Source: Planctomycetota bacterium (GTDB lineage: Bacteria; Planctomycetota; Planctomycetia; Pirellulales; Pirellulaceae). Taken from it: DNA of 64,000 nt. The DNA lies in assembly GCA_026692865.1 (NCBI GenBank), contig JAPLNI010000042.1:1-64000 (forward strand), in the 5' to 3' direction. The position numbers were made by a program, and so were the translations under genes. Each line of letters starts with the position of its first letter. Positions within the stretch are counted from its first letter, which is position 1. The notes beneath the pieces are model-generated. The model was not told the DNA's origin and searched no databases. It worked only from the letters and a program-made list of their open reading frames with translations. Shown here in pieces: positions 1 through 64,000 of the stretch.

Positions 1-136
1 TCGTACACTAAGGCACGATACGCACAATGGTATACACTCGGCATTGATTGCGTAAGGTCGAGTATCGTTGTGAATGATTTCCAAACCGTTGCACCTAAAA
101 CCCAACAGATGCACCGTAGCGACGAAAACGCGTTTC

Positions 137-154
137 ACCAATGAATTCATTGGT
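137..154. repeat. 18-bp perfect palindrome
   Basis: ACCAATGAATTCATTGGT reads the same on both strands. It lies in a non-coding part of the accessory segment. It could be a binding site for a dimeric regulator or the tip of a larger fold; nothing further can be assigned. Confidence 0.6.
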
Positions 155-250
155 TTGTCGGCGTCGGCTGTTAGGCGTCGTCCCCTGCGATTTCCTTAGG
201 TTCTAAGTCGGGGTGGCGGGGCGTGCGAAGGCTCCGCCGATGTCCGAAGG

Positions 251-362
251 CTTTATTTGTGCACGCCATTTCAAAAAAAGCGATGTAAGTAACTTGTGCC
301 GCGCTTCGGTTCGGCATAGGTCAGTACGGACGTTGGATTTCAAATAGCGTGCACGAATAAAG
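251..362. repeat. Imperfect inverted repeat with 25-bp arms
   Basis: The arm at 251-275 and the reverse complement of 338-362 match at 22 of 25 positions, by eye. Between them a smaller hairpin with a TGCCG/CGGCA stem can form. The 112-bp unit could fold as one long cruciform or RNA hairpin. It contains no recognisable gene and may be a small non-autonomous element or a structured transcript. Confidence 0.55.
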
Positions 363-477
363 TGTTCCATCGTCGTGCAAAGCACCGCAAAACGACTCAC
401 GCGGAAAGAACCTATCTCACAAGTCGTGGTGCTCTAGTACGGCGGTGTATTGGGTTTAGTTGCGAGCGGTCACCAAA

Positions 478-510
478 CGAAAAGAGCCCAAGGCATTTAT
501 CCTCGGGCTC
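478..510 (-). terminator. Rho-independent terminator of the small-gene operon
   Basis: Read on the minus strand, a 10-bp stem (GAGCCCGAGG pairing with CCTTGGGCTC, one G-T wobble) encloses a 7-base loop and is followed by TTTTCGTTT. It lies 27 bp after the stop codon of the 66-residue gene at 538-738. This is a strong intrinsic terminator and supports the small minus-strand genes being truly transcribed. Confidence 0.85.
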
Positions 511-537
511 GTTGGAATAGTGTCGCGTGATCGTTTC

Positions 538-738
538 CTATGCGGTCGCGATTTCTAACCTAACGATTGCACCCTCAACAGGTCGATGAGGATTCACGTC
601 GATTCGTTTCACTACTGGTCGGAAGCCTTGCATCGCAAGTTTTCTCGCAACAGTGAAAGCCTCTTCCTGTGACAAGGATTCAGCCCACCATTTCGTGGTT
701 CCGTCTTGGTGGTAACGTATCAAATAGAGTTTGACCAT
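538..738 (-). CDS. Small hypothetical protein, 66 aa
   Basis: Not recognised. The 66-residue product begins MVKLYLIRYHQDGTTKWWAE and looks like a small soluble alpha/beta protein with no signal peptide or membrane segment. The start is well supported by GAAAGGA about 7 bases upstream of the ATG. It is the last gene of a four-gene minus-strand series, starts 12 bp after the stop of the gene before it, and is followed by a strong terminator. Its leader, with CACCCGTTAATTGAAAGGA before the ATG, resembles those of the two preceding genes. The location inside a putative integrated element suggests an accessory function. No function is proposed. Confidence 0.6.
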   Translation of the reverse strand: MVKLYLIRYHQDGTTKWWAESLSQEEAFTVARKLAMQGFRPVVKRIDVNPHRPVEGAIVRLEIATA

Positions 739-750
739 TGTTGAGTCCTT

Positions 751-1008
751 TCAATTAACGGGTGAAACAAATGCGTGTAGCTCGGCGCTTGTGAAATCGG
801 CGTCAACTCTTACCGATCGCACCTCCACATGGATACCGCTGATTTCCTCAACAAAATCGGCAATCGCTACCGCCTGGGACCTGCTACATAGCATGGCGTC
901 ACAGAAGGCTCCAGGCACGTCCAGCATGTACATTCTTGCCTGTACGGCTGGGCGTTGGGTTGGTCGTTCGGCTGGGGTTGTCGTAACTTTTTTCGTGGCG
1001 TTGGCCAT
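751..1008 (-). CDS. Small hypothetical protein, 85 aa
   Basis: Not recognised. A longer frame opens at 1047, but the ATG at 1008 is preferred because CAAAGGAATG lies just before it. The product (MANATKKVTTTPAERPTQRP...) has a basic, Thr/Pro-rich start, then a compact domain with two cysteines near the middle (about residues 36 and 41) and an acidic stretch reading DFVEEISGIHVEV. The 32 bp covering its start codon and ribosome site (1006-1037) are repeated exactly before the next upstream gene, so both share the same translation-initiation region. It is probably co-transcribed with its neighbours. No function is proposed. Confidence 0.55.
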   Translation of the reverse strand: MANATKKVTTTPAERPTQRPAVQARMYMLDVPGAFCDAMLCSRSQAVAIADFVEEISGIHVEVRSVRVDADFTSAELHAFVSPVN

Positions 1009-1037
1009 AATTTCATTCCTTTGACCCGTTGATAAAT
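1006..1037 (-). promoter_or_regulatory. Duplicated leader and ribosome-binding region, copy 1
   Basis: These 32 bases are identical to 1264-1295. They include the ATG, an AAAGGAATG ribosome-binding region and a TTTATCAACGGGTC stretch. A CCCGTGGGG hairpin-like element lies just upstream in both copies. Two unrelated small proteins thus begin from the same leader, which suggests shared translational control or gene capture behind a common leader. Confidence 0.65.
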
Positions 1038-1122
1038 ACAGAGACACCCCACGGGTGAGAATGTTCCTGGGGCTCGTTATTGAGCGTTTACGGTTGGTTG
1101 TGTTTGTAAAACGATTCGGATT

Positions 1123-1266
1123 CTATTGTTGGGCGATTCGTAAGGGTCGAGAGTCCAGTCGAAACCATCGAAAAGCCCACCATGCGACACCTATAAGCGT
1201 CAGGTCGCAGCAAACAAGAATCGTTTCGTCGTCATCATTCACAATCGAAAGGTCATACCTTTTCAT
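1123..1266 (-). CDS. Small hypothetical protein, 47 aa
   Basis: Not recognised. The open frame extends to 1473, but the ATG at 1266 is preferred because it sits in the duplicated leader with a good ribosome site, identical to that of the following gene. The product starts MKRYDLSIVNDDDETILVCC and continues with an aromatic LIGVAWWAFRWFRL segment, so it may be membrane-associated or a very small folded protein. At 47 codons the call depends on the shared leader and the operon setting rather than on homology. Confidence 0.45.
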   Translation of the reverse strand: MKRYDLSIVNDDDETILVCCDLTLIGVAWWAFRWFRLDSRPLRIAQQ

Positions 1267-1295
1267 AATTTCATTCCTTTGACCCGTTGATAAAT
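1264..1295 (-). promoter_or_regulatory. Duplicated leader and ribosome-binding region, copy 2
   Basis: Identical over 32 bp to 1006-1037. On the minus strand a GAGCCC-GT-GGGCTC hairpin lies just upstream; the first copy carries a CACCC-GT-GGGGTG version of the same shape. The similarity extends more weakly for another 40 bases or so upstream, so the duplicated unit is probably around 75 bp. Confidence 0.65.
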
Positions 1296-1336
1296 CCCAA
1301 GAGAGCCCACGGGCTCCAAACTCCCTTGGGTGCTCA

Positions 1337-1678
1337 TTAGCGAGCGGTAGACGATTTGCGACTAGATTGTCGCTTCGGTGTCTCGGAACGCGTCTGCGTT
1401 GATTTTGTGCGATTGGTTGACGCAACATTAGCGTCGGCGATTTGCTGAGAGAGATTCGCGACTGATTCAGCATGCGCGAGGATCATATCACGATACGCGT
1501 CATCGACTGCGTTGAAGATCTCAAGTAACCGCTTTAACTTCGGTTCATCGCTTTGTTCATTTCGCACCGCTTCGCATAGCGAGTGCTGTACTGAGTGCTG
1601 TACCCCATCGGAATTCCCTTGTTTTTCTTGGGTATTCTCTGGATTTCTAATCCGTAGGTCTGAGGTTCGAGTCCTCAT
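1337..1678 (-). CDS. Small hypothetical coiled-coil protein whose 5' end runs into the att-like fragment
   Basis: Not recognised. The middle (LKRLLEIFNAVDDAYRDMIL...SQQIADANV) looks like a helical, possibly coiled-coil segment, followed by a Thr/Ser/Arg/Lys-rich basic tail. The only ATG in frame (1678) lies inside the tRNA-Arg fragment, and its first 13 or so codons are translated tRNA sequence (MRTRTSDLRIRNP), an unlikely native N-terminus. A GTG at 1567 is an alternative start giving 76 residues. The coding sequence also contains a tandem 11-12 bp repeat encoding VQHSVQHS near 1590-1612. It may be a gene truncated or re-started when the element integrated. Confidence 0.4.
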   Translation of the reverse strand: MRTRTSDLRIRNPENTQEKQGNSDGVQHSVQHSLCEAVRNEQSDEPKLKRLLEIFNAVDDAYRDMILAHAESVANLSQQIADANVASTNRTKSTQTRSETPKRQSSRKSSTAR

Positions 1679-1684
1679 GGGGCT
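1641..1684 (+). repeat. tRNA-Arg(TCT) 3' fragment, candidate attachment site
   Basis: The 44 bases give a TTTCTAA anticodon loop (anticodon TCT), its 3' stem strand, a short variable region, a perfect T arm (TGAGG-TTCGAGT-CCTCA) and a TGGGGCT acceptor strand. No matching 5' acceptor (AGCCCCA), D arm or proper 5' anticodon stem exists upstream: the bases before the loop read TCTGGA, where ACGGA would pair. It is therefore a 3' tRNA duplicate, as left by site-specific integration into a tRNA gene, and not a functional tRNA. Confidence 0.75.
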
Positions 1685-2059
1685 GTTATTGACTAATGTA
1701 CGGCGAACGTTTGGTAAATTTCGACCTAGCCATTCGATTAGAGTGACTTTTTCTAGGTACCCAAGCTAGGAACGGGCTGTTGCAGGATGACACGTAAGGC
1801 ACGCACAAACCGGATTTCTCGTATTTGCATGCTTAATAAAGTTGTCGCCGACATTCTGCCCACGAGTGACGCTAATGAGCGCGGATAAGTGCGGGCAAGA
1901 ACTGGTTATAGACTTGTCCTAGGTCCCGATTCATTCGCGTAGATCTGTGCTATTCGCGGGCAAAGGAAGCAAGTGATGATATGCCTAAATCCGTAGCCAG
2001 CAGTAGTGCCGCTTATGGATTTCGCCGGTGTCCACATGACAGGTAAGGAAGAGTTTTAG

Positions 2060-2176
2060 TTAGGACACGGACAACACGGATTGATGTGACTGTTCTGTAT
2101 TCTTTGAAGATCGCAAATCGTTTCCACTCCCTGTTACAAAAGTCTTCTCCGTGTCGTCCGCGTCTTCCGTGTCCAA
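2060..2176. repeat. Inverted repeat built from CGGACAACACGGA-type motifs
   Basis: The left arm (2060-2080, TTAGGACACGGACAACACGGA-like) is matched by the reverse complement of 2148-2176, which carries the same motifs with about eight extra bases. The spacer of about 67 bp is unrelated to the arms. The arrangement suggests a small degenerate non-autonomous element. Confidence 0.5.
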
Positions 2177-2303
2177 TACAAATCACGCAAACTAGAAAAC
2201 TATAAACGGAGACACGTACCGACTGGAGCGATTGAAAAGGAAAAGGCTCGCGAGATGGGATGTCTTTGGGTTCACGGAGCCTTACCAGATGGGTAACCGA
2301 CAG

Positions 2304-2341
2304 ATAAGTCTTAAAGCTTCGCCGAGACGGAGCACTCCACA
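2304..2341 (+). repeat. Solo right end of the 155-bp repeat family
   Basis: The sequence ATAAGTCTTAAAGCTTCGCC...GGAGCACTCCA matches the right end of the full repeats at 33066-33220 and 33221-33375. The terminal hairpin is kept, with one G-T wobble. No matching left end was found about 150 bp upstream, so this is a partial or diverged copy. It ends 4 bp from the stop codon of the DUF1501 gene. Confidence 0.65.
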
Positions 2342-2345
2342 TCGA

Positions 2346-3794
2346 CTACGCAAGTACTTCCTTGACGATCCTCGCAGGTAGCACGCCTGTTAGTTTGAAA
2401 TCGAGTCCTTGTGAACGGACCGTCAATCTTTCGTGATTCAATCCCATTTGATGAAGGAGCGTTGCATGGATGTCGCGAACATGTACGGGATCTTGGACAG
2501 GGCCGAATCCAAACTCGTCCGTCACACCGTAACTGGTACCGGGTTTAAATCCGCCACCTGCGAACCACATTGTGAATGCGTCAATATGATGATTTCGTCC
2601 GGTCGATTCTCGAACCTCACCCATTGGTGTGCGACCGAACTCGCCGCCCCACACAACGATGGTATCTTCGAGCAGTCCGTGACGCTTGAGATCCAAAACC
2701 AAAGCCGCGGACGCTTGGTCCACTTCAGTCGCAATCTTCGGTAAATGCTCCTGAAGATTTTCAGTTGGACCGCCGTGATGATCCCAGTTTGTATGATACA
2801 ACTGCACGAAACGGACACCACGCTGCGCAAGACGGCGTGCAAGTAGGCAATTCCTTGCAAAGGTCGATTCCTTCGCATCCTTGATGCCATAAAAGTCGAG
2901 CGTCTCTTGTGTTTCTGAGCTCGTATCCATCAACTCCGGTGCACTGGTTTGCATTTTGTAAGCCATCTCGTAGGCATTAATCCGAGTTGCGATCTCGTCG
3001 TCTCCGTACTCTTTCAGTCTCAGGTCATTCAATTGCGCCGTCGCCTTCAGCACTTCAACCTGCTGCGCATCGGATACCGAAGAAGGGGTAGTAAGATTAA
3101 GGATCGGCTCGCCTTTGTTTCGCAGCGGCACTCCTTGATAGGTCGACGGTAGCATCCCGCTTGACCAGTGAATTGCACCACCGCGTGGACCTCGCGGCCC
3201 GCTTTGAAGCACAACAAAGCCTGGTAGATTGTCGCACTCGCTTCCGAGGCCATAGGTAAACCATGCCCCCATACTTGGACGACCAAACTGACCACTGCCC
3301 GTGTTCATGAACAACTTGGCAGGCGCATGATTAAACAAGTCGGTTTTGCAAGTATGAATGAAAGTTAGCTCGTCGGCAATCTTCGCTGTATGAGGGAGCA
3401 GATCGCTTACCCAAGTGCCTGTCTGTCCGTATTGGGCAAAGGAACGGTGCGTACCGAGCAGATTAACGCGATGGCTCGAGTTCATAAATGCGAATCGTTT
3501 GCCTTCCAAGTAGCTGGCTGGCATCGGTTCACCGTTGAGTCGCGACAACTCGGGCTTGTAATCGAACAAGTCTAATTGGGACGGCCCACCTGCCATGAAC
3601 AAGAATATGATGCGTTTAGCTTTGGCGGGGAAATGAGTCGGCTTGGGTGCAAGCGGGTTGCTAACTTTGTTGAGCGAGTCACTTCCTGATGCTTGACTCT
3701 GTAGCTGCGACAATGCCATTGCACCAACGCCGATACCGCATTGATCAAAAAAATGACGTCTAGTGGTATCGCGAAGCGAGTTAAAGTCATTCAT
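2346..3794 (-). CDS. DUF1501 family exported protein
   Basis: A 482-residue member of the DUF1501 family, which belongs to the alkaline-phosphatase-like fold group and is greatly expanded in planctomycetes. The N-terminus has a twin-arginine-like signal (TTRRHFFDQCGIGVGAMAL), pointing to export of a folded protein. Family motifs are visible: [16 protein letters not shown] near residue 65, HTNWDHHGG near 335, WGGEFGRTPM near 385 and GRNHHIDAF shortly after; the Asp, His and Glu residues are plausible metal ligands. It lies 21 bp after the cytochrome/DUF1553 gene and is almost certainly co-transcribed with it. The substrate is unknown; a role in polysaccharide or sulfated-compound degradation is often suspected for such pairs but is not shown here. 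Confidence 0.9.
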   Translation of the reverse strand: MNDFNSLRDTTRRHFFDQCGIGVGAMALSQLQSQASGSDSLNKVSNPLAPKPTHFPAKAKRIIFLFMAGGPSQLDLFDYKPELSRLNGEPMPASYLEGKRFAFMNSSHRVNLLGTHRSFAQYGQTGTWVSDLLPHTAKIADELTFIHTCKTDLFNHAPAKLFMNTGSGQFGRPSMGAWFTYGLGSECDNLPGFVVLQSGPRGPRGGAIHWSSGMLPSTYQGVPLRNKGEPILNLTTPSSVSDAQQVEVLKATAQLNDLRLKEYGDDEIATRINAYEMAYKMQTSAPELMDTSSETQETLDFYGIKDAKESTFARNCLLARRLAQRGVRFVQLYHTNWDHHGGPTENLQEHLPKIATEVDQASAALVLDLKRHGLLEDTIVVWGGEFGRTPMGEVRESTGRNHHIDAFTMWFAGGGFKPGTSYGVTDEFGFGPVQDPVHVRDIHATLLHQMGLNHERLTVRSQGLDFKLTGVLPARIVKEVLA

Positions 3795-3815
3795 ATTAAA
3801 AGTCTTGCTTTTTCA

Positions 3816-6188
3816 TTATTCCCGAGTTACGGTCTCGTCAAGATTAAGTAACACCCGAGCAGCGCTAATCGAATCGAGCCTACTCAATACAGCTTTTTCA
3901 TCTTCGCTTGGAATTCTTGAAGTGCATCTACGAAACGCCGATTCAATTCCATCACGATCGATGATCTTGGCCAGAGCGTTCGCAAATTCAAAGAAGGCCT
4001 TGTCGTTCAGTAGTGTAAGGGCTTGAAGAGGAGTGTTGCTTCGTATCCGCCGCGTGCATGATGTGATTCCCTCGGGCGCATCGAACACGTTTAAAGACGG
4101 GTGTGGGTTTCCTCGATAAACGAAGGTATACATGCCGCGTCTATAGCGATCTTTGCCGACGCTCTCCTTCCACTCTCGTTTCACTTGAGCGAGTTCCATA
4201 ACTCCCGGCGGAATTGGCGGGTAAACGGGAGGACCTCCGACATGACTAGTCAAAAGATCGCAAGCAACCAAGCCTGCGTCGCGTACCAATTCCGCCTCCA
4301 AGCGTAGCCTTCGTTGCCTTGCCAACAGATAGTTATTCGGATCCTTGTCTCGCAACTCGGGCCTATCTATCGAGCTCTGTCTGTAGGCCTGCGACATGAC
4401 GATTTTTCGATGCAATCGCTTAAAGGACCACCCTTCATCGATCCAATCAACCGCTAAGTAATCCAGCAAATCAGAATGCGTAGGCACGGCACCTTGAGTG
4501 CCAAAGTCATTCTCTGTTTCAACGATTCCTCGTCCAAAGAACTGCTGCCAAACACGATTGACGATAACGCGTGCTGTAAGCGGATTGTCTTTCGAAACAA
4601 GCCACTTTGCTAAATCAAGCCGATTCGGAGTTGCTTCTCCTGAGGGCAGCGAAGGTAAAACGGACGGTGTACTTGGAAAAACGAGATCTGATGGTCGAGT
4701 GAAGTCTCCTTGAATAAACAAGTGTGTTTCTCTCGGTTTTTCGCGTTCCTTGAGGATTAAAGAAGTGATGCCTTTGTTAAGTCGAACGTCAATCTTTTTG
4801 ATCGATGCGATGAGGTCTTTGTATCGTTTATCATCTTTACCAACTTCGGTAACATAAAGGTCTTCTCGATGATCGAACGTTCGCTTCGTCGGGTCGATCT
4901 GGATTGCTTTTGATGCGTACTTAGGCAGGTTCGCCTTTTGCTCATCTGACAGTTCATTCTCCCAGTTGGTTACCGCTGCAGCCGTCTCTTCGATGATCTT
5001 CGTTTTTGCCAACTCAAGTTTTGACTTCTGCTGCTTCAGCTTGGAAGCTTCTTCTGCCGTCGGATCGATTGAAAGAGTGGGCTCGTCTTGATTATTAAAG
5101 AACGCGAAGAACTGATAGAACTCGCGTTGAAGGATAGGATCAAATTTGTGATCGTGGCATTGAGCACAGCCGATGGTCAGTCCAAGGAAGACTGTCCCCG
5201 TTGTAGCGACTCGATCGAAGACGCTATCGATCCGGAACTGTTCTTCATCGATCCCGCCTTCCTGATTGATTGGAGTGTTCCGATGAAATCCAGTAGCAAC
5301 CTTCTGCTCTAAAGTTGCATCGGGTAACAAGTCTCCTGCAAGTTGTTCGATTGCGAATTGGTCAAACGGCATGTCTTTGTTAAAAGCGTCGATGACCCAG
5401 TCACGGTACTTCCATATTTGACGAGGCGCATCCACCGAGTAGCCATTACTATCAGCATAACGCGCTTGGTCCAGCCACCATCGCCCCCACTTTTCGCCAT
5501 AAGCGGCACTTCGAAGCAGTCTATCGACAAGAACCGTATAAGCACTATCAGGATTGCTCTCGTAATCAACCAAGAATGCATCCAGCTCTGCGAGGGTCGG
5601 AGGCAATCCGGTTAGGTCGAAACTCAGCCGTCGAATGAGAGTGGTCGCATCGGCAACTGGCGAAGGATTGAGGCTATGCGATGCAAGCTTCTCGCGAATG
5701 AAGAAGTCAATCGGATGAACTTGTGCCGTTGTAGGACTGTCCACAGATGGAATGGTTGGTTTAGCCGGTCGTTCGAAGGACCAGTGTTTTTCAACCCCCG
5801 CACCCTTTTGAACCCATTGCCGAAGAACCTTCTTTTGCGCCTCTGACAATTGCTTGCCGGTCTCCGGTGGCGGCATAACCGAATCGTGCTCATCCGAAAT
5901 TATTCTCTTGATTAGCTCACTCTCATCGGGCTTGCCTGGGACCACTGCAATGGCACCGGAATCAAGAGTAGCTGTAGCTCCCTCATGGGTATCCAGCCGC
6001 AGTCCGGCTTCGCGTTTCGCATGGTCGAATCCGTGACATGCGAGGCAATGCTCAGCAAGTATCGGCCTAACATCCCGATTAAACCGAACTTCCTCCTCCG
6101 CAAGCGCACGAGAGCTACAGATAAGCATGAAGCCAAATGCAAATACGAAAAATCCGGGTATTAGATGTAACTTAGGCTTCACAGTCAT
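3816..6188 (-). CDS. PSCyt1/DUF1549/DUF1553 domain protein
   Basis: A 790-residue exported protein. The frame extends to 6266, but the ATG at 6188 directly precedes a clean signal peptide (MTVKPKLHLIPGFFVFAF...SSRALA), so that start is preferred. The order is signal peptide, a planctomycete-type cytochrome c domain with the haem motif CLACH (Cys48, Cys51, His52), a DUF1549 domain (from about residue 170), a second CxxCH-like site ([11 protein letters not shown]) and a DUF1553 domain towards the C-terminus (DLAKWLVSKDNPLTARVIVN). These proteins are thought to be periplasmic redox partners of DUF1501 proteins; the gene for one follows after 21 bp. A paralogous pair sits at the other end of the window. 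Confidence 0.9.
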   Translation of the reverse strand: MTVKPKLHLIPGFFVFAFGFMLICSSRALAEEEVRFNRDVRPILAEHCLACHGFDHAKREAGLRLDTHEGATATLDSGAIAVVPGKPDESELIKRIISDEHDSVMPPPETGKQLSEAQKKVLRQWVQKGAGVEKHWSFERPAKPTIPSVDSPTTAQVHPIDFFIREKLASHSLNPSPVADATTLIRRLSFDLTGLPPTLAELDAFLVDYESNPDSAYTVLVDRLLRSAAYGEKWGRWWLDQARYADSNGYSVDAPRQIWKYRDWVIDAFNKDMPFDQFAIEQLAGDLLPDATLEQKVATGFHRNTPINQEGGIDEEQFRIDSVFDRVATTGTVFLGLTIGCAQCHDHKFDPILQREFYQFFAFFNNQDEPTLSIDPTAEEASKLKQQKSKLELAKTKIIEETAAAVTNWENELSDEQKANLPKYASKAIQIDPTKRTFDHREDLYVTEVGKDDKRYKDLIASIKKIDVRLNKGITSLILKEREKPRETHLFIQGDFTRPSDLVFPSTPSVLPSLPSGEATPNRLDLAKWLVSKDNPLTARVIVNRVWQQFFGRGIVETENDFGTQGAVPTHSDLLDYLAVDWIDEGWSFKRLHRKIVMSQAYRQSSIDRPELRDKDPNNYLLARQRRLRLEAELVRDAGLVACDLLTSHVGGPPVYPPIPPGVMELAQVKREWKESVGKDRYRRGMYTFVYRGNPHPSLNVFDAPEGITSCTRRIRSNTPLQALTLLNDKAFFEFANALAKIIDRDGIESAFRRCTSRIPSEDEKAVLSRLDSISAARVLLNLDETVTRE

Positions 6189-6590
6189 ACGTAGAGATCG
6201 GAGAAGTAGGTGGGATGGTCTCACGAGGAAACCAACTATCAAAGTCTCACTTGAGTTTAATCGCAACTGGATTGTTCTGGCTACGTCGTTCGATCTTACC
6301 TCGAAGAATTGCGCTGCGAAACAACCACGCTCGTTGATTCGACGCCAAGAGCGGTTTTCAGAATAACAATATGCATGGACTTCCAGCTGTGGTTAACTTA
6401 CCAACTCAGTCTGGAAGACTATGCCACTGATATCTTTCTTCTTGCCGCTCGCGTTACGACCGTCGAGAAGACAAAAACGCCACAAATCGTTGCGGTCGGA
6501 ATCAAACAAGCTCGATCCGAAAGAAAGATGCCTTCCATAAGGGAGTGGAAGATACTCACCAAACCCGAAAGAATCGGGAAATTCTAGAAA
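6189..6590. other. Intergenic region, nothing recognised apart from a weak terminator
   Basis: This stretch separates the DUF1553 gene from tRNA-Phe. Reading frames at 6309-6587 (plus) and 6393-6620 (minus) show no family features, and the second runs into the tRNA, so both were rejected. It should hold the promoter of the DUF1553/DUF1501 pair, but no convincing boxes were identified. Confidence 0.5.
6558..6578 (-). terminator. Possible weak terminator after tRNA-Phe
   Basis: On the minus strand CCCGA-TTCTT-TCGGG forms a 5-bp stem followed by TTTGG, 12 bases past the tRNA 3' end. The stem is short and the T-run is poor, so the call is tentative. Confidence 0.35.
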
Positions 6591-6663
6591 TGGCTGGACG
6601 CGGACTCGAACCGCGGACACATGGATTTTCAGTCCATTGCTCTACCAACTGAGCTATCCAGCC
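6591..6663 (-). tRNA. tRNA-Phe (anticodon GAA)
   Basis: The minus strand folds into a complete 73-base cloverleaf: acceptor GGCTGGA/TCCAGCC, D arm GCTC...GAGC, anticodon arm ATGGA-CTGAAAA-TCCAT with anticodon GAA, variable GTGTC, T arm CGCGG-TTCGAGT-CCGCG, and discriminator A. The terminal CCA is not encoded. No other tRNA is adjacent. Confidence 0.97.
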
Positions 6664-6845
6664 TTTAGCGACACGTTGAAGCTATCGTCTTACTAACCGC
6701 TAACGGTTGGAGATAGCCTTTTGATGACGCGTGGGGTAAAATAGTAAACCAAAGGTGAATAGGTGTCAATTCGTCGTGCCACTTGCTAGGTATAGCTAAG
6801 TCACGAGCGTGTTAGCTTTGTGCAGGTGTAGTAGAAAAATCTTTT

Positions 6846-8546
6846 ATGAAACAGCCACAAATTTTGTTTAAATGCGCTCGCCTGTCCTTCTTGGCTTGGG
6901 TAATCATTGGGATTTTTTCACCATTGCGGGCCGACGAGCCCTATTCGCCAGAGCATCCGGTCGTTCAGGCGATGGTCAAGAAAGCGGTTGATTTTTTAAG
7001 TTCCAACTTTAGCCGTTCGAGAACTACCCACGAGTATGACATTTTGATGGGGTACACCGCCTATAAGGCAACCGAGGAGCCTGAGCACCCATTGGTCAAG
7101 AAGGCCATTCCTTTTGCGTTGAAAACAACTCGAGAAATCCATGAAAAGTCTGGAGCTCTTCAGAGTGAGCATATCATCTACGACGTGTCGATTTCTGCGA
7201 TGCTGCTTTCTGCTGTGGACGGAGTAAAGTACAAGACTGAACTTGAATATTGCCGCGATTTTTTAAAATCAGTTCAGCGAGACAACGGCGGGTTCGGTTA
7301 TCTGACAATTCGAACAGGATCGGGGGATGCGTCACAAACCCAATATGTAACGCTTGCACTTTGGTCCATGAAACAAGCCAACATTGAAATCGATTTCAAT
7401 TCGGTTGAAAAAGTCGCTGTATGGCTACAAAATGCCCAGCGCTCGGATGGTGGTTGGACCTACCAGACACCCTCCGCTGGTGATGTCCCTAACCACCAAA
7501 TGCTGGCTGCCGGCCTTTCGGCTGCCCTGATTTCTGCGGATATTCTCGGGGTTATGCGTGGGGCTGGCATGAAAATGGAAAATGCCTTGGCCAGTGAAGA
7601 AGAAGACGAAGAGGAAATTCCTGAAGTTTTCAGGCGAGTCTCCGCCGAAGTTCTTGCTGGGAAAAAAGACAAAAAGTTTGTTTCGCGAGTCATCTCTCGG
7701 GATTCAGTACAGAAAGTCGCTACAAAAGCTTCTTCTTGGCTTTCACAAAACGAGTTTAAGCGGGGGGCAGGAGGATCCGATTGGTTTTACTACTGGCTCT
7801 ACAGCCAAGAGCGATATGAATCCTTCTTGGAAATCCTGAAGGGCCGTCGAGAGAAAGATCCGGCTTGGTACAAGGCTGGAGTCGAAACCCTTCGGAAGTA
7901 TCAAGATCCAGCGACAGGTGCGTTCGGGCTCGTCGGGGAAAGCGTCGACCCAGGTGGAGTTGAGACGGCAACCTGCCTGTCAATTCTTTTCCTGCTGAGG
8001 ACGACTCAGAAGTCGATTGGTGACTTGAAAGAAGGGACAAATACAGGTGGGTATGGCCTTGGGGACATCTCTAGCGTCGGCGTCATAAACGGCAAAGTAG
8101 TCGACAAGTCTCAAGTCACCTCCATAGAAGACGCACTCTCGTTGCTGGAAACGAACAAACAAGGCTCGGTTGAGGATACAGCGCTGTCCAATCGAATTGT
8201 GCTGGATGCGGATCCAGCAAAGCGGAAGGCCCAACTTAACCGGTTCGCCAGAATGCTAGGAGCCGGTAACTCATGGAGCGCTCGTCGACTGGGAGCGAAA
8301 ATTCTAGGGCGTGGCGACGACTTAGACTTTGTACCCGATCTGATTTTTGCTCTTGGCGATGGTGACCAAGTCGTTCAGCGGACGGCTGAGGCTTCTCTGA
8401 AAATCTTGAGCAGGAAAATGGGCGTCAACTACCTTCCCGCCGAGGGCCCAATCACGGCAGACCATCGAGTCAAGGCCGAAAGGGCTTGGAAAGGGTGGTA
8501 TCTCAGTGTCAGACCAGGTCACATTTTTGCCGATTCGCAAAACTAG
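6846..8546 (+). CDS. Squalene-cyclase/prenyltransferase-repeat exported protein
   Basis: A 566-residue protein with a signal peptide (hydrophobic LSFLAWVIIGIFSPLRA near residues 14-29). It contains alpha/alpha-toroid repeats of the prenyltransferase/squalene-oxidase type, visible as QRDNGGFGY (about residue 147) and QRSDGGWTY (about residue 198). These repeats build a barrel in terpene cyclases, but the catalytic DxDD motif of hopene cyclase is not seen, so this is unlikely to be a cyclase. An acidic EEEDEEEIPE stretch lies near residue 250, and the last 100 or so residues resemble HEAT-like helical repeats (GDGDQVVQRTAEASLKIL). It precedes the ExbB gene by 154 bp and may be a periplasmic scaffold for that cluster. 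Start: ATG at 6846. Confidence 0.75.
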   Translation: MKQPQILFKCARLSFLAWVIIGIFSPLRADEPYSPEHPVVQAMVKKAVDFLSSNFSRSRTTHEYDILMGYTAYKATEEPEHPLVKKAIPFALKTTREIHEKSGALQSEHIIYDVSISAMLLSAVDGVKYKTELEYCRDFLKSVQRDNGGFGYLTIRTGSGDASQTQYVTLALWSMKQANIEIDFNSVEKVAVWLQNAQRSDGGWTYQTPSAGDVPNHQMLAAGLSAALISADILGVMRGAGMKMENALASEEEDEEEIPEVFRRVSAEVLAGKKDKKFVSRVISRDSVQKVATKASSWLSQNEFKRGAGGSDWFYYWLYSQERYESFLEILKGRREKDPAWYKAGVETLRKYQDPATGAFGLVGESVDPGGVETATCLSILFLLRTTQKSIGDLKEGTNTGGYGLGDISSVGVINGKVVDKSQVTSIEDALSLLETNKQGSVEDTALSNRIVLDADPAKRKAQLNRFARMLGAGNSWSARRLGAKILGRGDDLDFVPDLIFALGDGDQVVQRTAEASLKILSRKMGVNYLPAEGPITADHRVKAERAWKGWYLSVRPGHIFADSQN

Positions 8547-8558
8547 TGACTGAGTCTC

Positions 8559-8603
8559 TTTGAAAACAGTCTGTTTGAAAACGGACTGTTTGAAATCGAA
8601 ACT
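8559..8603 (+). repeat. Three tandem 15-bp units
   Basis: TTTGAAAACAGTCTG, TTTGAAAACGGACTG and a diverged third unit follow each other between the squalene-cyclase-repeat gene and exbB. They could be operator-like repeats upstream of the ExbB cluster or chance slippage products. Confidence 0.6.
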
Positions 8604-8700
8604 ACCATTGAGCAAAACGTTAGCTATACTGGGCCCCTAACACGGTCGCATTCGGACTGTTGCATTTTCGTCGGTAAACTTCTTCTTTTGAAAGCTTGGC

Positions 8701-9366
8701 ATGGTCGAACTCTTTGAGATTCTGGGTATCCTCGACTATTTCGTCATCGCTGCAGTTGCATTGTGGGGCCTTTACTGTGCCATTATCGTGATGACTCGAG
8801 TATCCAGCAAACGATTCAAGACGGAGGCTGACCAGGATGCGTTTCTTGACTCGGTGTTAGGACCACTTGCAGAGGGTGACTACGATACCGTAATAAAAAA
8901 TTGTGAGGGTAATCCGAAAGCATTACCGATCATGGTCCATCTAGGAGTCGAGAATCGTGAGTTGGGCTATCAGAAGGTCCGACAGTACGTTCTCGATAGA
9001 TTCCAGCGCGATGTTTTATCTGATCTTGAGAACCGGATTGCTTGGATCGCAACTTGCGTCAAAACAGCGCCGTTACTCGGTCTCTTTGGGACGGTGCTAG
9101 GCATGCTCGGCGCGTTCCGCAACTTAGAAGAGTCGACTCAAGCAGACCCGGGCGCTCTTGCGGGTGACATTCGGATGGCGTTGGAGCACACGGCAATGGG
9201 TCTGGCGGTGGCAATTCCGCTTGGCATTATTCTCGCCCTGGTTAACAATCGAATTCGTGGCATGCAGGAATTAGTTGCCTCTGGTTTAAATCGATTTTTG
9301 GATGCACTGAAAGTAGGCATGACTCGTAGGACTCCTAACAAGGTTGTTAGCTCACGAGGGTCGTAG
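8701..9366 (+). CDS. MotA/TolQ/ExbB proton channel family protein
   Basis: A 221-residue inner-membrane protein with three membrane segments (about residues 12-30, 108-135 and 160-180) and the family core LLGLFGTVLGMLGAF in the second. ExbB/TolQ pentamers form a proton channel around a dimer of ExbD/TolR and convert proton motive force into motion across the periplasm. The two ExbD genes just downstream provide the partner subunits. The order ExbB, one-TM protein, ExbD, ExbD, large TM/propeller protein suggests one transcription unit. Start: ATG at 8701. Which outer-membrane process is energised is not shown by the sequence. Confidence 0.9.
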   Translation: MVELFEILGILDYFVIAAVALWGLYCAIIVMTRVSSKRFKTEADQDAFLDSVLGPLAEGDYDTVIKNCEGNPKALPIMVHLGVENRELGYQKVRQYVLDRFQRDVLSDLENRIAWIATCVKTAPLLGLFGTVLGMLGAFRNLEESTQADPGALAGDIRMALEHTAMGLAVAIPLGIILALVNNRIRGMQELVASGLNRFLDALKVGMTRRTPNKVVSSRGS

Positions 9367-9489
9367 CAAAAAATCGAAGCAATCTCGGGCCGATGAATTT
9401 GTCCTTTCGGAATTCTAATGATAAACCCAGTGACTATGGACAGAAAATTCAGGCGAGAGAATCGCCCCCAAGAATGGAGCTAGAGGTCA

Positions 9490-10398
9490 ATGAGTGCATC
9501 AAGTGAATCTAGGTCGAGGGGAAAGCCCACGACGATAGAGACTATGCATACCACCTCAGTGGATTCTGTAGCGAGTTTGCTGCTAAGTCTCGTGATCATG
9601 ATTGGTTTGGGGGTGTTTGCTCTCGGACTAGTTTTCATTCTCAGTACGATGAAACCACATGACCCAATTCGAATCTTTGTCGAAGAAGAGCGAATTGCGG
9701 GACGAGGCGACAATGCGGCGGGCTTTGCGAGGGATTTAGAGCCACCGGGTAGCGAGGAGGCAGAGCAGCTAACGGAACCTGCTGTAGAGCAATCGCTACA
9801 AGCAGTTACGGAAACGCTAAGCTCGATCTCGGCTTCACTGGAGACCGTTGAATCCGGAGCGGCAGTTGGCAGTAAAGGTTCTGGGCAGGGCGATAGTCGC
9901 CCCCCGGGTCCAGAGGGGGAAGGGGATAACATCATTCCTCGATTCGAACGTTGGGAGCTTAAGTTCACAGCTCGCGATTCGAAAAGCTATGCTAAGCAAC
10001 TTGACTTCTTCAAAATCGAACTTGGAGCGATCGGAGGGGGACGAACCGAGGTGGATTACCTTGGAAATCTATCGGGTGCTCCCGAAAAAAGAACTGGTCC
10101 GGGTAAGGATGAGAAGCGTATGTACTTTGTGGCCCGCTCAGAGAATCAACTACAAAAGTATGAAAGAGATTTGTTGTCCAAGTCAGGCATTGCAACTTCA
10201 GGAAGTGTTATTTTAAAGCTAGTATCCAAAGAACTCGAGCAACAGCTCGCTGAGCTTGAAAAAAGTTACGCCGTCACGAAACGCGGTCCTAAAGTTATGG
10301 CCAAGGAGTTCGCAAAAACCGTTTTTGAATGCCAGCCAGGTGAGGGCAAGGGCTATCAGTGGGTCGTAGTAGAGCAGAGGTATCGGACAGTTCCATAA
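9490..10398 (+). CDS. One-TM hypothetical protein of the ExbB/ExbD cluster
   Basis: Not recognised as a named family. The 302-residue product has one membrane segment (about residues 31-54, LLSLVIMIGLGVFALGLVFI) with a short cytoplasmic N-terminus. An acidic, Ser/Gly/Glu-rich linker (about 75-150, with GSGQGDSRPPGPEGEG) leads to a C-terminal domain of about 150 residues, probably periplasmic, with a mixed helix/strand pattern and charged helix (SKELEQQLAELEKS). The layout of one TM, a disordered linker and a periplasmic domain recalls TonB/TolA-like couplers. Its place between ExbB and ExbD fits, but no sequence similarity to TonB was seen. The start is supported by GGAG in the preceding bases. 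Confidence 0.7.
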   Translation: MSASSESRSRGKPTTIETMHTTSVDSVASLLLSLVIMIGLGVFALGLVFILSTMKPHDPIRIFVEEERIAGRGDNAAGFARDLEPPGSEEAEQLTEPAVEQSLQAVTETLSSISASLETVESGAAVGSKGSGQGDSRPPGPEGEGDNIIPRFERWELKFTARDSKSYAKQLDFFKIELGAIGGGRTEVDYLGNLSGAPEKRTGPGKDEKRMYFVARSENQLQKYERDLLSKSGIATSGSVILKLVSKELEQQLAELEKSYAVTKRGPKVMAKEFAKTVFECQPGEGKGYQWVVVEQRYRTVP

Positions 10399-10476
10399 GT
10401 TAAACCAAATCCCGATAGACCGATCCGGCTTGTCGTATCGCTTGTTTGTACTTTTGAGTTGGTTGGTTGCAAATCT

Positions 10477-10998
10477 ATGTCAGTCTCACAAAGAGCAAGT
10501 AACGTTAACGAATCGTCCAACGATAATCTGTTTGACGACGATCATGTGGCCGAAGGTGTGCACCTTGGGTCTCCTCACGGACAACATCATGACGATGAAA
10601 TGGACATGACTGCTCTAATCGATATTACGTTTCTTCTTTTGATTTTCTTTGTGGTAACTTCAAAACTTGCCAACGAGGTGAAACAACCTTTGCCGGTCGC
10701 AAGAAATGGCCAGCTTGTCGCAACGGACAAAAGCATTATTTTGACAATGAAACGCGGTGGCGGTAACTCGGCTGTCGTTGGACGCGAGGATGGCAGTGTT
10801 TTTTCCGATGACCCCGAACAACAAGCAGCAGAGATCGAAGAGTATCTTCAAATCGGATTTAATTCACAAAAGACCAATGTATTGGTGCGAGCCGATGGTG
10901 CTGTCCGAAATGGAGACGTGAACCACATAAAAGAACTCATTTCCGAGTCTATTGAAGACGGGCAGTTGATCAGCTTTGGGGTCATGCAAGAAAACTAA
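10477..10998 (+). CDS. ExbD/TolR family protein (first copy)
   Basis: A 173-residue ExbD-type protein. A TTG six codons earlier (10459) is possible, but the ATG at 10477 is preferred. The cytoplasmic tail is long, acidic and His-rich (HLGSPHGQHHDDEMDM), then comes the single membrane segment TALIDITFLLLIFFVVT. Its aspartate (about residue 49) corresponds to the essential proton-carrying Asp of ExbD. The periplasmic domain of roughly 105 residues has the usual NVLVRADGAVRNGDVNHIKE pattern. It lies directly before a second ExbD, which starts within 10 bp of its stop codon. A heterodimer of the two is likely. Confidence 0.88.
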   Translation: MSVSQRASNVNESSNDNLFDDDHVAEGVHLGSPHGQHHDDEMDMTALIDITFLLLIFFVVTSKLANEVKQPLPVARNGQLVATDKSIILTMKRGGGNSAVVGREDGSVFSDDPEQQAAEIEEYLQIGFNSQKTNVLVRADGAVRNGDVNHIKELISESIEDGQLISFGVMQEN

Positions 10999-11007
10999 GT
11001 GAAGTCG

Positions 11008-11835
11008 ATGACAATCCGATTCCAATGTCCGCATTGTGAAAGCATCCGAAACGTTCATGAAAGAATGAGCGGTAAGGAGTTTCGTTGTCCCGATTGTGAA
11101 TCGATGGTGCGAATTCCCAAGCAAGAGGAAATGTCAAAGGACTTAGTGCGAATCGTCCCTATTGAACCGCCACTATCAACCTTAGCAGGCCGAATAAAGA
11201 CGCATTCAAACGCGATCGACAATTCAAATCAGGAGCTATCCAACATCAGCGCGGCCGAATCTCAACGCGTGCGAGTTTTATCGTCGTCGGCTGGGATCAC
11301 GAATGCCGACGAGTCGGACGCGATTGATTTAACCTCTGAGTCATTCGATGAATTTGAGGATGACGAACTCGACGAACCAGCTACGTTTACCTTTGGAAAA
11401 AATGCTCCCAAAGACGAAATCGATATGACTGCGATGGTGGACGTAACGTTTCTGTTGCTAATCTTTTTCATGGTTACGGCTTCGTTTACTAGTGAAAAAG
11501 CCATTCAACAAAAAGCTTCGATGAGCGACAAAGCAAGCCAAAACTCCGTGCCTGAGCAGACCGAAGTGAATGAAACCGTTCGAATCCTTATTGATGAGTT
11601 CAACGCTTACACCATAATTTTTCCGGATGGGGATGAACGAGAAGCCTCAAGCAAGCAAGAACTCCTTGGCATCTTAGCAATGGCAGAGTTGGAAGGTTCT
11701 AGCGACGAAGCGACTACGATGGCGGTTGTGGCGCATGAAGACAGTATTCACGCTGCTGTGATTGCAGCATTGGATGCTGGACGAGAAAAAGGGTTTTCAA
11801 GTTTCCAGGTTTCAGTAGTTGAAAATTTTGATTGA
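11008..11835 (+). CDS. ExbD/TolR family protein with N-terminal zinc ribbon (second copy)
   Basis: A 275-residue fusion. The ATG at 11008 is chosen; a GTG at 10999, abutting the previous stop codon, would add three residues. The N-terminus carries a zinc-ribbon-like CPHC...CPDC pair (cysteines at about 7, 10, 27 and 30), as found at the start of many planctomycete proteins. A long acidic linker (DEFEDDELDEP) follows, then the ExbD segment DEIDMTAMVDVTFLLLIFF with the key Asp near residue 145 and a periplasmic domain. The zinc ribbon would lie in the cytoplasm and is unusual for ExbD. It may sense metal or redox state, or bind a regulator. The gene is co-directional and nearly contiguous with the first ExbD. 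Confidence 0.85.
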   Translation: MTIRFQCPHCESIRNVHERMSGKEFRCPDCESMVRIPKQEEMSKDLVRIVPIEPPLSTLAGRIKTHSNAIDNSNQELSNISAAESQRVRVLSSSAGITNADESDAIDLTSESFDEFEDDELDEPATFTFGKNAPKDEIDMTAMVDVTFLLLIFFMVTASFTSEKAIQQKASMSDKASQNSVPEQTEVNETVRILIDEFNAYTIIFPDGDEREASSKQELLGILAMAELEGSSDEATTMAVVAHEDSIHAAVIAALDAGREKGFSSFQVSVVENFD

Positions 11836-11919
11836 TGCATGACATCACCCACGTAACGACAAAGTATTCGCTCAACAAGACAAAAACAATCGATTTTACG
11901 ACTTGGATTTTTAAAACTG

Positions 11920-14900
11920 ATGGCAGCCACCCAACTTATTGATTTACTTGAAAACCAAGGACTGCTTGATCCGGAAGTAATTTTGGAACTGCGTCGCCAA
12001 GTCGAGCAATCCAAGACTAGGATTACAACCGAAGCGATTGCAAAGCTGTTAGTGGATAACAACCAACTTACACGATTTCAAGCCACCAAACTTGTTTCGC
12101 AGCTTAAGGAAGAATCCTCCGAAAGCAGCTCCGATGCGAAAGCCTTCTCCAATCCACTCTCAGGGCCTACAAAAGAGCCTAGTACCCGCGGCGACGAGAT
12201 GGATCTCATCCCAGAGGAGTTGGCTGGTTCAATTACAAAAAGCGATCCTAACCAAGCTGCTGATGCAACTGTTTTTGTTGATGCCGAAGAAGTCGAGCTT
12301 GTCGAAGACGACGACGAACTTGGGGACGAAGAGGGACTAAGTGAATTCGATGAGCCAGAAACGGTTGTGCCGACTAAGCGAAAAATGAATTCGTCTTTGG
12401 ATGAGTCTTTCAACACACTCGCTGAGATGAAAGACACAAGTAATCGGGGATTCGTTCAACCTAAAAAAATTGTTGCTGCTAAACCCCTTCAGTGGGATGC
12501 TTTCCGCATTTGGGGTTACGGTTTCGCGCTCATGGCGCTTATCACTGCGTTTACAGGACTAATTTTTTGGTTCAATGGCCAGGGCGCAGATGGTTCATTC
12601 AAGATCGCAATGGATGCTTACGAGAGTCTGGATTACGAAGTCGCAATAGAGAAGTTTAAGAATTTCTCCGAATCCTATTCCAGCGATGATAGGGCAGGGC
12701 GTGCAAAAGTTTATACCGCTATAGCAACGATTCGTAATGCAAACGACCAGATGGGAGATCCTGTTGCGGCGATCGCAATTACTGAAGAGGTTCTTCCGGA
12801 AATTATAAATGAACCCGCGATTAACGACTTGGCCCTACGCGCTGACTTGGCTCAATCGTTGGTCAAGATTTCCGAGAAGCTTGTTGAGCGTGCTGACTCA
12901 GCGAAAACCACAGACGAACGTAAGGTGCTTCTTGATAAGCTAGACCAACATTTGATTGCGATGCAAAACCCCCAGTATATTCCTAACGCCCAGCGGGAAA
13001 CTAACGAGGTTCGCATCAGAACAGTCAGGGAAGAACGCGAGCGATTGCTAAGGGATGTTAAACGGGCAGAGGGTACCGTGATAGCTGTTGAAGCGATGAA
13101 AGCGGCGATTGCCAAAGGTGACGTCGACGGCGCTTACGAGGCCCGTCGAACAGTTGTTAGAGACTTCCCGCAACTGACCCTGGACAAACAACTTCTAGAT
13201 CTTTTGAAAGAGGCGACAAGCCTTCAGCAAGAAGCGGTGAAGTCAACAACGACGGTACCCCTGCTAGTTGAACCAGTCGAGAAAAACGTATCGGGAAGAA
13301 GTGTTCTTTTGGTGAAGCAGAGCGGATCACCAATTAACGTCGCTAACGAAGAAATTCACTTTATCAAAGCGAAGCAATCTGTCTACGCTCTTAAAGTCGC
13401 AACGGGAGAAGTTTTATGGCGACGACACGTAGGAGCAGAGACCATCTCGGACCCGGTACGTACATCTGTTGATCCTGGGTCCGACTGCATCTTGATATCT
13501 CCTGAAAAGGGACGTCTGGCTCGACTGGCCGCGTTGGACGGAAAATCCATATGGGAATTGCAAATTGAAAACCGTTTGTTAGCTCCTCAAATTGACGGCG
13601 AAACAGTTTTTGTTTCGACTGAAGCGGGACAAGTTTACGCAATCGATAGCGTCACCGGCCAGGTTCGTTGGTCGAAGCAATTACCCCAGAAATTGGAAAC
13701 GGGTGTTGGTGGCGGATTGAACAAGCCCAGCCGATACCTCTTGGGGCAGCATTCGAACCTCTATGTGCTCTCAAGGAACGATGGTTCCTGTAACGAAGTG
13801 TATTACCTAGGCCACGCGATTGGAACGATTTCGGTACCACCCGTTTACACACTTGGTCATCTGATCATTTTTGAAAATGCAGGGCCAAACTATTGTAATA
13901 TGCATATTCTCTACACCGGCGAACAGGGTGAGAAGTTAAGCATTGCTCAAAAGACTATCCGCTTAACTGGGCACGTTGTTGTACCTCCAACGCTCGATGG
14001 ACGACGCATGGTCGTTGTGACAGATTTAGGTGAAGTCAACGCCTACGACATTGAACCAGCGAGTTCAGGAGACAAAGTGAATCGCGTGGCGGCGATCGGC
14101 AAGAATGAAAACAAACCCCGGATCTCTTGGCCTTTTGTAGCCGGGAATGAACTATGGATCGCATCGAACCGACTGACACGTTATCAAATCCAAGTAAGTA
14201 AACAACAGCTCGTTACCGATTGGGTTCGCGAAGAAGAAGATCAATTTAATGGTCGCCCATACAAGTTCGATGATTACATTATTCACTCTCGGGTTTTGCG
14301 AGGCACCCAGGGAGTACGTGTATCAGCAGTCAATGGTGTTAGCGGTGATCCAGCTTGGGAAGTAGACCTAGGGGTACCGGTTGTCGCTGTTATCGGTGGA
14401 AATGGAACGGTATCGGCAATAAACTCGCAGGCTTCTCTTTATAGCATTACGGGAAAGTCGCTGGCATCTGGTAAGCCATTAACTGCGGCAGAGAACCCTG
14501 GCAGGAATCAACGCAAGCTCGATTTCAGCAGTCCAGTCATTCTTGGCAATGGGAAGACAGCTTTGCTTAATCTAGGGCAGGGGATTCAGATCGCCGTATA
14601 TGATCCTAAAGCGACTCCGGGATCGAGTTTGCAAATGAATAACTTGCAGATTACAAGTGGAGTCCCATCAGTTGATCCTTTGGCGGTAGGAAACGGAATT
14701 GTTGTTCCTTTGGACAACACTCAAATGGCATTTGTTGATCCGACAAACGGAAAGCGACTTGGAGCACCCTTCCAACCGACACTATCGCCAGGAACCGTAA
14801 CTCGTTGGATATCACCAGTTCTGCTTTCCGATAACCAAACCGTTGTCACAGCCACTTCTGAGAAAAAGATGTTTCGGCTATCGACAGGAAAACAACTCCG

Positions 14901-15468
14901 CTCCCTGACGGAAACGGAAACAACATTGCCGTTAACTGGGCAACTGAGTTGTATTGATGATGTCATCTGCGCTATTGCTCGGGGACAATCACAAGATCTG
15001 ATTGAACTTTACAGCGGCTCTGACCTATCGAGGATTGCTGGAATCGAGCAAGATGGCCGCGTTACTTGGGGGCCTTTCGGTGTTGGTAAGCAATTTGTTT
15101 CTGGCCTAGGAACCTCTAGTATCGTTTCTGTTGATCTGACAGGAAAGGTACTTTGGAAGTTGGAAATTCCTAACTTGGCTCTCGTCGGGAAACCCACCAT
15201 TGATGGCGATGAGATTTTGATCTGCTCGCGAAATGGGCAAATGTTCCGTGTAGATCTTGCAACTGGTACTCAAAAGGCAAGCATAGAACTCGGGGAGCCG
15301 ATAAGCGGAACTGCGTCTATTGTCGGTTCTCAGATTCTTGTTCCTGGTTCGGAAGGAGTGTTGTTGGTAGTTCCTCTGGATAGCACCCGGTCATCCACTT
15401 CAGCAATGTTCAATCATCACAGGGGAACTTCGTCACGGTTGGTTATGACGAGGCTCAATGATGAATAG
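11920..15468 (+). CDS. Large one-TM protein with TPR-like and PQQ-type beta-propeller regions
   Basis: A 1182-residue protein. Residues 1-65 form a small helical domain (LIDLLENQGLLDPEVILELR ... LVDNNQLTRFQATKLVSQL) resembling N-termini of planctomycete serine/threonine kinases and related proteins. An acidic linker follows, then one membrane segment (about 197-218). The outer part has a helical TPR-like stretch (about 225-420, DAYESLDYEVAIEKFKNFSE) and a PQQ-dehydrogenase-like beta-propeller (about 430-1180; blades such as VYAIDSVTGQVRWSKQLP and VYALKVATGEVLWRRHVGAE). It resembles BamB-type propellers rather than enzymes. It is therefore likely a cytoplasm-to-periplasm adaptor for the ExbB/ExbD complex. 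Its stop codon overlaps the next gene by 11 bp. Confidence 0.8.
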   Translation: MAATQLIDLLENQGLLDPEVILELRRQVEQSKTRITTEAIAKLLVDNNQLTRFQATKLVSQLKEESSESSSDAKAFSNPLSGPTKEPSTRGDEMDLIPEELAGSITKSDPNQAADATVFVDAEEVELVEDDDELGDEEGLSEFDEPETVVPTKRKMNSSLDESFNTLAEMKDTSNRGFVQPKKIVAAKPLQWDAFRIWGYGFALMALITAFTGLIFWFNGQGADGSFKIAMDAYESLDYEVAIEKFKNFSESYSSDDRAGRAKVYTAIATIRNANDQMGDPVAAIAITEEVLPEIINEPAINDLALRADLAQSLVKISEKLVERADSAKTTDERKVLLDKLDQHLIAMQNPQYIPNAQRETNEVRIRTVREERERLLRDVKRAEGTVIAVEAMKAAIAKGDVDGAYEARRTVVRDFPQLTLDKQLLDLLKEATSLQQEAVKSTTTVPLLVEPVEKNVSGRSVLLVKQSGSPINVANEEIHFIKAKQSVYALKVATGEVLWRRHVGAETISDPVRTSVDPGSDCILISPEKGRLARLAALDGKSIWELQIENRLLAPQIDGETVFVSTEAGQVYAIDSVTGQVRWSKQLPQKLETGVGGGLNKPSRYLLGQHSNLYVLSRNDGSCNEVYYLGHAIGTISVPPVYTLGHLIIFENAGPNYCNMHILYTGEQGEKLSIAQKTIRLTGHVVVPPTLDGRRMVVVTDLGEVNAYDIEPASSGDKVNRVAAIGKNENKPRISWPFVAGNELWIASNRLTRYQIQVSKQQLVTDWVREEEDQFNGRPYKFDDYIIHSRVLRGTQGVRVSAVNGVSGDPAWEVDLGVPVVAVIGGNGTVSAINSQASLYSITGKSLASGKPLTAAENPGRNQRKLDFSSPVILGNGKTALLNLGQGIQIAVYDPKATPGSSLQMNNLQITSGVPSVDPLAVGNGIVVPLDNTQMAFVDPTNGKRLGAPFQPTLSPGTVTRWISPVLLSDNQTVVTATSEKKMFRLSTGKQLRSLTETETTLPLTGQLSCIDDVICAIARGQSQDLIELYSGSDLSRIAGIEQDGRVTWGPFGVGKQFVSGLGTSSIVSVDLTGKVLWKLEIPNLALVGKPTIDGDEILICSRNGQMFRVDLATGTQKASIELGEPISGTASIVGSQILVPGSEGVLLVVPLDSTRSSTSAMFNHHRGTSSRLVMTRLNDE

Positions 15469-17821
15469 TCGTGATAGTGTTGGTCCAGCTTGCTTAAGAT
15501 CCTGTCGCTTCATCCGTTTGGCCTTGATGCATGTACTGCTGCTCACATGCACTCTTGGATATTCACAGGAAAGTGCAAGCTCGAAGAGTGGACGTTTTGA
15601 AAACTCAATTCTCGATGAAGAACCCTTTGATATCATCACCTTGACGCCAGAACAACGAAGTCAAGAGTTCCGCATTTTCCCACTCGCGTCTATCCCCGGT
15701 CGCAAGCTGCCAACCAATCCTGATCCGGAATCTGAAATCGAGGTGAAGTTCGTCAACTACCCCGACCGCCTTTACAGAATCAGTTGGAAAGACATCGGCA
15801 AAATTGAGTTCTACGAAGACCTCCTGGTTAGTGAAGCCAATCGACTCGTACTGGAAAAGCAATTTGCTCCGGCATTCGAGCATCTCAGTTTTTTGAAACG
15901 AGTCTACCCAACAACTCCAGGTCTTGAAGCACTTAATCAAAAGTTCTTGCTCGCGAGCGCACTTGAAATGATTCGTGCGGGAAACCTTTCTCACGCACTC
16001 GCTGTTTTAGAAGAGTACATACGTGCATACCCCAATGACAGCAAGGCTGTTCAAGTACGCTCACGAATCTCAACGTTAGCGAACGATGTGATCGACAAGT
16101 ATTTCAATGAGGGAGAACTGGTAACCGCAAAAAAAATGGTGACTCGACTCGAACGTGATTACGCTTCTTCACCAATTCCGGCAGTAGCAGAATGGAAGAA
16201 CAAATTCACTGCCTTTGCTGAAACGTTTCGTCAAAAGGCCGAGCAGTATGCGAACGAAAAAAACTACCCTGATGCGCGAAACGCGGCAACGCGCATGCTT
16301 GAAATCGATCCAGACATTCCAGGTGGTAAAGAATATTTAAAAAATCTTATTGATCTCTATCCTTTGGTTCGAGTGGGTGTGTTCCAGCAGTCGGACCGGA
16401 TGGATGCTACTGAACTTGCAAATTGGCCAGTTAGAAGAACTGGTGGCTTGGTTTCAAAAAGTCTCTTCGAGTTCCGGAGCACTGGTCCCGAGGGAGGAAG
16501 CTACCGAATGAGTCTTGGTTCTTTCATTCATAGCGAGGATAGGACCGAGCTAGAACTGAAGGTCGCCAACGCCGGTCAGCCAGGCGTCCCGACTGCTTAT
16601 GACCTGTCGCAATGGTTGCTGAAAAGGGCAAACGTAGAAAGCGATCAGTATCGCCCAGCATGGTCTGCAATTTTTAAAGAAGTATCCGTAAATGGACCTG
16701 AAATCCTCACCGTTCGGTTAAAGCGTCCACATGTTCTTCCCCAGGCTTTTATGCAGTGGCCTTTAAATGAGCTCGGTCAAGAATCTTCAGAATCGAGTGG
16801 GTTATACGTACGTGCCGAGGATCGTGCCGAAGGGAAAAGATCATTCCGCTGGGCGCGCCAATCCCAACCGACCGATACCCAGCCCATGGAAGTAATCGAA
16901 TCGCTTTACACCGATCCCAAAAAGGCGATTGGTGACCTAGTCAAAGGTGATATCGAGATTATTGACCGTCTTTTTCCTGCTGATGCAGTTCAGTTGAAGG
17001 GTATACGCAACGTCAAAGTAGAGTCATACGCATTACCGATGGTTCACATGCTGGTGCCGGTAAGTGACCATGAGTTCCTGGCGGACCGTGACTTCCGACG
17101 GACACTTCTTTATGCGGTAAATCGACAAGCAATCCTCGATGGCGAGATTCTTGGAGGAGAACGCTCAATTTCGAGTTCTCTCATCAGTGGTCCCTTTCCG
17201 TTGGGCGAAGGAGAAAACGACCCTCTCTCGTATGCATACAACAAAGCCATCCCACCACTGCCCTATGATCCACGCCTGGCGAAAATCCTAGTCAAACTGA
17301 CCGAACTAAAGCTTGGCCAAATGGCCGACAAGAAAAAGCTGCCCAAGCCAGTGTTAAAACCACTTCGACTTGGCGTTCCTGACTATGAATCCGCTAAAGT
17401 GGCTGGGCAAGCTTGCGTCCAACAGTGGATTGCAGCCGGCATTCCTGCAGATTTTGTGGTGCTATCCGATAGTGCAAGTGCTGCGGAAAATAATGAGAAA
17501 GTGGATCTACTTTACGTGTCTGCGGCTCTTTGGGAGCCAGCGACAGATGCCGAAAGGTTATTTGGTGCCGGGGGCGTGGCAGAGACAGATAACATCTTCA
17601 TCGTTCAGGTTCTCAATAGTTTGAGAACTGCAAAAAACTGGCGTGAAGTGCGACAGTATTGTCAGGACCTACACCGCTTAGTCAATGATCATTTGCCGAT
17701 ACTTCCTCTCTGGCAAGTCGGAGAATCATTTGCATACCGTGCGTCACTTCAAGGTATTCCCAAAAAGCCTGTAACGCTCTACCAAGACATTCAACGGTGG
17801 CGAACTAACCCTACGCAGTAA
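15458..17821 (+). CDS. Family-5 extracellular solute-binding protein with N-terminal helical repeats
   Basis: A 787-residue exported protein. The N-terminus (CRFIRLALMHVLLLTCTLGYSQE) is a signal peptide. Residues 80-300 or so form helical, TPR-like repeats (FAPAFEHLSFLKRVYPTTPGL, then LSHALAVLEEYIRAYPNDSK). The C-terminal 450 residues resemble the dipeptide/oligopeptide-binding SBP family 5, with the typical FLADRDFRRTLLYAVNRQAI segment near residue 545. No ABC permease or ATPase genes are nearby, so it probably does not feed a classical importer; it may capture a ligand for the ExbB/ExbD-linked machine. The first ATG at 15458 lies inside the end of the propeller gene, indicating translational coupling. 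Confidence 0.8.
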   Translation: MMNSRDSVGPACLRSCRFIRLALMHVLLLTCTLGYSQESASSKSGRFENSILDEEPFDIITLTPEQRSQEFRIFPLASIPGRKLPTNPDPESEIEVKFVNYPDRLYRISWKDIGKIEFYEDLLVSEANRLVLEKQFAPAFEHLSFLKRVYPTTPGLEALNQKFLLASALEMIRAGNLSHALAVLEEYIRAYPNDSKAVQVRSRISTLANDVIDKYFNEGELVTAKKMVTRLERDYASSPIPAVAEWKNKFTAFAETFRQKAEQYANEKNYPDARNAATRMLEIDPDIPGGKEYLKNLIDLYPLVRVGVFQQSDRMDATELANWPVRRTGGLVSKSLFEFRSTGPEGGSYRMSLGSFIHSEDRTELELKVANAGQPGVPTAYDLSQWLLKRANVESDQYRPAWSAIFKEVSVNGPEILTVRLKRPHVLPQAFMQWPLNELGQESSESSGLYVRAEDRAEGKRSFRWARQSQPTDTQPMEVIESLYTDPKKAIGDLVKGDIEIIDRLFPADAVQLKGIRNVKVESYALPMVHMLVPVSDHEFLADRDFRRTLLYAVNRQAILDGEILGGERSISSSLISGPFPLGEGENDPLSYAYNKAIPPLPYDPRLAKILVKLTELKLGQMADKKKLPKPVLKPLRLGVPDYESAKVAGQACVQQWIAAGIPADFVVLSDSASAAENNEKVDLLYVSAALWEPATDAERLFGAGGVAETDNIFIVQVLNSLRTAKNWREVRQYCQDLHRLVNDHLPILPLWQVGESFAYRASLQGIPKKPVTLYQDIQRWRTNPTQ

Positions 17822-17839
17822 CATCACGCTCACAACCTA

Positions 17840-19810
17840 ATGCTACCCTTCATATACTCATTCAATATGTTTCTGATGTTCGAGAAAGAAGACCTCGACA
17901 TCCAGCGAAGTGCTGGACGTGTCCGATTTCTTGTATTAGGGATGATTTGTTGGCTAGTTATCGCGAGTAATAATGCGCCGTGTGTTGCTCAGGACGAAGC
18001 GTGGGAGTACTCACCCTATCGAATGCAACTTTGGTTAAGCATTGACCCATCCCTCCCGCTTACAAGCGATCAAAAAGAGAGACTGTTGCACCAGGTTCAA
18101 GTGCAAACAGAGCTTATCTACAACCCTGCAGCGCGAGTGGATGCCACGTTCACTCCCCGCAATCTCACGTCGCGCATACTCAATGAATTAGATGAATTTT
18201 CTATTCAGCAGGTGCTTCAGGACGAGTTGACCTTAGTGATTACCAAGAACAGCACGGATGGTAAAGATATTCGAACTTTTGAAAACGTTCTCGAGAAATC
18301 GGGGGCGATCATTGTTACGGATTCCAATGCGGCATTGATACGGCGCGAGATGGAACCCTATTTGCAAAAAGATTCTTGGAAACCCTTCTCGGACATGCTC
18401 AAGCCAACCAACGGTGCAGGGGAAGATCTGGTGAATCAAATAAAAAAAGGTGAAGTCATTACCGCTCTGGTGCGGCGGTCGGAGCTTGAGAAACTTGGCC
18501 GAAATGCCCGCATGATCCCGGTGCGTTTTCCTTGGCAAATGGATTCGCTGCTCCGAACGCGTGACAAAATTTTTGCTGTCGCTGTGGTAAATGACTTGGA
18601 GTCGATACGCGTTCAAGTTCGAGAGATCGATTGTGCTATGCGGGTGGTTGGACCTCTCGTGACCACGACTACCAACTCACTCGAATTGTTACCACGGGTC
18701 ATCGCCTATGCGACGCAGGAAGCATTTGCCCCAATGGCCAGAATTGAAGAAGCTGACCTTAAGACAACAAAAATGAGGATTCGCGCGGGTGGACTTTTAA
18801 CCCAGCCGGAGCAATTCGATCATCCAGTACGTTTGGTTCCGGGTGACGTCTTGGTACCCTATGTGAGACGAGACGACCGTAATGGTGTACCGACGTTACT
18901 CCAATCGCTTCCATGGACTTATATTGCAATCACAGCCGGGGATGATAAGTCCGTGGATGGAGCGATTTACTCCGGAATTCGTGGTGCGCTCGCCGGACGA
19001 AAAAATAAGAGGACACTCAAAGTAGGACTCAAAGCTCGTCCGAGCGCCGAAGCCACCGATCTACAACTGAACGTCATCGCGCAGCCCTCACTTCGTGTAG
19101 CAGGCGCTGAGGTATATAGGCGAGCACCAGGTGGCGAGGACTTAACACTTGTTGCGAGAACGGATTGGCGAGGAATCATTCGCTTAAATGAAAGCACCCC
19201 TCCAATAGCACTGTATGAAACGCCGGTAGTAAAGAAAGCTGATGCCCCGTCAGCGTCATCAGAAAGTTCAAGTTCGCTCACACCAGCCTCTAATCCTGCT
19301 GCTACGCCTCCCAGCGACGCACCGCCCCTTAAATCCCAGATTGAGCTGAAGTTTCCGCTATACATGTACTACATCAAAAATGGAAACACACTCCTAGCGA
19401 AACTCCCCATCGTAACAGGATTATCCGCAGAAGAGGCTGCTGACCTACCCGATGATCGTCGTCGCCTAGAAGCCGAAGCATTTATAAAGGGCATTCAAGG
19501 AGAAGTGCTTGATTTGGTCGCCAGGAGGCAGATCCTTGCCAAGCGAATACGCGACTTTGTAGATGTGAAAAATAAAGCGGAAGCAGAAAAGCTTTTAAAC
19601 GAGCTTCGTACGTTGAAATCGTACGACAAGATGCAGGAGGAATTAGACGCTCTGCAACGCCGCATTCTCTCGAGCGAACGTGGTCCGATTACGGCGGGTA
19701 CTCAGATTCGAATTGATAAGATGTTTGACACCACTAGGCAAATGTTACAAAAGTACCTCCAAGATAAACTTTTACGCGATTTGGAACTTGCCGTAAGAAC
19801 ACTTGGATAG
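17840..19810 (+). CDS. Exported hypothetical protein of the ExbB/ExbD cluster
   Basis: Not recognised as a named family. The 656-residue product has a signal-like hydrophobic stretch (FLVLGMICWLVIASNNAPCVA, about residues 30-50). Three in-frame ATGs (17840, 17867, 17876) precede it, so the exact start is uncertain. A mostly alpha/beta region (50-400) is followed by a short segment similar to a carboxypeptidase-regulatory or peptide-binding strand set (LRVAGAEVYRRAPGGEDLTL). Then come a Ser/Ala/Pro linker (about 470-505) and a charged helical C-terminus (RRLEAEAFIKGIQGEVLDLV). It starts 18 bp after the solute-binding protein and ends the cluster. Its consistent context suggests a periplasmic partner. 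Confidence 0.65.
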   Translation: MLPFIYSFNMFLMFEKEDLDIQRSAGRVRFLVLGMICWLVIASNNAPCVAQDEAWEYSPYRMQLWLSIDPSLPLTSDQKERLLHQVQVQTELIYNPAARVDATFTPRNLTSRILNELDEFSIQQVLQDELTLVITKNSTDGKDIRTFENVLEKSGAIIVTDSNAALIRREMEPYLQKDSWKPFSDMLKPTNGAGEDLVNQIKKGEVITALVRRSELEKLGRNARMIPVRFPWQMDSLLRTRDKIFAVAVVNDLESIRVQVREIDCAMRVVGPLVTTTTNSLELLPRVIAYATQEAFAPMARIEEADLKTTKMRIRAGGLLTQPEQFDHPVRLVPGDVLVPYVRRDDRNGVPTLLQSLPWTYIAITAGDDKSVDGAIYSGIRGALAGRKNKRTLKVGLKARPSAEATDLQLNVIAQPSLRVAGAEVYRRAPGGEDLTLVARTDWRGIIRLNESTPPIALYETPVVKKADAPSASSESSSSLTPASNPAATPPSDAPPLKSQIELKFPLYMYYIKNGNTLLAKLPIVTGLSAEEAADLPDDRRRLEAEAFIKGIQGEVLDLVARRQILAKRIRDFVDVKNKAEAEKLLNELRTLKSYDKMQEELDALQRRILSSERGPITAGTQIRIDKMFDTTRQMLQKYLQDKLLRDLELAVRTLG

Positions 19811-20070
19811 TCGATCTCCACAAGTACCCCTACATTCAAGGTGCTTTAAGGGTCCGTCGTACTCAGTTAAAAAATTCCTCTCGAATTTAGACACCACCAT
19901 CACTTGAGCGGAAATCTTTTTTGTAATTAGATCGAGTGCGTTACTTGGTTATGTTGTTGCTAGGAACCACCGCATCCGTGGTGCGAATTCAATCACAACT
20001 TACATCGGATAATCGCATTCATATACCGCGCAAATAGCTTTTGTAATCTTTCAATATCAAGCCCTCATTT

Positions 20071-21489
20071 ATGACTCAACAACCACATCTTGTCAGGGCT
20101 TTGTCGGTTGTCGATGCAAGTGCGCTCGTGGTGGGAACTGTCATTGGAACTGGGGTATTCTTGAAGGCCGCGCCGATGGCCCAAGCCGTTGGCTCTCCGA
20201 TGTGGGTTTTGCTGGCGTGGGTCGCTGCGGGACTGCTGTCGTTAGCAGGTGCGTTGACCTATGCGGAACTCAGCGCCATGATGCCTGAAGCAGGCGGAGA
20301 ATACGTTTATCTGCGGAAGGCGTATGGCGAAACAACCGCTTTTGTTTTTGGATGGCAGCGTTTTATCGTTGCGGGAAGTGCTTCGATAGCAAGTCTGGGT
20401 GTCGGATTCTCAATCTTTCTTTCAACCGTGATTCCTTTGGAGCAGGTGTGGATTGAACGTAACTTTGAATTACTTGGTGAATCTATACGATGGCAATTTG
20501 GTCTCAAACAAGTTGTTGCCGTGAGCGTGATATTGGCGTTGACTTGCGTGAACTGCTTTTCCGTCGCATTTGGTGGTAAAGTCCACGTTATTCTTACACT
20601 ATTAAAGATTAGCGGTATCGCATTCATCGTCTTTGGGATCTTTACTTTCTCGCAAGGTACTACTTGGTCTAACCTCGCTACCCCAAACAATTCGCATTGG
20701 AATGGGTTGTCCGCTTTTGGCACAGCGATGCTCGCCGCGTTGTGGGGGTACGATGGATGGAACAACATGCCCATGGCAGCAGGAGAAGTGCGTGATCCAG
20801 GACGTAACATTCCCCGCGCGTTGATTTTCGGGATGCTTGCAGTAATCATTATCTATTGCGCGCTAAATCTTTCCTACTTTTACGCTTTGCCCTTCGAGCA
20901 AGTAGCGACCTCGAATTCAACTCTGTATCGCGATGCTTTGCCGGTAGCAGCCGTTGCATCGCAAACATTTCTCGGCGAGTACGGTAGCCGAATAGTTGCG
21001 ATCGTTTTTATGGTATCAGCTCTTGGGGCGCTCAACGGATCTATCTTGTCTAATGCCCGCGTCCCTTTTGCGATGGCGCGAGACCGTTTGTTCTTTAGAC
21101 GAATGGGCTTACTGAATCAGTCATCGCGAGTTCCAGTCGTATGCTTAATCGTGCAAGGACTTTGGGCATCCTTACTCGCACTTTCCGGAACCTTTGACCA
21201 GCTGACCGATTGCTTATTGTTCGCGTCTTGGATCTTTTACGCGTTAGTCACGTCAAGTGTTTTTGTGTTGCGAAAAAATTTCCCCGAAATGGATCGCCCT
21301 CATCGGACGTGGGGATATCCACTTGTACCATTCACATTTGTAGTCGTCGCAGTTTGGCTTATTATCAACACGCTGTTCTCTAAGCCGGTCGAATCAGTCG
21401 CTGGTCTAGTCTTAATGGCCGCTGGCCTGCCACTCTATTGGTTCTATCGTCGACGTAATCACTTCGAACGCGAAGCGCTTCGCGAATGA
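20071..21489 (+). CDS. APC family amino acid permease
   Basis: A 472-residue membrane protein with about 12 hydrophobic segments. The first helix carries the APC-superfamily substrate/ion-binding glycine motif (VVGTVIGTGVFLKAAP), and YAELSAMMPEAGGEYVYLRK follows at helices 2-3, as in the LAT-type group. It should import or exchange amino acids across the inner membrane; the substrate cannot be read from the sequence. It stands alone, 260 bp after the ExbB cluster, and is followed by a second APC permease of another subgroup. The last codons and stop overlap a 16-bp perfect palindrome. Start: ATG at 20071. Confidence 0.88.
   Translation: MTQQPHLVRALSVVDASALVVGTVIGTGVFLKAAPMAQAVGSPMWVLLAWVAAGLLSLAGALTYAELSAMMPEAGGEYVYLRKAYGETTAFVFGWQRFIVAGSASIASLGVGFSIFLSTVIPLEQVWIERNFELLGESIRWQFGLKQVVAVSVILALTCVNCFSVAFGGKVHVILTLLKISGIAFIVFGIFTFSQGTTWSNLATPNNSHWNGLSAFGTAMLAALWGYDGWNNMPMAAGEVRDPGRNIPRALIFGMLAVIIIYCALNLSYFYALPFEQVATSNSTLYRDALPVAAVASQTFLGEYGSRIVAIVFMVSALGALNGSILSNARVPFAMARDRLFFRRMGLLNQSSRVPVVCLIVQGLWASLLALSGTFDQLTDCLLFASWIFYALVTSSVFVLRKNFPEMDRPHRTWGYPLVPFTFVVVAVWLIINTLFSKPVESVAGLVLMAAGLPLYWFYRRRNHFEREALRE
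21469..21484. repeat. 16-bp perfect palindrome at the end of the permease gene
   Basis: CGCGAAGCGCTTCGCG lies over the last codons of the APC permease, ending a few bases before the stop codon. It would form a tight hairpin in the mRNA 3' end but has no T-run, so it is not called a terminator. Confidence 0.6.
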
Positions 21490-21729
21490 CTTTATGCTTT
21501 AGACAGCTAGCTTCCTCAACAGACTTCTTCAACTGGCTTGACCGTAGCCATTTACTAGTTCGATTTCCTTGATGTAAACCGGACTTCTATTCGATAGCAA
21601 CTAGTTTCCAATACCTGCGGTAGTTTCGCAGGAAGAAACTTCTTGTATACTTCGATCCAAGAATCCTTTCCGAATTCACCATGGCATTTTTCCGATTTCC
21701 AGGGAAGCATAAAGAAAATTGGTATTCGA

Positions 21730-23313
21730 ATGAATCAACACGGCAGCGAATCTGACTCGACCAAACGCTCGTCGAATAACGCCACGACTCAAGTGGCACC
21801 TGGCTCGTCTTGGAAGGCGAGACTGCTGGCCTTGAAAAATGTTGATTCTGAATCCAATGAAGGCCAAGGTCTGAAACGAGTTCTTGGAGCGTTCGAGCTA
21901 ACGATGTTTGGCATCGGGGCGATTATTGGAACAGGGATTTTTGTTTTGACCGGTACTGCTGCGGCAGGCGGCCAAAACCACGTCGGTGCCGGTCCGGCTA
22001 TCGTCTTATCATTCTTCATCACTGCGATTGCATGCGGTTTCGCGGCATTGTGTTACGCAGAGTTTGCTTCGATGATACCTGTTTCAGGAAGCGCTTATAC
22101 ATACGCTTACGCTTCCTTTGGCGAGTTGGTCGCGTGGATCATCGGCTGGGACTTGATTCTCGAGTATGCCGTAGGAAACGTTGCGATTGCAATCGGATGG
22201 TCAAGTTATTTCTTGAATGTCCTAAATCACTACGGCGTTCATCTTCCAGCATGGCTCTGTATCGAACCTATGACAGTCCGAAATGCTTTAGTGGCCCCGA
22301 ACGACTTTAGCCCTGCTATTGTTGAACTATCAAATAAAGTCATGGCAACAGGGCCTAATGTCGGTGGTTGGATCTTTTCAATCAATCTCCCCGCCGTGAT
22401 TATTGTCCTGTTGATATCAGGGTTGCTATATTTCGGAGTTAGAGAAAGTGCAAGAATGAACGCGGGGCTGGTTTTCATCAAATTTATTATGATTGCATTG
22501 TTTCTATGGGCTGGTTTGCCCCATGTCGACTTCGCAAAGCATTGGAATCCCTTCATGCCCAATGGATTTACGGGCGTCATGGCAGGTGCTTCAATTATCT
22601 TTTTTGCATATATAGGCTTCGATGCTGTATCCACTGCTGCAGAAGAAAGCAAGAACCCGCAAAGAGACTTGCCGATCGCCATGATTAGTTCGCTATTGAT
22701 TTGTACGTTACTTTATGTCGTCGTCTCCATTGTTTTGACTGGTATGGTTCCGCTGAATATTTTGCAAAACTCCAAGCCTGTTGCGGAAGCTCTAACGAGT
22801 GTTGGCGAATCGTCGATCGCTACAATTATTTCATTAGGAGCGGTACTGTCGATAACTAGTGTGCTTCTCGTCATGCAATTGGCACAAACGCGGATCTTTT
22901 TCGCCATGAGCCGCGACGGTTTACTTCCCGAGTTCTTATCGAAGGTTCACCCGCGTTATGGTACGCCGCATATCTGCACATTGCTAACTGGTTTACTGGT
23001 AGCTATTCCAGCAGGCTTTATCGACATCAACATCGCGGCCGAAGCGTGTAATATTGGGACCCTGTTTGCCTTCGTCTTAGTCGCAATAGGAATCATGATT
23101 CTTCGAGTGCGACGCCCCGACCTTCCTAGAGGGTTTGTGACACCATTTGTATGGGTAACAGCTCCTCTGTGCGCTATTTCCTGTATTGCTCTCATGTCCT
23201 TCTTGACGACTGTGACTTGGTACCGATTTGGAATTTGGCTCGTGATTGGACTCGCGATCTACTTTGTGTATGGATTTCATCGAAGCAAATTACGTCCACA
23301 AACAATGAATTAA
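21730..23313 (+). CDS. APC family cationic amino acid transporter-like permease
   Basis: The 527-residue product has a hydrophilic N-terminus (MNQHGSESDSTKRSSNNATT) and then about 12-14 membrane helices. The frame opens at 21643, but the extra 29 residues are poorly plausible and the ATG at 21730 follows an A-rich ribosome region. The first helix carries FGIGAIIGTGIFVLTG and the third region YAEFASMIPVSGSAYTYAYA, both typical of CAT (cationic amino acid transporter) proteins in bacteria. It is expected to import amino acids such as lysine or arginine, though the substrate is inferred from the family only. It is more distantly related to the preceding permease. Confidence 0.88.
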   Translation: MNQHGSESDSTKRSSNNATTQVAPGSSWKARLLALKNVDSESNEGQGLKRVLGAFELTMFGIGAIIGTGIFVLTGTAAAGGQNHVGAGPAIVLSFFITAIACGFAALCYAEFASMIPVSGSAYTYAYASFGELVAWIIGWDLILEYAVGNVAIAIGWSSYFLNVLNHYGVHLPAWLCIEPMTVRNALVAPNDFSPAIVELSNKVMATGPNVGGWIFSINLPAVIIVLLISGLLYFGVRESARMNAGLVFIKFIMIALFLWAGLPHVDFAKHWNPFMPNGFTGVMAGASIIFFAYIGFDAVSTAAEESKNPQRDLPIAMISSLLICTLLYVVVSIVLTGMVPLNILQNSKPVAEALTSVGESSIATIISLGAVLSITSVLLVMQLAQTRIFFAMSRDGLLPEFLSKVHPRYGTPHICTLLTGLLVAIPAGFIDINIAAEACNIGTLFAFVLVAIGIMILRVRRPDLPRGFVTPFVWVTAPLCAISCIALMSFLTTVTWYRFGIWLVIGLAIYFVYGFHRSKLRPQTMN

Positions 23314-23497
23314 ATCGCTGATATCCAATAAATTGAAAAAAGAAATGATTCGTGCTGTCCGGACGGATATGTTCCAAGCAAATACCAAAGTGGTGCACTA
23401 CCTTTGGAGCACTCACCACCAAAATCAATCGATATCTGTTCGGTGTTGTAAACTGTAGTATCTGCGATTCGATCTGCATCGCATCGAGCACCGTCGG

Positions 23498-25765
23498 TTA
23501 TTTTTTAACGGCAAAGATTTTCGGGATTAGGCAGCGTCCCAGTGGGCTCAGTAGGAGTGCTGGCAGCAGCACAAGATCCCCAAGAATAGAGCTCCCTAAC
23601 ATGGCGATCATCAGACAAGCAAACTGTCGAGTTGGGATGAATTCTGCGAATAGAAACGGCAGCATCGAGCAGCAGCTGATCAACATCGTATGAAACATCG
23701 CAACCGCGCAACTGGTCATCGTATCGCCAATCGCATCGATCCGAGAATCGCCCAGTGAAAGTCTTCGTGCATACCAATTCATGAAATGCAAAGTATCATT
23801 CACGGCGATTCCCATCGCTACGCTGGCGGTCAGCAGGCCGGCTATATCGAGATGAAACCCTAGCCATGCCATGCCTCCGAAGACGAGGGTTTCGGGTAGC
23901 ACATTAGGAATCATGATCAACAAACCAGCCCAGAAACCCCTTGCAATTAACATCATCACTGGCGTGATTAAGATAAATGCTACGGTAAAGCTCGCACCAA
24001 AATCCTTGAGAAGCATCATTTGAGTTTCATGCATCACTGGTGATAGTCCCGTGAATTCTGACTCAAAAGGGACCGGTATATCGGACGCCGCAACGACCGA
24101 TTTCACTGCTTGTGCAACATGACTTGTAAGCGCGCCGTAATCATCGTCCGAAAGCGCAGACACTTTGGCAGTGATTCGCCAAACCTGACCACCAACTCCC
24201 TCAGCAACCCAGCCCTGATCTACGAGCGTTGGAACCGCTTCTTTTAGCTTCGCTCTCATGACGCTTCGTTTCGTAACGTCTCGGATCGAACCTGTTTCCG
24301 GCAACTTTGGAAGATAAGAAACAGCAGACATTACCGCACCTACGTCAGGGAGCCTCTGAATCGACTGAGATATTCGGTCTACCCACTGCGTGCGATCTAG
24401 CACCTCTAAGTCGCTGTCGGGTGGAAATCGCATCAGAACCTCAATCGATGCGATCGGACCAATGTGTCGCTCGATAAATGACATATCACGCACTGTCGGA
24501 CTATTCGCGGGGAACATATCTTCAAACTTAGTCGACGACTTGAGATATGTTAAACCATAGAAGCTAAAAGCCATCAGTAGCAAGCCAATGCTAGCGACCC
24601 ATATCGCGTTTCGACTCATCCAAAGTACATAGCTTGCAGCGAAGGGCGAAATACTTACTGGATGGGAGGCAACATCGTCGACAGGTATCTCGGAATCAAC
24701 CTCGGTGCAAGTTTTTGCTTTTGTATAAATTGTTCTACAAAACCAATCGGATATGAATGGAAATCCGAGGAGTAAAAAAACAGTTGCCAAAGATAACGAC
24801 GCCGCCGAGTACAACCCAAACTCTCGAACCGGAGCCAATTGACTTACCGCTAGAGATGCCATCCCCAACGAGGTTGTGATACTAGATAGAAGACTCGGTT
24901 TAAACCCTAAAACCATCGCGCGACTGCCTAAGTGGTCACCATGCCACTGCACGACGTCGCGGTAATAGTTCATCAAGTGGACTGCACCGGATAACGTCAA
25001 CATAAAGACGAGCGTCGGTAAAACGATCAACACTGCACTGAACTGCCCCCCGGTATAGTAGACAACCGAAATTGCGAGTAGTTGACCAAATCCTGCAATG
25101 ATCAAGACTGCAATCGCTGCTCGAATGCTCCTCAAACAAATCCAAGCAAGTCCTACTCCGATCAAACAGGATGGCAGCACCAAATTTTTTAGGCTTTGCT
25201 CGGCTGCATAATCGACTGCATAGGCTTCATAGACGGTACCTGCCATTCGCAATGCACCGCGTCCCAATCCAGGAACCATTTCCGAAGATTCGAAGATATG
25301 CTTCATCGATTCATTTTGATGCGCGATACCAAAATTGGTAAATCGAACAATGACAGATGCCGTGCCATCGGCACCGATTAGGAATCCTCGTAGGCGGGAT
25401 TCTGCTTCCCCTGTTGATAGTCGAAGAGGCGGTTCCGTAAGCAATCGCAGTACATCATGGGATGATTGTACGGAAGCAATCAAAGAGTCACTCGCCAATC
25501 GATCATCGGTCAATGCATTGCAAAATAGTTGAAGCCGCGGATCTTCGATGCGACAATTCTCCCAAGAGGCAATCAAGAACTGATCGCTACCAAAGTCATG
25601 AAGAAATCGCTCGTAGCGTTGTTTCTCTGGCTTACCCTCTGGTAACCACTGATGAACGGACGCTGAACCGACCGGTAGATGCAAAACACCGTAAATTAAA
25701 AACGGAAGCAGCAGCACACTGACCACGACCGTCCAGCGTGACCAGCGGTCAAGGCTTTGAAACAT
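23498..25765 (-). CDS. MMPL/RND superfamily exporter
   Basis: A 755-residue inner-membrane protein built as two similar halves. Each half has one helix, a periplasmic loop domain (about 35-190 and 415-560) and five clustered helices, giving 12 in total. The conserved second-half segment MGIAVNDTLHFMNWYARR matches the RND/MMPL helix-4 region. The family uses the proton gradient to move lipids, hopanoids or drugs. The closest subgroup by eye is the HAE3/MMPL type, which includes hopanoid transporters. No membrane-fusion or outer-membrane partner gene is adjacent. It is transcribed towards the CAT-like permease gene, from the ATG at 25765. Confidence 0.85.
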   Translation of the reverse strand: MFQSLDRWSRWTVVVSVLLLPFLIYGVLHLPVGSASVHQWLPEGKPEKQRYERFLHDFGSDQFLIASWENCRIEDPRLQLFCNALTDDRLASDSLIASVQSSHDVLRLLTEPPLRLSTGEAESRLRGFLIGADGTASVIVRFTNFGIAHQNESMKHIFESSEMVPGLGRGALRMAGTVYEAYAVDYAAEQSLKNLVLPSCLIGVGLAWICLRSIRAAIAVLIIAGFGQLLAISVVYYTGGQFSAVLIVLPTLVFMLTLSGAVHLMNYYRDVVQWHGDHLGSRAMVLGFKPSLLSSITTSLGMASLAVSQLAPVREFGLYSAASLSLATVFLLLGFPFISDWFCRTIYTKAKTCTEVDSEIPVDDVASHPVSISPFAASYVLWMSRNAIWVASIGLLLMAFSFYGLTYLKSSTKFEDMFPANSPTVRDMSFIERHIGPIASIEVLMRFPPDSDLEVLDRTQWVDRISQSIQRLPDVGAVMSAVSYLPKLPETGSIRDVTKRSVMRAKLKEAVPTLVDQGWVAEGVGGQVWRITAKVSALSDDDYGALTSHVAQAVKSVVAASDIPVPFESEFTGLSPVMHETQMMLLKDFGASFTVAFILITPVMMLIARGFWAGLLIMIPNVLPETLVFGGMAWLGFHLDIAGLLTASVAMGIAVNDTLHFMNWYARRLSLGDSRIDAIGDTMTSCAVAMFHTMLISCCSMLPFLFAEFIPTRQFACLMIAMLGSSILGDLVLLPALLLSPLGRCLIPKIFAVKK

Positions 25766-25910
25766 TCCATCCTTCAGTAACTAAATCGTCGAATAATTAT
25801 TTTAACTTCATATCGATTCTACGTTCTAACATAGCTGCGTCACACAGAGACTCGGAAGATTCGTGTCTCGGAAAGATTCGACTACGCTCAAAGAAACGAT
25901 CCCTACCAAT

Positions 25911-27299
25911 TTAGCGGATTAGTAATCCAGCAACAGACGCATTAAGAATTGTGGCCAAGAAACCGACAAAGAGCGCCTTGAGACCGAGCTTCGCTAAATC
26001 GGCACGTCGCTCGGGCGCCAAGGCTCCGATGCCACCTAATTGAATACCGATCGAGGAAAAATTCGCAAATCCGGTAAGGGCATAAACCGACAGCAATCTC
26101 GCTCGCTCTGAGAGGTCTGCATAGGCAGGATCTTTCGTCAGCGTAACGTACGCCACATGTTCGTTAGCTGCCAACTTAATTCCAAGCAGGCTTCCAACTT
26201 GCGGTGTCTCGTTAATTGGAACTCCAATCAACATGGCAACCGGTTGAAAGATCGTTCCAAGAATTCGGGAAAGTGTAAGATCATTTGGAATCCAAGCGAG
26301 TGATTCGGTTGTCAACCCTAAGCTAAGCAGTAAGGGCTTGATACCGCTGATCAATGAATCAAATAATGCGATAAAGGCGAGGAACCCAATTAACATCGCC
26401 GCAACGTTCAGTGCCAGCATCAAGCCATCCTTCACTCCAGAAGCGGCTGCATCAATCGCGTTTTCGTGCATCGTTGGTACCACGATTTTTGAGGCGACCA
26501 ATGTTTCTGGCACCTCCGTTTCTGGCACGACTAATTTCGCTAAGTACAAACTACACGGACAGGCCATGACGCACGTCGAAAGAATTGCAACTGGGTCGGC
26601 CCCATAGCTGATGTAGACAGCCATCATGCCTCCCGAGATGTGAGCCATGCCGCTTGCCATCATTGTCAGCAACTCAGACTGAGTCATTCTGGGAACGAAC
26701 GGCTTTACGATCAGCGGTGCTTCCGTCTGCCCCATGAAGACGTTGGCTGATACCGAAAGCGTCTCGGCTCCCGAAGTCCCCATGAAGAATTGCATCACCC
26801 AAGCGAATGCCTTCACGACTAATTGCAAGACGCCAAGATAGTACAGGACACTAAAAAAAGCGGAAACAAAAATGATCGGCGGTAACGCTTTAAAAGCAAA
26901 AACAAAACCTGCCGGGCCATCGACTTTCGAGAGCGAGCCGAATACGAATTCACCTCCCTTGTCAGAGCAGTCGATGAGAACTTTAATGCCGCTTCCGATT
27001 AGTTGAAACAACGATTGAACCCAGGTGAATTGCGTCACACCCACAGCCAACGCGATTTGGAGTGCAATGCCCCATCCGATGGTCTTCAGATTGACCGCAC
27101 GCAGGTTGGTACTCATGGCACTCGCGAGAGTCAGAAATGCGACAATCCCGAAGACAGCTTGGCCACGAGTACCGATCTGTGGCGCTAAGAGATATGCTGT
27201 GACAGTTAAAGCAACAACAGCGCAAAGCAATACGATGCGAAGGGAATTAGACGAACTTGCTTGTGGTGGACTCGTTGGATGGATGATATTCGGCTGCAT
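25911..27299 (-). CDS. CNT family Na+/nucleoside cotransporter (NupC-like)
   Basis: A 462-residue transporter of the concentrative nucleoside transporter family. The ATG at 27299 is preferred to 27317 because TTAGGAA lies 7-8 bases upstream. Helices are followed by the family signature SANVFMGQTEAPLIVKPF with MTQSELLTMMASGMAHISGG, which forms the nucleoside- and sodium-binding core, and a gating NFSSIGIQLGGIG motif near the C-terminus. It imports nucleosides with Na+ or H+. The length fits the family. The gene is alone between the MMPL exporter and kup, with 388 bp upstream for its promoter. Confidence 0.93.
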   Translation of the reverse strand: MQPNIIHPTSPPQASSSNSLRIVLLCAVVALTVTAYLLAPQIGTRGQAVFGIVAFLTLASAMSTNLRAVNLKTIGWGIALQIALAVGVTQFTWVQSLFQLIGSGIKVLIDCSDKGGEFVFGSLSKVDGPAGFVFAFKALPPIIFVSAFFSVLYYLGVLQLVVKAFAWVMQFFMGTSGAETLSVSANVFMGQTEAPLIVKPFVPRMTQSELLTMMASGMAHISGGMMAVYISYGADPVAILSTCVMACPCSLYLAKLVVPETEVPETLVASKIVVPTMHENAIDAAASGVKDGLMLALNVAAMLIGFLAFIALFDSLISGIKPLLLSLGLTTESLAWIPNDLTLSRILGTIFQPVAMLIGVPINETPQVGSLLGIKLAANEHVAYVTLTKDPAYADLSERARLLSVYALTGFANFSSIGIQLGGIGALAPERRADLAKLGLKALFVGFLATILNASVAGLLIR

Positions 27300-27687
27300 G
27301 ACGATTCCTAAATACAAAAGATTGGGGCGACGAATACCACCTGAGAGGTCTAAAGTCTATCAAATCAGGGTCACTTTGGGTGCGTATGACAAAACGTTCT
27401 TTACGAATAAACACCTGGTTCGACTAACGCTTTTAGCGACCAATGTATTCCGTTTGCAATTTGTCAAAAATCTCAGTTTCAGTTTCTGAATTGTTGAACT
27501 TCAAGGAAGCAATAATACCCGCAGATATAAGACTTGTCGCAGCAATGAATGCTTAGCAACTCTTCAATGAACTTCCACATACTTGAACTGGCGGTAGTGT
27601 CCATCGGATGATTGCTTCGTGTTTTGGCTTTCGATCATACTAACACAAACGATCATTCGCTAAAGACTTCGCTACATCTCAGTTGGA
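27300..27687. other. Intergenic region, nothing recognised
   Basis: No gene, RNA or clear regulatory structure was recognised between the end of kup and the start of the nucleoside transporter gene. The end of the stretch next to the transporter start should contain its promoter. A plus-strand frame overlapping 27025-27489 is antisense to the transporter and has no family features. Confidence 0.5.
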
Positions 27688-29994
27688 TTATGTCAGTTCG
27701 ATTTTTGCGATTGCAATCGCAGATCGGGAGTCTTGGTTTGTTTGTACTTCTAACTCAGGAAGAGTAACTCGAGCACTCGTTTCGTCGAAAATAACCGGGA
27801 TAATTTCTTTTGAAATGGCTGCGTCGTAGACCAAGCCCAGATACTTGTGAGCTGGGCTGGAGACTCGAAGTATCCATCGGAATAGGCCGGTTCTTAGGCG
27901 GTGCATTATTGAAGATCGACGTGGCAAGATGATATCTTCTTCGCCGATCTCAACGATCCAACGTTCAGCGGCGATATCGATTTTCTTTTGTCGTTGCAGG
28001 TCGCGTAGAGCACGGCGAACGTCGGGTTGTTCCAGGTATCCATAGGTAACGGTAATGGCATCGATGTCATTTCCGAGACGAAAGACTTGGTATCGATACA
28101 TCGGATTTGCGTAAGGCATATCGATTTGGTTGACGTGCATCAAAACCACGTGAGATGGAAGAACCCCGTACTTCTTAAGAAAGACTCGAAGGGCGATCGG
28201 TACATAGTCTTCCTTGGATTGTATTGGACGAGAGCAAAGGAAGACTGCCGCACGGTCGCTTTCGACTAAGCGATGACGACCTTGAACAAGTAGTCTCGCA
28301 TGAGGCAGGTTCTGCTGGAGCGCGATCTCCATATCGTCGAGCATTTCTCGAAGGCTAACAAGCCATTCGATCTTCTTTCCTTCGCCGACTGCAAATTGAT
28401 AGAAGGCTTGTCCGAGTCGCTTACGTCCCCATTGCCATGTCAACATGATCAACAATAGGAAGCCTGCAACGATGACAGGGAAATATCCGCCGCTGCCGAT
28501 TTTCAATAGATTGCTGCCGAAGAAAATACCATCGACTACTAATATCGGAACGCAAACTGCGTACGCGAGCCATAGCGGCCATTGCCATCTGTAGTAAGCG
28601 ACAAAGCCAAAGATTAAAGTCGTGATTCCCATCGTTCCCGTCACAGCAATACCATAAGCGGCCGCTAGATTTCCCGCGTTTCGGAACATCAGGGTTATAA
28701 CGATACAGCCGACAAACATACTCCAATTGACTGCTGGAATGTAGACTTGGCCTTCTGCTTCGCGACTGGTGTACTTCACATCAAAACGCGGCATAAAGCC
28801 TAACGCAATTGCTTGTTTGGTGATCGAGAAAAGCCCGGTAATCAATGCCTGAGACGCGATGAATGCAGCAATCGCAGAGATGAATAGATCAACACCCAGA
28901 ATTCCATTGTCTAATGTTTCAAACCCAGTCTGGGGTGTGAGCGCATAGAAGGAATTTGCTCGAGGCGGAACACCATTGCCAATCATGTAGCCGACCTGCC
29001 CTGCATAATTAACTAACAAGCAAGGCAAAATAAAGGAGAACCATGCTATGGTAATCGGCCGTCGCCCAGAATCTTCCGGAGCAACGCTAGTTCCTGGTGG
29101 AACAGTAAAATTACATGACTTGGAAAAGTGCCCAATGTCAGCGTACTTAGCTTCACCACCGGTGATTGCAAGCACCACAACACCCATTACGACGAATGCC
29201 CCAATACTTGGAAAGCTATACAAAAATTGCAAACCGACGATTGGATTTACGGCATAGAAAACTTCTGGATGGCCAACTACCCAGGGAAGTCCCTTTAACG
29301 CTATCCAAGGGAACCAAACTAACATCATGAACCAACCAAAGAGTCCACCGACTTGACTTGTGCCTCGCCATTGAGCTTTGAAGAGTCCAAACAAACATGC
29401 GACGGTCATGACGATCGACCAAGTTTCGCCGAGTGGTTCGAAGGCACCTAGCATACTGATCGGAGGCGTGATGATTCCATCTGCCGCTAGCAACGCTGCT
29501 GCTGCTGCCACCATGTAACCAAGGAAAGTTACACCGAATACTTTCCCGGTGTATCCATTGAGTAATCCCCATAACGCAAAAGTTCCACCACCACCCCGAT
29601 CATCGGCTCGCATGATCAACAAGTCATACTTCACCGTAAGCAAAATCAAGGCCCAGAAGATGAGACTCAACCCACCGAGAAGATCGCTCGTTTCGACAAG
29701 ATTAGGCCCACCTAATTCGATGATTGCCGCGACTTGCTCATGAGATTGACCATGATTTTTGAGCCTTATCGTCTCGCGCGTAATCTCCATCACGGTGTAG
29801 AGAACCGACGTCCCAATGTCACCGTACACTGTCCCCGTGGCCTCGCGGATGCGAGTGAACATCGTTCTATCGCCATGGGCACCGTGCGACGAACTTGACT
29901 CAATTGCCTTTGATGTATCCGCTTTCGCAGACTCGCCAGTGAAGGCCCCTGAACTCTTGTCAGGAGGGAACGACTCAGACTGATTTTTGGTCAT
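27688..29994 (-). CDS. kup: Kup family potassium uptake protein
   Basis: A 768-residue K+/H+ symporter of the Kup/HAK/KT family. The ATG at 29994 (MTKNQSESFP) is preferred over the one at 30036. A soluble N-terminus of about 40 residues precedes the signature YGDIGTSVLYTVMEITRE in helix 1 (the family usually reads YGDIGTSPLY, so Pro is replaced by Val). About 12 helices follow, then a cytoplasmic C-terminal domain of about 230 residues with VPIALRVFLKKYGVLPSHVV-type sequence. It should bring K+ into the cell with protons. It is divergent from the downstream TPR gene. Confidence 0.93.
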   Translation of the reverse strand: MTKNQSESFPPDKSSGAFTGESAKADTSKAIESSSSHGAHGDRTMFTRIREATGTVYGDIGTSVLYTVMEITRETIRLKNHGQSHEQVAAIIELGGPNLVETSDLLGGLSLIFWALILLTVKYDLLIMRADDRGGGGTFALWGLLNGYTGKVFGVTFLGYMVAAAAALLAADGIITPPISMLGAFEPLGETWSIVMTVACLFGLFKAQWRGTSQVGGLFGWFMMLVWFPWIALKGLPWVVGHPEVFYAVNPIVGLQFLYSFPSIGAFVVMGVVVLAITGGEAKYADIGHFSKSCNFTVPPGTSVAPEDSGRRPITIAWFSFILPCLLVNYAGQVGYMIGNGVPPRANSFYALTPQTGFETLDNGILGVDLFISAIAAFIASQALITGLFSITKQAIALGFMPRFDVKYTSREAEGQVYIPAVNWSMFVGCIVITLMFRNAGNLAAAYGIAVTGTMGITTLIFGFVAYYRWQWPLWLAYAVCVPILVVDGIFFGSNLLKIGSGGYFPVIVAGFLLLIMLTWQWGRKRLGQAFYQFAVGEGKKIEWLVSLREMLDDMEIALQQNLPHARLLVQGRHRLVESDRAAVFLCSRPIQSKEDYVPIALRVFLKKYGVLPSHVVLMHVNQIDMPYANPMYRYQVFRLGNDIDAITVTYGYLEQPDVRRALRDLQRQKKIDIAAERWIVEIGEEDIILPRRSSIMHRLRTGLFRWILRVSSPAHKYLGLVYDAAISKEIIPVIFDETSARVTLPELEVQTNQDSRSAIAIAKIELT

Positions 29995-30462
29995 AGTAGA
30001 TAACTGATACTTGCTCGATGGGATCGAAAGAACCATCGTTGCAGTATTTCACCGCGCGGCTCGTTCGGTGCCAAGCCCCACAAATTCGTTTCTTGCCCGC
30101 CAACGCTCAAACCAGAGGCTCATTTGTGACTCGATGAATCTGGGGAATTGTCATTTCTCTGCCGTTAAAGACGCCTCAATCGCCAAGAAACCTCAATTCC
30201 GATCATTTCAAAGTCGGTTTTCGATTGCGATCTATGGAAACATTGATAATCTAGAAATACCGTGTATCCGGCCCCCAATCAGTTAATGATATAGTTCATT
30301 TTAGCCACAACATGGCATAACCAACCGTCCCACTCAACAGACCGTAAGAGGACGCGACTACCCAAGAACCTGGTTCAAACAAACGTTTTTCTTTCTAGGC
30401 AAACGTTCTTGGTGGACCAATCTAAAGCTCTGAAACTTTCATTCGGCTCACCTATCTGAAAC
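29995..30462. other. Divergent promoter region between kup and the TPR gene
   Basis: No gene was recognised. The region lies between two genes that read away from each other and must carry both promoters. A repeated CAAACGTT motif (near 30379 and 30400) is the only short structure noticed. Confidence 0.4.
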
Positions 30463-31824
30463 ATGACTGAAATGCACCGACTCAAACCAACACTTCGATT
30501 TGTGCTCACTTGTTCGATTGCTGTCTGCCTATCGTTTTCATACGGAGTTACAAGAGCAGAGGTCGATTTAACTGCTGCCGCTCCAGTCACAACCGATCAA
30601 TACAATTTGGCACCGCCGGCCAATGATGCAGTCAAGGCGGCGTCGGAAGCAATTCAAGCCGGAGATTTAGCAACCGCTCGAACGCAACTTGCGACCCTAA
30701 GCAAGACAGCCGACACATTCCATCCTGAGGTATTACTTGTACAACTGCTTTTCTCGCAAGGGATGTCGCGTGAAGGAGTCGCTGTACTAGAAAAGTTCGC
30801 TGCTCAAGAGCCTCGGCGACAAGATGTGTATCTCTTGTTTAACGAGATTGCAGTCGGCGAACGGCGATGGTTTGATGCCTGGAACATAAGCAACACGGGC
30901 GAGCGACTTGCACCAGCCACCAATTGGTCACCAGGTTTTGCAGCGAAAGTGAAAGACCGCCTAATCTTTTTGAAAGCCATCAGTTGCGAAGGACGACAGG
31001 ACTGGAAAACGGGTCGCGACGCTTATCTACAACTATCCAAAGCAAAGGATGTCCAAAGTGAAATTTTCGAAGGCCTAGGACGTACCGAATACAAGCTTGG
31101 AAACATTGACCAATCGATGGTGCATTTTCAGAAACTGCGAGACTCGCAAAAGCGTTCGCTGATTCCTGAATTCGCTCTTGCAAACCTTTACGAGGCAGAT
31201 GGCAATGTTATCAAGGCAGAAGAGTTCTACCAGAAAGCAGTTTCGAATAAAGGAGCAACACCGCGCGAGCTTATTCCGGCCAAGCTCGCGTTCGCACGTT
31301 TTCTGATCTGGAGCAGTCGTCCAGCCGACGCGAAGCCTTTTTTGGAAAATGAAATCACCGAAAGCAGCGGTTCGGAGACAGAGCGGCAATTCTTGTTAGC
31401 GATCGTGGCTCGGATGGAGCAACGTTTTAAAGATGCTCAGGAGATTCTATCGCGACTTCATCAACAGGATTCCACATCGTTCGCAATTGGGAATCATCTT
31501 GCGTTAGTACTGATCGAAAGTGAGCAGGAATCGCTTCGAGGACGAGCTTTACAAATCGCTGAAGTGAATTCACGCAACAATCCTCAAACGGTCGATGCAT
31601 GGGCGACGTTGGGCTATATCCAATTTCGCCTGGGTGATTCGGCAGCTGCTGAAAAAAGCTTGGGCAAGTCCCTTCAGAATGGTAAACTAAGCCGTGATGC
31701 TGCGTTCTATCTCGCAAAGATTAAGCAGAGCTTGGGAAACAAAGACGAGGCGAAAAAGCTGTACGACACCGCCATGAGCCTACCCGGTCCTGTCTTCTAT
31801 CCAGAAGTAGCAACTAGCAACTAG
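30463..31824 (+). CDS. Exported TPR-repeat protein
   Basis: A 453-residue protein with a signal peptide (FVLTCSIAVCLSFSYGVTRA, about residues 12-32) followed by tetratricopeptide repeats through most of its length. Visible repeat lines include LGRTEYKLGNIDQSMVHFQK, LANLYEADGNVIKAEEFYQK and LGYIQFRLGDSAAAEKSLGK. TPR arrays hold protein complexes together, so it is probably a periplasmic scaffold. An ATG three codons later (30472) is also possible. It is alone on its strand, ending only 14 bp before the stop of the converging 111-residue gene. No partner can be named. Confidence 0.8.
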   Translation: MTEMHRLKPTLRFVLTCSIAVCLSFSYGVTRAEVDLTAAAPVTTDQYNLAPPANDAVKAASEAIQAGDLATARTQLATLSKTADTFHPEVLLVQLLFSQGMSREGVAVLEKFAAQEPRRQDVYLLFNEIAVGERRWFDAWNISNTGERLAPATNWSPGFAAKVKDRLIFLKAISCEGRQDWKTGRDAYLQLSKAKDVQSEIFEGLGRTEYKLGNIDQSMVHFQKLRDSQKRSLIPEFALANLYEADGNVIKAEEFYQKAVSNKGATPRELIPAKLAFARFLIWSSRPADAKPFLENEITESSGSETERQFLLAIVARMEQRFKDAQEILSRLHQQDSTSFAIGNHLALVLIESEQESLRGRALQIAEVNSRNNPQTVDAWATLGYIQFRLGDSAAAEKSLGKSLQNGKLSRDAAFYLAKIKQSLGNKDEAKKLYDTAMSLPGPVFYPEVATSN

Positions 31825-31838
31825 CCACTCCTTAGTCC

Positions 31839-32174
31839 CTATTCCGAATCGTCTGCGACTTCGATAACTGTATCGAAGACAGGCTTTGAATAACCCAAGC
31901 TACGGATGACTTCAAGGACTTCGCTGCAGGTTGGGAACATGCGTCCGTTCTTTCGCTTGTAAGCTTCCATAGCCTGCATGAACTCGCATTCATCTTGGCT
32001 ATAGTCGCGTTCGCATGTAGTTGGATCGATTTGACGGCGACGTTCAACCTTGGCTCGCCTCTCACCCTTGGCGATAATTTTAGCAACAGCAGGCTTCGTA
32101 ACATCATCTCGACGTGCTCCACGGCGACGATCGATCGAAACAATGCTCTCTTTGCTTTCTACTAATTTTGTCAC
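31839..32174 (-). CDS. Conserved-looking small protein, 111 aa
   Basis: No named family was recognised. The 111-residue product has a strongly basic first half ([12 protein letters not shown] and [14 protein letters not shown]) and a second half with a [20 protein letters not shown] helix followed by [15 protein letters not shown], a motif of the kind found in small planctomycete regulatory or structural proteins. It lacks a signal peptide, so it is probably cytoplasmic and may bind nucleic acid. It converges on the TPR gene (14 bp apart) and is divergent from the deaminase gene, with about 265 bp between their starts. Confidence 0.7.
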
Positions 32175-32439
32175 GTCAAACCCTTTCGAGTACCTAGTTC
32201 ATCTTTGCGGCATCGGAACAACCCGAGCAAGCCGTATGGCTTACCTGCCTGGAAGAAAATACCCCACCCGCAGACTCGAAGAGGGAACTTGAGTAAAATC
32301 GGGCCAGTTTTCTGTATAGCCGGGCCTTTCCCTGAGGGTGGTGAGGGATGTAGGGCTTGTAGGGCGTTATCACGGTGTCGCTTGCTCAATCCATGTGTTT
32401 GTTAGGCGCACGGCGACGAGTTACCTTTTGAAAGATTTT

Positions 32440-33030
32440 ATGCCATTCACCAACCAATTCACGGTCAGCTTGCCCGAGTGGGCTGTGGCTGCCCAAGCAG
32501 AACTACCCACCCACATTCCGAGTGTCGAATCCCAAATGCGGGAGGTGATTCGCTTTTCGCAGCTGAATATTGACCATCAAACCGGCGGCCCGTTTGCCGC
32601 GGGAGTGTTCGAGCGAGACACTGGTAAGCGAATCGTGATCGGCGTCAACCGTGTCGTACCCTCGAACGTTTCATCGGCTCATGCGGAGGTGGTTGCATTA
32701 TCGTTGGCGCAACAGATTCTTCAGACGTGGGACTTGGGAAGCGTTTCGTTACCCGCGTTACAGTTGGTGGTGAACTGGCGTCCGTGTGCAATGTGTTATG
32801 GAGCAACACTCTGGAGCGGCATTCGGTCCTTAGTAATAGCCGGAAGCGACGACGCTTGCGAAACTATTACAGGATTTGATGAAGGCCCAATGCACCCTGA
32901 GTGGAAAGAAGAGATGATTAAGCGAGGTATCTCGATCCAAGATGGCCTACTGTATGAAGAAGCAATAGCCGTTTTCAGAAACTTTCGAGACCGTGGGTTC
33001 GTCGTCTACAATGGTAGAAGCTCCAGCTGA
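32440..33030 (+). CDS. Nucleoside deaminase (cytidine/guanine deaminase fold)
   Basis: A 196-residue zinc-dependent deaminase. The frame opens at 32338, but the ATG at 32440 (MPFTNQFTVSLPEW) gives a natural N-terminus. The catalytic zinc motif is complete: His81-Ala-Glu83 (HAEVVALSLAQ) and Cys116/Cys119 (PCAMC). Glu83 should act as the proton shuttle. The enzyme family hydrolyses an amino group from a purine, pyrimidine or nucleoside; the EGPMHPEWKEEMIKRGI region and length resemble the guanine/cytosine deaminase group. The exact substrate is not clear. It is followed by the tandem 155-bp repeats. Confidence 0.88.
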   Translation: MPFTNQFTVSLPEWAVAAQAELPTHIPSVESQMREVIRFSQLNIDHQTGGPFAAGVFERDTGKRIVIGVNRVVPSNVSSAHAEVVALSLAQQILQTWDLGSVSLPALQLVVNWRPCAMCYGATLWSGIRSLVIAGSDDACETITGFDEGPMHPEWKEEMIKRGISIQDGLLYEEAIAVFRNFRDRGFVVYNGRSSS

Positions 33031-33065
33031 GAGTTAATCGCGCGTTTGATTGGGGAGCCTGCAAA

Positions 33066-33220
33066 TTTGGAGTGCTGTGACTTGTCACAGCTTTCGGGCG
33101 AGCGACGTTGAAAAAAGAAAGATTCTCCCGTGACAACTCAATCGTTTGGTTAGCAAAGACTTTTTAGATTGATCACCGCTAGATAAGTCTTAAAGCTCCG
33201 CCAAGCCGGAGCACTCCAAA
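33066..33220 (+). repeat. 155-bp element with 11-bp terminal inverted repeats, copy A
   Basis: The unit begins TTTGGAGTGCT and ends AGCACTCCAAA, perfect 11-bp inverted ends. Just inside the left end is an 18-bp hairpin (GCTGTGACTTGTCACAGC, 33074-33091); just inside the right end is another (GCTCCGCCAAGCCGGAGC). The interior has no coding capacity. The layout resembles a MITE or a structured REP-type element. Copy B follows head to tail with high similarity. Confidence 0.85.
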
Positions 33221-33375
33221 TTTGGACTGCTGTGACTTGTCACAGCTTTCGGGCGAGCGATAGTGAAAAAAGAAAGATTCTCGCGTGACAACTGAATCAT
33301 TTGGTTAGCGAAGACTTTTGAGAATGACCGCCGAAAGATAAGTCTTAAAGCTCCGCCAAGCAGGAGCACTCCAAA
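33221..33375 (+). repeat. 155-bp element, copy B (tandem)
   Basis: Same length and layout as copy A, with scattered substitutions (for example TTTGGACTGCT at the left end, so one terminal base no longer pairs). The left hairpin is identical and the right one differs by one base in its stem. The copies differ mostly in the centre, so the hairpins look conserved. Confidence 0.85.
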
Positions 33376-33394
33376 TGGAGCCGTTCGCCATCAA

Positions 33395-33438
33395 TCAACG
33401 AAAAGAGGGATGGTTAGATTACTCAAACCATCCCTCTT
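33395..33438 (-). terminator. Terminator of the Cys-rich protein gene
   Basis: On the minus strand a 13-bp perfect stem (AAGAGGGATGGTT / AACCATCCCTCTT) with a 10-base loop is followed by TTCGTTGATTG. It lies about 50 bp past the stop codon at 33487. The stem is strong, but the T-run is interrupted. Confidence 0.8.
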
Positions 33439-33486
33439 CGTTAAGGGTTTAACTCAAGATGTTCAGCTCGACGTCGACTCTTCTAA

Positions 33487-34059
33487 CTAAGCACCGCAGC
33501 CGCAGCTTGGAGCAGCAACGGGAGCTTCGCAACCGCAGCTTGGAGCTGGTGCTTCGCAGCACACTGGCTTGACCTTGCTTTTCATATGGCACTTGATCTT
33601 GGAAAACAATGCCTTGATCTTAGCACCGTGAGGCTTGCAGCAAGGAGCTGGAGCTTCGCAACCACAGCTTGGAGCTGCTTCTTCGCAACCACAGCTAGGA
33701 GCAGCAGGAGCTGCATCACAGCAAACAGGAGCTGGTGCAGCGCACTCAACTACAGGAGCTTCGCAACCACAGCTAGGAGCTGGTTCACAGCAGCCGTGTG
33801 CGTGGATCTTGCTGTGAAGCTTTCCGAAGAAGCTCTTTAGCAAATGAGGGCGAGCACAGCAGCTAGGTGCTGGAGCTTCGCAACCGCAGCTTGGTGCTGC
33901 TTCAACTTCGCATCCGCAGCTTGGTGCTGTTTCACAGGCAGGAGCCGTGTCACAACAACCAGCACCACGATGCAACAATCCAAAACCAGCCGAAGCGGTG
34001 GTAGCCGAAACACCAACCGAAGCGACTGCAACTAGGGCGATAGCAATAAAGCGACGCAT
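33487..34059 (-). CDS. Cys-rich SCGC-repeat exported protein
   Basis: A 190-residue secreted protein. The frame opens at 34218, but the ATG at 34059 directly starts a signal peptide (MRRFIAIALVAVASVGVSA...), so it is preferred. The mature part contains 29 cysteines, counted by eye, including seven SCGC units embedded in Ala/Pro-rich APSCGCEAP repeats plus several CC pairs. Two basic segments (LLKSFFGKLHSKIHAHG and HGAKIKALFSKIKCHMKSK) interrupt the repeats. Such a protein is either heavily disulfide-crosslinked, as in the cysteine-rich planctomycete cell wall, or metal-binding. It stands alone with its own strong terminator, so it may be highly expressed. Confidence 0.85.
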   Translation of the reverse strand: MRRFIAIALVAVASVGVSATTASAGFGLLHRGAGCCDTAPACETAPSCGCEVEAAPSCGCEAPAPSCCARPHLLKSFFGKLHSKIHAHGCCEPAPSCGCEAPVVECAAPAPVCCDAAPAAPSCGCEEAAPSCGCEAPAPCCKPHGAKIKALFSKIKCHMKSKVKPVCCEAPAPSCGCEAPVAAPSCGCGA

Positions 34060-34617
34060 GTAAAACTCTCCAAAATTTTTTGAATGGTACAAACTGTTCG
34101 TAGAGGCAAAAAGGATTTTCACGGCCTCGAACTTCCGTGGTGCCCAGCCACTGAAACTTCGAGAGTCTCGTGGCGGAAGGAAGCGTCCGTTTCGTGCCTG
34201 ACGCGTCCAACCTGGCAATCCTTAGCCTAGTTTCCTTAAACAAAGGATGCTTCACGAATCGACGGTATGCCAGTTTTTGAGTACACATTCTTGTGCTTTC
34301 CGGTACTTCCGGGGCCAGTTAACTGACGTATGGCAATCGTCGGAAATGTGCCCGTTCTACGCCCTGGAATCGAACAAACCCAAGATTTTCATGTGGTTTC
34401 GCTAAAGTCATGGAAGAACGTCGAAACGTCCAAAATCGTCAACTTCTCAGTTTGCTAGCTGCCGAAGGCTCGCGAATGGAATTGACCCTTCAGGAAAAGT
34501 TCTGCTATGACGCATCCAGGAGTTTGATGAAGTTGCCTAACTTCACCTGGTTTCCTTAAATTTACTTCCTATCTTTTTCGCAATTACAAACGTACCGTTG
34601 CGACAACGGAATCTTCC
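34060..34617. other. Intergenic region between divergent Cys-rich and T2SS genes
   Basis: No gene was recognised. The region carries the promoters of the Cys-rich gene (minus) and the T2SS operon (plus). Short palindromic sequences are present (for example CAGTTAACTG near 34317), but no standard promoter or RNA structure was identified with confidence. Confidence 0.45.
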
Positions 34618-37101
34618 ATGGCACTGATCATTCGATTGCTTGGCGTTATAGGATTTGTCGCCTGCTCGCTTGTTGATTTGCAGTGCTCTATCGCCCAGGC
34701 ACAATCCGACGCAATAGAGCTGCAAGAATCACTCCCTGCGCCAAGTACAAAGCCTGCAGCAGGAACGGTTTTGATGACCCTTCAAGGCAGCGTCAAATTG
34801 GATGCGTTAGTAGGTTTTATTTCGCAAAGAATTGGCATTAAGTTTGAATACAGCAACGAGATTGCTGCGAGAACCATCACGATTCGTACTCCAGAAGAGA
34901 TACCAGTCTCTTCGTTACCACAGTTGCTCGGTAGTGTTCTGCGTACCGAACGCCTGGTCCTAGCTGACTCCGATACACCCGGTTGGAAACGCATTGTTGC
35001 GGCCGCTGACATGAAGCGATTCGCTGTTCCAGGCAATAACATTCAGACACTTGCCGACAAAGGCCCGGCGTCTGTCGTAACACAAGTCTTCGTGTTGCAG
35101 GCGATCGAAGTCGCTGAACTAACTGGACTTAATGGAGTGCTGCAACCATTCTTAAGTGGCCCCGAAGCATCAATCATCGCTGTCCCAAGTGCTAACTCGA
35201 TAGTTGTGACGGACTACGCTTCAAGTGTAAAGACGATTGCCGACTTAATCGATCTTATCGACGGCCCAGAAAGCGAAGGGGTCTTTAAGATCTACGAAGC
35301 AAAGTATCAGACAACACTAAGCCTTAGCGATCAGGTCAAAGGTATCCTTGCAACTCAATCGCCAACAGCAGGAAAAGATGACAAATCTTCCCGAGTAAGA
35401 CTTTTCACGTCACCGGTTGGCAATCGCATCGTAGTGGCTGGCAACGTGGACTTGGTGAATCGAGCCCTTGAATTGATGAAGCAATTAGATGTCTCACTTG
35501 GAATGACAACTGTTGTCTATCGTATTCGAAATACTACAGCCGAGCGGGTCGACAAACTGATTAAAGGTTTTGTTGAGCCACCAAATGACGAATCGTCCTA
35601 TCAGACAACGGTAGATGAAGACGGAAATCTTTTAGTCGTTAGAGGCTCGGCGGAAGTTCACCGACAGATTGCAAAACTCATCGCCGAACTCGACACGTCA
35701 GTCGATGCAGAAGACAGCCCGATCCAATATTACAAGCTTCGTAACGCAAGCGCCATTGATGTCCTCTATTCGTTATTGGCATTGCAAGATGCTTACGGCA
35801 CAGGTGGATTTAACAATGGAATGCAAGGCGCCTTCAACTCGCCATTCGGTGGTGGCGGCTTTGGATTTCCCGGAATGATGTCGCCTTTGGGGATGAATCA
35901 AAATGGCATGGCCGTTGTTCCGCTACCACTCGCACCCAACGACAATAATCGTCAACCGATCGTGCCACAGCAGCAAAACCCAATGGCCCGACCTACAACC
36001 GCCTCTGGCCCGGAAAATGCCTCTGGCATGCAAAACGGAAACACCCAGAACGGCTTTATGGGGAACGGTCAAACAGGCGGCCAAACTGCTGGTGGATTTG
36101 GCGGGGCCGGTTTTGGAGCAGCAGGTTTTGGCGGGGCTGGCGGCGGTGGCGGCGGCGGGGTCGCAACGCTTCCCGGTGGCGCTCGTGTCTCGGCAGACAT
36201 TTCGACTAATAGCTTAATTGTTTACGCTCCATCAAGTGTCCAACAACTCTATGCCAAACTCATTGAACAGCTCGATCAACGTCGACCCCAGGTCCTCATC
36301 GAAGCTCAAATCATCGCCGTCAACACAAGCAATAACTACACACTAGGTGTCGAGATCTCCGCCGGAGACCGCAGCGGATTGAAGCGGCTATTCGAGTTCA
36401 CGTCGTTTGGACTGAGCGAGGTAAATCCCGTCAATGGAGCCCTACGAATCATTCCCGGCACTGGCTTCAATGGTACACTGGTAGATCCCGATGTCGCTGA
36501 TGCAGTCGTTCGCGCTTTGGCTACGCATTCACGTGCGAGAGTCTTAGCGGCTCCCAAAATACTGGTCAACGATAACAGCACTGGTAAACTAGAAAGTGTT
36601 CGAAGCGTACCATTCGCCAGTATCAATGCCTCTCAAACAGTCTCCACAACCAGCCTCGGTGGTGACCAGCAAGCAGGAACGATCATTACCGTAACGCCCC
36701 ACATCAACGAAGACGATCACTTGCAACTCGAATTTGATGTGGAGTTTAGCACCTTCACTGGAACGGGTTCGGCAGGATTGCCCCCGGCTCGTCAGATCGA
36801 TCGCGTTGGTAGTTCGGTTACAATCCCCGATGGGCAAACTATCGTGGTGGGCGGATTGAAGCGGATAAGTGGCGATCAGTCCTTTACTGGAGTTCCATTT
36901 CTGGAAAAAATTCCTATCATCCGTGACTTAACAAGCCTCACCACCGATAACCGCTCGAGCGTATCCTTCTTTCTGTTTATCAAGCCGATGGTCTTGCGTG
37001 ACTCCCATTTCGCAGACCTTCAGTACTTGTCTGATACGGAAGCAGGCAAGGCGGAGATTCCAGGAGCTTTCCCGACCAGCCAGCCCGAACTCATTCGTTA
37101 A
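34618..37101 (+). CDS. gspD: Type II secretion secretin (GspD-like)
   Basis: An 827-residue outer-membrane secretin. A signal peptide (LIIRLLGVIGFVACSLVDLQ) leads to an N0-like domain (about residues 50-140) and N1/N2-type repeats (about 150-395; IAVPSANSIVVTDYASSVKT). A Gly/Asn/Gln/Met-rich low-complexity insert follows (about 395-520, with runs of GGAGFGAAGFGGAGGGG), then the N3 and secretin domain from about 525 to the end. The secretin core includes VLIEAQIIAVNTSNNYTLGV and VPFLEKIPIIRDL near the end. It forms the channel through which folded proteins leave. It heads the T2SS operon; gspE follows after 5 bp. The long glycine-rich insert is unusual. Confidence 0.92.
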   Translation: MALIIRLLGVIGFVACSLVDLQCSIAQAQSDAIELQESLPAPSTKPAAGTVLMTLQGSVKLDALVGFISQRIGIKFEYSNEIAARTITIRTPEEIPVSSLPQLLGSVLRTERLVLADSDTPGWKRIVAAADMKRFAVPGNNIQTLADKGPASVVTQVFVLQAIEVAELTGLNGVLQPFLSGPEASIIAVPSANSIVVTDYASSVKTIADLIDLIDGPESEGVFKIYEAKYQTTLSLSDQVKGILATQSPTAGKDDKSSRVRLFTSPVGNRIVVAGNVDLVNRALELMKQLDVSLGMTTVVYRIRNTTAERVDKLIKGFVEPPNDESSYQTTVDEDGNLLVVRGSAEVHRQIAKLIAELDTSVDAEDSPIQYYKLRNASAIDVLYSLLALQDAYGTGGFNNGMQGAFNSPFGGGGFGFPGMMSPLGMNQNGMAVVPLPLAPNDNNRQPIVPQQQNPMARPTTASGPENASGMQNGNTQNGFMGNGQTGGQTAGGFGGAGFGAAGFGGAGGGGGGGVATLPGGARVSADISTNSLIVYAPSSVQQLYAKLIEQLDQRRPQVLIEAQIIAVNTSNNYTLGVEISAGDRSGLKRLFEFTSFGLSEVNPVNGALRIIPGTGFNGTLVDPDVADAVVRALATHSRARVLAAPKILVNDNSTGKLESVRSVPFASINASQTVSTTSLGGDQQAGTIITVTPHINEDDHLQLEFDVEFSTFTGTGSAGLPPARQIDRVGSSVTIPDGQTIVVGGLKRISGDQSFTGVPFLEKIPIIRDLTSLTTDNRSSVSFFLFIKPMVLRDSHFADLQYLSDTEAGKAEIPGAFPTSQPELIR

Positions 37102-37106
37102 ATCCA

Positions 37107-38645
37107 ATGCCGCGACTCCAAGAACTCGCCCATCGACTCTCGCTTCCCATCGAGTCTGATTTGTCCGGCTATCGAGCTTCTCCCGAGTTTATTCGCCAGT
37201 TCCCGATCGGATACGTTCGAGAGCATCAAATCATCGGCTTGCAAGCTCCGAACTCCAAAGAAAACCAAGCGACTGAATCTGCTATTAGTCTAGCTATCAG
37301 CGACGAAAAGGCCTGGCCTCAACTGGATATTGTCTCTCGAAAACTACGACACTCGGTTCGCCCATTGCTCGCCGATGCAGAACAAATTCGCCTTGCCATT
37401 ATTGCTGCTTATTCGGTCCGCGATGGAGAGGCCGAGCAGGTCTTGGAATCGATCGGTGCAGAATCGATCATAGATCAGCTTGCGGTACTTGCTTCGCGTG
37501 AAGACTTGCTGGATGCCGATGGACGCGCTCCGATTATTCGACTCGTCAATCAACTGATATTTGATGCTGTCGTGGCCGGTGCATCAGACATTCACATCCA
37601 ACCGTACGAAGGTTGTGTCAAGGTTCGTCAACGGATAGACGGTGTCTTGTTCGATAGCTTTGAAATCCCGAAATCCATTCAGGAAGAAGTCCTTACGCGT
37701 ATAAAAGTCTTAGGGAAAATGAACATCGCGGAGAAGCGGCTTCCACAAGACGGACGCGCGACCGTTCAACTGGGTGATCGAGTTATCGACTTGCGAATTG
37801 CATCGTTACCAACAAGTCATAACGAGCGTATCGTGATTCGTTTGCTCGATAAGAGTGCACGACTCTACACGCTCGATGAACTCGGGATGCCACCGGTGAC
37901 CCTAAAGCAATGGCAGTCTTTGATACGAGTCGATCACGGGATGATCCTTGTTACGGGGCCAACAGGAAGCGGAAAGAGTACAACTCTTTACGGTGCTTTG
38001 CAAGAAATCAATTCCAAAGAAGCTAACATTCTTACTCTGGAAGACCCGATCGAATACCAGCTAGATGGCATCAGCCAAACGCAAATCAATGAGAAAAAGG
38101 GGATGACATTCGCCTCGGGGATGAGAAGCCTCCTTCGACAAGATCCAGACATCATCATGGTCGGCGAAATTCGAGATCGTGAAACTGCAAATATGGCCAT
38201 TCAAGCGTCTCTTACGGGTCACCTTGTCTTCAGTACCCTGCATACAAACGACGCAGCGAGCGCCATTACTCGGTTGCTCGACTTAGGCGTTGAACCCTAT
38301 TTGGTTGCCAGTTCGCTGGTCGCCTCTTTGGCGCAAAGACTTGTTCGGCAGCTTTGCCCAAATTGCAAAGTCATCCATGATGATGGTTCCGCCTCGCCCA
38401 CAGGCTGTGATCGATGTCGGCAATCTGGCTTCAAAGGACGGATAGGACTTTTTGAGCTACTGGTTACAAACGACCGCATTCGTACGCTGATTCAATCGCG
38501 TGAGAACGCAACAACCATACGCCAGTCGGCTATCGAAACTGGAATGACACTCCTGTTTGAAGATGGACAAAACAAAATCAAACAAGGCCGAACCACTCTG
38601 GATGAAGTACTGCGAGTAACCAGCCTGCAATCGGTGGTGGGTTAA
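37107..38645 (+). CDS. gspE: T2SS ATPase (GspE-like)
   Basis: A 512-residue cytoplasmic secretion ATPase. The N-terminal domain is about 135 residues. The nucleotide-binding core has Walker A (GPTGSGKSTTLYGALQ, about residue 287), an Asp box, and the Walker B/His box (RQDPDIIMVGEIRDRETANM). Near the C-terminus are four cysteines of the zinc-binding CM domain (CPNC ... CDRC), as in T2SS and type IV pilus ATPases. It powers assembly of the pseudopilus. It lies 5 bp after gspD and overlaps gspF by one base. Start: ATG at 37107. Confidence 0.95.
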   Translation: MPRLQELAHRLSLPIESDLSGYRASPEFIRQFPIGYVREHQIIGLQAPNSKENQATESAISLAISDEKAWPQLDIVSRKLRHSVRPLLADAEQIRLAIIAAYSVRDGEAEQVLESIGAESIIDQLAVLASREDLLDADGRAPIIRLVNQLIFDAVVAGASDIHIQPYEGCVKVRQRIDGVLFDSFEIPKSIQEEVLTRIKVLGKMNIAEKRLPQDGRATVQLGDRVIDLRIASLPTSHNERIVIRLLDKSARLYTLDELGMPPVTLKQWQSLIRVDHGMILVTGPTGSGKSTTLYGALQEINSKEANILTLEDPIEYQLDGISQTQINEKKGMTFASGMRSLLRQDPDIIMVGEIRDRETANMAIQASLTGHLVFSTLHTNDAASAITRLLDLGVEPYLVASSLVASLAQRLVRQLCPNCKVIHDDGSASPTGCDRCRQSGFKGRIGLFELLVTNDRIRTLIQSRENATTIRQSAIETGMTLLFEDGQNKIKQGRTTLDEVLRVTSLQSVVG

Positions 38646-39856
38646 TGCCACTTTTTTCTTACAACGGTCTCGATTCCAATCGCATCGCGATCAAGGGCTC
38701 TACTGTCGCAGATTCACCACGACAGGCGCGTGATCAATTGCGCTCGCAGGGTATCGTAGTTCAATCGCTTCAGGAATCGAATCCTGCTTCAACACGATCC
38801 TGGATCCCATCGTTGTCTTCGCGACGTGGTCGAACGCAGTGGACCACAGGTTCGCACGAGTTGTCGATGCTACTTCGTGCAGGAATACCACTGCTCGAAG
38901 CGCTGGATACACTCGCCGCCCAGCACAGGGGAGCTTTTCGAACAGCGATCATCCGCGTTCGGGATCGTGTCGCTTCGGGATCATCGTTGGCTGATGCGAT
39001 GATGGAGAACTCCGATGTTTTTGATATCGCTTCTATTCGTTTGATCGAAGTCGGAGAAAACGCGGGGACGCTGGAAACAGTCCTGGAACAACTGTCCGAT
39101 TACAAGCAACGAATGGCTCAGTTTGGTGATAAGGTTTTTACTGCTTTGCTTTACCCGGCGTTTCTCCTTGTCTTTGGAATGATTGGGACGATCTTTTTAA
39201 TGACGTGGGTTCTTCCACCGTTATTCGAGAATCTAGAGGAAACAGTGAGCGTCCTTCCGTGGCCCACACGAGTCGCAAAAGCCATGAGTGAGTTGGTCGT
39301 TGGATACGGCCTGTGGCTGCTTGCTGCAGTGGTGGTCTTGTCAATAATCACCGTCGCCGCACTTCGCACCAAGGGCGGTAAAGAATGGCTTGATCGGATG
39401 CTTCTTCAATTGCCTGTGATCGGAACGATGTTGATCAAGCAAAACGTATCTCGCATTGCCATGATCGTTGGCTTGCTTTCGCGAAGTGGTTTAACCCTTC
39501 CAAACGCAGTTCAACTTGCGGCCAGTTCCACCAACAATAGCGTGCTCCGCAAAGCTCTCGAAACCGCTTGCGAGGATATGGCCTCTGGGAAGGAACTCTC
39601 GGAGTCGCTCGAACGGTCCGGGATTTTCCCTCCGCTCGCCGTTCGCGTTTTTTCGGTTGGTCGCGACACGGGTAAATTGGACGACATGCTCACAAGGCTC
39701 AGCGATGATTACAATCAACAGCTAGCAGTCGCTTCGGCGCGCTTGACAGCGCTACTGGAGCCGGTATTAATTCTAGTCCTTGCTGTGTTTGTCGGTTTCT
39801 TGCTCTTGGCGACGATTCTGCCAATTCTCCAAGCGGGTAACCTTCAGGCGTCGTAA
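38645..39856 (+). CDS. gspF: T2SS inner-membrane protein (GspF-like)
   Basis: A 403-residue membrane platform protein with two T2SSF domains (about residues 65-190 and 270-395), each with hydrophobic segments (ALLYPAFLLVFGMIGTIFLMT, VYGLWLLAAVVVLSIITVAA and the C-terminal VLILVLAVFVGFLLLATIL). The motif ARPAG-like LLRAGIPLLEALDTLA in the first domain is typical. GspF anchors the ATPase to the pseudopilus base. It overlaps the end of gspE by one base, indicating translational coupling, and is followed by the pseudopilin genes. Confidence 0.95.
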   Translation: MPLFSYNGLDSNRIAIKGSTVADSPRQARDQLRSQGIVVQSLQESNPASTRSWIPSLSSRRGRTQWTTGSHELSMLLRAGIPLLEALDTLAAQHRGAFRTAIIRVRDRVASGSSLADAMMENSDVFDIASIRLIEVGENAGTLETVLEQLSDYKQRMAQFGDKVFTALLYPAFLLVFGMIGTIFLMTWVLPPLFENLEETVSVLPWPTRVAKAMSELVVGYGLWLLAAVVVLSIITVAALRTKGGKEWLDRMLLQLPVIGTMLIKQNVSRIAMIVGLLSRSGLTLPNAVQLAASSTNNSVLRKALETACEDMASGKELSESLERSGIFPPLAVRVFSVGRDTGKLDDMLTRLSDDYNQQLAVASARLTALLEPVLILVLAVFVGFLLLATILPILQAGNLQAS

Positions 39857-39889
39857 GCGAAGTTTAAGATTCATTCAGGTGGACCCAAA

Positions 39890-40456
39890 ATGCAATACGA
39901 GCCTAAGATCATCTCAGTCGAAACGTCTCAATGTAAACCTAGGGGTACCCCTGAGCCGATGGCGTTAGCCACGGGTTCCCCCCGTTTCCCAAATTTTGTA
40001 TTTCCCCTCGAAGCAAGCGTCGATAGCTCGCAGAAAAAACCAGCCCCACGTCAAGCGTTTTCGCTCGTGGAGTTAATGGTTGTGATGATCATTATTGGGC
40101 TCTTAAGTAGCTTGGTCGCCGTGCAAACTCGAAGCTACTTGATTGCGAGTAAACAAAACGCAGCTCGCGCTGAAATCGCAACGATGGTGAGTGCTATCGA
40201 ATCCTTCTACGCGGACCAGTCGCGTTACCCAACGAACGATGAAGGAATTGAAATACTGACTCAGGGAACCAAAAGTTTTCCAGACGGTTTTCTTAAAAAG
40301 CTACCGCTTGATCCATGGCGTAACCCGTACGAATACGTGAGTCCAGGAGCTAACTCGCCTTTCGAGATCGTTTGTCTTGGCGCTGACGGTCGAGAAGGAG
40401 GCGAAGGTGGTGACACCGATATCACTAGCGAGACACTCGATGCGAAATCAAAGTAA
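39890..40456 (+). CDS. gspG: Major pseudopilin-like protein (GspG) with a repeat inside its leader
   Basis: A 188-residue class-III-type prepilin. The methylation/cleavage region is PRQA^FSLVELMVVMIIIGLL; here Ala replaces the usual Gly before the cleavage site. The hydrophobic helix and a GspG-like globular domain follow (YPTNDEGIEILTQ, LDPWRNPYEYVSPG and a calcium-loop-like GADGREGGEGGDTD end). Normal leaders are short, but the frame opens about 58 residues before the cleavage site because a 33-bp dispersed repeat (39952-39984) lies within it. An alternative ATG at 39959, inside the repeat, would still leave a leader of about 35 residues. gspG starts 33 bp after gspF. Confidence 0.9.
   Translation: MQYEPKIISVETSQCKPRGTPEPMALATGSPRFPNFVFPLEASVDSSQKKPAPRQAFSLVELMVVMIIIGLLSSLVAVQTRSYLIASKQNAARAEIATMVSAIESFYADQSRYPTNDEGIEILTQGTKSFPDGFLKKLPLDPWRNPYEYVSPGANSPFEIVCLGADGREGGEGGDTDITSETLDAKSK
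39952..39984 (+). repeat. 33-bp dispersed repeat, copy 1 (inside the gspG leader)
   Basis: Identical over 33 bp to 54803-54835. It contains GGC-GTTA-GCC and CGGG-TTCC-CCCG self-complementary parts, so each copy can form a pair of small hairpins. Immediately upstream is a 12-bp palindrome, AGGGGTACCCCT (39941-39952). The location in an open reading frame upstream of the prepilin cleavage site is unusual for a non-coding repeat. Confidence 0.85.
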
Positions 40457-40931
40457 CCCTGCAAGACAAGCCTTCACCATGCTCGAGCTGGTCGCGGTTC
40501 TTGTCATGCTCGGTTTGATTTCTGCGTTTGGCATGTTCGCTGTCTCAGGCCAACTGGATCAAGCTCGATTAAGTCATTTAGCACAATCGATTGCCAACGC
40601 AGATCGAAAGGAACGCGATACCTCTCGCAAAAGCCCCACCGCTGGAAGCCTAACGTTCGATAAATCAATGAGACGACTACGCTACGAGAATTCGGTTCAC
40701 ACGATCGATCTTAAGGATAATCTCAAAATTGCCGAGTTGATCATCGGCTCAGGCAAATCAAATGAACGTTCCGTCGTTTTTTCGCACGCAGGGCAGAGTT
40801 CAACCTACGCATTACGACTTGAAACCAAACGTGGCGCTATGAACTGGATCGTTGTGATAGGAATTACTGGACAGATCCTCTTCAGTGACGATTCAAATCA
40901 GGTCCGTTCCCTGCTTGCCTTGGGGGGATGA
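40440..40931 (+). CDS. gspH: Minor pseudopilin (GspH-like)
   Basis: A 163-residue prepilin. The frame opens at 40377, but the ATG at 40440 is chosen because it gives a short leader (MRNQSNPARQA) before FTMLELVAVLVMLGLISAFG. Ala again precedes the cleavage site. The C-terminal part has a beta-rich globular domain. It overlaps gspG by 17 bp and gspI by 4 bp, showing tight operon packing. Assignment as H rather than another minor pseudopilin rests mainly on gene order. Confidence 0.85.
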   Translation: MRNQSNPARQAFTMLELVAVLVMLGLISAFGMFAVSGQLDQARLSHLAQSIANADRKERDTSRKSPTAGSLTFDKSMRRLRYENSVHTIDLKDNLKIAELIIGSGKSNERSVVFSHAGQSSTYALRLETKRGAMNWIVVIGITGQILFSDDSNQVRSLLALGG

Positions 40932-41434
40932 AGATGGGTTTGATTACTGAACATGTGACGAATCGCAGAGCATTTACGCTTCTGGAAGTCATCGTCGGCC
41001 TCTTCCTTATGGGCTCATTGGTCGCGTCGTCGTTGGTAGCACTCTCTGCTCATCAACATGCGATCGTGCTCGCCAAGCAGAAGCACCAAGCCAATGATAT
41101 TGTCGAAACGCTACTCACGAATTGGTACGAAACTCGAGGCGATATCCCCACTCGTAACCAAGGATTCGTGGCTACCGAATTAGCAAGAATCGCAGCAATG
41201 AATTCCGGAGTTCAGTTCGGAATCACCCCAAGCATAAACAACCAGTTAATAAATCCCACGAACGCTGACCAGTGGCTGTGGCGAACTCAACCCGTCGGAT
41301 CGAGAACCGTTTGCGGGTTGCCAGTGGCTGTGATTCGGTTAGAAATTTTTGGAAAAGTTGGAAACCAGAAAACACCGCAAAGCCTCGCCTCGATTGAACT
41401 GATTCAACGACAAGGGATGAGCGTGTTCCAATGA
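40928..41434 (+). CDS. gspI: Minor pseudopilin (GspI-like)
   Basis: A 168-residue prepilin with a leader ending in VTNRRA^FTLLEVIVGLFLMGSLVAS. It is similar to GspI in size, position and the TLLEV start of the helix. In the T2SS tip, GspI, GspJ and GspK form a complex that caps the pseudopilus. It overlaps gspH by 4 bp and gspJ by 4 bp. An ATG two codons later is a possible alternative start. The C-terminal region is beta-rich. Confidence 0.82.
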   Translation: MKMGLITEHVTNRRAFTLLEVIVGLFLMGSLVASSLVALSAHQHAIVLAKQKHQANDIVETLLTNWYETRGDIPTRNQGFVATELARIAAMNSGVQFGITPSINNQLINPTNADQWLWRTQPVGSRTVCGLPVAVIRLEIFGKVGNQKTPQSLASIELIQRQGMSVFQ

Positions 41435-42081
41435 TCAAACCAGCTCGAAACGCATTCACCCTTATCGAGCTATTAGTAGCTATTGTTTTGGGCTCGGTAT
41501 TAATGGGCATATTGATGGGAGTCCTTCGACGTAGCTTTTCCGAAATCACCGTTGCTACTCGTGACGATCCGAGTCTCATCCGTAACGTGCTTCTGTTGGA
41601 GCAGCTAAGGCGAGACTTTTCGAATGCTAGACGCATGCAGATCGGCATCGACCGGTTCGAGTTGGAAGGCTTTATTCATCGTGATCCAGATACGCTTATT
41701 GCGACTCAGCGACCCGCACGCGTTATTTACGAAATCCGAAGAGATCGAAATCAATCCCTTTTAGTTCGACTGCAAATCGAAAGCAACCAGTCAGGTCCGT
41801 TCTCGCCAGGGACTTTTACTGGTCCATTCACGGAAGCCGTCTTTGCGGGAGCGCAACACATGCTCGTTAGCTCTAACCAGGTCGGTATCTCATCGGAATC
41901 GTTGTCTCAAAATGATCGGTTGGCATTCGAGGACGCGGATAAAGTCGGGGCCGGCTCGTCACCGCAATCAGCCAAATCAGTAACTCGACAAAATGTGGTT
42001 CCTAGTTTGGTTCGAGTCATGCTTGTCGATCGGCGCAATAGAACTATTTTCGACCAAACGTTCTCTCGCCAACGTGAGTAA
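41431..42081 (+). CDS. gspJ: Minor pseudopilin (GspJ-like)
   Basis: A 216-residue prepilin with a short leader (MIKPARNA) before FTLIELLVAIVLGSVLMGIL. The globular domain has the larger size expected for GspJ and a DRRNRTIFDQTFSRQRE C-terminal segment. It partners with GspI and GspK at the pseudopilus tip. It starts within the gspI stop codon (ATGA overlap) and is separated from gspK by about 40 bp. Position and length support the J assignment; sequence alone only shows a prepilin. Confidence 0.82.
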   Translation: MIKPARNAFTLIELLVAIVLGSVLMGILMGVLRRSFSEITVATRDDPSLIRNVLLLEQLRRDFSNARRMQIGIDRFELEGFIHRDPDTLIATQRPARVIYEIRRDRNQSLLVRLQIESNQSGPFSPGTFTGPFTEAVFAGAQHMLVSSNQVGISSESLSQNDRLAFEDADKVGAGSSPQSAKSVTRQNVVPSLVRVMLVDRRNRTIFDQTFSRQRE

Positions 42082-42122
42082 GAAAACCACAATAGTTCAT
42101 TAAACGTGTCAGTTTAAAGTTC

Positions 42123-43196
42123 ATGCGAAACACGAATCGTAGCTCCCATCATATTCTCGATCCAACTTCGACACTCCGAAGTTCGGCTGCGAATTGGCAA
42201 TCGCCCGCGAGGAATTCCTCGCGGGGTGGGTTTGTATTGCTGATGGTTTTGGTGGCCATTATCGTAGTGGGAGTCGCAATGACCGCTAGTGCACGACGAA
42301 GTCTCTTGGCCAGTATCTCTGCAATCGAGTCGCAACAGTCGATTCAGCGTCGCTGGGGTAGTTACAGTTGCCAAATGACCCTGCTCGCATCTGCACCCAC
42401 TCTGTTTGAATTCACCGATCGCTCGACACGCCAAGGACGCGGTAAGGCGAAAGCTCTCACCGCGATCCTGGAAGACCGCGTAATCTTGGGCGATCAGATG
42501 TTCGACTTGTTGGTTGCCGACGAAGATGCCAAGGCAAACCTGAACGCGATTTACGACATTGGAGGTCTTCCAGCTGTAGAGACCGCCGTCAGTGACTTGG
42601 CAGGAACTTTCGAATCGCGAACCAGACGACTCGCGCCTGTTCGTGAGAGCGCACGCACTTTGGCATTCAAAAAGCCTGGTAGTGAGAAGTCGAAACCATC
42701 AGGAAATGCCGACTCGAGCGGTACTGCGATCGATCCTTCTGAACTAGTTCCTAAACCGAACAATGCGTTTCCTGCATTTCGCAGTTGGGGCGAAGTCTTT
42801 GATTTGGTACAAGTCAGCCAGATGACCGGAGAAGATCGGCAAGTCGCAAAAATGACACGAAAATTAAGTCTCTTGGGTTCGGGACAACTCAATGTTTTTC
42901 GTGCGTCAGACGAGACGGTCTTGGCTGTGTGTCAAGCGGCCGTTTCAAAAGCGCTTGCAAGTCGCGTTCTTTTGGAAATACGAGAAACTTCAATTCGTGA
43001 AACGGATTTACTCTTAGAGCGAACAGTAAAGAATGAAGAAGATCGCCAAAAACTACTTGTTCTACTAGGGTCGACATCTCGGAGCTTTTCCATCTGGATA
43101 GAAACCACCACAAAAAATTCCCGCCAACAACGTTTTGCTGTCCAATCTCCAAATGATTTCGGAAACGTGCAAATCACCGAGTTCTCCTTCGAGTAA
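42123..43196 (+). CDS. gspK: Minor pseudopilin (GspK-like)
   Basis: A 357-residue prepilin-type protein. The N-terminal leader ends SSRGG^FVLLMVLVAIIVVGVA, with the Gly-Phe cleavage point near residue 38. GspK is the largest pseudopilin and this length fits; it has an alpha-helical domain (NLNAIYDIGGLPAVETAVS). The hydrophobic helix lacks the Glu at position 5 found in most other pilins, as is usual for GspK. The leader DNA contains a 22-bp perfect palindrome (42204-42225). A spacing of 26 bp separates it from the next gene. Confidence 0.83.
   Translation: MRNTNRSSHHILDPTSTLRSSAANWQSPARNSSRGGFVLLMVLVAIIVVGVAMTASARRSLLASISAIESQQSIQRRWGSYSCQMTLLASAPTLFEFTDRSTRQGRGKAKALTAILEDRVILGDQMFDLLVADEDAKANLNAIYDIGGLPAVETAVSDLAGTFESRTRRLAPVRESARTLAFKKPGSEKSKPSGNADSSGTAIDPSELVPKPNNAFPAFRSWGEVFDLVQVSQMTGEDRQVAKMTRKLSLLGSGQLNVFRASDETVLAVCQAAVSKALASRVLLEIRETSIRETDLLLERTVKNEEDRQKLLVLLGSTSRSFSIWIETTTKNSRQQRFAVQSPNDFGNVQITEFSFE
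42204..42225. repeat. 22-bp perfect palindrome inside the gspK leader
   Basis: CGCGAGGAATTCCTCGCG with two more paired bases at each end. It codes for PARNSSR just before the prepilin cleavage site. Like the 33-bp repeat in gspG, it adds residues to a leader that is normally short. Confidence 0.7.
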
Positions 43197-43222
43197 TTCA
43201 AACTTTCGTTAGAATAATAATT

Positions 43223-44017
43223 ATGTCAAAAAAACGCCCGCAACAAACAATGAACCTGGCAGCAGCAGGAGTAATTTCTGCAGCAGCCTTGGTTGGCGGT
43301 TGGGGTTGGTTTTCGCACTTGCAAGAAGACTCCAAATTCGAACAACCAAGCGAATCGACAAGTATCAAAGCCAGTCGGGCTTTGAATCCAAGCGACATTA
43401 CAAGTAAATCCAAAAACGAACTTGAAAGTAACGCTAACAGTGGTAGCGTTGCATCGCTTGACATTTGGGGGCGGTCCTTGCAGCACGGATTTCGCGCAGA
43501 AGCGTCGACGACTATCGTCCCACCGAAACCGCCAATTGTAGAAGCCGTTGCTCCCGTCATTCCTCCTCCTCCTGCAATAAACGATCTCGGTCTCCGCTTG
43601 GTAGGCACGGTCCTCGAAGAAGGTAGATCGATGGCGATTGCGATCGATGGATCGGGGACACTTGATTTCCGCGGCGAAGGGGACTTACTGCGGCTACAAC
43701 CAGATGGCGTTCGTATCGACAAGGTATCAAAAGGATCAGTGCTTGTTTCTTACCAAGGCAAATCCTCCACATGGCAAATGGGCCAATCGCTTCAATTTCA
43801 AACGGCAGCGTCCACTGGCGGTCAAGAGCCAATACCACTGACCACAGCGACCGCGACAGAGAACAATTCATTCGATCAGCCCTCGCCAAAGATGATGCCC
43901 CAGCAGCCAGACCAACCTCCTTCAGCAATGCCAACCAACACCAAAGCGTTACCCAAAATGAGTATCGACGATGAACTCGATATGCTCAATTCGCCCAAAC
44001 CCTTGGACCCGTTCTAG
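43223..44017 (+). CDS. T2SS GspC/PilP-like protein
   Basis: A 264-residue protein with one N-terminal membrane segment (AAAGVISAAALVGGWGWFSH). A flexible linker follows, then a proline-rich PPKPPIVEAVAPVIPPPPA stretch and a beta-rich domain (LGLRLVGTVLEEGRSMAIAI to SYQGKSSTWQMGQSL, about residues 132-193). This matches the homology-region domain by which GspC or PilP binds the secretin. The C-terminal tail is Gln/Pro/Met-rich and probably disordered. No PDZ domain is seen. It sits between gspK and the L-like gene, away from the usual first position of gspC. It starts 26 bp after gspK. Confidence 0.7.
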   Translation: MSKKRPQQTMNLAAAGVISAAALVGGWGWFSHLQEDSKFEQPSESTSIKASRALNPSDITSKSKNELESNANSGSVASLDIWGRSLQHGFRAEASTTIVPPKPPIVEAVAPVIPPPPAINDLGLRLVGTVLEEGRSMAIAIDGSGTLDFRGEGDLLRLQPDGVRIDKVSKGSVLVSYQGKSSTWQMGQSLQFQTAASTGGQEPIPLTTATATENNSFDQPSPKMMPQQPDQPPSAMPTNTKALPKMSIDDELDMLNSPKPLDPF

Positions 44018-44032
44018 AAAGTTCAAGCTGCG

Positions 44033-45418
44033 ATGGGAAAACGCGGAATCTTACTCTGTGAACTGTCAAATGGATGGGAGCTGTCTAGTACTTCGTCGTA
44101 CACTCCAACTGCATGGATCGACTGCGCTCAAGTTGAATCCGATCGCGCCGCAAAAACAATCGCCGAAGCGACTCTTGCCTTCGCCAAGAGTAACTCGCTC
44201 GATACCTCCCAAGTGCTCCTTACTGTCGCATCGGATTCGGTTTTGTTCGCAACGATACCTGGTACCAATTTCGATGCCATCAAAACCAATCAAGCTCTTC
44301 GATTTGAATTAGAGTCGCTGCTTCCATGCGATGCTGAGGGGATCGTCGCTGATTCCATTGAAGCCCCACGCGGATCCAAACAAAACAGCATCGCGGCAGT
44401 CGCCCTTGAAACGGCTCACTTGGAAAGCATTGTCAAAGCCCTTGAAGAGGCTCAATTCAAAATTCAGTTTATCGTCCCAAGATCGATGCTCGCCTTTGAG
44501 CAAGCCTCCATTGAAAAGCTGCTCCCAGCTTCCTCTGTGTCGCTCTGGGTTATGCGAGCAGGATCGGATGCCTTGCGGGTAGAAGTTCTTGCGACTGATT
44601 CCAATCGATTGCCGATTGCCTGGCAACTCTGCGACCTGGACCCAGTCAGCATTGAACAAAATATTCGAATCCTCAATTCAGATTCTCTTCCAATATTCGT
44701 TGTGGGCAGCTTGCAAGATACAGAACTCCTCTCAAGCTCGATTCGCCTTGAACACCAGGCAATCAATCAGGATTTATCAGCCCTTTCAAAGAAACGTGCA
44801 GCGAGATTACTTACAAGCGGAGAAGAACCCTGGATCGATCTGCGACGCGACGTGCTTGCTTCGCAGGATCCGTGGCGTCGTCATCGCGCTTCGATAGGAC
44901 GACTCGCTATTGCAGTATGTATTTTCTTCGCCGTCGCGTGTGGAACCTTTGTATGGAGAGCAACTCATTATCAGTCGCTCGCTAATCAATATAAAAATAA
45001 GCAAGAAGACATCTTTCGCGAAACGTTTCCCGGACAACGTGTTCCTGCTGCGATCCTGGCCAGACTTAAAAGCGAATATGCAAAAGCGAAAGGAGTCCGC
45101 TCTACAGATACAGCAACCGACTCTCCGGAATCCGCACTGTTGATTCTGCGAAAAATCATTGAAAGCTTTTCAAAAGATTTCCCATTTGAAGTACTAGACA
45201 TTCGCATTGAAAATAATCGACTAGCGATGGATATCGAACTGTTGACGCAGCAAGATGCAGGCAAGATCGCAGCTGCGCTTGCTGGGCAAGGCTTCCGCGT
45301 CGAACCGCCCGCCACAACCCTCGTCGATGGCGATCGAATTCGTGCCACATTGATCGGTGCTTATTCTGCAAAAGAAAACAATTTAAGCAACAACTCCGAC
45401 AGCAGGGCTTTGCGATGA
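44033..45418 (+). CDS. gspL: T2SS GspL/PilM-like assembly protein
   Basis: A 461-residue protein with an actin-like cytoplasmic domain (residues 1-280, MGKRGILLCELSNGWEL with QVLLTVASDSVLFATIPG). One membrane helix follows (RLAIAVCIFFAVACGTFVW, about residue 290-308) and a periplasmic ferredoxin-like domain towards the end (LLILRKIIESFSKDFPFEVL). GspL recruits the ATPase to the inner-membrane platform. It starts 15 bp after the GspC-like gene and overlaps gspM by 4 bp. The size and TM position fit GspL; PilM plus PilN fused would look the same. Confidence 0.8.
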   Translation: MGKRGILLCELSNGWELSSTSSYTPTAWIDCAQVESDRAAKTIAEATLAFAKSNSLDTSQVLLTVASDSVLFATIPGTNFDAIKTNQALRFELESLLPCDAEGIVADSIEAPRGSKQNSIAAVALETAHLESIVKALEEAQFKIQFIVPRSMLAFEQASIEKLLPASSVSLWVMRAGSDALRVEVLATDSNRLPIAWQLCDLDPVSIEQNIRILNSDSLPIFVVGSLQDTELLSSSIRLEHQAINQDLSALSKKRAARLLTSGEEPWIDLRRDVLASQDPWRRHRASIGRLAIAVCIFFAVACGTFVWRATHYQSLANQYKNKQEDIFRETFPGQRVPAAILARLKSEYAKAKGVRSTDTATDSPESALLILRKIIESFSKDFPFEVLDIRIENNRLAMDIELLTQQDAGKIAAALAGQGFRVEPPATTLVDGDRIRATLIGAYSAKENNLSNNSDSRALR

Positions 45419-45942
45419 ATATTCTCCGGAATCAGTTGCCAATTGTCGCGATGTTTGTAACTGGAGCTGTCCTGACGATAATCTCGTGGAGCTTCTATCG
45501 CAACGCACATGCTTCCGCAGATAGCGCAGCCGAAGTCTATGCCGAATCGTTACGATTGAGTTCCGATCTCGAACGCTTTCGCAACTCGCCACGCATAGCA
45601 TCCCTCGAAGTCGAACCGCCCGATCGGATTGCGGCTCGGGTTTCAGGGGCGGCGAAAGAAGCGAATCTTTCTCCGCTCGCGATTCTCTCAGTCGACCCTC
45701 AATTGCCGGTCCGCGTCAATCGAACGGATTACCAGATTCGAGCCACACAAGTTGTCCTCCAAAACACGTCGCTTGCTCAAATTGCTGGCTTTGTAGCAAG
45801 TCTTGAAGATGCTTCCTCGGGGATGATCGTTCGAGATCTCTCCATGAACCGTAGTACGTTAGTCGGCGAAAATGATAGCGAACTTTGGAACGTCCGCTTG
45901 ACCTTGACCCAGATGATCTTTTCTCCGATAAGCACCCGTTGA
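45415..45942 (+). CDS. gspM: T2SS GspM/PilO-like assembly protein
   Basis: A 175-residue protein with a single N-terminal membrane segment (LPIVAMFVTGAVLTIISWSFY) followed by a short helical part and a ferredoxin-like periplasmic domain. It resembles GspM/PilO, the partner of GspL in the inner-membrane platform. The start ATG overlaps the gspL stop (ATGA). The family assignment rests largely on topology and gene order, since sequence conservation is low in this family. Confidence 0.75.
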   Translation: MNILRNQLPIVAMFVTGAVLTIISWSFYRNAHASADSAAEVYAESLRLSSDLERFRNSPRIASLEVEPPDRIAARVSGAAKEANLSPLAILSVDPQLPVRVNRTDYQIRATQVVLQNTSLAQIAGFVASLEDASSGMIVRDLSMNRSTLVGENDSELWNVRLTLTQMIFSPISTR

Positions 45943-46019
45943 GAGTTTAGCGCGACCCCAATAGCCAAAGTTCCTCCACATCCATGCATCATTATCGAAA
46001 CAAACAATCGATTTGTATA

Positions 46020-46850
46020 ATGCGTGAATGCGTATTGGCAGCCTGCCTCTTTCTCCTAACACCTCTTGGTTGTAGCTCGCTCAGCCCCCCCAGTTATGAC
46101 GACATGATCAGTCTCTCAAAGGGCGGTTCACGTGCTTCTCGCGTACACCAACTTAAAGGCGTCAAGCTTGTTGACCACGGTAAACTACCAGCCGCAGCAA
46201 AAGCGTTCGAGCGAGCAATCGCATTGAATCGAAACAATGGCTCGGCTCATAACAACCTCGGGCTCGTTTATTTTCAGCAACGACGATTCGCGGATGCAGC
46301 AGCCGAATTTGACATCGCAACACAACTTCTTCCCGAAGACCCAACCCCATGGAACAACCTGGCGATGACGATGGAAGCAACCGGTAGGGGACTAGAATCG
46401 CTTGAGTTCTATTCGCGTGCGTACGAGCTTGCGCCGATGAACCCGATTTACCTCGGGAATTTTGTTCGCACGCGTATCCGACTTGGCGAAGGCGACGACA
46501 CGGTGATCGATCAATTGAAAGAGCTTCAGTTCATTGAAACCCGCCCCGATTGGCTCGACTGGATCGCCGATCAACTTGCGCTGCAACTCAATCCAATGCT
46601 CGACCGCGGCCCGCCACCACCTAACCTAAGTAACAGCAGCAAGAAAAAAGCCGAGTCCGATAAAAAGGCTGAGCTATCTGAACTCGATAATGGACCAAGC
46701 GAATCAAGTAAGCACCTAATAATACCTGAACCCGAAGTCCTTGAACCTGAGATGATCGGTGAATCGATTCTTATAGAGCCTCAACCCGTTCCTATGCCAG
46801 AATTCGAGATGGACGAACGCGTTCCACAATCTCGATCCATTCTCCAATAG
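46020..46850 (+). CDS. TPR lipoprotein at the end of the T2SS operon
   Basis: A 276-residue lipoprotein. The frame opens at 45984, but the ATG at 46020 begins a typical lipoprotein signal (MRECVLAACLFLLTPLGC), with the lipidated Cys at 18. Three or so tetratricopeptide repeats follow (AAKAFERAIALNRNNGSAHN, LGLVYFQQRRFADAAAEFDI and AMTMEATGRGLESLEFYSRA), then a charged linker and a Glu/Pro-rich C-terminus. Its location at the end of the operon suggests a pilotin-like or PilF-type role in secretin assembly. This role is inferred from context. Confidence 0.8.
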   Translation: MRECVLAACLFLLTPLGCSSLSPPSYDDMISLSKGGSRASRVHQLKGVKLVDHGKLPAAAKAFERAIALNRNNGSAHNNLGLVYFQQRRFADAAAEFDIATQLLPEDPTPWNNLAMTMEATGRGLESLEFYSRAYELAPMNPIYLGNFVRTRIRLGEGDDTVIDQLKELQFIETRPDWLDWIADQLALQLNPMLDRGPPPPNLSNSSKKKAESDKKAELSELDNGPSESSKHLIIPEPEVLEPEMIGESILIEPQPVPMPEFEMDERVPQSRSILQ

Positions 46851-46927
46851 CGGCCAAATCGTTCAGGCAAACCTGTTTGCGAACGCACGATTCAATACTA
46901 CGTTGCGAGCAACCCGGAATCGCAGGA

Positions 46928-46958
46928 TTGTGCATTTAGACGGCCTGTAAGCTATACT
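46928..46958 (+). promoter_or_regulatory. Possible promoter of the ThuA-like gene
   Basis: A TATACT box (46953-46958) lies 19 bp after TTGTGC (46928-46933). The spacing is long for sigma-70. GGCCTGT (46942-46948) and ACAGGCC (46972-46978) form an inverted repeat around the box, which could be an operator. A second hairpin (CGATGAC/GTCATCG, 46967-46992) follows. Confidence 0.35.
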
Positions 46959-47070
46959 CTAGCGATCGATGACAGGCCTTAACGCGTCATCGAGTTTGGC
47001 CGCACAGCATTATGTGTCGCTGTAGCTTTCAACTCTCTCCTTGGCTCGCAACGTTCGGGATCTTCTCAAC

Positions 47071-48201
47071 ATGCAATTGAATCAAAGTACACCTGCATCA
47101 ACGTACAAAAATCACCTCACACGCCAAACTCGTGGAGTGCTTCTGACAGGAACTCTACTGGCCTTAGGTTTGCTTAATGCACTTGCTCCACACGACGCGT
47201 TCGCACAAGAGAGAGAAGCACCCAAGCCGGAGTCACCTTGGTTAGTTATGCCCGGCAATCCAACCAAACTTCCCGATGGTGTTAGCAAACCCAAGAAGGT
47301 TGTTCTCATATCGGGTGACGAAGAGTATCGGAGCGAAGAGGCCCTTCCGATGCTTGCAAAAGTTCTTTCTGAACAACACGGATTTGATACGGTTGTTTTG
47401 TTCGCGATCAACCCCGAGACAGGAACGGTCGACCCTAACTACCAAAAAAACATCCCTGGACTTGAACAGTTACGCGACGCAGATGTGGCGATTTTCTTCA
47501 TTCGATTTCGTCAGTTACCAGACGATCAAATGCAACATATCGCCGACTTTGCAAAGCGAGGCGGTTCCATGATCGCTTTGAGAACAGCGACACATCCTTT
47601 CAACTTTCCGGCTGACAGCAAAAGCCCCTTTGCTTCATGGTCTTGGAACAGCAAATCATGGCCAGGCGGATTCGGACAACAGCTGCTCGGTGAAACATGG
47701 CACAGCCACCACGGCAAACACAAATCCGAGTCCGCGCGAGGCGTTATCCCCGACGCAGCCAAAGCGAACCCGATTCTACGCGGCGTGACAGATCTTTGGG
47801 CCCCATCTGATGTTTATGGAGTTGTTCATCTTCCGCCTTCTGCGGACGTACTTTTACGCGGGCAAGTCCTTAAAGGAATGAAACCAGACGATGCACCGGT
47901 CGAAGATGGTCGCAACGAACCGATGATGCCTATGGTTTGGACCAAAGACTACCAACTGGAAGACGGAAAGCCCGGTAAAGTCTTCTGCTCAACAATGTGT
48001 TCTTCAATTGATTTGCTTTCCGAAGATCTTCGGCGTTTGATCGTCAACGCGACTTACTGGGCCGCCGATCTGGAAACGAAGATTCCAGAAAAGGCCTCCG
48101 TGACGATTAGCGAGAACTACAAACCATCCATGTTTGGGTTTCAGAAAGATCCCAATTTCTTCAAAGACCAAAAGATCCAACCCAAAGATTACGTGCGTTA
48201 G
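47071..48201 (+). CDS. ThuA-like domain exported protein
   Basis: A 376-residue protein from the ATG at 47071; a TTG at 47041 would add ten residues. A signal peptide (TRGVLLTGTLLALGLLNALA...DAFA) is followed by a ThuA-like (class-I glutamine-amidotransferase-fold) domain. Visible segments are KVVLISGDEEYRSEEALPML, DVAIFFIRFRQLPDD, GGSMIALRTATHPF and GETWHSHHGKH. The fold lacks the catalytic Cys of amidotransferases and may bind a carbohydrate. In planctomycetes such proteins often occur with PSCyt1/DUF1553 systems, but the substrate is unknown. It is alone, 220 bp after the T2SS operon. Confidence 0.85.
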   Translation: MQLNQSTPASTYKNHLTRQTRGVLLTGTLLALGLLNALAPHDAFAQEREAPKPESPWLVMPGNPTKLPDGVSKPKKVVLISGDEEYRSEEALPMLAKVLSEQHGFDTVVLFAINPETGTVDPNYQKNIPGLEQLRDADVAIFFIRFRQLPDDQMQHIADFAKRGGSMIALRTATHPFNFPADSKSPFASWSWNSKSWPGGFGQQLLGETWHSHHGKHKSESARGVIPDAAKANPILRGVTDLWAPSDVYGVVHLPPSADVLLRGQVLKGMKPDDAPVEDGRNEPMMPMVWTKDYQLEDGKPGKVFCSTMCSSIDLLSEDLRRLIVNATYWAADLETKIPEKASVTISENYKPSMFGFQKDPNFFKDQKIQPKDYVR

Positions 48202-48281
48202 CAGGTCGTTTGCTGAAATAAATGTCCTCGTAAATGCAACTGCGATTTTGGTCAGTATTTATCCGTGAAAGTTAGTGATCT

Positions 48282-49091
48282 CTAAACAACACTATCCAAA
48301 CCGCCAAACCTTCTTTGGCGTTTTGCGAAGTGCTGTAACGCGTCGCGAAAATCCTCGCGACTGAATTCAGGCCATGACTTGGGCGTTATCCATAGCTCGC
48401 TGTAGCTTATCTGCCACAGTAGAAAATTACTGATTCGCATTTCGCCACTTGTGCGAATAAGCAGATCTGGATCTGGCATTCCTTGCGTATAAAGATGATT
48501 CTGAATTGTCGATTCGTCGATAGATTCCGGACGCAACGAACCCGACTTAACAGATGAGGCGATTGCCTGTACCGCGTCTACCAACTCCTGTCGCGCTCCA
48601 TAGTTGATTGCCAAACAAAGCGTAAGACCTTTATTGGCCGCGGTTGCCGCAAGCGAGGCATCCATCTCGTGAATAATATTAGCGGGAAGCCCTTCTCGCC
48701 TACCAATTACCTTCAAACGAACATTGTTACGCATCATCATCGGTCGCTCTTGAATCAAATACTGCTTCAAAAGCGACATCAAAAATTCGAGTTCCTGTGC
48801 AGGTCTTTTCCAATTCTCATTTGAGAAACAATAAAGCGTCAAGAACTGAATCTTCAGCTCGCAGCAGTACTCGATCATCGTTCGAACGGTATCCGCACCA
48901 CGCCGATGCCCTTCGATCCGAGGGAGTCCGCGAGCTTGAGCCCAACGCCCGTTACCGTCCATGATCATCGCAACATGCGCGGGCATAGCAGACGCCTTGA
49001 GAATCGCATCTGCTGCTGCAGATGCCACGTTGGCATCACCACGCCACCACCGCAACTGTCCCGACAACCACGATGCGAAGCGAGTTTTCAT
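48282..49091 (-). CDS. uppS: Isoprenyl transferase (undecaprenyl diphosphate synthase family)
   Basis: A 269-residue cis-prenyltransferase. The family signature MIMDGNGRWAQARGLPRIEG begins at about residue 42 and contains the catalytic Asp. Other motifs follow: RRGADTVRTMIEYC, LTLYCFSNENWKRP and, near the end, PDLLIRTSGEMRISNFLLWQ with SYSELW. It makes the long-chain C55 lipid carrier for cell-wall and glycan export. Length fits the family apart from a slightly long N-terminus. It lies 35 bp after purA and is probably co-transcribed with it. Confidence 0.97.
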   Translation of the reverse strand: MKTRFASWLSGQLRWWRGDANVASAAADAILKASAMPAHVAMIMDGNGRWAQARGLPRIEGHRRGADTVRTMIEYCCELKIQFLTLYCFSNENWKRPAQELEFLMSLLKQYLIQERPMMMRNNVRLKVIGRREGLPANIIHEMDASLAATAANKGLTLCLAINYGARQELVDAVQAIASSVKSGSLRPESIDESTIQNHLYTQGMPDPDLLIRTSGEMRISNFLLWQISYSELWITPKSWPEFSREDFRDALQHFAKRQRRFGGLDSVV

Positions 49092-49126
49092 AACGAATAC
49101 TTGATTTCTAGTGCTCAGCAGAAAAC

Positions 49127-50416
49127 TCAGTCCAGAAACATCGTTTGCTCGCGATCCGGCCCGACAGACACAACACCGATTGGTACACCGATCAAATCGG
49201 AGATTCGCTTCATGTATGTCTTGGCTTCAGCAGGCATCGCGTCGATGTCACGAACTCCAGTGACATCTTGGTTCCAACCTTTTAGCGTCTCGTAGATTGG
49301 TTTTGCTCGGCGAAGATCATCCGCCAAGCATGGGAATTGTTCGACACGCTTCCCATCGATTTCGTAAGCAACGCACACTTGAATCTCTTCGAAGTGCCCG
49401 AGAACATCCATCATCATTAAAGACAGTCGATCGATGCCACTCAAGCGAGCGGTATAACGAACGGCCACAGCGTCGAACCAACCGCATCGTCGCGGGCGTC
49501 CAGTAGTGGTCCCATATTCTCGACCAATGTCACGAATCTTCTGGCCTGTCGCATCCATCAACTCGGTAGGGAAGGGCCCTCCACCAACGCGTGTTGAGTA
49601 GGCTTTGCAAACGCCAATCACTTTCTTGATCCACTTAGCAGGTACGCCCGAACCGCTGCTGATTCCTACGCCCGATGCGTTGCTGCTAGTCACAAAAGGG
49701 TATGTGCCGTGATCGATGTCGAGCAGCGATCCTTGAGCCCCTTCCATCAAGAGTTGCTTACCGGCCTCAAGCTGATCGAGAACAAAATGAGTCGTGTCCT
49801 TAGACAGTGGTCGAAGCCGCTCGCCCCAGCCGCATGCCATTTCATAAATTGCCGACGCATTGAGCGAGTCCAATTCACCATCGTCTGCCAGTGCAGTCAA
49901 CCATCGTCGTTTGTATTCCGTTATCTCTTCGATCCGCTCCTTCAGATTAGGAGCCAAAATATCCGCAAGTCGCATCGCATGGGTTCGACCAACTTTGTCG
50001 CGGTAGCAAGGCCCGATTCCTCGAAGAGTTGATCCGATACTTTCGCCACTTACGATTTGGCGGTTCGAGATTCGATCTTCAACGATGTGCCAAGGCATTA
50101 CCAAATGAGCACGCTCGCTGATCATCAAATTTTCAAGCGGGTTGATGCCGCGAGCCTGCAACCCGTCAAGCTCCTTAAGAAGCGTGGTCGGTTCCATCAC
50201 AACACCAGGAGCGATCACGTTGGTGACGCTGTGATGAAGGATGCCGCTTGGGACGTGGTGGAGCTTGTAGACTTGATCTCCAGAGACGACCGTATGCCCG
50301 GCGTTCGCGCCCCCTTGATATCGAACGACCACATCGTGCTGGGGCGCAAGCAGATCAACCAGCTTCCCCTTCGCCTCGTCACCCCACTGAAGACCGATCA
50401 CACAAGTTGCTGACAC
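49127..50416 (-). CDS. purA: Adenylosuccinate synthase
   Basis: A 429-residue enzyme that joins IMP and aspartate with GTP, the first step from IMP to AMP. The P-loop-like N-terminus [17 protein letters not shown] is followed by [40 protein letters not shown] and the C-terminal [10 protein letters not shown]. The GTG at 50416 is chosen as start because TAGGA lies 6-7 bases upstream; a TTG six codons earlier (50434) lacks a ribosome site. Length is normal for PurA. uppS follows. Confidence 0.97.
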
Positions 50417-50523
50417 GACAATCCTACTTCCCAAAAGTTAGTGAAAACCAGGGGGAGAGTCTAAGGCTGAACAGCTAATTTGGTCAAGCGTTCTTTGGAA
50501 GAGGTCCAGTTTGCCGGAACTCT

Positions 50524-50660
50524 TTTGGAGTGCTCCGGCCTGGCGGAGCTTTGGGGGAAGCGACTCTCAATTCATTGCGATTTGGCACTTTGTGGAGGGA
50601 GACTCGAAATGGCCAAAGCCTCTGGTGCCAGAAAGCTGCGACAAGTCGCAGCACTCCAAA
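50524..50660 (-). repeat. 137-bp member of the 155-bp repeat family, inverted
   Basis: The plus strand runs from TTTGGAGTGCTCCGG to GCAGCACTCCAAA, the same 11-bp inverted ends as copies A and B, in the opposite orientation. The two terminal hairpins are conserved: GCTGCGACTTGTCGCAGC on the minus strand replaces GCTGTGACTTGTCACAGC, a paired change that keeps the stem. The centre is shorter and unrelated. It lies 20 bp past the peroxiredoxin stop and upstream of purA. Confidence 0.8.
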
Positions 50661-50679
50661 GCTCCAAAGCCCTAATCAA

Positions 50680-51279
50680 CTACGCCTTGCTTGCGTATTC
50701 GGCACCGAAGAATTCCTTGCTGCCATCGACGCTAGGCTTAATCGTTCTCTTACCAGCTTTCCAATCGGCAGGGCAAACTTCGCCATTCACTTCAAAGTAT
50801 TGCAGAGCCTGGACCATACGAAGGGCTTCATCCACGCTACGTCCGAGCGGCAAATCGTTAACAACTTGGTGGCGAACCACACCGGCTTTGTCGATCAGAA
50901 ACAAACCTCGTAAAGCAACTGCATCGCCCAGCAAAACATCATAATCCCTAGCGATTTGCTTGTTCAAATCGGCAACCAGAGGATAATTCACCGGCCCGAT
51001 CCCGCCCTCGGTTCGTGGCAAATTCCGCCATGCCAAGTGCGAGAAGTGGCTGTCCACTGAAACGCCGATCACTTCAACGCCCAATTCGGTAAATTCGCTG
51101 CATCGATCCGAGAAAGCGATGATTTCGGTCGGGCAAACAAAAGTAAAGTCGAGCGGATAAAAGAACATCAAAACGTACTTGCCCTTGAATTGGCTCAGAG
51201 TTAATTCGGCAAAGGTGCCATCTTTGAGGACAGCTTGTGCTTTGAAATCGGGTGCCGGTTTGGTTACGAGAACTGCCAT
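50680..51279 (-). CDS. 2-Cys peroxiredoxin (AhpC/Prx1 type)
   Basis: A 199-residue thiol peroxidase that reduces hydrogen peroxide and organic peroxides. The ATG at 51279 ([14 protein letters not shown]) is the natural start; the frame extends to 51339 only through a non-conserved stretch. The peroxidatic Cys is in FTFVCPTE (about residue 49), and the resolving Cys in GEVCPADW (about 169), so it is a typical 2-Cys enzyme. The C-terminal YASKA tail extends beyond the family YF-type end. It lies upstream of, and co-directional with, purA; the repeat element lies between them. Confidence 0.95.
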
Positions 51280-51505
51280 AAGTAGAAAACTTTCTAAAAT
51301 CAGGTAAGTGAGAAATCGTGTCCGCGGTACGGGTTTCACTCCATTGTTGGCATTTGGTCAAGTTCTGTAAATTCAGGGTAGCGAAAACTTTCGTCGGTCG
51401 TCATAATTCGCGATTCGTAAAAGCGGTTTTCGGTTCGGTGAAAGTCCGAACCGAGTCCGCTGCCCCTGGAAACATGTTCATTTTTAAGAGAATTTCGAGG
51501 TCGTC

Positions 51506-51670
51506 ATGGCCAAATCTAAAAAGAAAAAGGAAACCACCTTCCTCGTTTGCCAGGAAACCGGTGAGTACAACTACACAATGCTTCGAAAGACTGGCGGCGA
51601 AAAGCTTCAGTTGAACAAGTACTGCCCAAAGCTTAGAAAAGTTACGCTTCATATTGAAAAGAAGAAGTAA
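51506..51670 (+). CDS. rpmG: 50S ribosomal protein L33
   Basis: A 54-residue protein, MAKSKKKKETTFLVCQETGE ..., with the family end LNKYCPKLRKVTLHIEKKK. L33 is a small protein of the large ribosomal subunit near the E site. In zinc-binding forms there are two CxxC pairs; here only the first Cys of each pair remains (VCQET and YCPKL), so this is a form that has lost its zinc site. GAGG lies 8-9 bases before the ATG. It is divergent from the peroxiredoxin gene, with about 225 bp between them, and 200 bp before recJ. Confidence 0.93.
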   Translation: MAKSKKKKETTFLVCQETGEYNYTMLRKTGGEKLQLNKYCPKLRKVTLHIEKKK

Positions 51671-51870
51671 ACCTAAGTACTCGTTCGCCCGCCGCTTTAG
51701 CGAAAAGGGCAGGGGTATCGTCATCTTGCAATTTCAAACCGACTATCGTGTTTGAGGTTCGCTCGGAGTTAGTTGGTCGAATAGACCCAGTCGTCAAAAG
51801 GATCACGTTCCGATTTTTGGCCGGCGATCATCGGTTGATGACTCTCATTCTTCAGGATAGCGGAGTCGGC

Positions 51871-53670
51871 ATGGAAAAGCTCTGGCGTTGGCGACCCACG
51901 GACATTGGAGCCGTGGAAGACCTGAGTCGATCCGCATCGATCTCCCCAATTGTGGCTCAAATGTTAGTTGCGCGAGGCGTCTTCGATTCCGAGTCCGCAC
52001 GCGCGTTTCTTCAACCGAAGATGTCTGATTTACGAGACCCTGAACTGCTACCAGGACTCGCACAAGCCGCCGACATGCTCTTCGAGGCGACTCGTCAAGG
52101 TAAATCGATTTGCATCTACGGTGACTATGACGCGGACGGAATGACCGCAACATCAATTCTTGTCAACTGCTTGAAAGCCCTTCACGCAAACGTCTCTTAC
52201 TATGTCCCGAATCGACTTGAAGATGCTTACGGTATCAGCAAGGACGCCCTGAAAAAACTCGCAAGCCACGGCAAGCAAACTATCGTCTCGGTTGACTGCG
52301 GAATTGGATCAATCGAAGAAGCGAAACTCGCAAAAGAGCTCGGGCTGGAATTAATCATTACCGACCACCACACAGTCGGAAGCGAACTGCCTGAGGCTGC
52401 GGCAATCGTCCATCCAGCGTTGCCTGGCTTCCAATATCCATTTGCCGGATTGTGTGGCGCGGGCGTTGCCTTCAAATTGGCCTGGGCCGTCTGTCAACGC
52501 TATTCGAATGCCGACAAGGTGACCCCAGAACTTCGCGAGTTTTTGCTTTCCGCTATGGGACTCGCTGCGATTGGGACCGTCGCCGACGTTGTACCGCTGC
52601 TCGACGAAAACAGAGCACTCGTTAAACATGGGTTGATAAGCCTTTGCAAACGTCCGAGCATTGGTATCCAAGCTCTCCTCAAAGAAATCTCGCTCCACGA
52701 GAAAAATGAGATTACGAGCGAGAATGTCGGCTTCGCGATCGCACCTCGGCTCAACGCGGCCGGTCGACTTGGGCAAGCTCAACTGGCTGTCGAGCTGATG
52801 ACGACCAATGACCCTCAACGCGCAGAAGCACTTGCGATTTACATCAATAAGCTTAACGAAGATAGAAAAACACTAGAACAAAGCGTCTATCTTGCAGCCT
52901 CGAAACAAGTCAAAGAACAGTGCGACTTGGAAAGCGAGCCCGCACTTGTCTTGGCAGGCTCGGGATGGCATGCGGGGGTCATCGGAATTGTCGCGGGCCG
53001 AATCGCAGAGAAGTACCAACGTCCAACAGTCATTATCGCCCTTGATGCAATTGGCCAAAAGCCGGGCGTGGGCTCCGCAAGGACAGCCGGGTACATCGAT
53101 TTGCATCATGCTTTAGAGGAGTGTCGCGGCTACTTGGTCTCTTGCGGAGGCCACGCTGCAGCGGCTGGACTTCGAGTCGAAGAATCAAATCTTGCCGCCT
53201 TTCGACAGGCCTTCCAAGAAGCTGTTTCGGAGCAGCTTGGCAATCTCAAGATGATTCAAGAAGTTCACGTCGATGCTCAAGCGACCCTCAACCAACTTGA
53301 CCTAGCGACAGTTCTTCAGATCGAGCAGATGGCACCATTCGGCTCACAAAACCCGCGTCCACTTATCGCCGCAACACGAGTCAAACTACCCGACGCCCCA
53401 AAAACCATGGGGCAGGGGGATAAACATTTTTCGGCTCGCTTTGTTCAGCATGGCTCCTCGATGCGCGCTGTTGCTTTTGGACAAGCAGACTGGGTGTCCG
53501 CGATGAGCGTTCACTGGAATGAAGTCAACTCCGAGTCCTCCGAAACGATCGACATTGTCTTCCGACCAGTTATCAATGATTTCAACGGAATGCGAAAAGT
53601 CGAAATGCACCTCGTTGATTGGCGTCCTAGCCCAGCCCCAAAACCAAAACTCGACCCGCTCTTATCTTGA
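51871..53670 (+). CDS. recJ: Single-stranded-DNA-specific exonuclease RecJ
   Basis: A 599-residue 5'-3' exonuclease acting in DNA repair and recombination. The ATG at 51871 (MEKLWRWRPTD) matches the usual RecJ start and has GGAG upstream; a GTG at 51748 opens the frame but the added residues are not typical. Catalytic DHH-family motifs are present: GDYDADGMTATSIL, DCGIGS, ITDHHTVGSELP, then DHHA1 (GSGWHAGVIGIVAGRIAEKY and SCGGHAAAAGLR) and the C-terminal OB-like domain with MAPFGSQNPRP. Length and order are normal for RecJ. It is alone on this strand. Confidence 0.96.
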   Translation: MEKLWRWRPTDIGAVEDLSRSASISPIVAQMLVARGVFDSESARAFLQPKMSDLRDPELLPGLAQAADMLFEATRQGKSICIYGDYDADGMTATSILVNCLKALHANVSYYVPNRLEDAYGISKDALKKLASHGKQTIVSVDCGIGSIEEAKLAKELGLELIITDHHTVGSELPEAAAIVHPALPGFQYPFAGLCGAGVAFKLAWAVCQRYSNADKVTPELREFLLSAMGLAAIGTVADVVPLLDENRALVKHGLISLCKRPSIGIQALLKEISLHEKNEITSENVGFAIAPRLNAAGRLGQAQLAVELMTTNDPQRAEALAIYINKLNEDRKTLEQSVYLAASKQVKEQCDLESEPALVLAGSGWHAGVIGIVAGRIAEKYQRPTVIIALDAIGQKPGVGSARTAGYIDLHHALEECRGYLVSCGGHAAAAGLRVEESNLAAFRQAFQEAVSEQLGNLKMIQEVHVDAQATLNQLDLATVLQIEQMAPFGSQNPRPLIAATRVKLPDAPKTMGQGDKHFSARFVQHGSSMRAVAFGQADWVSAMSVHWNEVNSESSETIDIVFRPVINDFNGMRKVEMHLVDWRPSPAPKPKLDPLLS

Positions 53671-53696
53671 CTCGCAGGTCGCTCTTTCGGTAATCA

Positions 53697-53756
53697 AAGT
53701 AGCATAGGCTTCCAGCCTGTGTTTCGCTCTCCGCAGGCTGGAAGCCTATGCTACTT
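53697..53756. repeat. Perfect 23-bp inverted repeat downstream of recJ
   Basis: The arms at 53697-53719 and 53734-53756 are exact reverse complements around a 14-base spacer; the arm core is GCATAGGCTTCCAGCCTG. It would form a strong hairpin, lying 27 bp after the recJ stop. It lacks a T-run, so a role as mRNA-stabilising or dispersed repeat is more likely than simple termination. Confidence 0.85.
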
Positions 53757-53832
53757 CAAAGACGCTAGCTAACGCGTCGCCTTACGTCAGCATCACCTCT
53801 TGTAAAGCTCTCATTCAGCCCCGCAGGTTATT

Positions 53833-54747
53833 TTGAATTCCTCGAAAAGAAATTTGGAGATCAGAAATAATCGGCTATCACGGCGGCGTTTGCTAACACT
53901 CCTTGGCTATAGCACAGTCGCAGTAACATCGAACCTTGGTTGCGCGAAATGGTCACATCTAGAACTCGAACCGAGCAAATCTTCATCTACAGGCTTACCT
54001 CCGATTCAAATGTCCGCCGATTCGATGCCGATCGAGCTGATCTTTTTACGTCTGGTTCCTGAACAACTTCCCGAACTCGATTCAGTTTGGCCTCGAGTAG
54101 ATGAACAAGCCTTTCCAATCGAACTTCGAAAAAGACTCGATCGAAACGGAATCCGAGCCGCGATTGTAAACGACGCAGTTCCTCTGCCACTCCAAAAAAT
54201 GATCGAAGCGGTCGACAATCGCCTACAAGACGATCCCATGGAACGCGCCGGACTTTCCGCAGACATGCCCAGCCACTCTCGTCTCCTGCAATGCAAGTCC
54301 GGCGAACGCAAAGAAGTTGCAGTGAGACCTTCGCGAAGTGGCTCTTTAGTGATGCTTTATCACGACGGAAATGTCGCGAAAGGAAAAACCTATGTCGAGC
54401 CCGCATTGCAACTCGATTTGCGAGTCGTTCCACAAAATGATGGAACCGCATTTGTCTCAATCCAACCTGAAATTCAGTACGGACCTTTCAAGCAAAAAAT
54501 TGTAGGCCAACAAGAGTTCGCTCTGCGCCGCGAGTTAAAGCGAGACTACGACACCTGGCGCGATCTGCAAATCAAGCACAGAATGAAGCCAGGCCAAATG
54601 ATGATGGTCAGCGCATTAACTCCCAAACGAGGACTCGGCGAACACTTCTTCTTTACGGAAACAGTATCCGGAACCACAGAACAGCTTGTATTGCTAATGC
54701 GACTAGGCCAAGGCAAATCCAACTCCGCCTTCGATAGCAAGCGGTAA
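53833..54747 (+). CDS. Exported lipoprotein-like hypothetical protein
   Basis: No named family was recognised. The 304-residue product begins at a TTG (53833); no ATG is close by. The N-terminus has an SRRRLLTLLGYSTVAVTSN segment ending in LGC, so it looks like a twin-arginine or lipoprotein signal. The mature part has a mostly beta-rich pattern (PELIFLRLVPEQLPELDS-like start, then IQPEIQYGPFKQKIVGQQ), with many helices absent. It stands alone between two sets of repeats. The protein is probably in the periplasm or on the outer membrane. Confidence 0.65.
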   Translation: MNSSKRNLEIRNNRLSRRRLLTLLGYSTVAVTSNLGCAKWSHLELEPSKSSSTGLPPIQMSADSMPIELIFLRLVPEQLPELDSVWPRVDEQAFPIELRKRLDRNGIRAAIVNDAVPLPLQKMIEAVDNRLQDDPMERAGLSADMPSHSRLLQCKSGERKEVAVRPSRSGSLVMLYHDGNVAKGKTYVEPALQLDLRVVPQNDGTAFVSIQPEIQYGPFKQKIVGQQEFALRRELKRDYDTWRDLQIKHRMKPGQMMMVSALTPKRGLGEHFFFTETVSGTTEQLVLLMRLGQGKSNSAFDSKR

Positions 54748-54802
54748 TGCACCCCACCCTGAGCCGATGGCACTCCACACGAGTGTTGAAGTGGCTTCGA
54801 TC

Positions 54803-54835
54803 TGAGCCGATGGCGTTAGCCACGGGTTCCCCCCG
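54803..54835 (+). repeat. 33-bp dispersed repeat, copy 2
   Basis: Identical to the repeat inside gspG (39952-39984). Here it lies in intergenic DNA between converging genes. A partial, diverged unit (TGAGCCGATGGCACTCCACA) sits about 45 bp upstream at 54759-54778, so there may be an array of such units. Confidence 0.85.
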
Positions 54836-54955
54836 GTCTCTCATGCCTCAAGACCCATTGCCGATTTGCCAACTTCCACTCGATCGTTTTTCCTTGAACA
54901 TCTTCGAAGGGAACCTTCGGCTCCCGACTCAATTGGTTTCTAATCTTCAAGTAAT

Positions 54956-56170
54956 CTACTTCAAACCAACAGCCGCCGACTGAAAAGCCTTCCTAACATT
55001 TGAGTTATCGCCGTTCTGAAAATTCGATCGCTGAACCATCATGATATAGATGCGGTTCTTCATTGGATCGATCCACGCCTGTGTGCCAAACGCACCACCA
55101 TGCCCGAACGCACCCGGAGAAAGCGTCTCAGTAACTCCCTGAGGCTCCCTCACAACACAACAACCGACCCCCCAACCGTTACCGGGCGTAAACGCAGTCA
55201 CCAACTCACCCGTGCTAATCGTTCGAAACGTCTTCACTGCGTCGGAACTCAAGATCTTCTTGCCCTCAACAGTTCCTTCGCTCAACAACATTTGGCAGAA
55301 CTTCGCATAGTCGCCGGCTGTTGAGAACAACCCACCGTTCGCGGCGGGCATCCTGTTGCGATCGGTTGGACTTGCTCCATTGAGTAACCAAATCGGGTTC
55401 GGCTCAAGTTGTCCTGCGTTGGTTCGTTTATAAGAGGTCGCAAGTCGCAAGTTCTGCTCATCTGTCAAATAAAAACCCGTATCGGACATACCAAGCGGTT
55501 TACATAATCGCTCTTCCACGAACTTATCAAAACTCATTCCTGAAACAACTTCGACAATTCGTGCCGCCGTATTGATACTGGTTTGACTGTATTGCCATTT
55601 GCTACCCGGTTTAAAAGCCAACGGAAGCTCAGCGTACTTCTTCACAGCTTCTTCCAATGTCGCTGACGCATAAGTATTGGGTGCGGGAATTTCTCGCATT
55701 CCAGAAGTGTGATTCATCAATTGTCGAATGGTCACCGAATGCTTTTCACCATCTTCAGTTTTCAGAGCCGACATAGCAGGCAAGTGCTTTTCGATCGGAT
55801 CGTCTAAGGTAATCTTTCCGTCATCGACCATCATCATCACGCACGCTCCCGTGATCGGCTTGCTCATCGATGCAATCCAAAAAATGGAATCCTTCTTCAT
55901 ATCATTTTTCTGAGCGATGTTTGCAAATCCAGTCGCATGAAAATCGAGCAACTGATCCTTGTCAGCCACAATCGTCACGGCCCCTGCGATCTCCTTCTTT
56001 TCAATCGCACTCTGCATGGCTAGAACAGTCGGCTTCACCAAGACTTGGTTTTCTTGCCCATAACTAACCGCGCACCCGAATATATAAACGCAGTAAAAGC
56101 CGAGAGCAGTTAAGTGTGTAGATTTGAAAAAACGAGACGCCGAAAGAGAGACAAAGCGAAGTGAGGACAT
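54956..56170 (-). CDS. Beta-lactamase-family serine hydrolase
   Basis: A 404-residue exported protein of the class-C beta-lactamase/penicillin-binding fold. A signal peptide (LTALGFYCVYIFGCAVSYGQ) precedes the domain. The SxxK motif is SMSK (Ser101, Lys104), the second is YSQ at residues 194-196 in place of the more usual YxN, and the C-terminal HGGAFG (about 365) stands in for KTG. The motifs place it in the esterase/peptidase branch rather than antibiotic resistance. It may act on cell-wall peptides or esters. It converges on the preceding gene. Confidence 0.87.
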   Translation of the reverse strand: MSSLRFVSLSASRFFKSTHLTALGFYCVYIFGCAVSYGQENQVLVKPTVLAMQSAIEKKEIAGAVTIVADKDQLLDFHATGFANIAQKNDMKKDSIFWIASMSKPITGACVMMMVDDGKITLDDPIEKHLPAMSALKTEDGEKHSVTIRQLMNHTSGMREIPAPNTYASATLEEAVKKYAELPLAFKPGSKWQYSQTSINTAARIVEVVSGMSFDKFVEERLCKPLGMSDTGFYLTDEQNLRLATSYKRTNAGQLEPNPIWLLNGASPTDRNRMPAANGGLFSTAGDYAKFCQMLLSEGTVEGKKILSSDAVKTFRTISTGELVTAFTPGNGWGVGCCVVREPQGVTETLSPGAFGHGGAFGTQAWIDPMKNRIYIMMVQRSNFQNGDNSNVRKAFQSAAVGLK

Positions 56171-56394
56171 GATAAATCAGTCGATTGAACGAGTAATGAA
56201 ACAACGTATGAAGCAAAGCTCAAATGCTCCACACACTTCGGCTCATTATATCATCTCGGTACTCGCACAATGAATGCGTCAAGAACGATGCTTAGTGCTT
56301 ACGGTTCTTTCATTATCCCAATACACCCCACGGCGTGCAGCCCACTCCACGTTCTAGAGTACCCAGTTTTGTGAATCGATTGAAACGCACATGG

Positions 56395-57972
56395 CTACTC
56401 TGACTTCTGCCGCTTCACGTGATCGATCGCAAGACGGACCATCTGTTCAAGTCCATCTGTCATTTCTGGATGAGGACTAAAACAAATAACTCGACCATGT
56501 CCAAACGTTCCCTTTGCGATCGCGGTTGTCCCCTTCATGACGCCCTCAGGAGCACCGTTCTTCGCAATTTCCGTTTCGAAAATTGCAAAAGTCTCGTAGT
56601 CTTCAATATCTGGTCGGTTACCAGGAGCCAACAATGGACCTTGAGCGTAGTGAATCGAGAGTTTGTTGTCATTGGCTCCGAGGAATTTGCGACCGGCGTC
56701 CGTTATCGCGATCTCGACAGTACCTTTGCCCCGATTCCAATGCTGCCGATCTAGAACTTTCGCATCCAGAATATTCAGTGACCAAGAGTAGTCCGCCGAA
56801 GCTAAGTAGGCGCCTGCACAAATCCCGATGAAGCCTCCACCAGACTTGACGAATCGACGAATTGCGTTTCGGCCATCTTCGCCAAGGTGCCGCCCCTGCC
56901 CACCGCCACTACCACCAGGTTGTATCAACAGATCCAACTCAGCAAGTTTACCCGACCGTATATCATCAGCTTTGAGTTTCATTACTGAAACACCGTCGAA
57001 CTTACTCAATACCGACAATAGATTTTCAACACTTGCGCTAGCTCCTTCATCTACGTAGATACCGACACACAAGCCTTTAGCTGATAGAGCGCCAGTGGTG
57101 CTATTGCTTTTGGCCGCCGGTAAATCTTGCGGCGACTGCTTCTCAGTGGCGGGCAGATACTTGGCGGAAAACTCTTGAATCGCATTCGCAATCTTATCAG
57201 CGGTTTCGCCATTTGTCTTAAGGTCCCGCAAACTTAATCCCAGCTCAAGTTGAATGGCATCGACCGTCCCGCCATCATTACTCCCGTGTGTGACGACCGT
57301 GTAACCTCCATCAAAGCTAGGGTTTTCAAGTTCTGAAGAACCAACCGAAGGAATCACTGGGATACCCTGCATGGCGAGTAAGCCCAAGAAACTCGATTCG
57401 CCTTGCAAAGCGTCGATCCCATAACGGGTAATCAAATGCTTCGTCGTCTTACCGTTCTGAGTCCCGCGGAAGATCACCTTCGGATCTACCGCTTGCCCAT
57501 GAATATCAATCAATGCGCCTCGCCCCCACCGTCTGATGATTTCTGACCGAGCGTCCGCGATCGCCTGATGATAAGTCTCATAAAACTCTTCGGCCTCCGG
57601 CGACTCATACGCATCCCGAGCTCTTCGATTAGCATCGAGATACTGCCGATGGAAACGGGCGATGACTACATAAGGACGATTCCCCATTTTTGCCTCAATA
57701 GCATCTGCTAATTTCTTGGCAAGCTTATCTGTGTAAGCGTCCGACACGGATGCGAACTTACTGACCCCCTTGCCAAGTCGTTTGGATACCCCTGGAATAG
57801 ACTCACTACCACCATGAGGAGCGGTAAGAATGATCGGTAGATCGCCAGCCTCAACAAAGATCAGCTCTTTCGGTGATTGCGCTTCGAGCTTCTCTTCGAA
57901 TCCAATCGCGAAACACGCCCCCCCCAACAAAACTACATGAAGCGCGGATCGAAGAATTGTCATCGAGAACAT
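56395..57972 (-). CDS. N-formylglutamate amidohydrolase-like / glutamine-amidotransferase-like fusion
   Basis: A 525-residue exported protein. The frame opens at 58059, but the ATG at 57972 starts a signal peptide (MTILRSALHVVLLGGACFAI). Residues 40-270 resemble N-formylglutamate amidohydrolases: TAPHGGSES, ARFHRQYLDANR, DIHGQA and QLELG, with metal-binding His residues. A short linker leads to a second domain (about 290-520) of the biotin-protein-ligase N-terminal/glutamine-amidotransferase type: DLLIQPGGSGGG and GGGFIGICAGAYLASADYSW with a nucleophile-elbow Cys. The fusion suggests linked hydrolysis of an amide. It follows the CAAX protease gene by about 115 bp. Confidence 0.78.
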   Translation of the reverse strand: MFSMTILRSALHVVLLGGACFAIGFEEKLEAQSPKELIFVEAGDLPIILTAPHGGSESIPGVSKRLGKGVSKFASVSDAYTDKLAKKLADAIEAKMGNRPYVVIARFHRQYLDANRRARDAYESPEAEEFYETYHQAIADARSEIIRRWGRGALIDIHGQAVDPKVIFRGTQNGKTTKHLITRYGIDALQGESSFLGLLAMQGIPVIPSVGSSELENPSFDGGYTVVTHGSNDGGTVDAIQLELGLSLRDLKTNGETADKIANAIQEFSAKYLPATEKQSPQDLPAAKSNSTTGALSAKGLCVGIYVDEGASASVENLLSVLSKFDGVSVMKLKADDIRSGKLAELDLLIQPGGSGGGQGRHLGEDGRNAIRRFVKSGGGFIGICAGAYLASADYSWSLNILDAKVLDRQHWNRGKGTVEIAITDAGRKFLGANDNKLSIHYAQGPLLAPGNRPDIEDYETFAIFETEIAKNGAPEGVMKGTTAIAKGTFGHGRVICFSPHPEMTDGLEQMVRLAIDHVKRQKSE

Positions 57973-58087
57973 TGTTTGCCTCCGCAAAAAACCAAGAAGC
58001 AGCCCCGTCAAATCGGAAGCCTTCGGTACTCGGCACTTTTTAATATTAACAGAAAACAATTGCGAAGACTATGAAGCCAGCTTCGAC

Positions 58088-58768
58088 TTACCAAAGCCAC
58101 CAGGCACCCGAAGATAGAACGTAGACCGCCAACAGTAAGTTGCTAGTCGCGTGCGCAACGACGCACAACCACAGATCACGCTTCCAGTACAAAAGCCCGT
58201 TTAGCAAGAGGCAATACGCGGCCGCAGCCAACCACTCGGGGTGAGCCAGTGCAAAGAGCAAAGTAACCCACATACAAGAACTCAGCGTGTAAGTCCCAAT
58301 GGGGATTTTCTCCCAATCCGGATCAATTAGCCACCGCAATAAAAATCCTCGCCAAAAGATTTCCTCGATGATCGGTACGACAATCGCAATCCCAATCACG
58401 CGAACCAATACAAACGCCCAAATAGCTCCTGCGCTCTTCAGATTCTCAAACGGATTGTAACTGACTCGATCGCCCGGCTTCAAGAAATCTGGCAACCATT
58501 GCGACACCCAAGTCTCGAGTCGCAAGTGACTCAACGCAATCCATGCAGCAATACCAACCACACCCACTAACACTCCAAGCCACACGTTTCCGTGTACGAG
58601 TAATATCGTTTCACGCCTCAGTAAAAACCAAGTCACCCCTCCCACCAAAGCGACCACAGCCGCATAGGCAACTGGATACCACGCGACGCCTAGACTCGCG
58701 ATGAGACTCGTTCCAAGCAAGTATAAAACAAAAGGAACAACAAACGGCAGAGGACTCTTGGGTGGCAT
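58088..58768 (-). CDS. CPBP/CAAX-type intramembrane protease
   Basis: A 226-residue membrane protein with six to seven helices. It has the catalytic EExxxR motif (PIIEEIFWRGFLLRW), the second motif FALAHPEWLAAAAY and a third histidine motif (CVVAHATSNLLL), all typical of CPBP (Abi/CAAX) proteases. The sequence resembles CAAX-protease-related proteins linked to PEP-CTERM/exosortase systems, but no exosortase is nearby. It lies 28 bp after the DUF1569 gene and so probably belongs to the same operon. Confidence 0.88.
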   Translation of the reverse strand: MPPKSPLPFVVPFVLYLLGTSLIASLGVAWYPVAYAAVVALVGGVTWFLLRRETILLVHGNVWLGVLVGVVGIAAWIALSHLRLETWVSQWLPDFLKPGDRVSYNPFENLKSAGAIWAFVLVRVIGIAIVVPIIEEIFWRGFLLRWLIDPDWEKIPIGTYTLSSCMWVTLLFALAHPEWLAAAAYCLLLNGLLYWKRDLWLCVVAHATSNLLLAVYVLSSGAWWLW

Positions 58769-58796
58769 TCGTAACTTCCGCGTGAAAGAGCCAGTT

Positions 58797-59267
58797 CTAC
58801 TTTGGTGTTAGCAGGCTCAAGTGGTGTGCACAATGAGCCAATTGAAGAGCAACCAATTCTTCGTGAGTTAACGTACCAAACAATGGCGAAGGATGGATAA
58901 AACCTTGATGATCCTTCAATCGATTGATCGCCTTTCTTAATCGCTCAACAGAAGGTTGAAAATCCTTCGTCGGTTTATAAACAGTTTTAGGAATCGTAGG
59001 TTGGTTGTAAGCCATCCGCTGCTCTGAAATCATCTTCTGAAGCAATGCACGACCACGCGTCACTCGCAACAAACCAACAATCACCGACACAACAATAGGC
59101 GACTTAGGAAAGCCATCGATCGGAAACGTCATCCAATCAGCGAGATGCTCGCAAGTCTGTGACAAATCCCAATTCTTAGTTGCAACATACCCATTTCGCA
59201 CGAGCCCATCCAGATCATCCAGAACTTCTTGAAGATCATTGAATTTCAAGTCTTTTCGCAGCGTCAT
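58797..59267 (-). CDS. DUF1569 domain protein
   Basis: A 156-residue protein of the DUF1569 family, related to the DinB-like four-helix bundles. The sequence has LSQTCEHLADWM, MAYNQPTIPKTVYKPTKDF and, near the end, HPLFGTLTHEELVALQLAH-like residues with the last AHCAHHLSLL motif. The His residues could bind a metal as in DinB proteins. No signal peptide was seen. It lies 33 bp after the alpha/beta hydrolase gene and 28 bp before the CAAX protease gene. The function of the family is unknown. Confidence 0.87.
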   Translation of the reverse strand: MTLRKDLKFNDLQEVLDDLDGLVRNGYVATKNWDLSQTCEHLADWMTFPIDGFPKSPIVVSVIVGLLRVTRGRALLQKMISEQRMAYNQPTIPKTVYKPTKDFQPSVERLRKAINRLKDHQGFIHPSPLFGTLTHEELVALQLAHCAHHLSLLTPK

Positions 59268-59300
59268 TTAGACCTGATCCTTTTATCTATCGGTTGTTAT

Positions 59301-60482
59301 CTATCGCTTGCTCGGTTGTAAAAAGTGCTCAAAGAATTGGTATATCACTTCGTTGGATTCCGCGTTGGGTGAGTGCTCCAGACGATTCGTCATACCGACT
59401 CGATTCTTGTAACCTAGCAAACGGTTTATTTCAATCGTATGGCCCAATGGTTGCCAACGTGATTCAGGATCTTCGGAGCCTCCTGAAACAAGCATCGGTC
59501 GCGGCGCCATCAATGCGTGTAATTCGTGAAGATCACGGCCTTGCTGTATTAGTTCTGGATATAGACCTTCAGCTGGATTATCGCTGGTAATGAGCCCACG
59601 TTTGCGCCAAGGTTTTTTGTGGTACCCCAGATACCAAGGCTCCCAGTAGTTAATGCTTGGGCGATCATCCTGAAAAACTATTCCCGGATCAGACCACGCG
59701 GCGGCAGCAAATTGGTCGTCCAGACACGAAGCAAACATCGCCCACTTTCCTCCGAAAGAATGACCAACAATACCGATTCGTGCCGCATCGACTTCGGGCC
59801 GCTTCGCTAGTGCTCGACGAGCTGTAGAAGCGGCATAAGCAAGCATCGAAAGTGGTTGAACTTTTGCGTCATCAATGCTTGGATAATAAAGCCCGTAAGT
59901 CTGTAATTTCGTCGCTTCGGTTGTCCCGAGTGAAAGCGTAACGAAACCGCGCTTAGCAAGCTGATACGCAAAGTCGCGATGTTCTCCCTTCTCACCTATT
60001 GCAGTTTCAGGTTCGTAGAAAACCGTGATCACCGCAGGCCGAGAACCTCCTCCATCGGGTATCAACAGATAACCGATCGTCGATTCGCCAGGAACCCATT
60101 GCAGCCTGACTTTGAGTTGCTGAAAGTTCTCTCGGCGTGTCGACTCGATCACTTCTAACTTGGGGTTCTCAACAGGTGGCGGCCAAAGCCCCATCAATTC
60201 GTGCCATTGCGCCAAGATTTCCTTCCGTCGTTGCTGCCACTGTTGAGGCGACTTGGCAATCGAACCATCAGCAAACTGCAAAGGTGATTTATAATCGCCT
60301 CGATCATCTACCCATTTATCAGGAATAGAAAAATACTTAGCCAAGCTGCCGGGCATAGCTTCATCAGCCCTTGAGCTAATCACAAGAAGAACCACAAAGC
60401 CGAAAGCCAAAAAGGGGTCAGGTCTCTTTAACGAAACAATTGACTTAAGAACGCGATGATTTTCGATAAACGTTTGATACAT
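59301..60482 (-). CDS. Exported alpha/beta hydrolase (dienelactone-hydrolase/acetyl-xylan-esterase-like)
   Basis: A 393-residue protein with a signal peptide (DPFLAFGFVVLLVISSRADE, about residues 21-41). The fold is alpha/beta hydrolase: nucleophile Ser in GIVGHSFGGKWAM (about residue 243), acid Asp in VSGGSEDPESRW and His in NRLEHSPNA. The WAMFASCLDDQFAAAAWSDPGI region resembles carbohydrate or plant-polymer esterases. Its position 104 bp after the DUF1501 gene of the second pair suggests it acts on the same substrate. Start: ATG at 60482. Confidence 0.83.
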   Translation of the reverse strand: MYQTFIENHRVLKSIVSLKRPDPFLAFGFVVLLVISSRADEAMPGSLAKYFSIPDKWVDDRGDYKSPLQFADGSIAKSPQQWQQRRKEILAQWHELMGLWPPPVENPKLEVIESTRRENFQQLKVRLQWVPGESTIGYLLIPDGGGSRPAVITVFYEPETAIGEKGEHRDFAYQLAKRGFVTLSLGTTEATKLQTYGLYYPSIDDAKVQPLSMLAYAASTARRALAKRPEVDAARIGIVGHSFGGKWAMFASCLDDQFAAAAWSDPGIVFQDDRPSINYWEPWYLGYHKKPWRKRGLITSDNPAEGLYPELIQQGRDLHELHALMAPRPMLVSGGSEDPESRWQPLGHTIEINRLLGYKNRVGMTNRLEHSPNAESNEVIYQFFEHFLQPSKR

Positions 60483-60586
60483 CCGATAGCTCCTCGACGC
60501 AATCTTTATTCAAAGTTGCATCCTTGCGGTAGTGGGACCAATCGATTTCCGGAAGGCCACTTCAATAGAGCGTTTTTTTACGACAA

Positions 60587-62032
60587 CTACGCAAGCCAAT
60601 CTCGCATTACGTGGCCGGCTACGTCTGTTAAGCGGAATTCGCGGCCTTGGTATTTGTAGGTGAGACGTTCATGATCAAGCCCAAGCAAATGGAGGACGGT
60701 CGCGTTGAGGTCGTGTACATGGACCGGATTCTCGGCAATGCCGAAACCGAACTCGTCTGTCTTGCCATAGGAAACGCCACCTTTGATTCCACCACCGGCC
60801 AACCATACCGTGTAGGCGTCTTTGTGGTGGTCTCGACCAGGCGAAGTTTTTTTACCAGTTCCGTCGATTCCTTGTGCGAGCGGCGTGCGGCCAAACTCGC
60901 TTCCCCAAATCACAAGTGTTTCATCGAGCATCCCACGTTGCTTCAAGTCGGTTATTAAAGCTGCCGCAGCTTGGTCGACTTCTTTACACTTTGCCGAAAG
61001 CCGGGTGCTCAAGTTGTTATGGTGGTCCCAATCACTATCGTAAAGTTCGATCAGGCGGACCCCGCGTTCTACCAATCTTCTAGCCAATAAACAGTTGTTT
61101 GCAAAAGATGCTTTGCCCGGTTTTGCACCGTAAAGCGTCATCGTTTCAGCCGACTCTTCCGTAATTTCCATCAGTTCAGGGACACTAGTTTGCATCTTAT
61201 AAGCCATCTCGTATTGGTCGATTCGCGTGGCGATCTCTGGATCACCAACTTCGTCCAAGTGTGACTTATTAAGTGTGCCGAGAGTATCGAGAACACGTCG
61301 GCGACTATCCGATGGATGTCCTTCTGGGTTGTTTAGATAGAGGACGCTTTCCCCCTCGGAGCGGAACTGAATCCCTTGGTGAACGCTGGGAAGAAATCCG
61401 CTTGAATACAAACTTGAACCCGCTCCGCCTGGCGGTCCACTGAGCAAAACAACGTACGCTGGTAAGTCCTGATTCTCAGAGCCAAGCCCGTAAGTCACCC
61501 ATGAACCCAAACTGGGGCGACCACCGCGACCGAAACCAGTGTGCAAAAAAATCTGTGCCGGTGCGTGATTGATTTCTTCGGTGTGCATTGTATGTACCAT
61601 GCAAAGCTCATCTGCGACCGTCGCAAGATGTGGCAAGAGCTGCGAAATTTGATGGCCGCACTTACCGTGTTGAGCAAACTTGAAGGGTGACCCAGACAAA
61701 CGTAACTCACCGCCTATGAATGCAAATTTGCGTCCGGCGAGGAGTGAATCGGGACAGACTTCCTTATCCCGTTTAACGAGTTCTGGCTTAGGATCGAAAA
61801 GGTCTAATTGCGATGGAGCACCAATCATGTGCAAGTAGATCACACTCTTAGCTTTGGGAGCGAAATGACCAACCTTGATATCCAACGGATTGTCCGCACG
61901 CAGATTAGATTGCTGAAGTAGCGATCCAAGAGCCGCCATCCCTAAACCAACGCCTGTCTGATTCAGGAAGCCACGACGGCTTTCCACGTATGTTATTGGA
62001 GTCACGGGGCTATTCCTTTGTGATGGTCTCAT
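60587..62032 (-). CDS. DUF1501 family exported protein (second copy)
   Basis: A 481-residue protein, paralogous to the DUF1501 protein at 2346-3794. The frame extends to 62182, but the ATG at 62032 ([15 protein letters not shown]) is preferred, since it directly precedes a twin-arginine-type signal ([20 protein letters not shown]). Motifs are those of the family: [41 protein letters not shown] and [17 protein letters not shown]. It overlaps the end of the DUF1553 gene by 23 bp, which implies translational coupling. The substrate is unknown. Confidence 0.9.
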
Positions 62033-64000
62033 CGAGATTGAGAAGAGCGGATGCAACCGAATACCAGGCAGCATCTTCGGGAACTGGTTGCTTCGTAAAC
62101 TCCTTCTCTTGCTGAAAGAGATTCTTGAGAGCGGACAACTCAAAGTCCTTCGGAGCGCGTGCGACGGCCAATCGAAATGCATAGGTCAGTTGATCTTCTA
62201 AGGATCCCGTCGAATCCTTTCTCACGCGATCAGCGAAAGCTTCAGCCGCTTCGACATAAACGGGATCGTTCAGGAGTGTTAACGCTTGAAGCGGCGTATT
62301 CGAACGACCGCGTTTGACTCGACAAGCCAATCGAGCTGTTGCGTCAAAGGTAACGAAGCTTGGATACGGGGACATTCGTTTGAGAACTACATAGATGCCA
62401 CGGCGATACTTGTCTTCGCCTTCACTGGTTTCGTATTCATAGGCTTGGCCACCGACCTTTGCCCACAATCCTTTCGGTTGCGGCGGGCGAATAGGCGGTC
62501 CAAATTGTTTGGAGCTTAACAATCCTGCGATGGCCAAAGCGTTGTCACGAATCGATTCCGCTGGCAGTCGAAATCGCGAGCCGCGTCCTAGCAAGGCGTT
62601 ATTAGGATCTCGATCAATCTGCTGCGAAGTCATATGCGAGGATTGCAAATACGTTTGGCTTGTCAAAATTCGTCGCAGAATCTTCTTCTGTGACCAACCT
62701 TGCTCGACAAAATCAACTGCCAGCCAATCCAAGAGTTCGGGATGCGAAGGCGGTTCCCCTTTCAGTCCAAAATCCTCAGGTGTTGAGACTAAACCATTAC
62801 CGAAAACCTCACCCCACATTCGATTGACGATCACCCGCCCCACTAAAGGATTCTCGGGCGATACAAGCCATTGGGCTAGATCAAGCCGATTCTTTAGCCC
62901 ATTACTTTTGAAGGAATGAAGTACGCTAGGCGTGTGAGGTTCGATCGGATTAGTTGGACTTCGAAAATCACCCCGTGAGAACATCGTCGACATTCGAGGC
63001 ACATCGACCTCGCGAGTGACGAGCGTCTTGGCGATATCGATCTTACGAAGCGATTGCTCCAGTCCGGCGATTTCCTTTTGGAGCTTGGCAACTTTGGGAT
63101 CTTCGACGGTCGCTTTTGAGAAAGCTTTGGGATAGTCGCCAGTCAAAGCCGACACGCGAAGTCGCCCAATGGTGCGAGCCGCACCAAAGTTTTGCACCAA
63201 CTTCAATTGAAGATGATTCACTCCATCGAGCGAAGCTGGGTCCTGGATACGGAACGCAGCCCAATGGCTCTTACCAAACTGAGGATTGATAGCCCATCCT
63301 GTTTTTTCGTCTTCGTCGAGTGCTTTTGATGCTTGAAAGTTGGCTTGCTCAAAATCAGCGATCGCATCGGTTAAAGCCATCCTGGTTTTTGACGGTTTGC
63401 CTTCACCATCAACAGGGTAGACTTCGAAAGTGCTTAAAACAAAATTGGGTCGCTTTGCATCCCCGCGTCCTGGTCCGTTCCCCGGAAGCGAGGGGTCGGA
63501 TATTGCCTCGATCAAAAGCCCACTGAGCTTCATGTCTTGAACAGACACCGTAACTAAATAGGTATCCGTATCGGGAGCATCTTCGCGAAGCAAGATCGAT
63601 TGATCATCCAGCAATTCGTGGCTGGCACCACTCAATGATTCAAAAGCAAGCGGCTGAAGAGGCGATTGATTCTTGAAGTCTGATTGAGCATTAGTCGCAA
63701 GTTTATCAGCTCGCTTTTGCTGGCTTGCGAGTCTTTGTTTTGCTCCCTTAATCTTCGATTCGAGCTCGACAATCCGCTGGCTTGAGGCCTCATTTTGAAT
63801 TTGCATATATGGGCCCATAAACTTTATGGAGCCAAGCGCTTTAGGATTCGTTCGATCCGCTTCCAGCTCTGTCTGATTGAAGAAAGCAAACAGTCCATAG
63901 TATTCACGTTGAGTAAACGGATCGTACTTATGGTCATGGCACTGAGCACACTCCAAGGATGATCCCAACCAAGCATAGCCTAGCGTATTAACGCGATCGA
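62010..64000 (-). CDS. DUF1549/DUF1553 domain protein (second copy), 5' end outside the window
   Basis: A partial gene: the frame stays open to the window edge, so the cytochrome and start of DUF1549 lie outside. The visible 660 or so residues begin [20 protein letters not shown], with the CxxCH haem-like site ([11 protein letters not shown]). A long insert of about 240 residues follows, with a coiled-coil part ([20 protein letters not shown]) and a beta-rich part that may be a carbohydrate-binding module. Then comes DUF1553 ([38 protein letters not shown]). It is the partner of the following DUF1501 gene. The long insert distinguishes it from the paralog at 3816-6188. Confidence 0.87.

Follow-up and report, generated by a model that had tools for sequence, protein, structure and literature searches.

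What are the two 155-bp units that stand head to tail between convergent open reading frames of a planctomycete, and by which enzyme could they have been spread? The units were noticed in a stretch of 64,000 nucleotides (contig JAPLNI010000042.1, positions 1 to 64,000, hereafter the window), and an earlier reading of it, made from the sequence alone, had taken them for MITE-like elements with 11-bp inverted ends and covarying hairpins. Here their anatomy, copy number, borders and gene context are analyzed genome-wide, and a putative partner enzyme is sought in the window's genome and in its relatives.

Results

Anatomy of the units

The head-to-tail pair was recovered at the positions listed in Table 1, both units being 90% identical with no gap in between. 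Each unit consists of two inverted REPs around a variable centre, the right end being the left motif on the opposite strand. One REP comprises the foot TTTGGAGT of 8 nt and a hairpin of 18 nt with the form GCTNNNN, a loop which is mostly CTYG, and NNNNAGC. Columns 1-6 of the foot are conserved to at least 97%, and column 7 is G in 145, C in 23 and A in 5 of 173 ends. The canonical GT[AG]G is absent at the foot of the hairpin, its place being taken by TTTGGAGT. Inverted foot-plus-hairpin REPs flanking a variable spacer are the arrangement of REPINs, and the 155-bp units are REPINs, not classical MITEs.

Table 1. Positions of the REPIN units, their parts and the neighbouring ORFs in the window.
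Feature	Position	Strand	Remark
Solo right REPIN end	2304..2341	-	REP 2316-2341
ORF, stop 35 bp ahead of array	32338..33030	+	
REPIN unit 1, 155 bp	33066..33220	+	
Left foot of unit 1, TTTGGAGT	33066..33073	+	
Left REP hairpin of unit 1, GCTGTGAC-TT-GTCACAGC	33074..33091	+	
Right REP hairpin of unit 1	33195..33212	-	foot 33213-33220, TTTGGAGT on minus strand
REPIN unit 2, 155 bp	33221..33375	+	0 gap to unit 1; variant left foot TTTGGACT
Left REP hairpin of unit 2	33229..33246	+	
Right REP hairpin of unit 2	33350..33367	-	foot 33368-33375
Convergent ORF, 243 aa	33487..34218	-	3' end 111 bp beyond array
Decayed REP, probably remnant of older REPIN	50494..50520	+	read from sequence
137-bp REPIN unit, short-centre class	50524..50660		CCG-type hairpin left, GCGAC-type right

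The full units do have the ends TTTGGAGTGCT/AGCACTCCAAA, each followed inward by a hairpin, as the sequence-only reading had described, apart from the left end of unit 2, which reads TTTGGACTGCT. Both the 137-bp unit and the solo right end were found as it had described them. The former had been called an inverted copy: its hairpin types are indeed swapped, and its orientation is doubtful, as its spacer, compared with the family profile, reaches 0.9 bits in the forward direction and no score in the reverse one.

Covariation and folding

Among 137 distinct ends of the window's genome the stem pairs 3, 4, 5 and 7 form in 126, 122, 118 and 104 ends, respectively, whereas independent columns would give 92, 66, 76 and 76. 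The pairs 1, 2 and 6 show little variation, and the innermost pair is a G-G mismatch in 20 of the 137 ends. The compensatory change from GCTGTGAC/GTCACAGC to GCTGCGAC/GTCGCAGC, which had been noticed between copies in the window, is real and general across these ends.

For the covariation statistics, which count copies and not independent events, 41 of 121 distinct ends were chosen for diversity and aligned, one odd end being removed. The covariation score amounted to 0.43 (0.16 shuffled) and 44 cells were changed on both sides (12.3 shuffled), and none of 500 shuffles reached either value. Two of the five measures are weaker: the pairs with two-sided change (5 vs 3.9 shuffled) and the further pair types (15 vs 12.1 shuffled) were reached by 98 and 20 of 500 shuffles, respectively. 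Controls with slid positions gave covariation scores of 0.05-0.24. Furthermore, the whole 155-bp unit folds better than shuffled sequences both as DNA (z -2.7) and as RNA (z -3.1), and the 137-bp unit does so as DNA (z -2.6).

Pairing is therefore conserved, and the case that most copies would lack it, named beforehand as fatal to the idea of a selected fold, did not occur. Selection on the fold stands insofar as the pairing is kept; covariation and folding alone do not separate DNA from RNA, and DNA is favoured because of the foot and the enzyme described below.

Copy number and unit lengths

In the genome of 5.55 Mb (72 contigs) the end pattern, two mismatches being allowed, was matched 103 + 117 times, compared to 4 + 1 times for the reversed pattern, and BLAST with the unit gave 93 matches at E <=1; the repeats are thus not a product of chance. 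The genome stretches around the listed matches contain at least 82 complete units in at least 61 arrays as well as at least 68 single ends; the thresholds for calling units and ends were loose, and a few of the 232 ends are likely false. As expected for REPINs, the many copies are dispersed and chiefly intergenic: an overlap of more than 50 bp with a called ORF was seen for only 8 of 61 arrays, and seven of the ORFs concerned measure 100-145 aa and are perhaps spurious. The full-genome search proposed by the sequence-only reading thus revealed copies genome-wide, so that the similarity is not confined to the three sites of the window.

Concerning the centres, 54 of the 82 form a single BLAST cluster. 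The 28 outlying units were scored in both orientations against the profile of this cluster; 25 of their centres beat all 280 shuffles, some only just, and 17 exceed 5 bits. From the cluster and the profile scores we conclude that most or all units belong to one family with drifting centres. The conserved inner flanks read approximately GGGCGAGCGA on one side and GATAAGTCTTAAAGC on the other. Unit lengths lie between 135 and 156 bp for 71 of the 82 units and bunch around 137, 155 and 172 bp. A physical spacing rule was considered for these lengths and rejected, the alignment (23 rows, 22 units) suggesting that the units are homologous and differ by a central indel of about 18 bp, and that one 172-bp unit carries a local duplication of 17 bp. 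By a crude rule, the stem classes of the two paired hairpins differ in 62 of 82 units.

Borders and arrays

No target duplication was found in any of the 39 arrays with clean flanks, where such traces of insertion had been suggested as a check. These 39 were taken from the 61 arrays by excluding those with a further end nearby, and at least two of them still abut a partial end. Direct repeats of two bases at the borders numbered 0, compared to 1.1 expected from shuffled pairing, and those of at least five bases 0 compared to 0.5. Among 157 outer ends of the window's genome, position -1 next to TTT is occupied by C 101 times, by A 29 times, by T 24 times and by G 3 times; as the foot begins with T, most of these ends have a C|T junction. 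In other genomes the bias is one for pyrimidines (C 31, T 28, A 9 and G 6 for 74 ends). The last two foot bases as a simple guide to the cut are not borne out, because ends with the variant foot TTTGGAC keep the C at -1 in 13 of 18 cases. According to the available text of a study of these enzymes, TnpA-REP of E. coli and Stenotrophomonas cut at C|T and the Marinomonas enzyme at CT and CA (PMC8266576).

All 18 multi-unit arrays are arranged head to tail, ten of them with zero gap throughout and eight with gaps of 1-20 bp. In the array on contig C59 the gap of 20 bp nearly repeats the left flank, pointing to a joint duplication of unit and flank. Of 39 array members, 27 are most closely related to a unit of the same array and 12 to one elsewhere. 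Where members on C31 and C38 have their relatives elsewhere, the contig ends are probably two sides of one array; on C19, C21 and C52 neighbouring units are closer to units of other loci. On the basis of this pattern both local duplication and insertion beside an existing unit are likely. A four-unit array at C53:113713-114303 has gaps of 5 bp and one unit that is 36 bp shorter than the others.

Among the 30 contigs from which stretches were analyzed, 12 contig ends have a REP end at most 250 bp away, and longer arrays therefore probably broke the assembly. All 12 are high-numbered ends (of C26, C31, C35, C37, C38, C41, C43, C45, C47, C48, C53 and C56), with no low ends among them, which is perhaps a habit of the assembler.

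Gene context

After exclusion of arrays at contig edges, 51 of the 61 arrays had ORFs called on both sides, of which 26 are convergent, 24 tandem and 1 divergent. Control intergenic gaps of at least 100 bp from the same stretches gave 17, 28 and 12, respectively (Fisher p 0.03 for convergent and 0.002 for divergent). For 46 of the 51 arrays the gene boundary closest by is a 3' end, and arrays lie a median of 11 bp from a gene 3' end (n=50). The observation that copies lie near gene 3' ends is true of the three window sites and extends to the genome, where 50 of 51 arrays are bordered by a 3' end on one side or both. In relatives a crude ORF caller was used, which is unreliable in GC-rich DNA: it placed 3' ends nearest in 3 of 11 cases in G099 (4 of 11 divergent), in 5 of 8 in G052 and in 7 of 9 in a mixed rest, so that the bias is not seen in G099 and not demonstrated in G052. 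The 3' bias is for this reason claimed for the window's genome only.

Beyond the array an inverted repeat (33403-33438) resembles a terminator stem, and because of its location the array may be transcribed. A scan of 32900-33500 for terminator patterns gave no match, and no Rfam match reached the gathering score. The convergent ORF behind the array is built of short repeats and is Cys-rich when read from the DNA. At the site of the 137-bp unit the same-genus genome G001 carries a REPIN-like insert of about 228 bp, compared to 158 bp in the window. This sole orthologous site recovered already carries an older REPIN-like insert, and no empty-site pair was found.

A RAYT clade linked to the REP in relatives

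The covariance model of the end, likewise suggested by the sequence-only reading, was built and used for genome searches. At E <=0.001 the REP was detected in 22 out of 296 searched genomes of this order, the window's genome (G000) being counted in both numbers and the REP counts per genome being lower bounds. With two mismatches the end pattern was matched 29 times in G010 (4 in the control) and 29 times in G017 (10 in the control); with one mismatch there were only 2 and 1 matches.

Between such REPs, G085 carries a frame-broken RAYT gene. Close relatives of its second half are encoded in G052, G230 and G265, and a profile of these three genes (A2) finds a further member in G017, a genome of the window's own family. 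G017 came from a sample of 60 relatives; the 22 positive genomes include G052 and G085 but not G230. In G017, G052, G230 and G085, which span three families, the REP or a close variant stands on both sides of the RAYT ORF, the nearest at 0-28 bp, so that four of the five clade genes are flanked; the fifth, in G265, has no such REP alongside. The ORF in G017 (TTG start as called) begins within a REP, and the REPIN opposite the RAYT start opens with TTTGGAGTGCGGTGACTTGTCACCGC, which is identical to the end at C28:277316 of the window's genome. The variants in G052 and G230 read, e.g., CATGGAGTGCGGCGATTCATCGCCGC and CTTGGACTGCGGCAGCCTGCTGCCGC.

For comparison, 95 RAYT-like loci of at least 20 bits were tabulated with a profile that included the four intact clade members. 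Eleven rows correspond to the five clade genes; in the other 84 rows, some genes occupying several, the stretches available contain no such REP at a distance of up to 1 kb. Three of the four genomes of the order sample with a close RAYT are REP-positive (hypergeometric p 0.0014, the cut-off of E 1e-20 having been set afterwards). Two further arrangements were noted: in G082 the REPINs at loci L186 and L207 (C140 and C270), 98 and 102 bp long, share identical pairs of end REPs in unlike flanks, possibly reflecting recent spread there, and at L059 (G044:C203) palindromes TAGCCCCCGGTGAATACACCGGGGGCAA, present in both orientations, flank an ORF region on either side in a further REP-like layout.

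The four intact clade members, among them L245 of G017 (191 aa) and L213 of G052 (195 aa), all carry the HuH motif NHYH and a Y..xN motif. At E <=0.1 each of them is matched by NCBIfam NF047646 (REP_Tyr_transpos) and by Pfam Y1_Tnp, L245 scoring 79.9 bits at a cut-off of 80 and 16.4 at a cut-off of 23, respectively. As at least one member scores below the model cut-off, surveys based on Pfam Y1 may miss these RAYTs. The sole PDB match of the clade is E. coli TnpA-REP (4er8, E 2e-11). Compared to 4er8, W94 is kept and E100 mostly kept; the position of Q95 holds Y, H or Q, that of H101 T, V or S, and that of R104 T in all four. W94, Q95, E100, H101 and R104 are the residues discussed for GTAG recognition in the text available of PMC6006769, and the differences seen in the aligned proteins fit a foot other than GTAG.

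Y1 transposases in the window's genome

A RAYT, which the sequence-only reading had named as a thing to look for, stands beside such ends in the four relatives named above; in the window's genome none was found. The clade profile gave no match at E 0.01 in this genome, which is 99.4% complete, nor in G027, which also has many REPs, and a close RAYT is absent in 19 of the 22 REP-positive genomes of the order sample, the window's included. REPs flanking a RAYT in the same genome, a usual but non-defining trait of REPINs, are thus missing from G000; some species reportedly lack REPtrons (PMC3733652, as far as its available text goes). Since no clade member was found, the REPINs of the window's genome look orphaned. 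The RAYT gene may also sit in an assembly gap, since assemblers easily drop a short gene between repeats.

Pfam revealed other Y1 transposases in this genome, namely the IS200-like L031, the class-3-like L032 and L033, and L034 with a long N-terminal part, and further the decayed RAYT L035 and L036 below threshold. L031 (C30:65438) had drawn suspicion by a REPIN right end 105 bp after its ORF, of which, as read from the sequence, only the right part abuts. It was rejected as partner, having palindromes of its own of the CCAGGGGCAACGCCCCTGG and TGGCCAAAGGCCA types. Its stretch L031:1180-2075 (~C30:65117-66012) comprises a TnpA bounded by CCAGGGGC...GCCCCTGG and TGGCC...GGCCA palindromes and adjoins the right REPIN part as if the left part had been replaced. 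L035, a RAYT with an internal stop and 21 bits to the clade, was rejected as decayed; its surrounding 10 kb hold no clear such REP and one weak chance match (L181).

L033 (C24:48069) was rejected as well, being flanked by other repeats and disfavoured by the linkage test. Its repeats carry the motif AACCCTGAGCCGATGGCGCT, which is the second repeat family of the window (39946-39996, CCCCTGAGCCGATGGCGTTAGCCACGGG). This family has at least 18 match rows in G001, a genome of the same genus, and may represent the REP of L033, with a CnGA-type foot.

Another candidate is L032 (C19:32291), which could serve the REPINs in trans as a single-copy gene. Two REPIN units follow about 950 bp downstream of it, and an orthologue of 89% identity exists in a same-genus genome that also has REPs. 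However, another ORF occupies the gap between L032 and these REPINs, the examined flanks of the orthologue (L038, L067) are free of REPs, and many homologues elsewhere are flanked by repeats of different sequence. G027, moreover, has the REPs and no L032 homologue at E 0.001. We therefore regard L032 as an unlikely partner.

Discussion

Apart from a different enzyme, a different kind of element has to be considered. The units might be non-mobile RNA elements, i.e. 3'-UTR hairpins, terminators or mRNA stabilisers, which were duplicated by recombination and are under selection as RNA. The tight placement at 3' ends, the folding beyond shuffles as RNA and also as DNA, and the terminator-like stem behind the array would be in line with such a role. 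The missing matches to Rfam and to terminator patterns, the location of the tested pairing in the ends and the RAYT link in relatives speak against it, and as the primary explanation it appears very unlikely; an RNA function could be a secondary role of the units. That they are MITEs of a DDE transposase with hairpins in their ends by chance, as the inverted ends of 11 bp and the bunched lengths might indicate, is scarcely credible given the lack of target duplications in 39 arrays, the C that precedes the ends with no duplicated target bounding them, and the RAYT genes flanked by such ends in four relatives. The earlier picture of dispersed, tandem-forming and geneless elements with conserved pairing near 3' ends is thereby retained, with a probable tie to a RAYT, which it had listed for checking, and only the derivation of a usual DDE MITE is given up, because there are no duplications, the ends are foot-plus-hairpin REPs, and a RAYT stands beside such ends in relatives.

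By far the most probable explanation is that the units are REPINs that were mobilised by a RAYT, whose gene has been lost here or remained unassembled, and that the population is now resident and decaying. The single-stranded hairpin with its foot would be the substrate of the RAYT, which would cleave at C|T directly ahead of the foot, on its 5' side, and then copy or move the unit, frequently to a place next to an earlier one and with no target duplication. Zero-gap head-to-tail arrays would, as proposed here, arise because units go in beside existing ones. The C|T junctions and the missing duplications agree with such mobilisation. The fitting enzyme would be the NHYH RAYT clade, which in relatives has this REP, or one closely similar to it, on both sides; its gene may have been lost in the window's genome or may be missing from the assembly. 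In the resident population arrays may still grow by slippage or recombination, and copies would survive chiefly just behind stop codons, where they cause the least disturbance.

REPINs and RAYTs are already known, and REPs have been described in planctomycetes too (PMC3733652, PMC6006769, PMC2817692, PMC8049555, PMC3116915). The comparisons which follow refer to the available text of the cited papers. In line with the REPINs of Pseudomonas fluorescens, the units combine inverted REPs and a diverse spacer, are non-autonomous and present in many copies, and leave single REPs as probable remnants (PMC3116915, PMC8049555). In contrast to these, whose foot is GT[AG]G, the foot is TTTGGAGT, the units mostly measure 135-156 bp, the hairpin classes are unlike in 62 of 82 units, and no cognate RAYT was found. 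The pairing of REPs of unlike type in opposite orientation is shared with the BIMEs of E. coli (PMC6006769, PMC8266576). With E. coli TnpA-REP the system has in common the dinucleotide C|T, there at the cleavage site and here at the junction, besides the match to 4er8 (PMC8266576), and W94; unlike TnpA-REP, the clade has Y/H/Q for Q95, T/V/S for H101 and T for R104 (PMC6006769).

Within the classification of TnpA-Y1 the clade resembles subclass 2.8 in its NHYH motif, in W followed by Y/H in three of four members, in its length of about 199 aa and in being REP-flanked. Subclass 2.8 comprised only Cyanobacteria in that sample and has GT[AG]G REPs, whereas the present clade occurs in the window's own order and shows Y[VT]H[QT]N[PA] and the foot TTTGGAGT. 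Class 3 is known from planctomycetes, with high-copy repeats and CnGA-foot hairpins, and L032 and L033, assigned by motif, are its relatives in the window's genome. Its foot and repeats are unlike this REP, and by the linkage test it is not the partner (all PMC6006769).

REP feet have been described, as far as the available text of the reports shows, as GT[AG]G, CGTC or atypical, as CnGA in class 3 (PMC3733652, PMC6006769, PMC2817692, PMC8049555). A search of the mainly open-access literature for planctomycete REPs and for the REP letter strings found no description of the foot TTTGGAGT or its RAYT. The novelty consequently lies in this foot and its RAYT; the identity of the units is well supported, and the mode of movement is inferred.

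It is tempting, if rather doubtful, to go one step further and to regard the RAYT clade of this order as recoded, i.e. as serving REPs with TTTGGA[GC]T or close variants after loss of the GTAG-reading residues while still cutting at C|T, with REPINs that outlive their enzyme and are put to host use at 3' regions. On such a reading large populations, some with arrays that break the assembly, would persist for long without the enzyme, within about ten bases of stop codons, and this placement would point to the host use.

The choice of the cut site could be steered in the Marinomonas enzyme, and corresponding attempts failed for the E. coli and Stenotrophomonas enzymes, according to the available text of PMC8266576. 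A natural system with another foot, other contact residues and the same C|T junction would offer a direct test of how RAYTs read the foot. Likewise, enzyme-free REPIN populations would test whether REPINs need RAYTs to persist, and they bear on models which, as presented in the available text of PMC8049555, require a benefit for the host.
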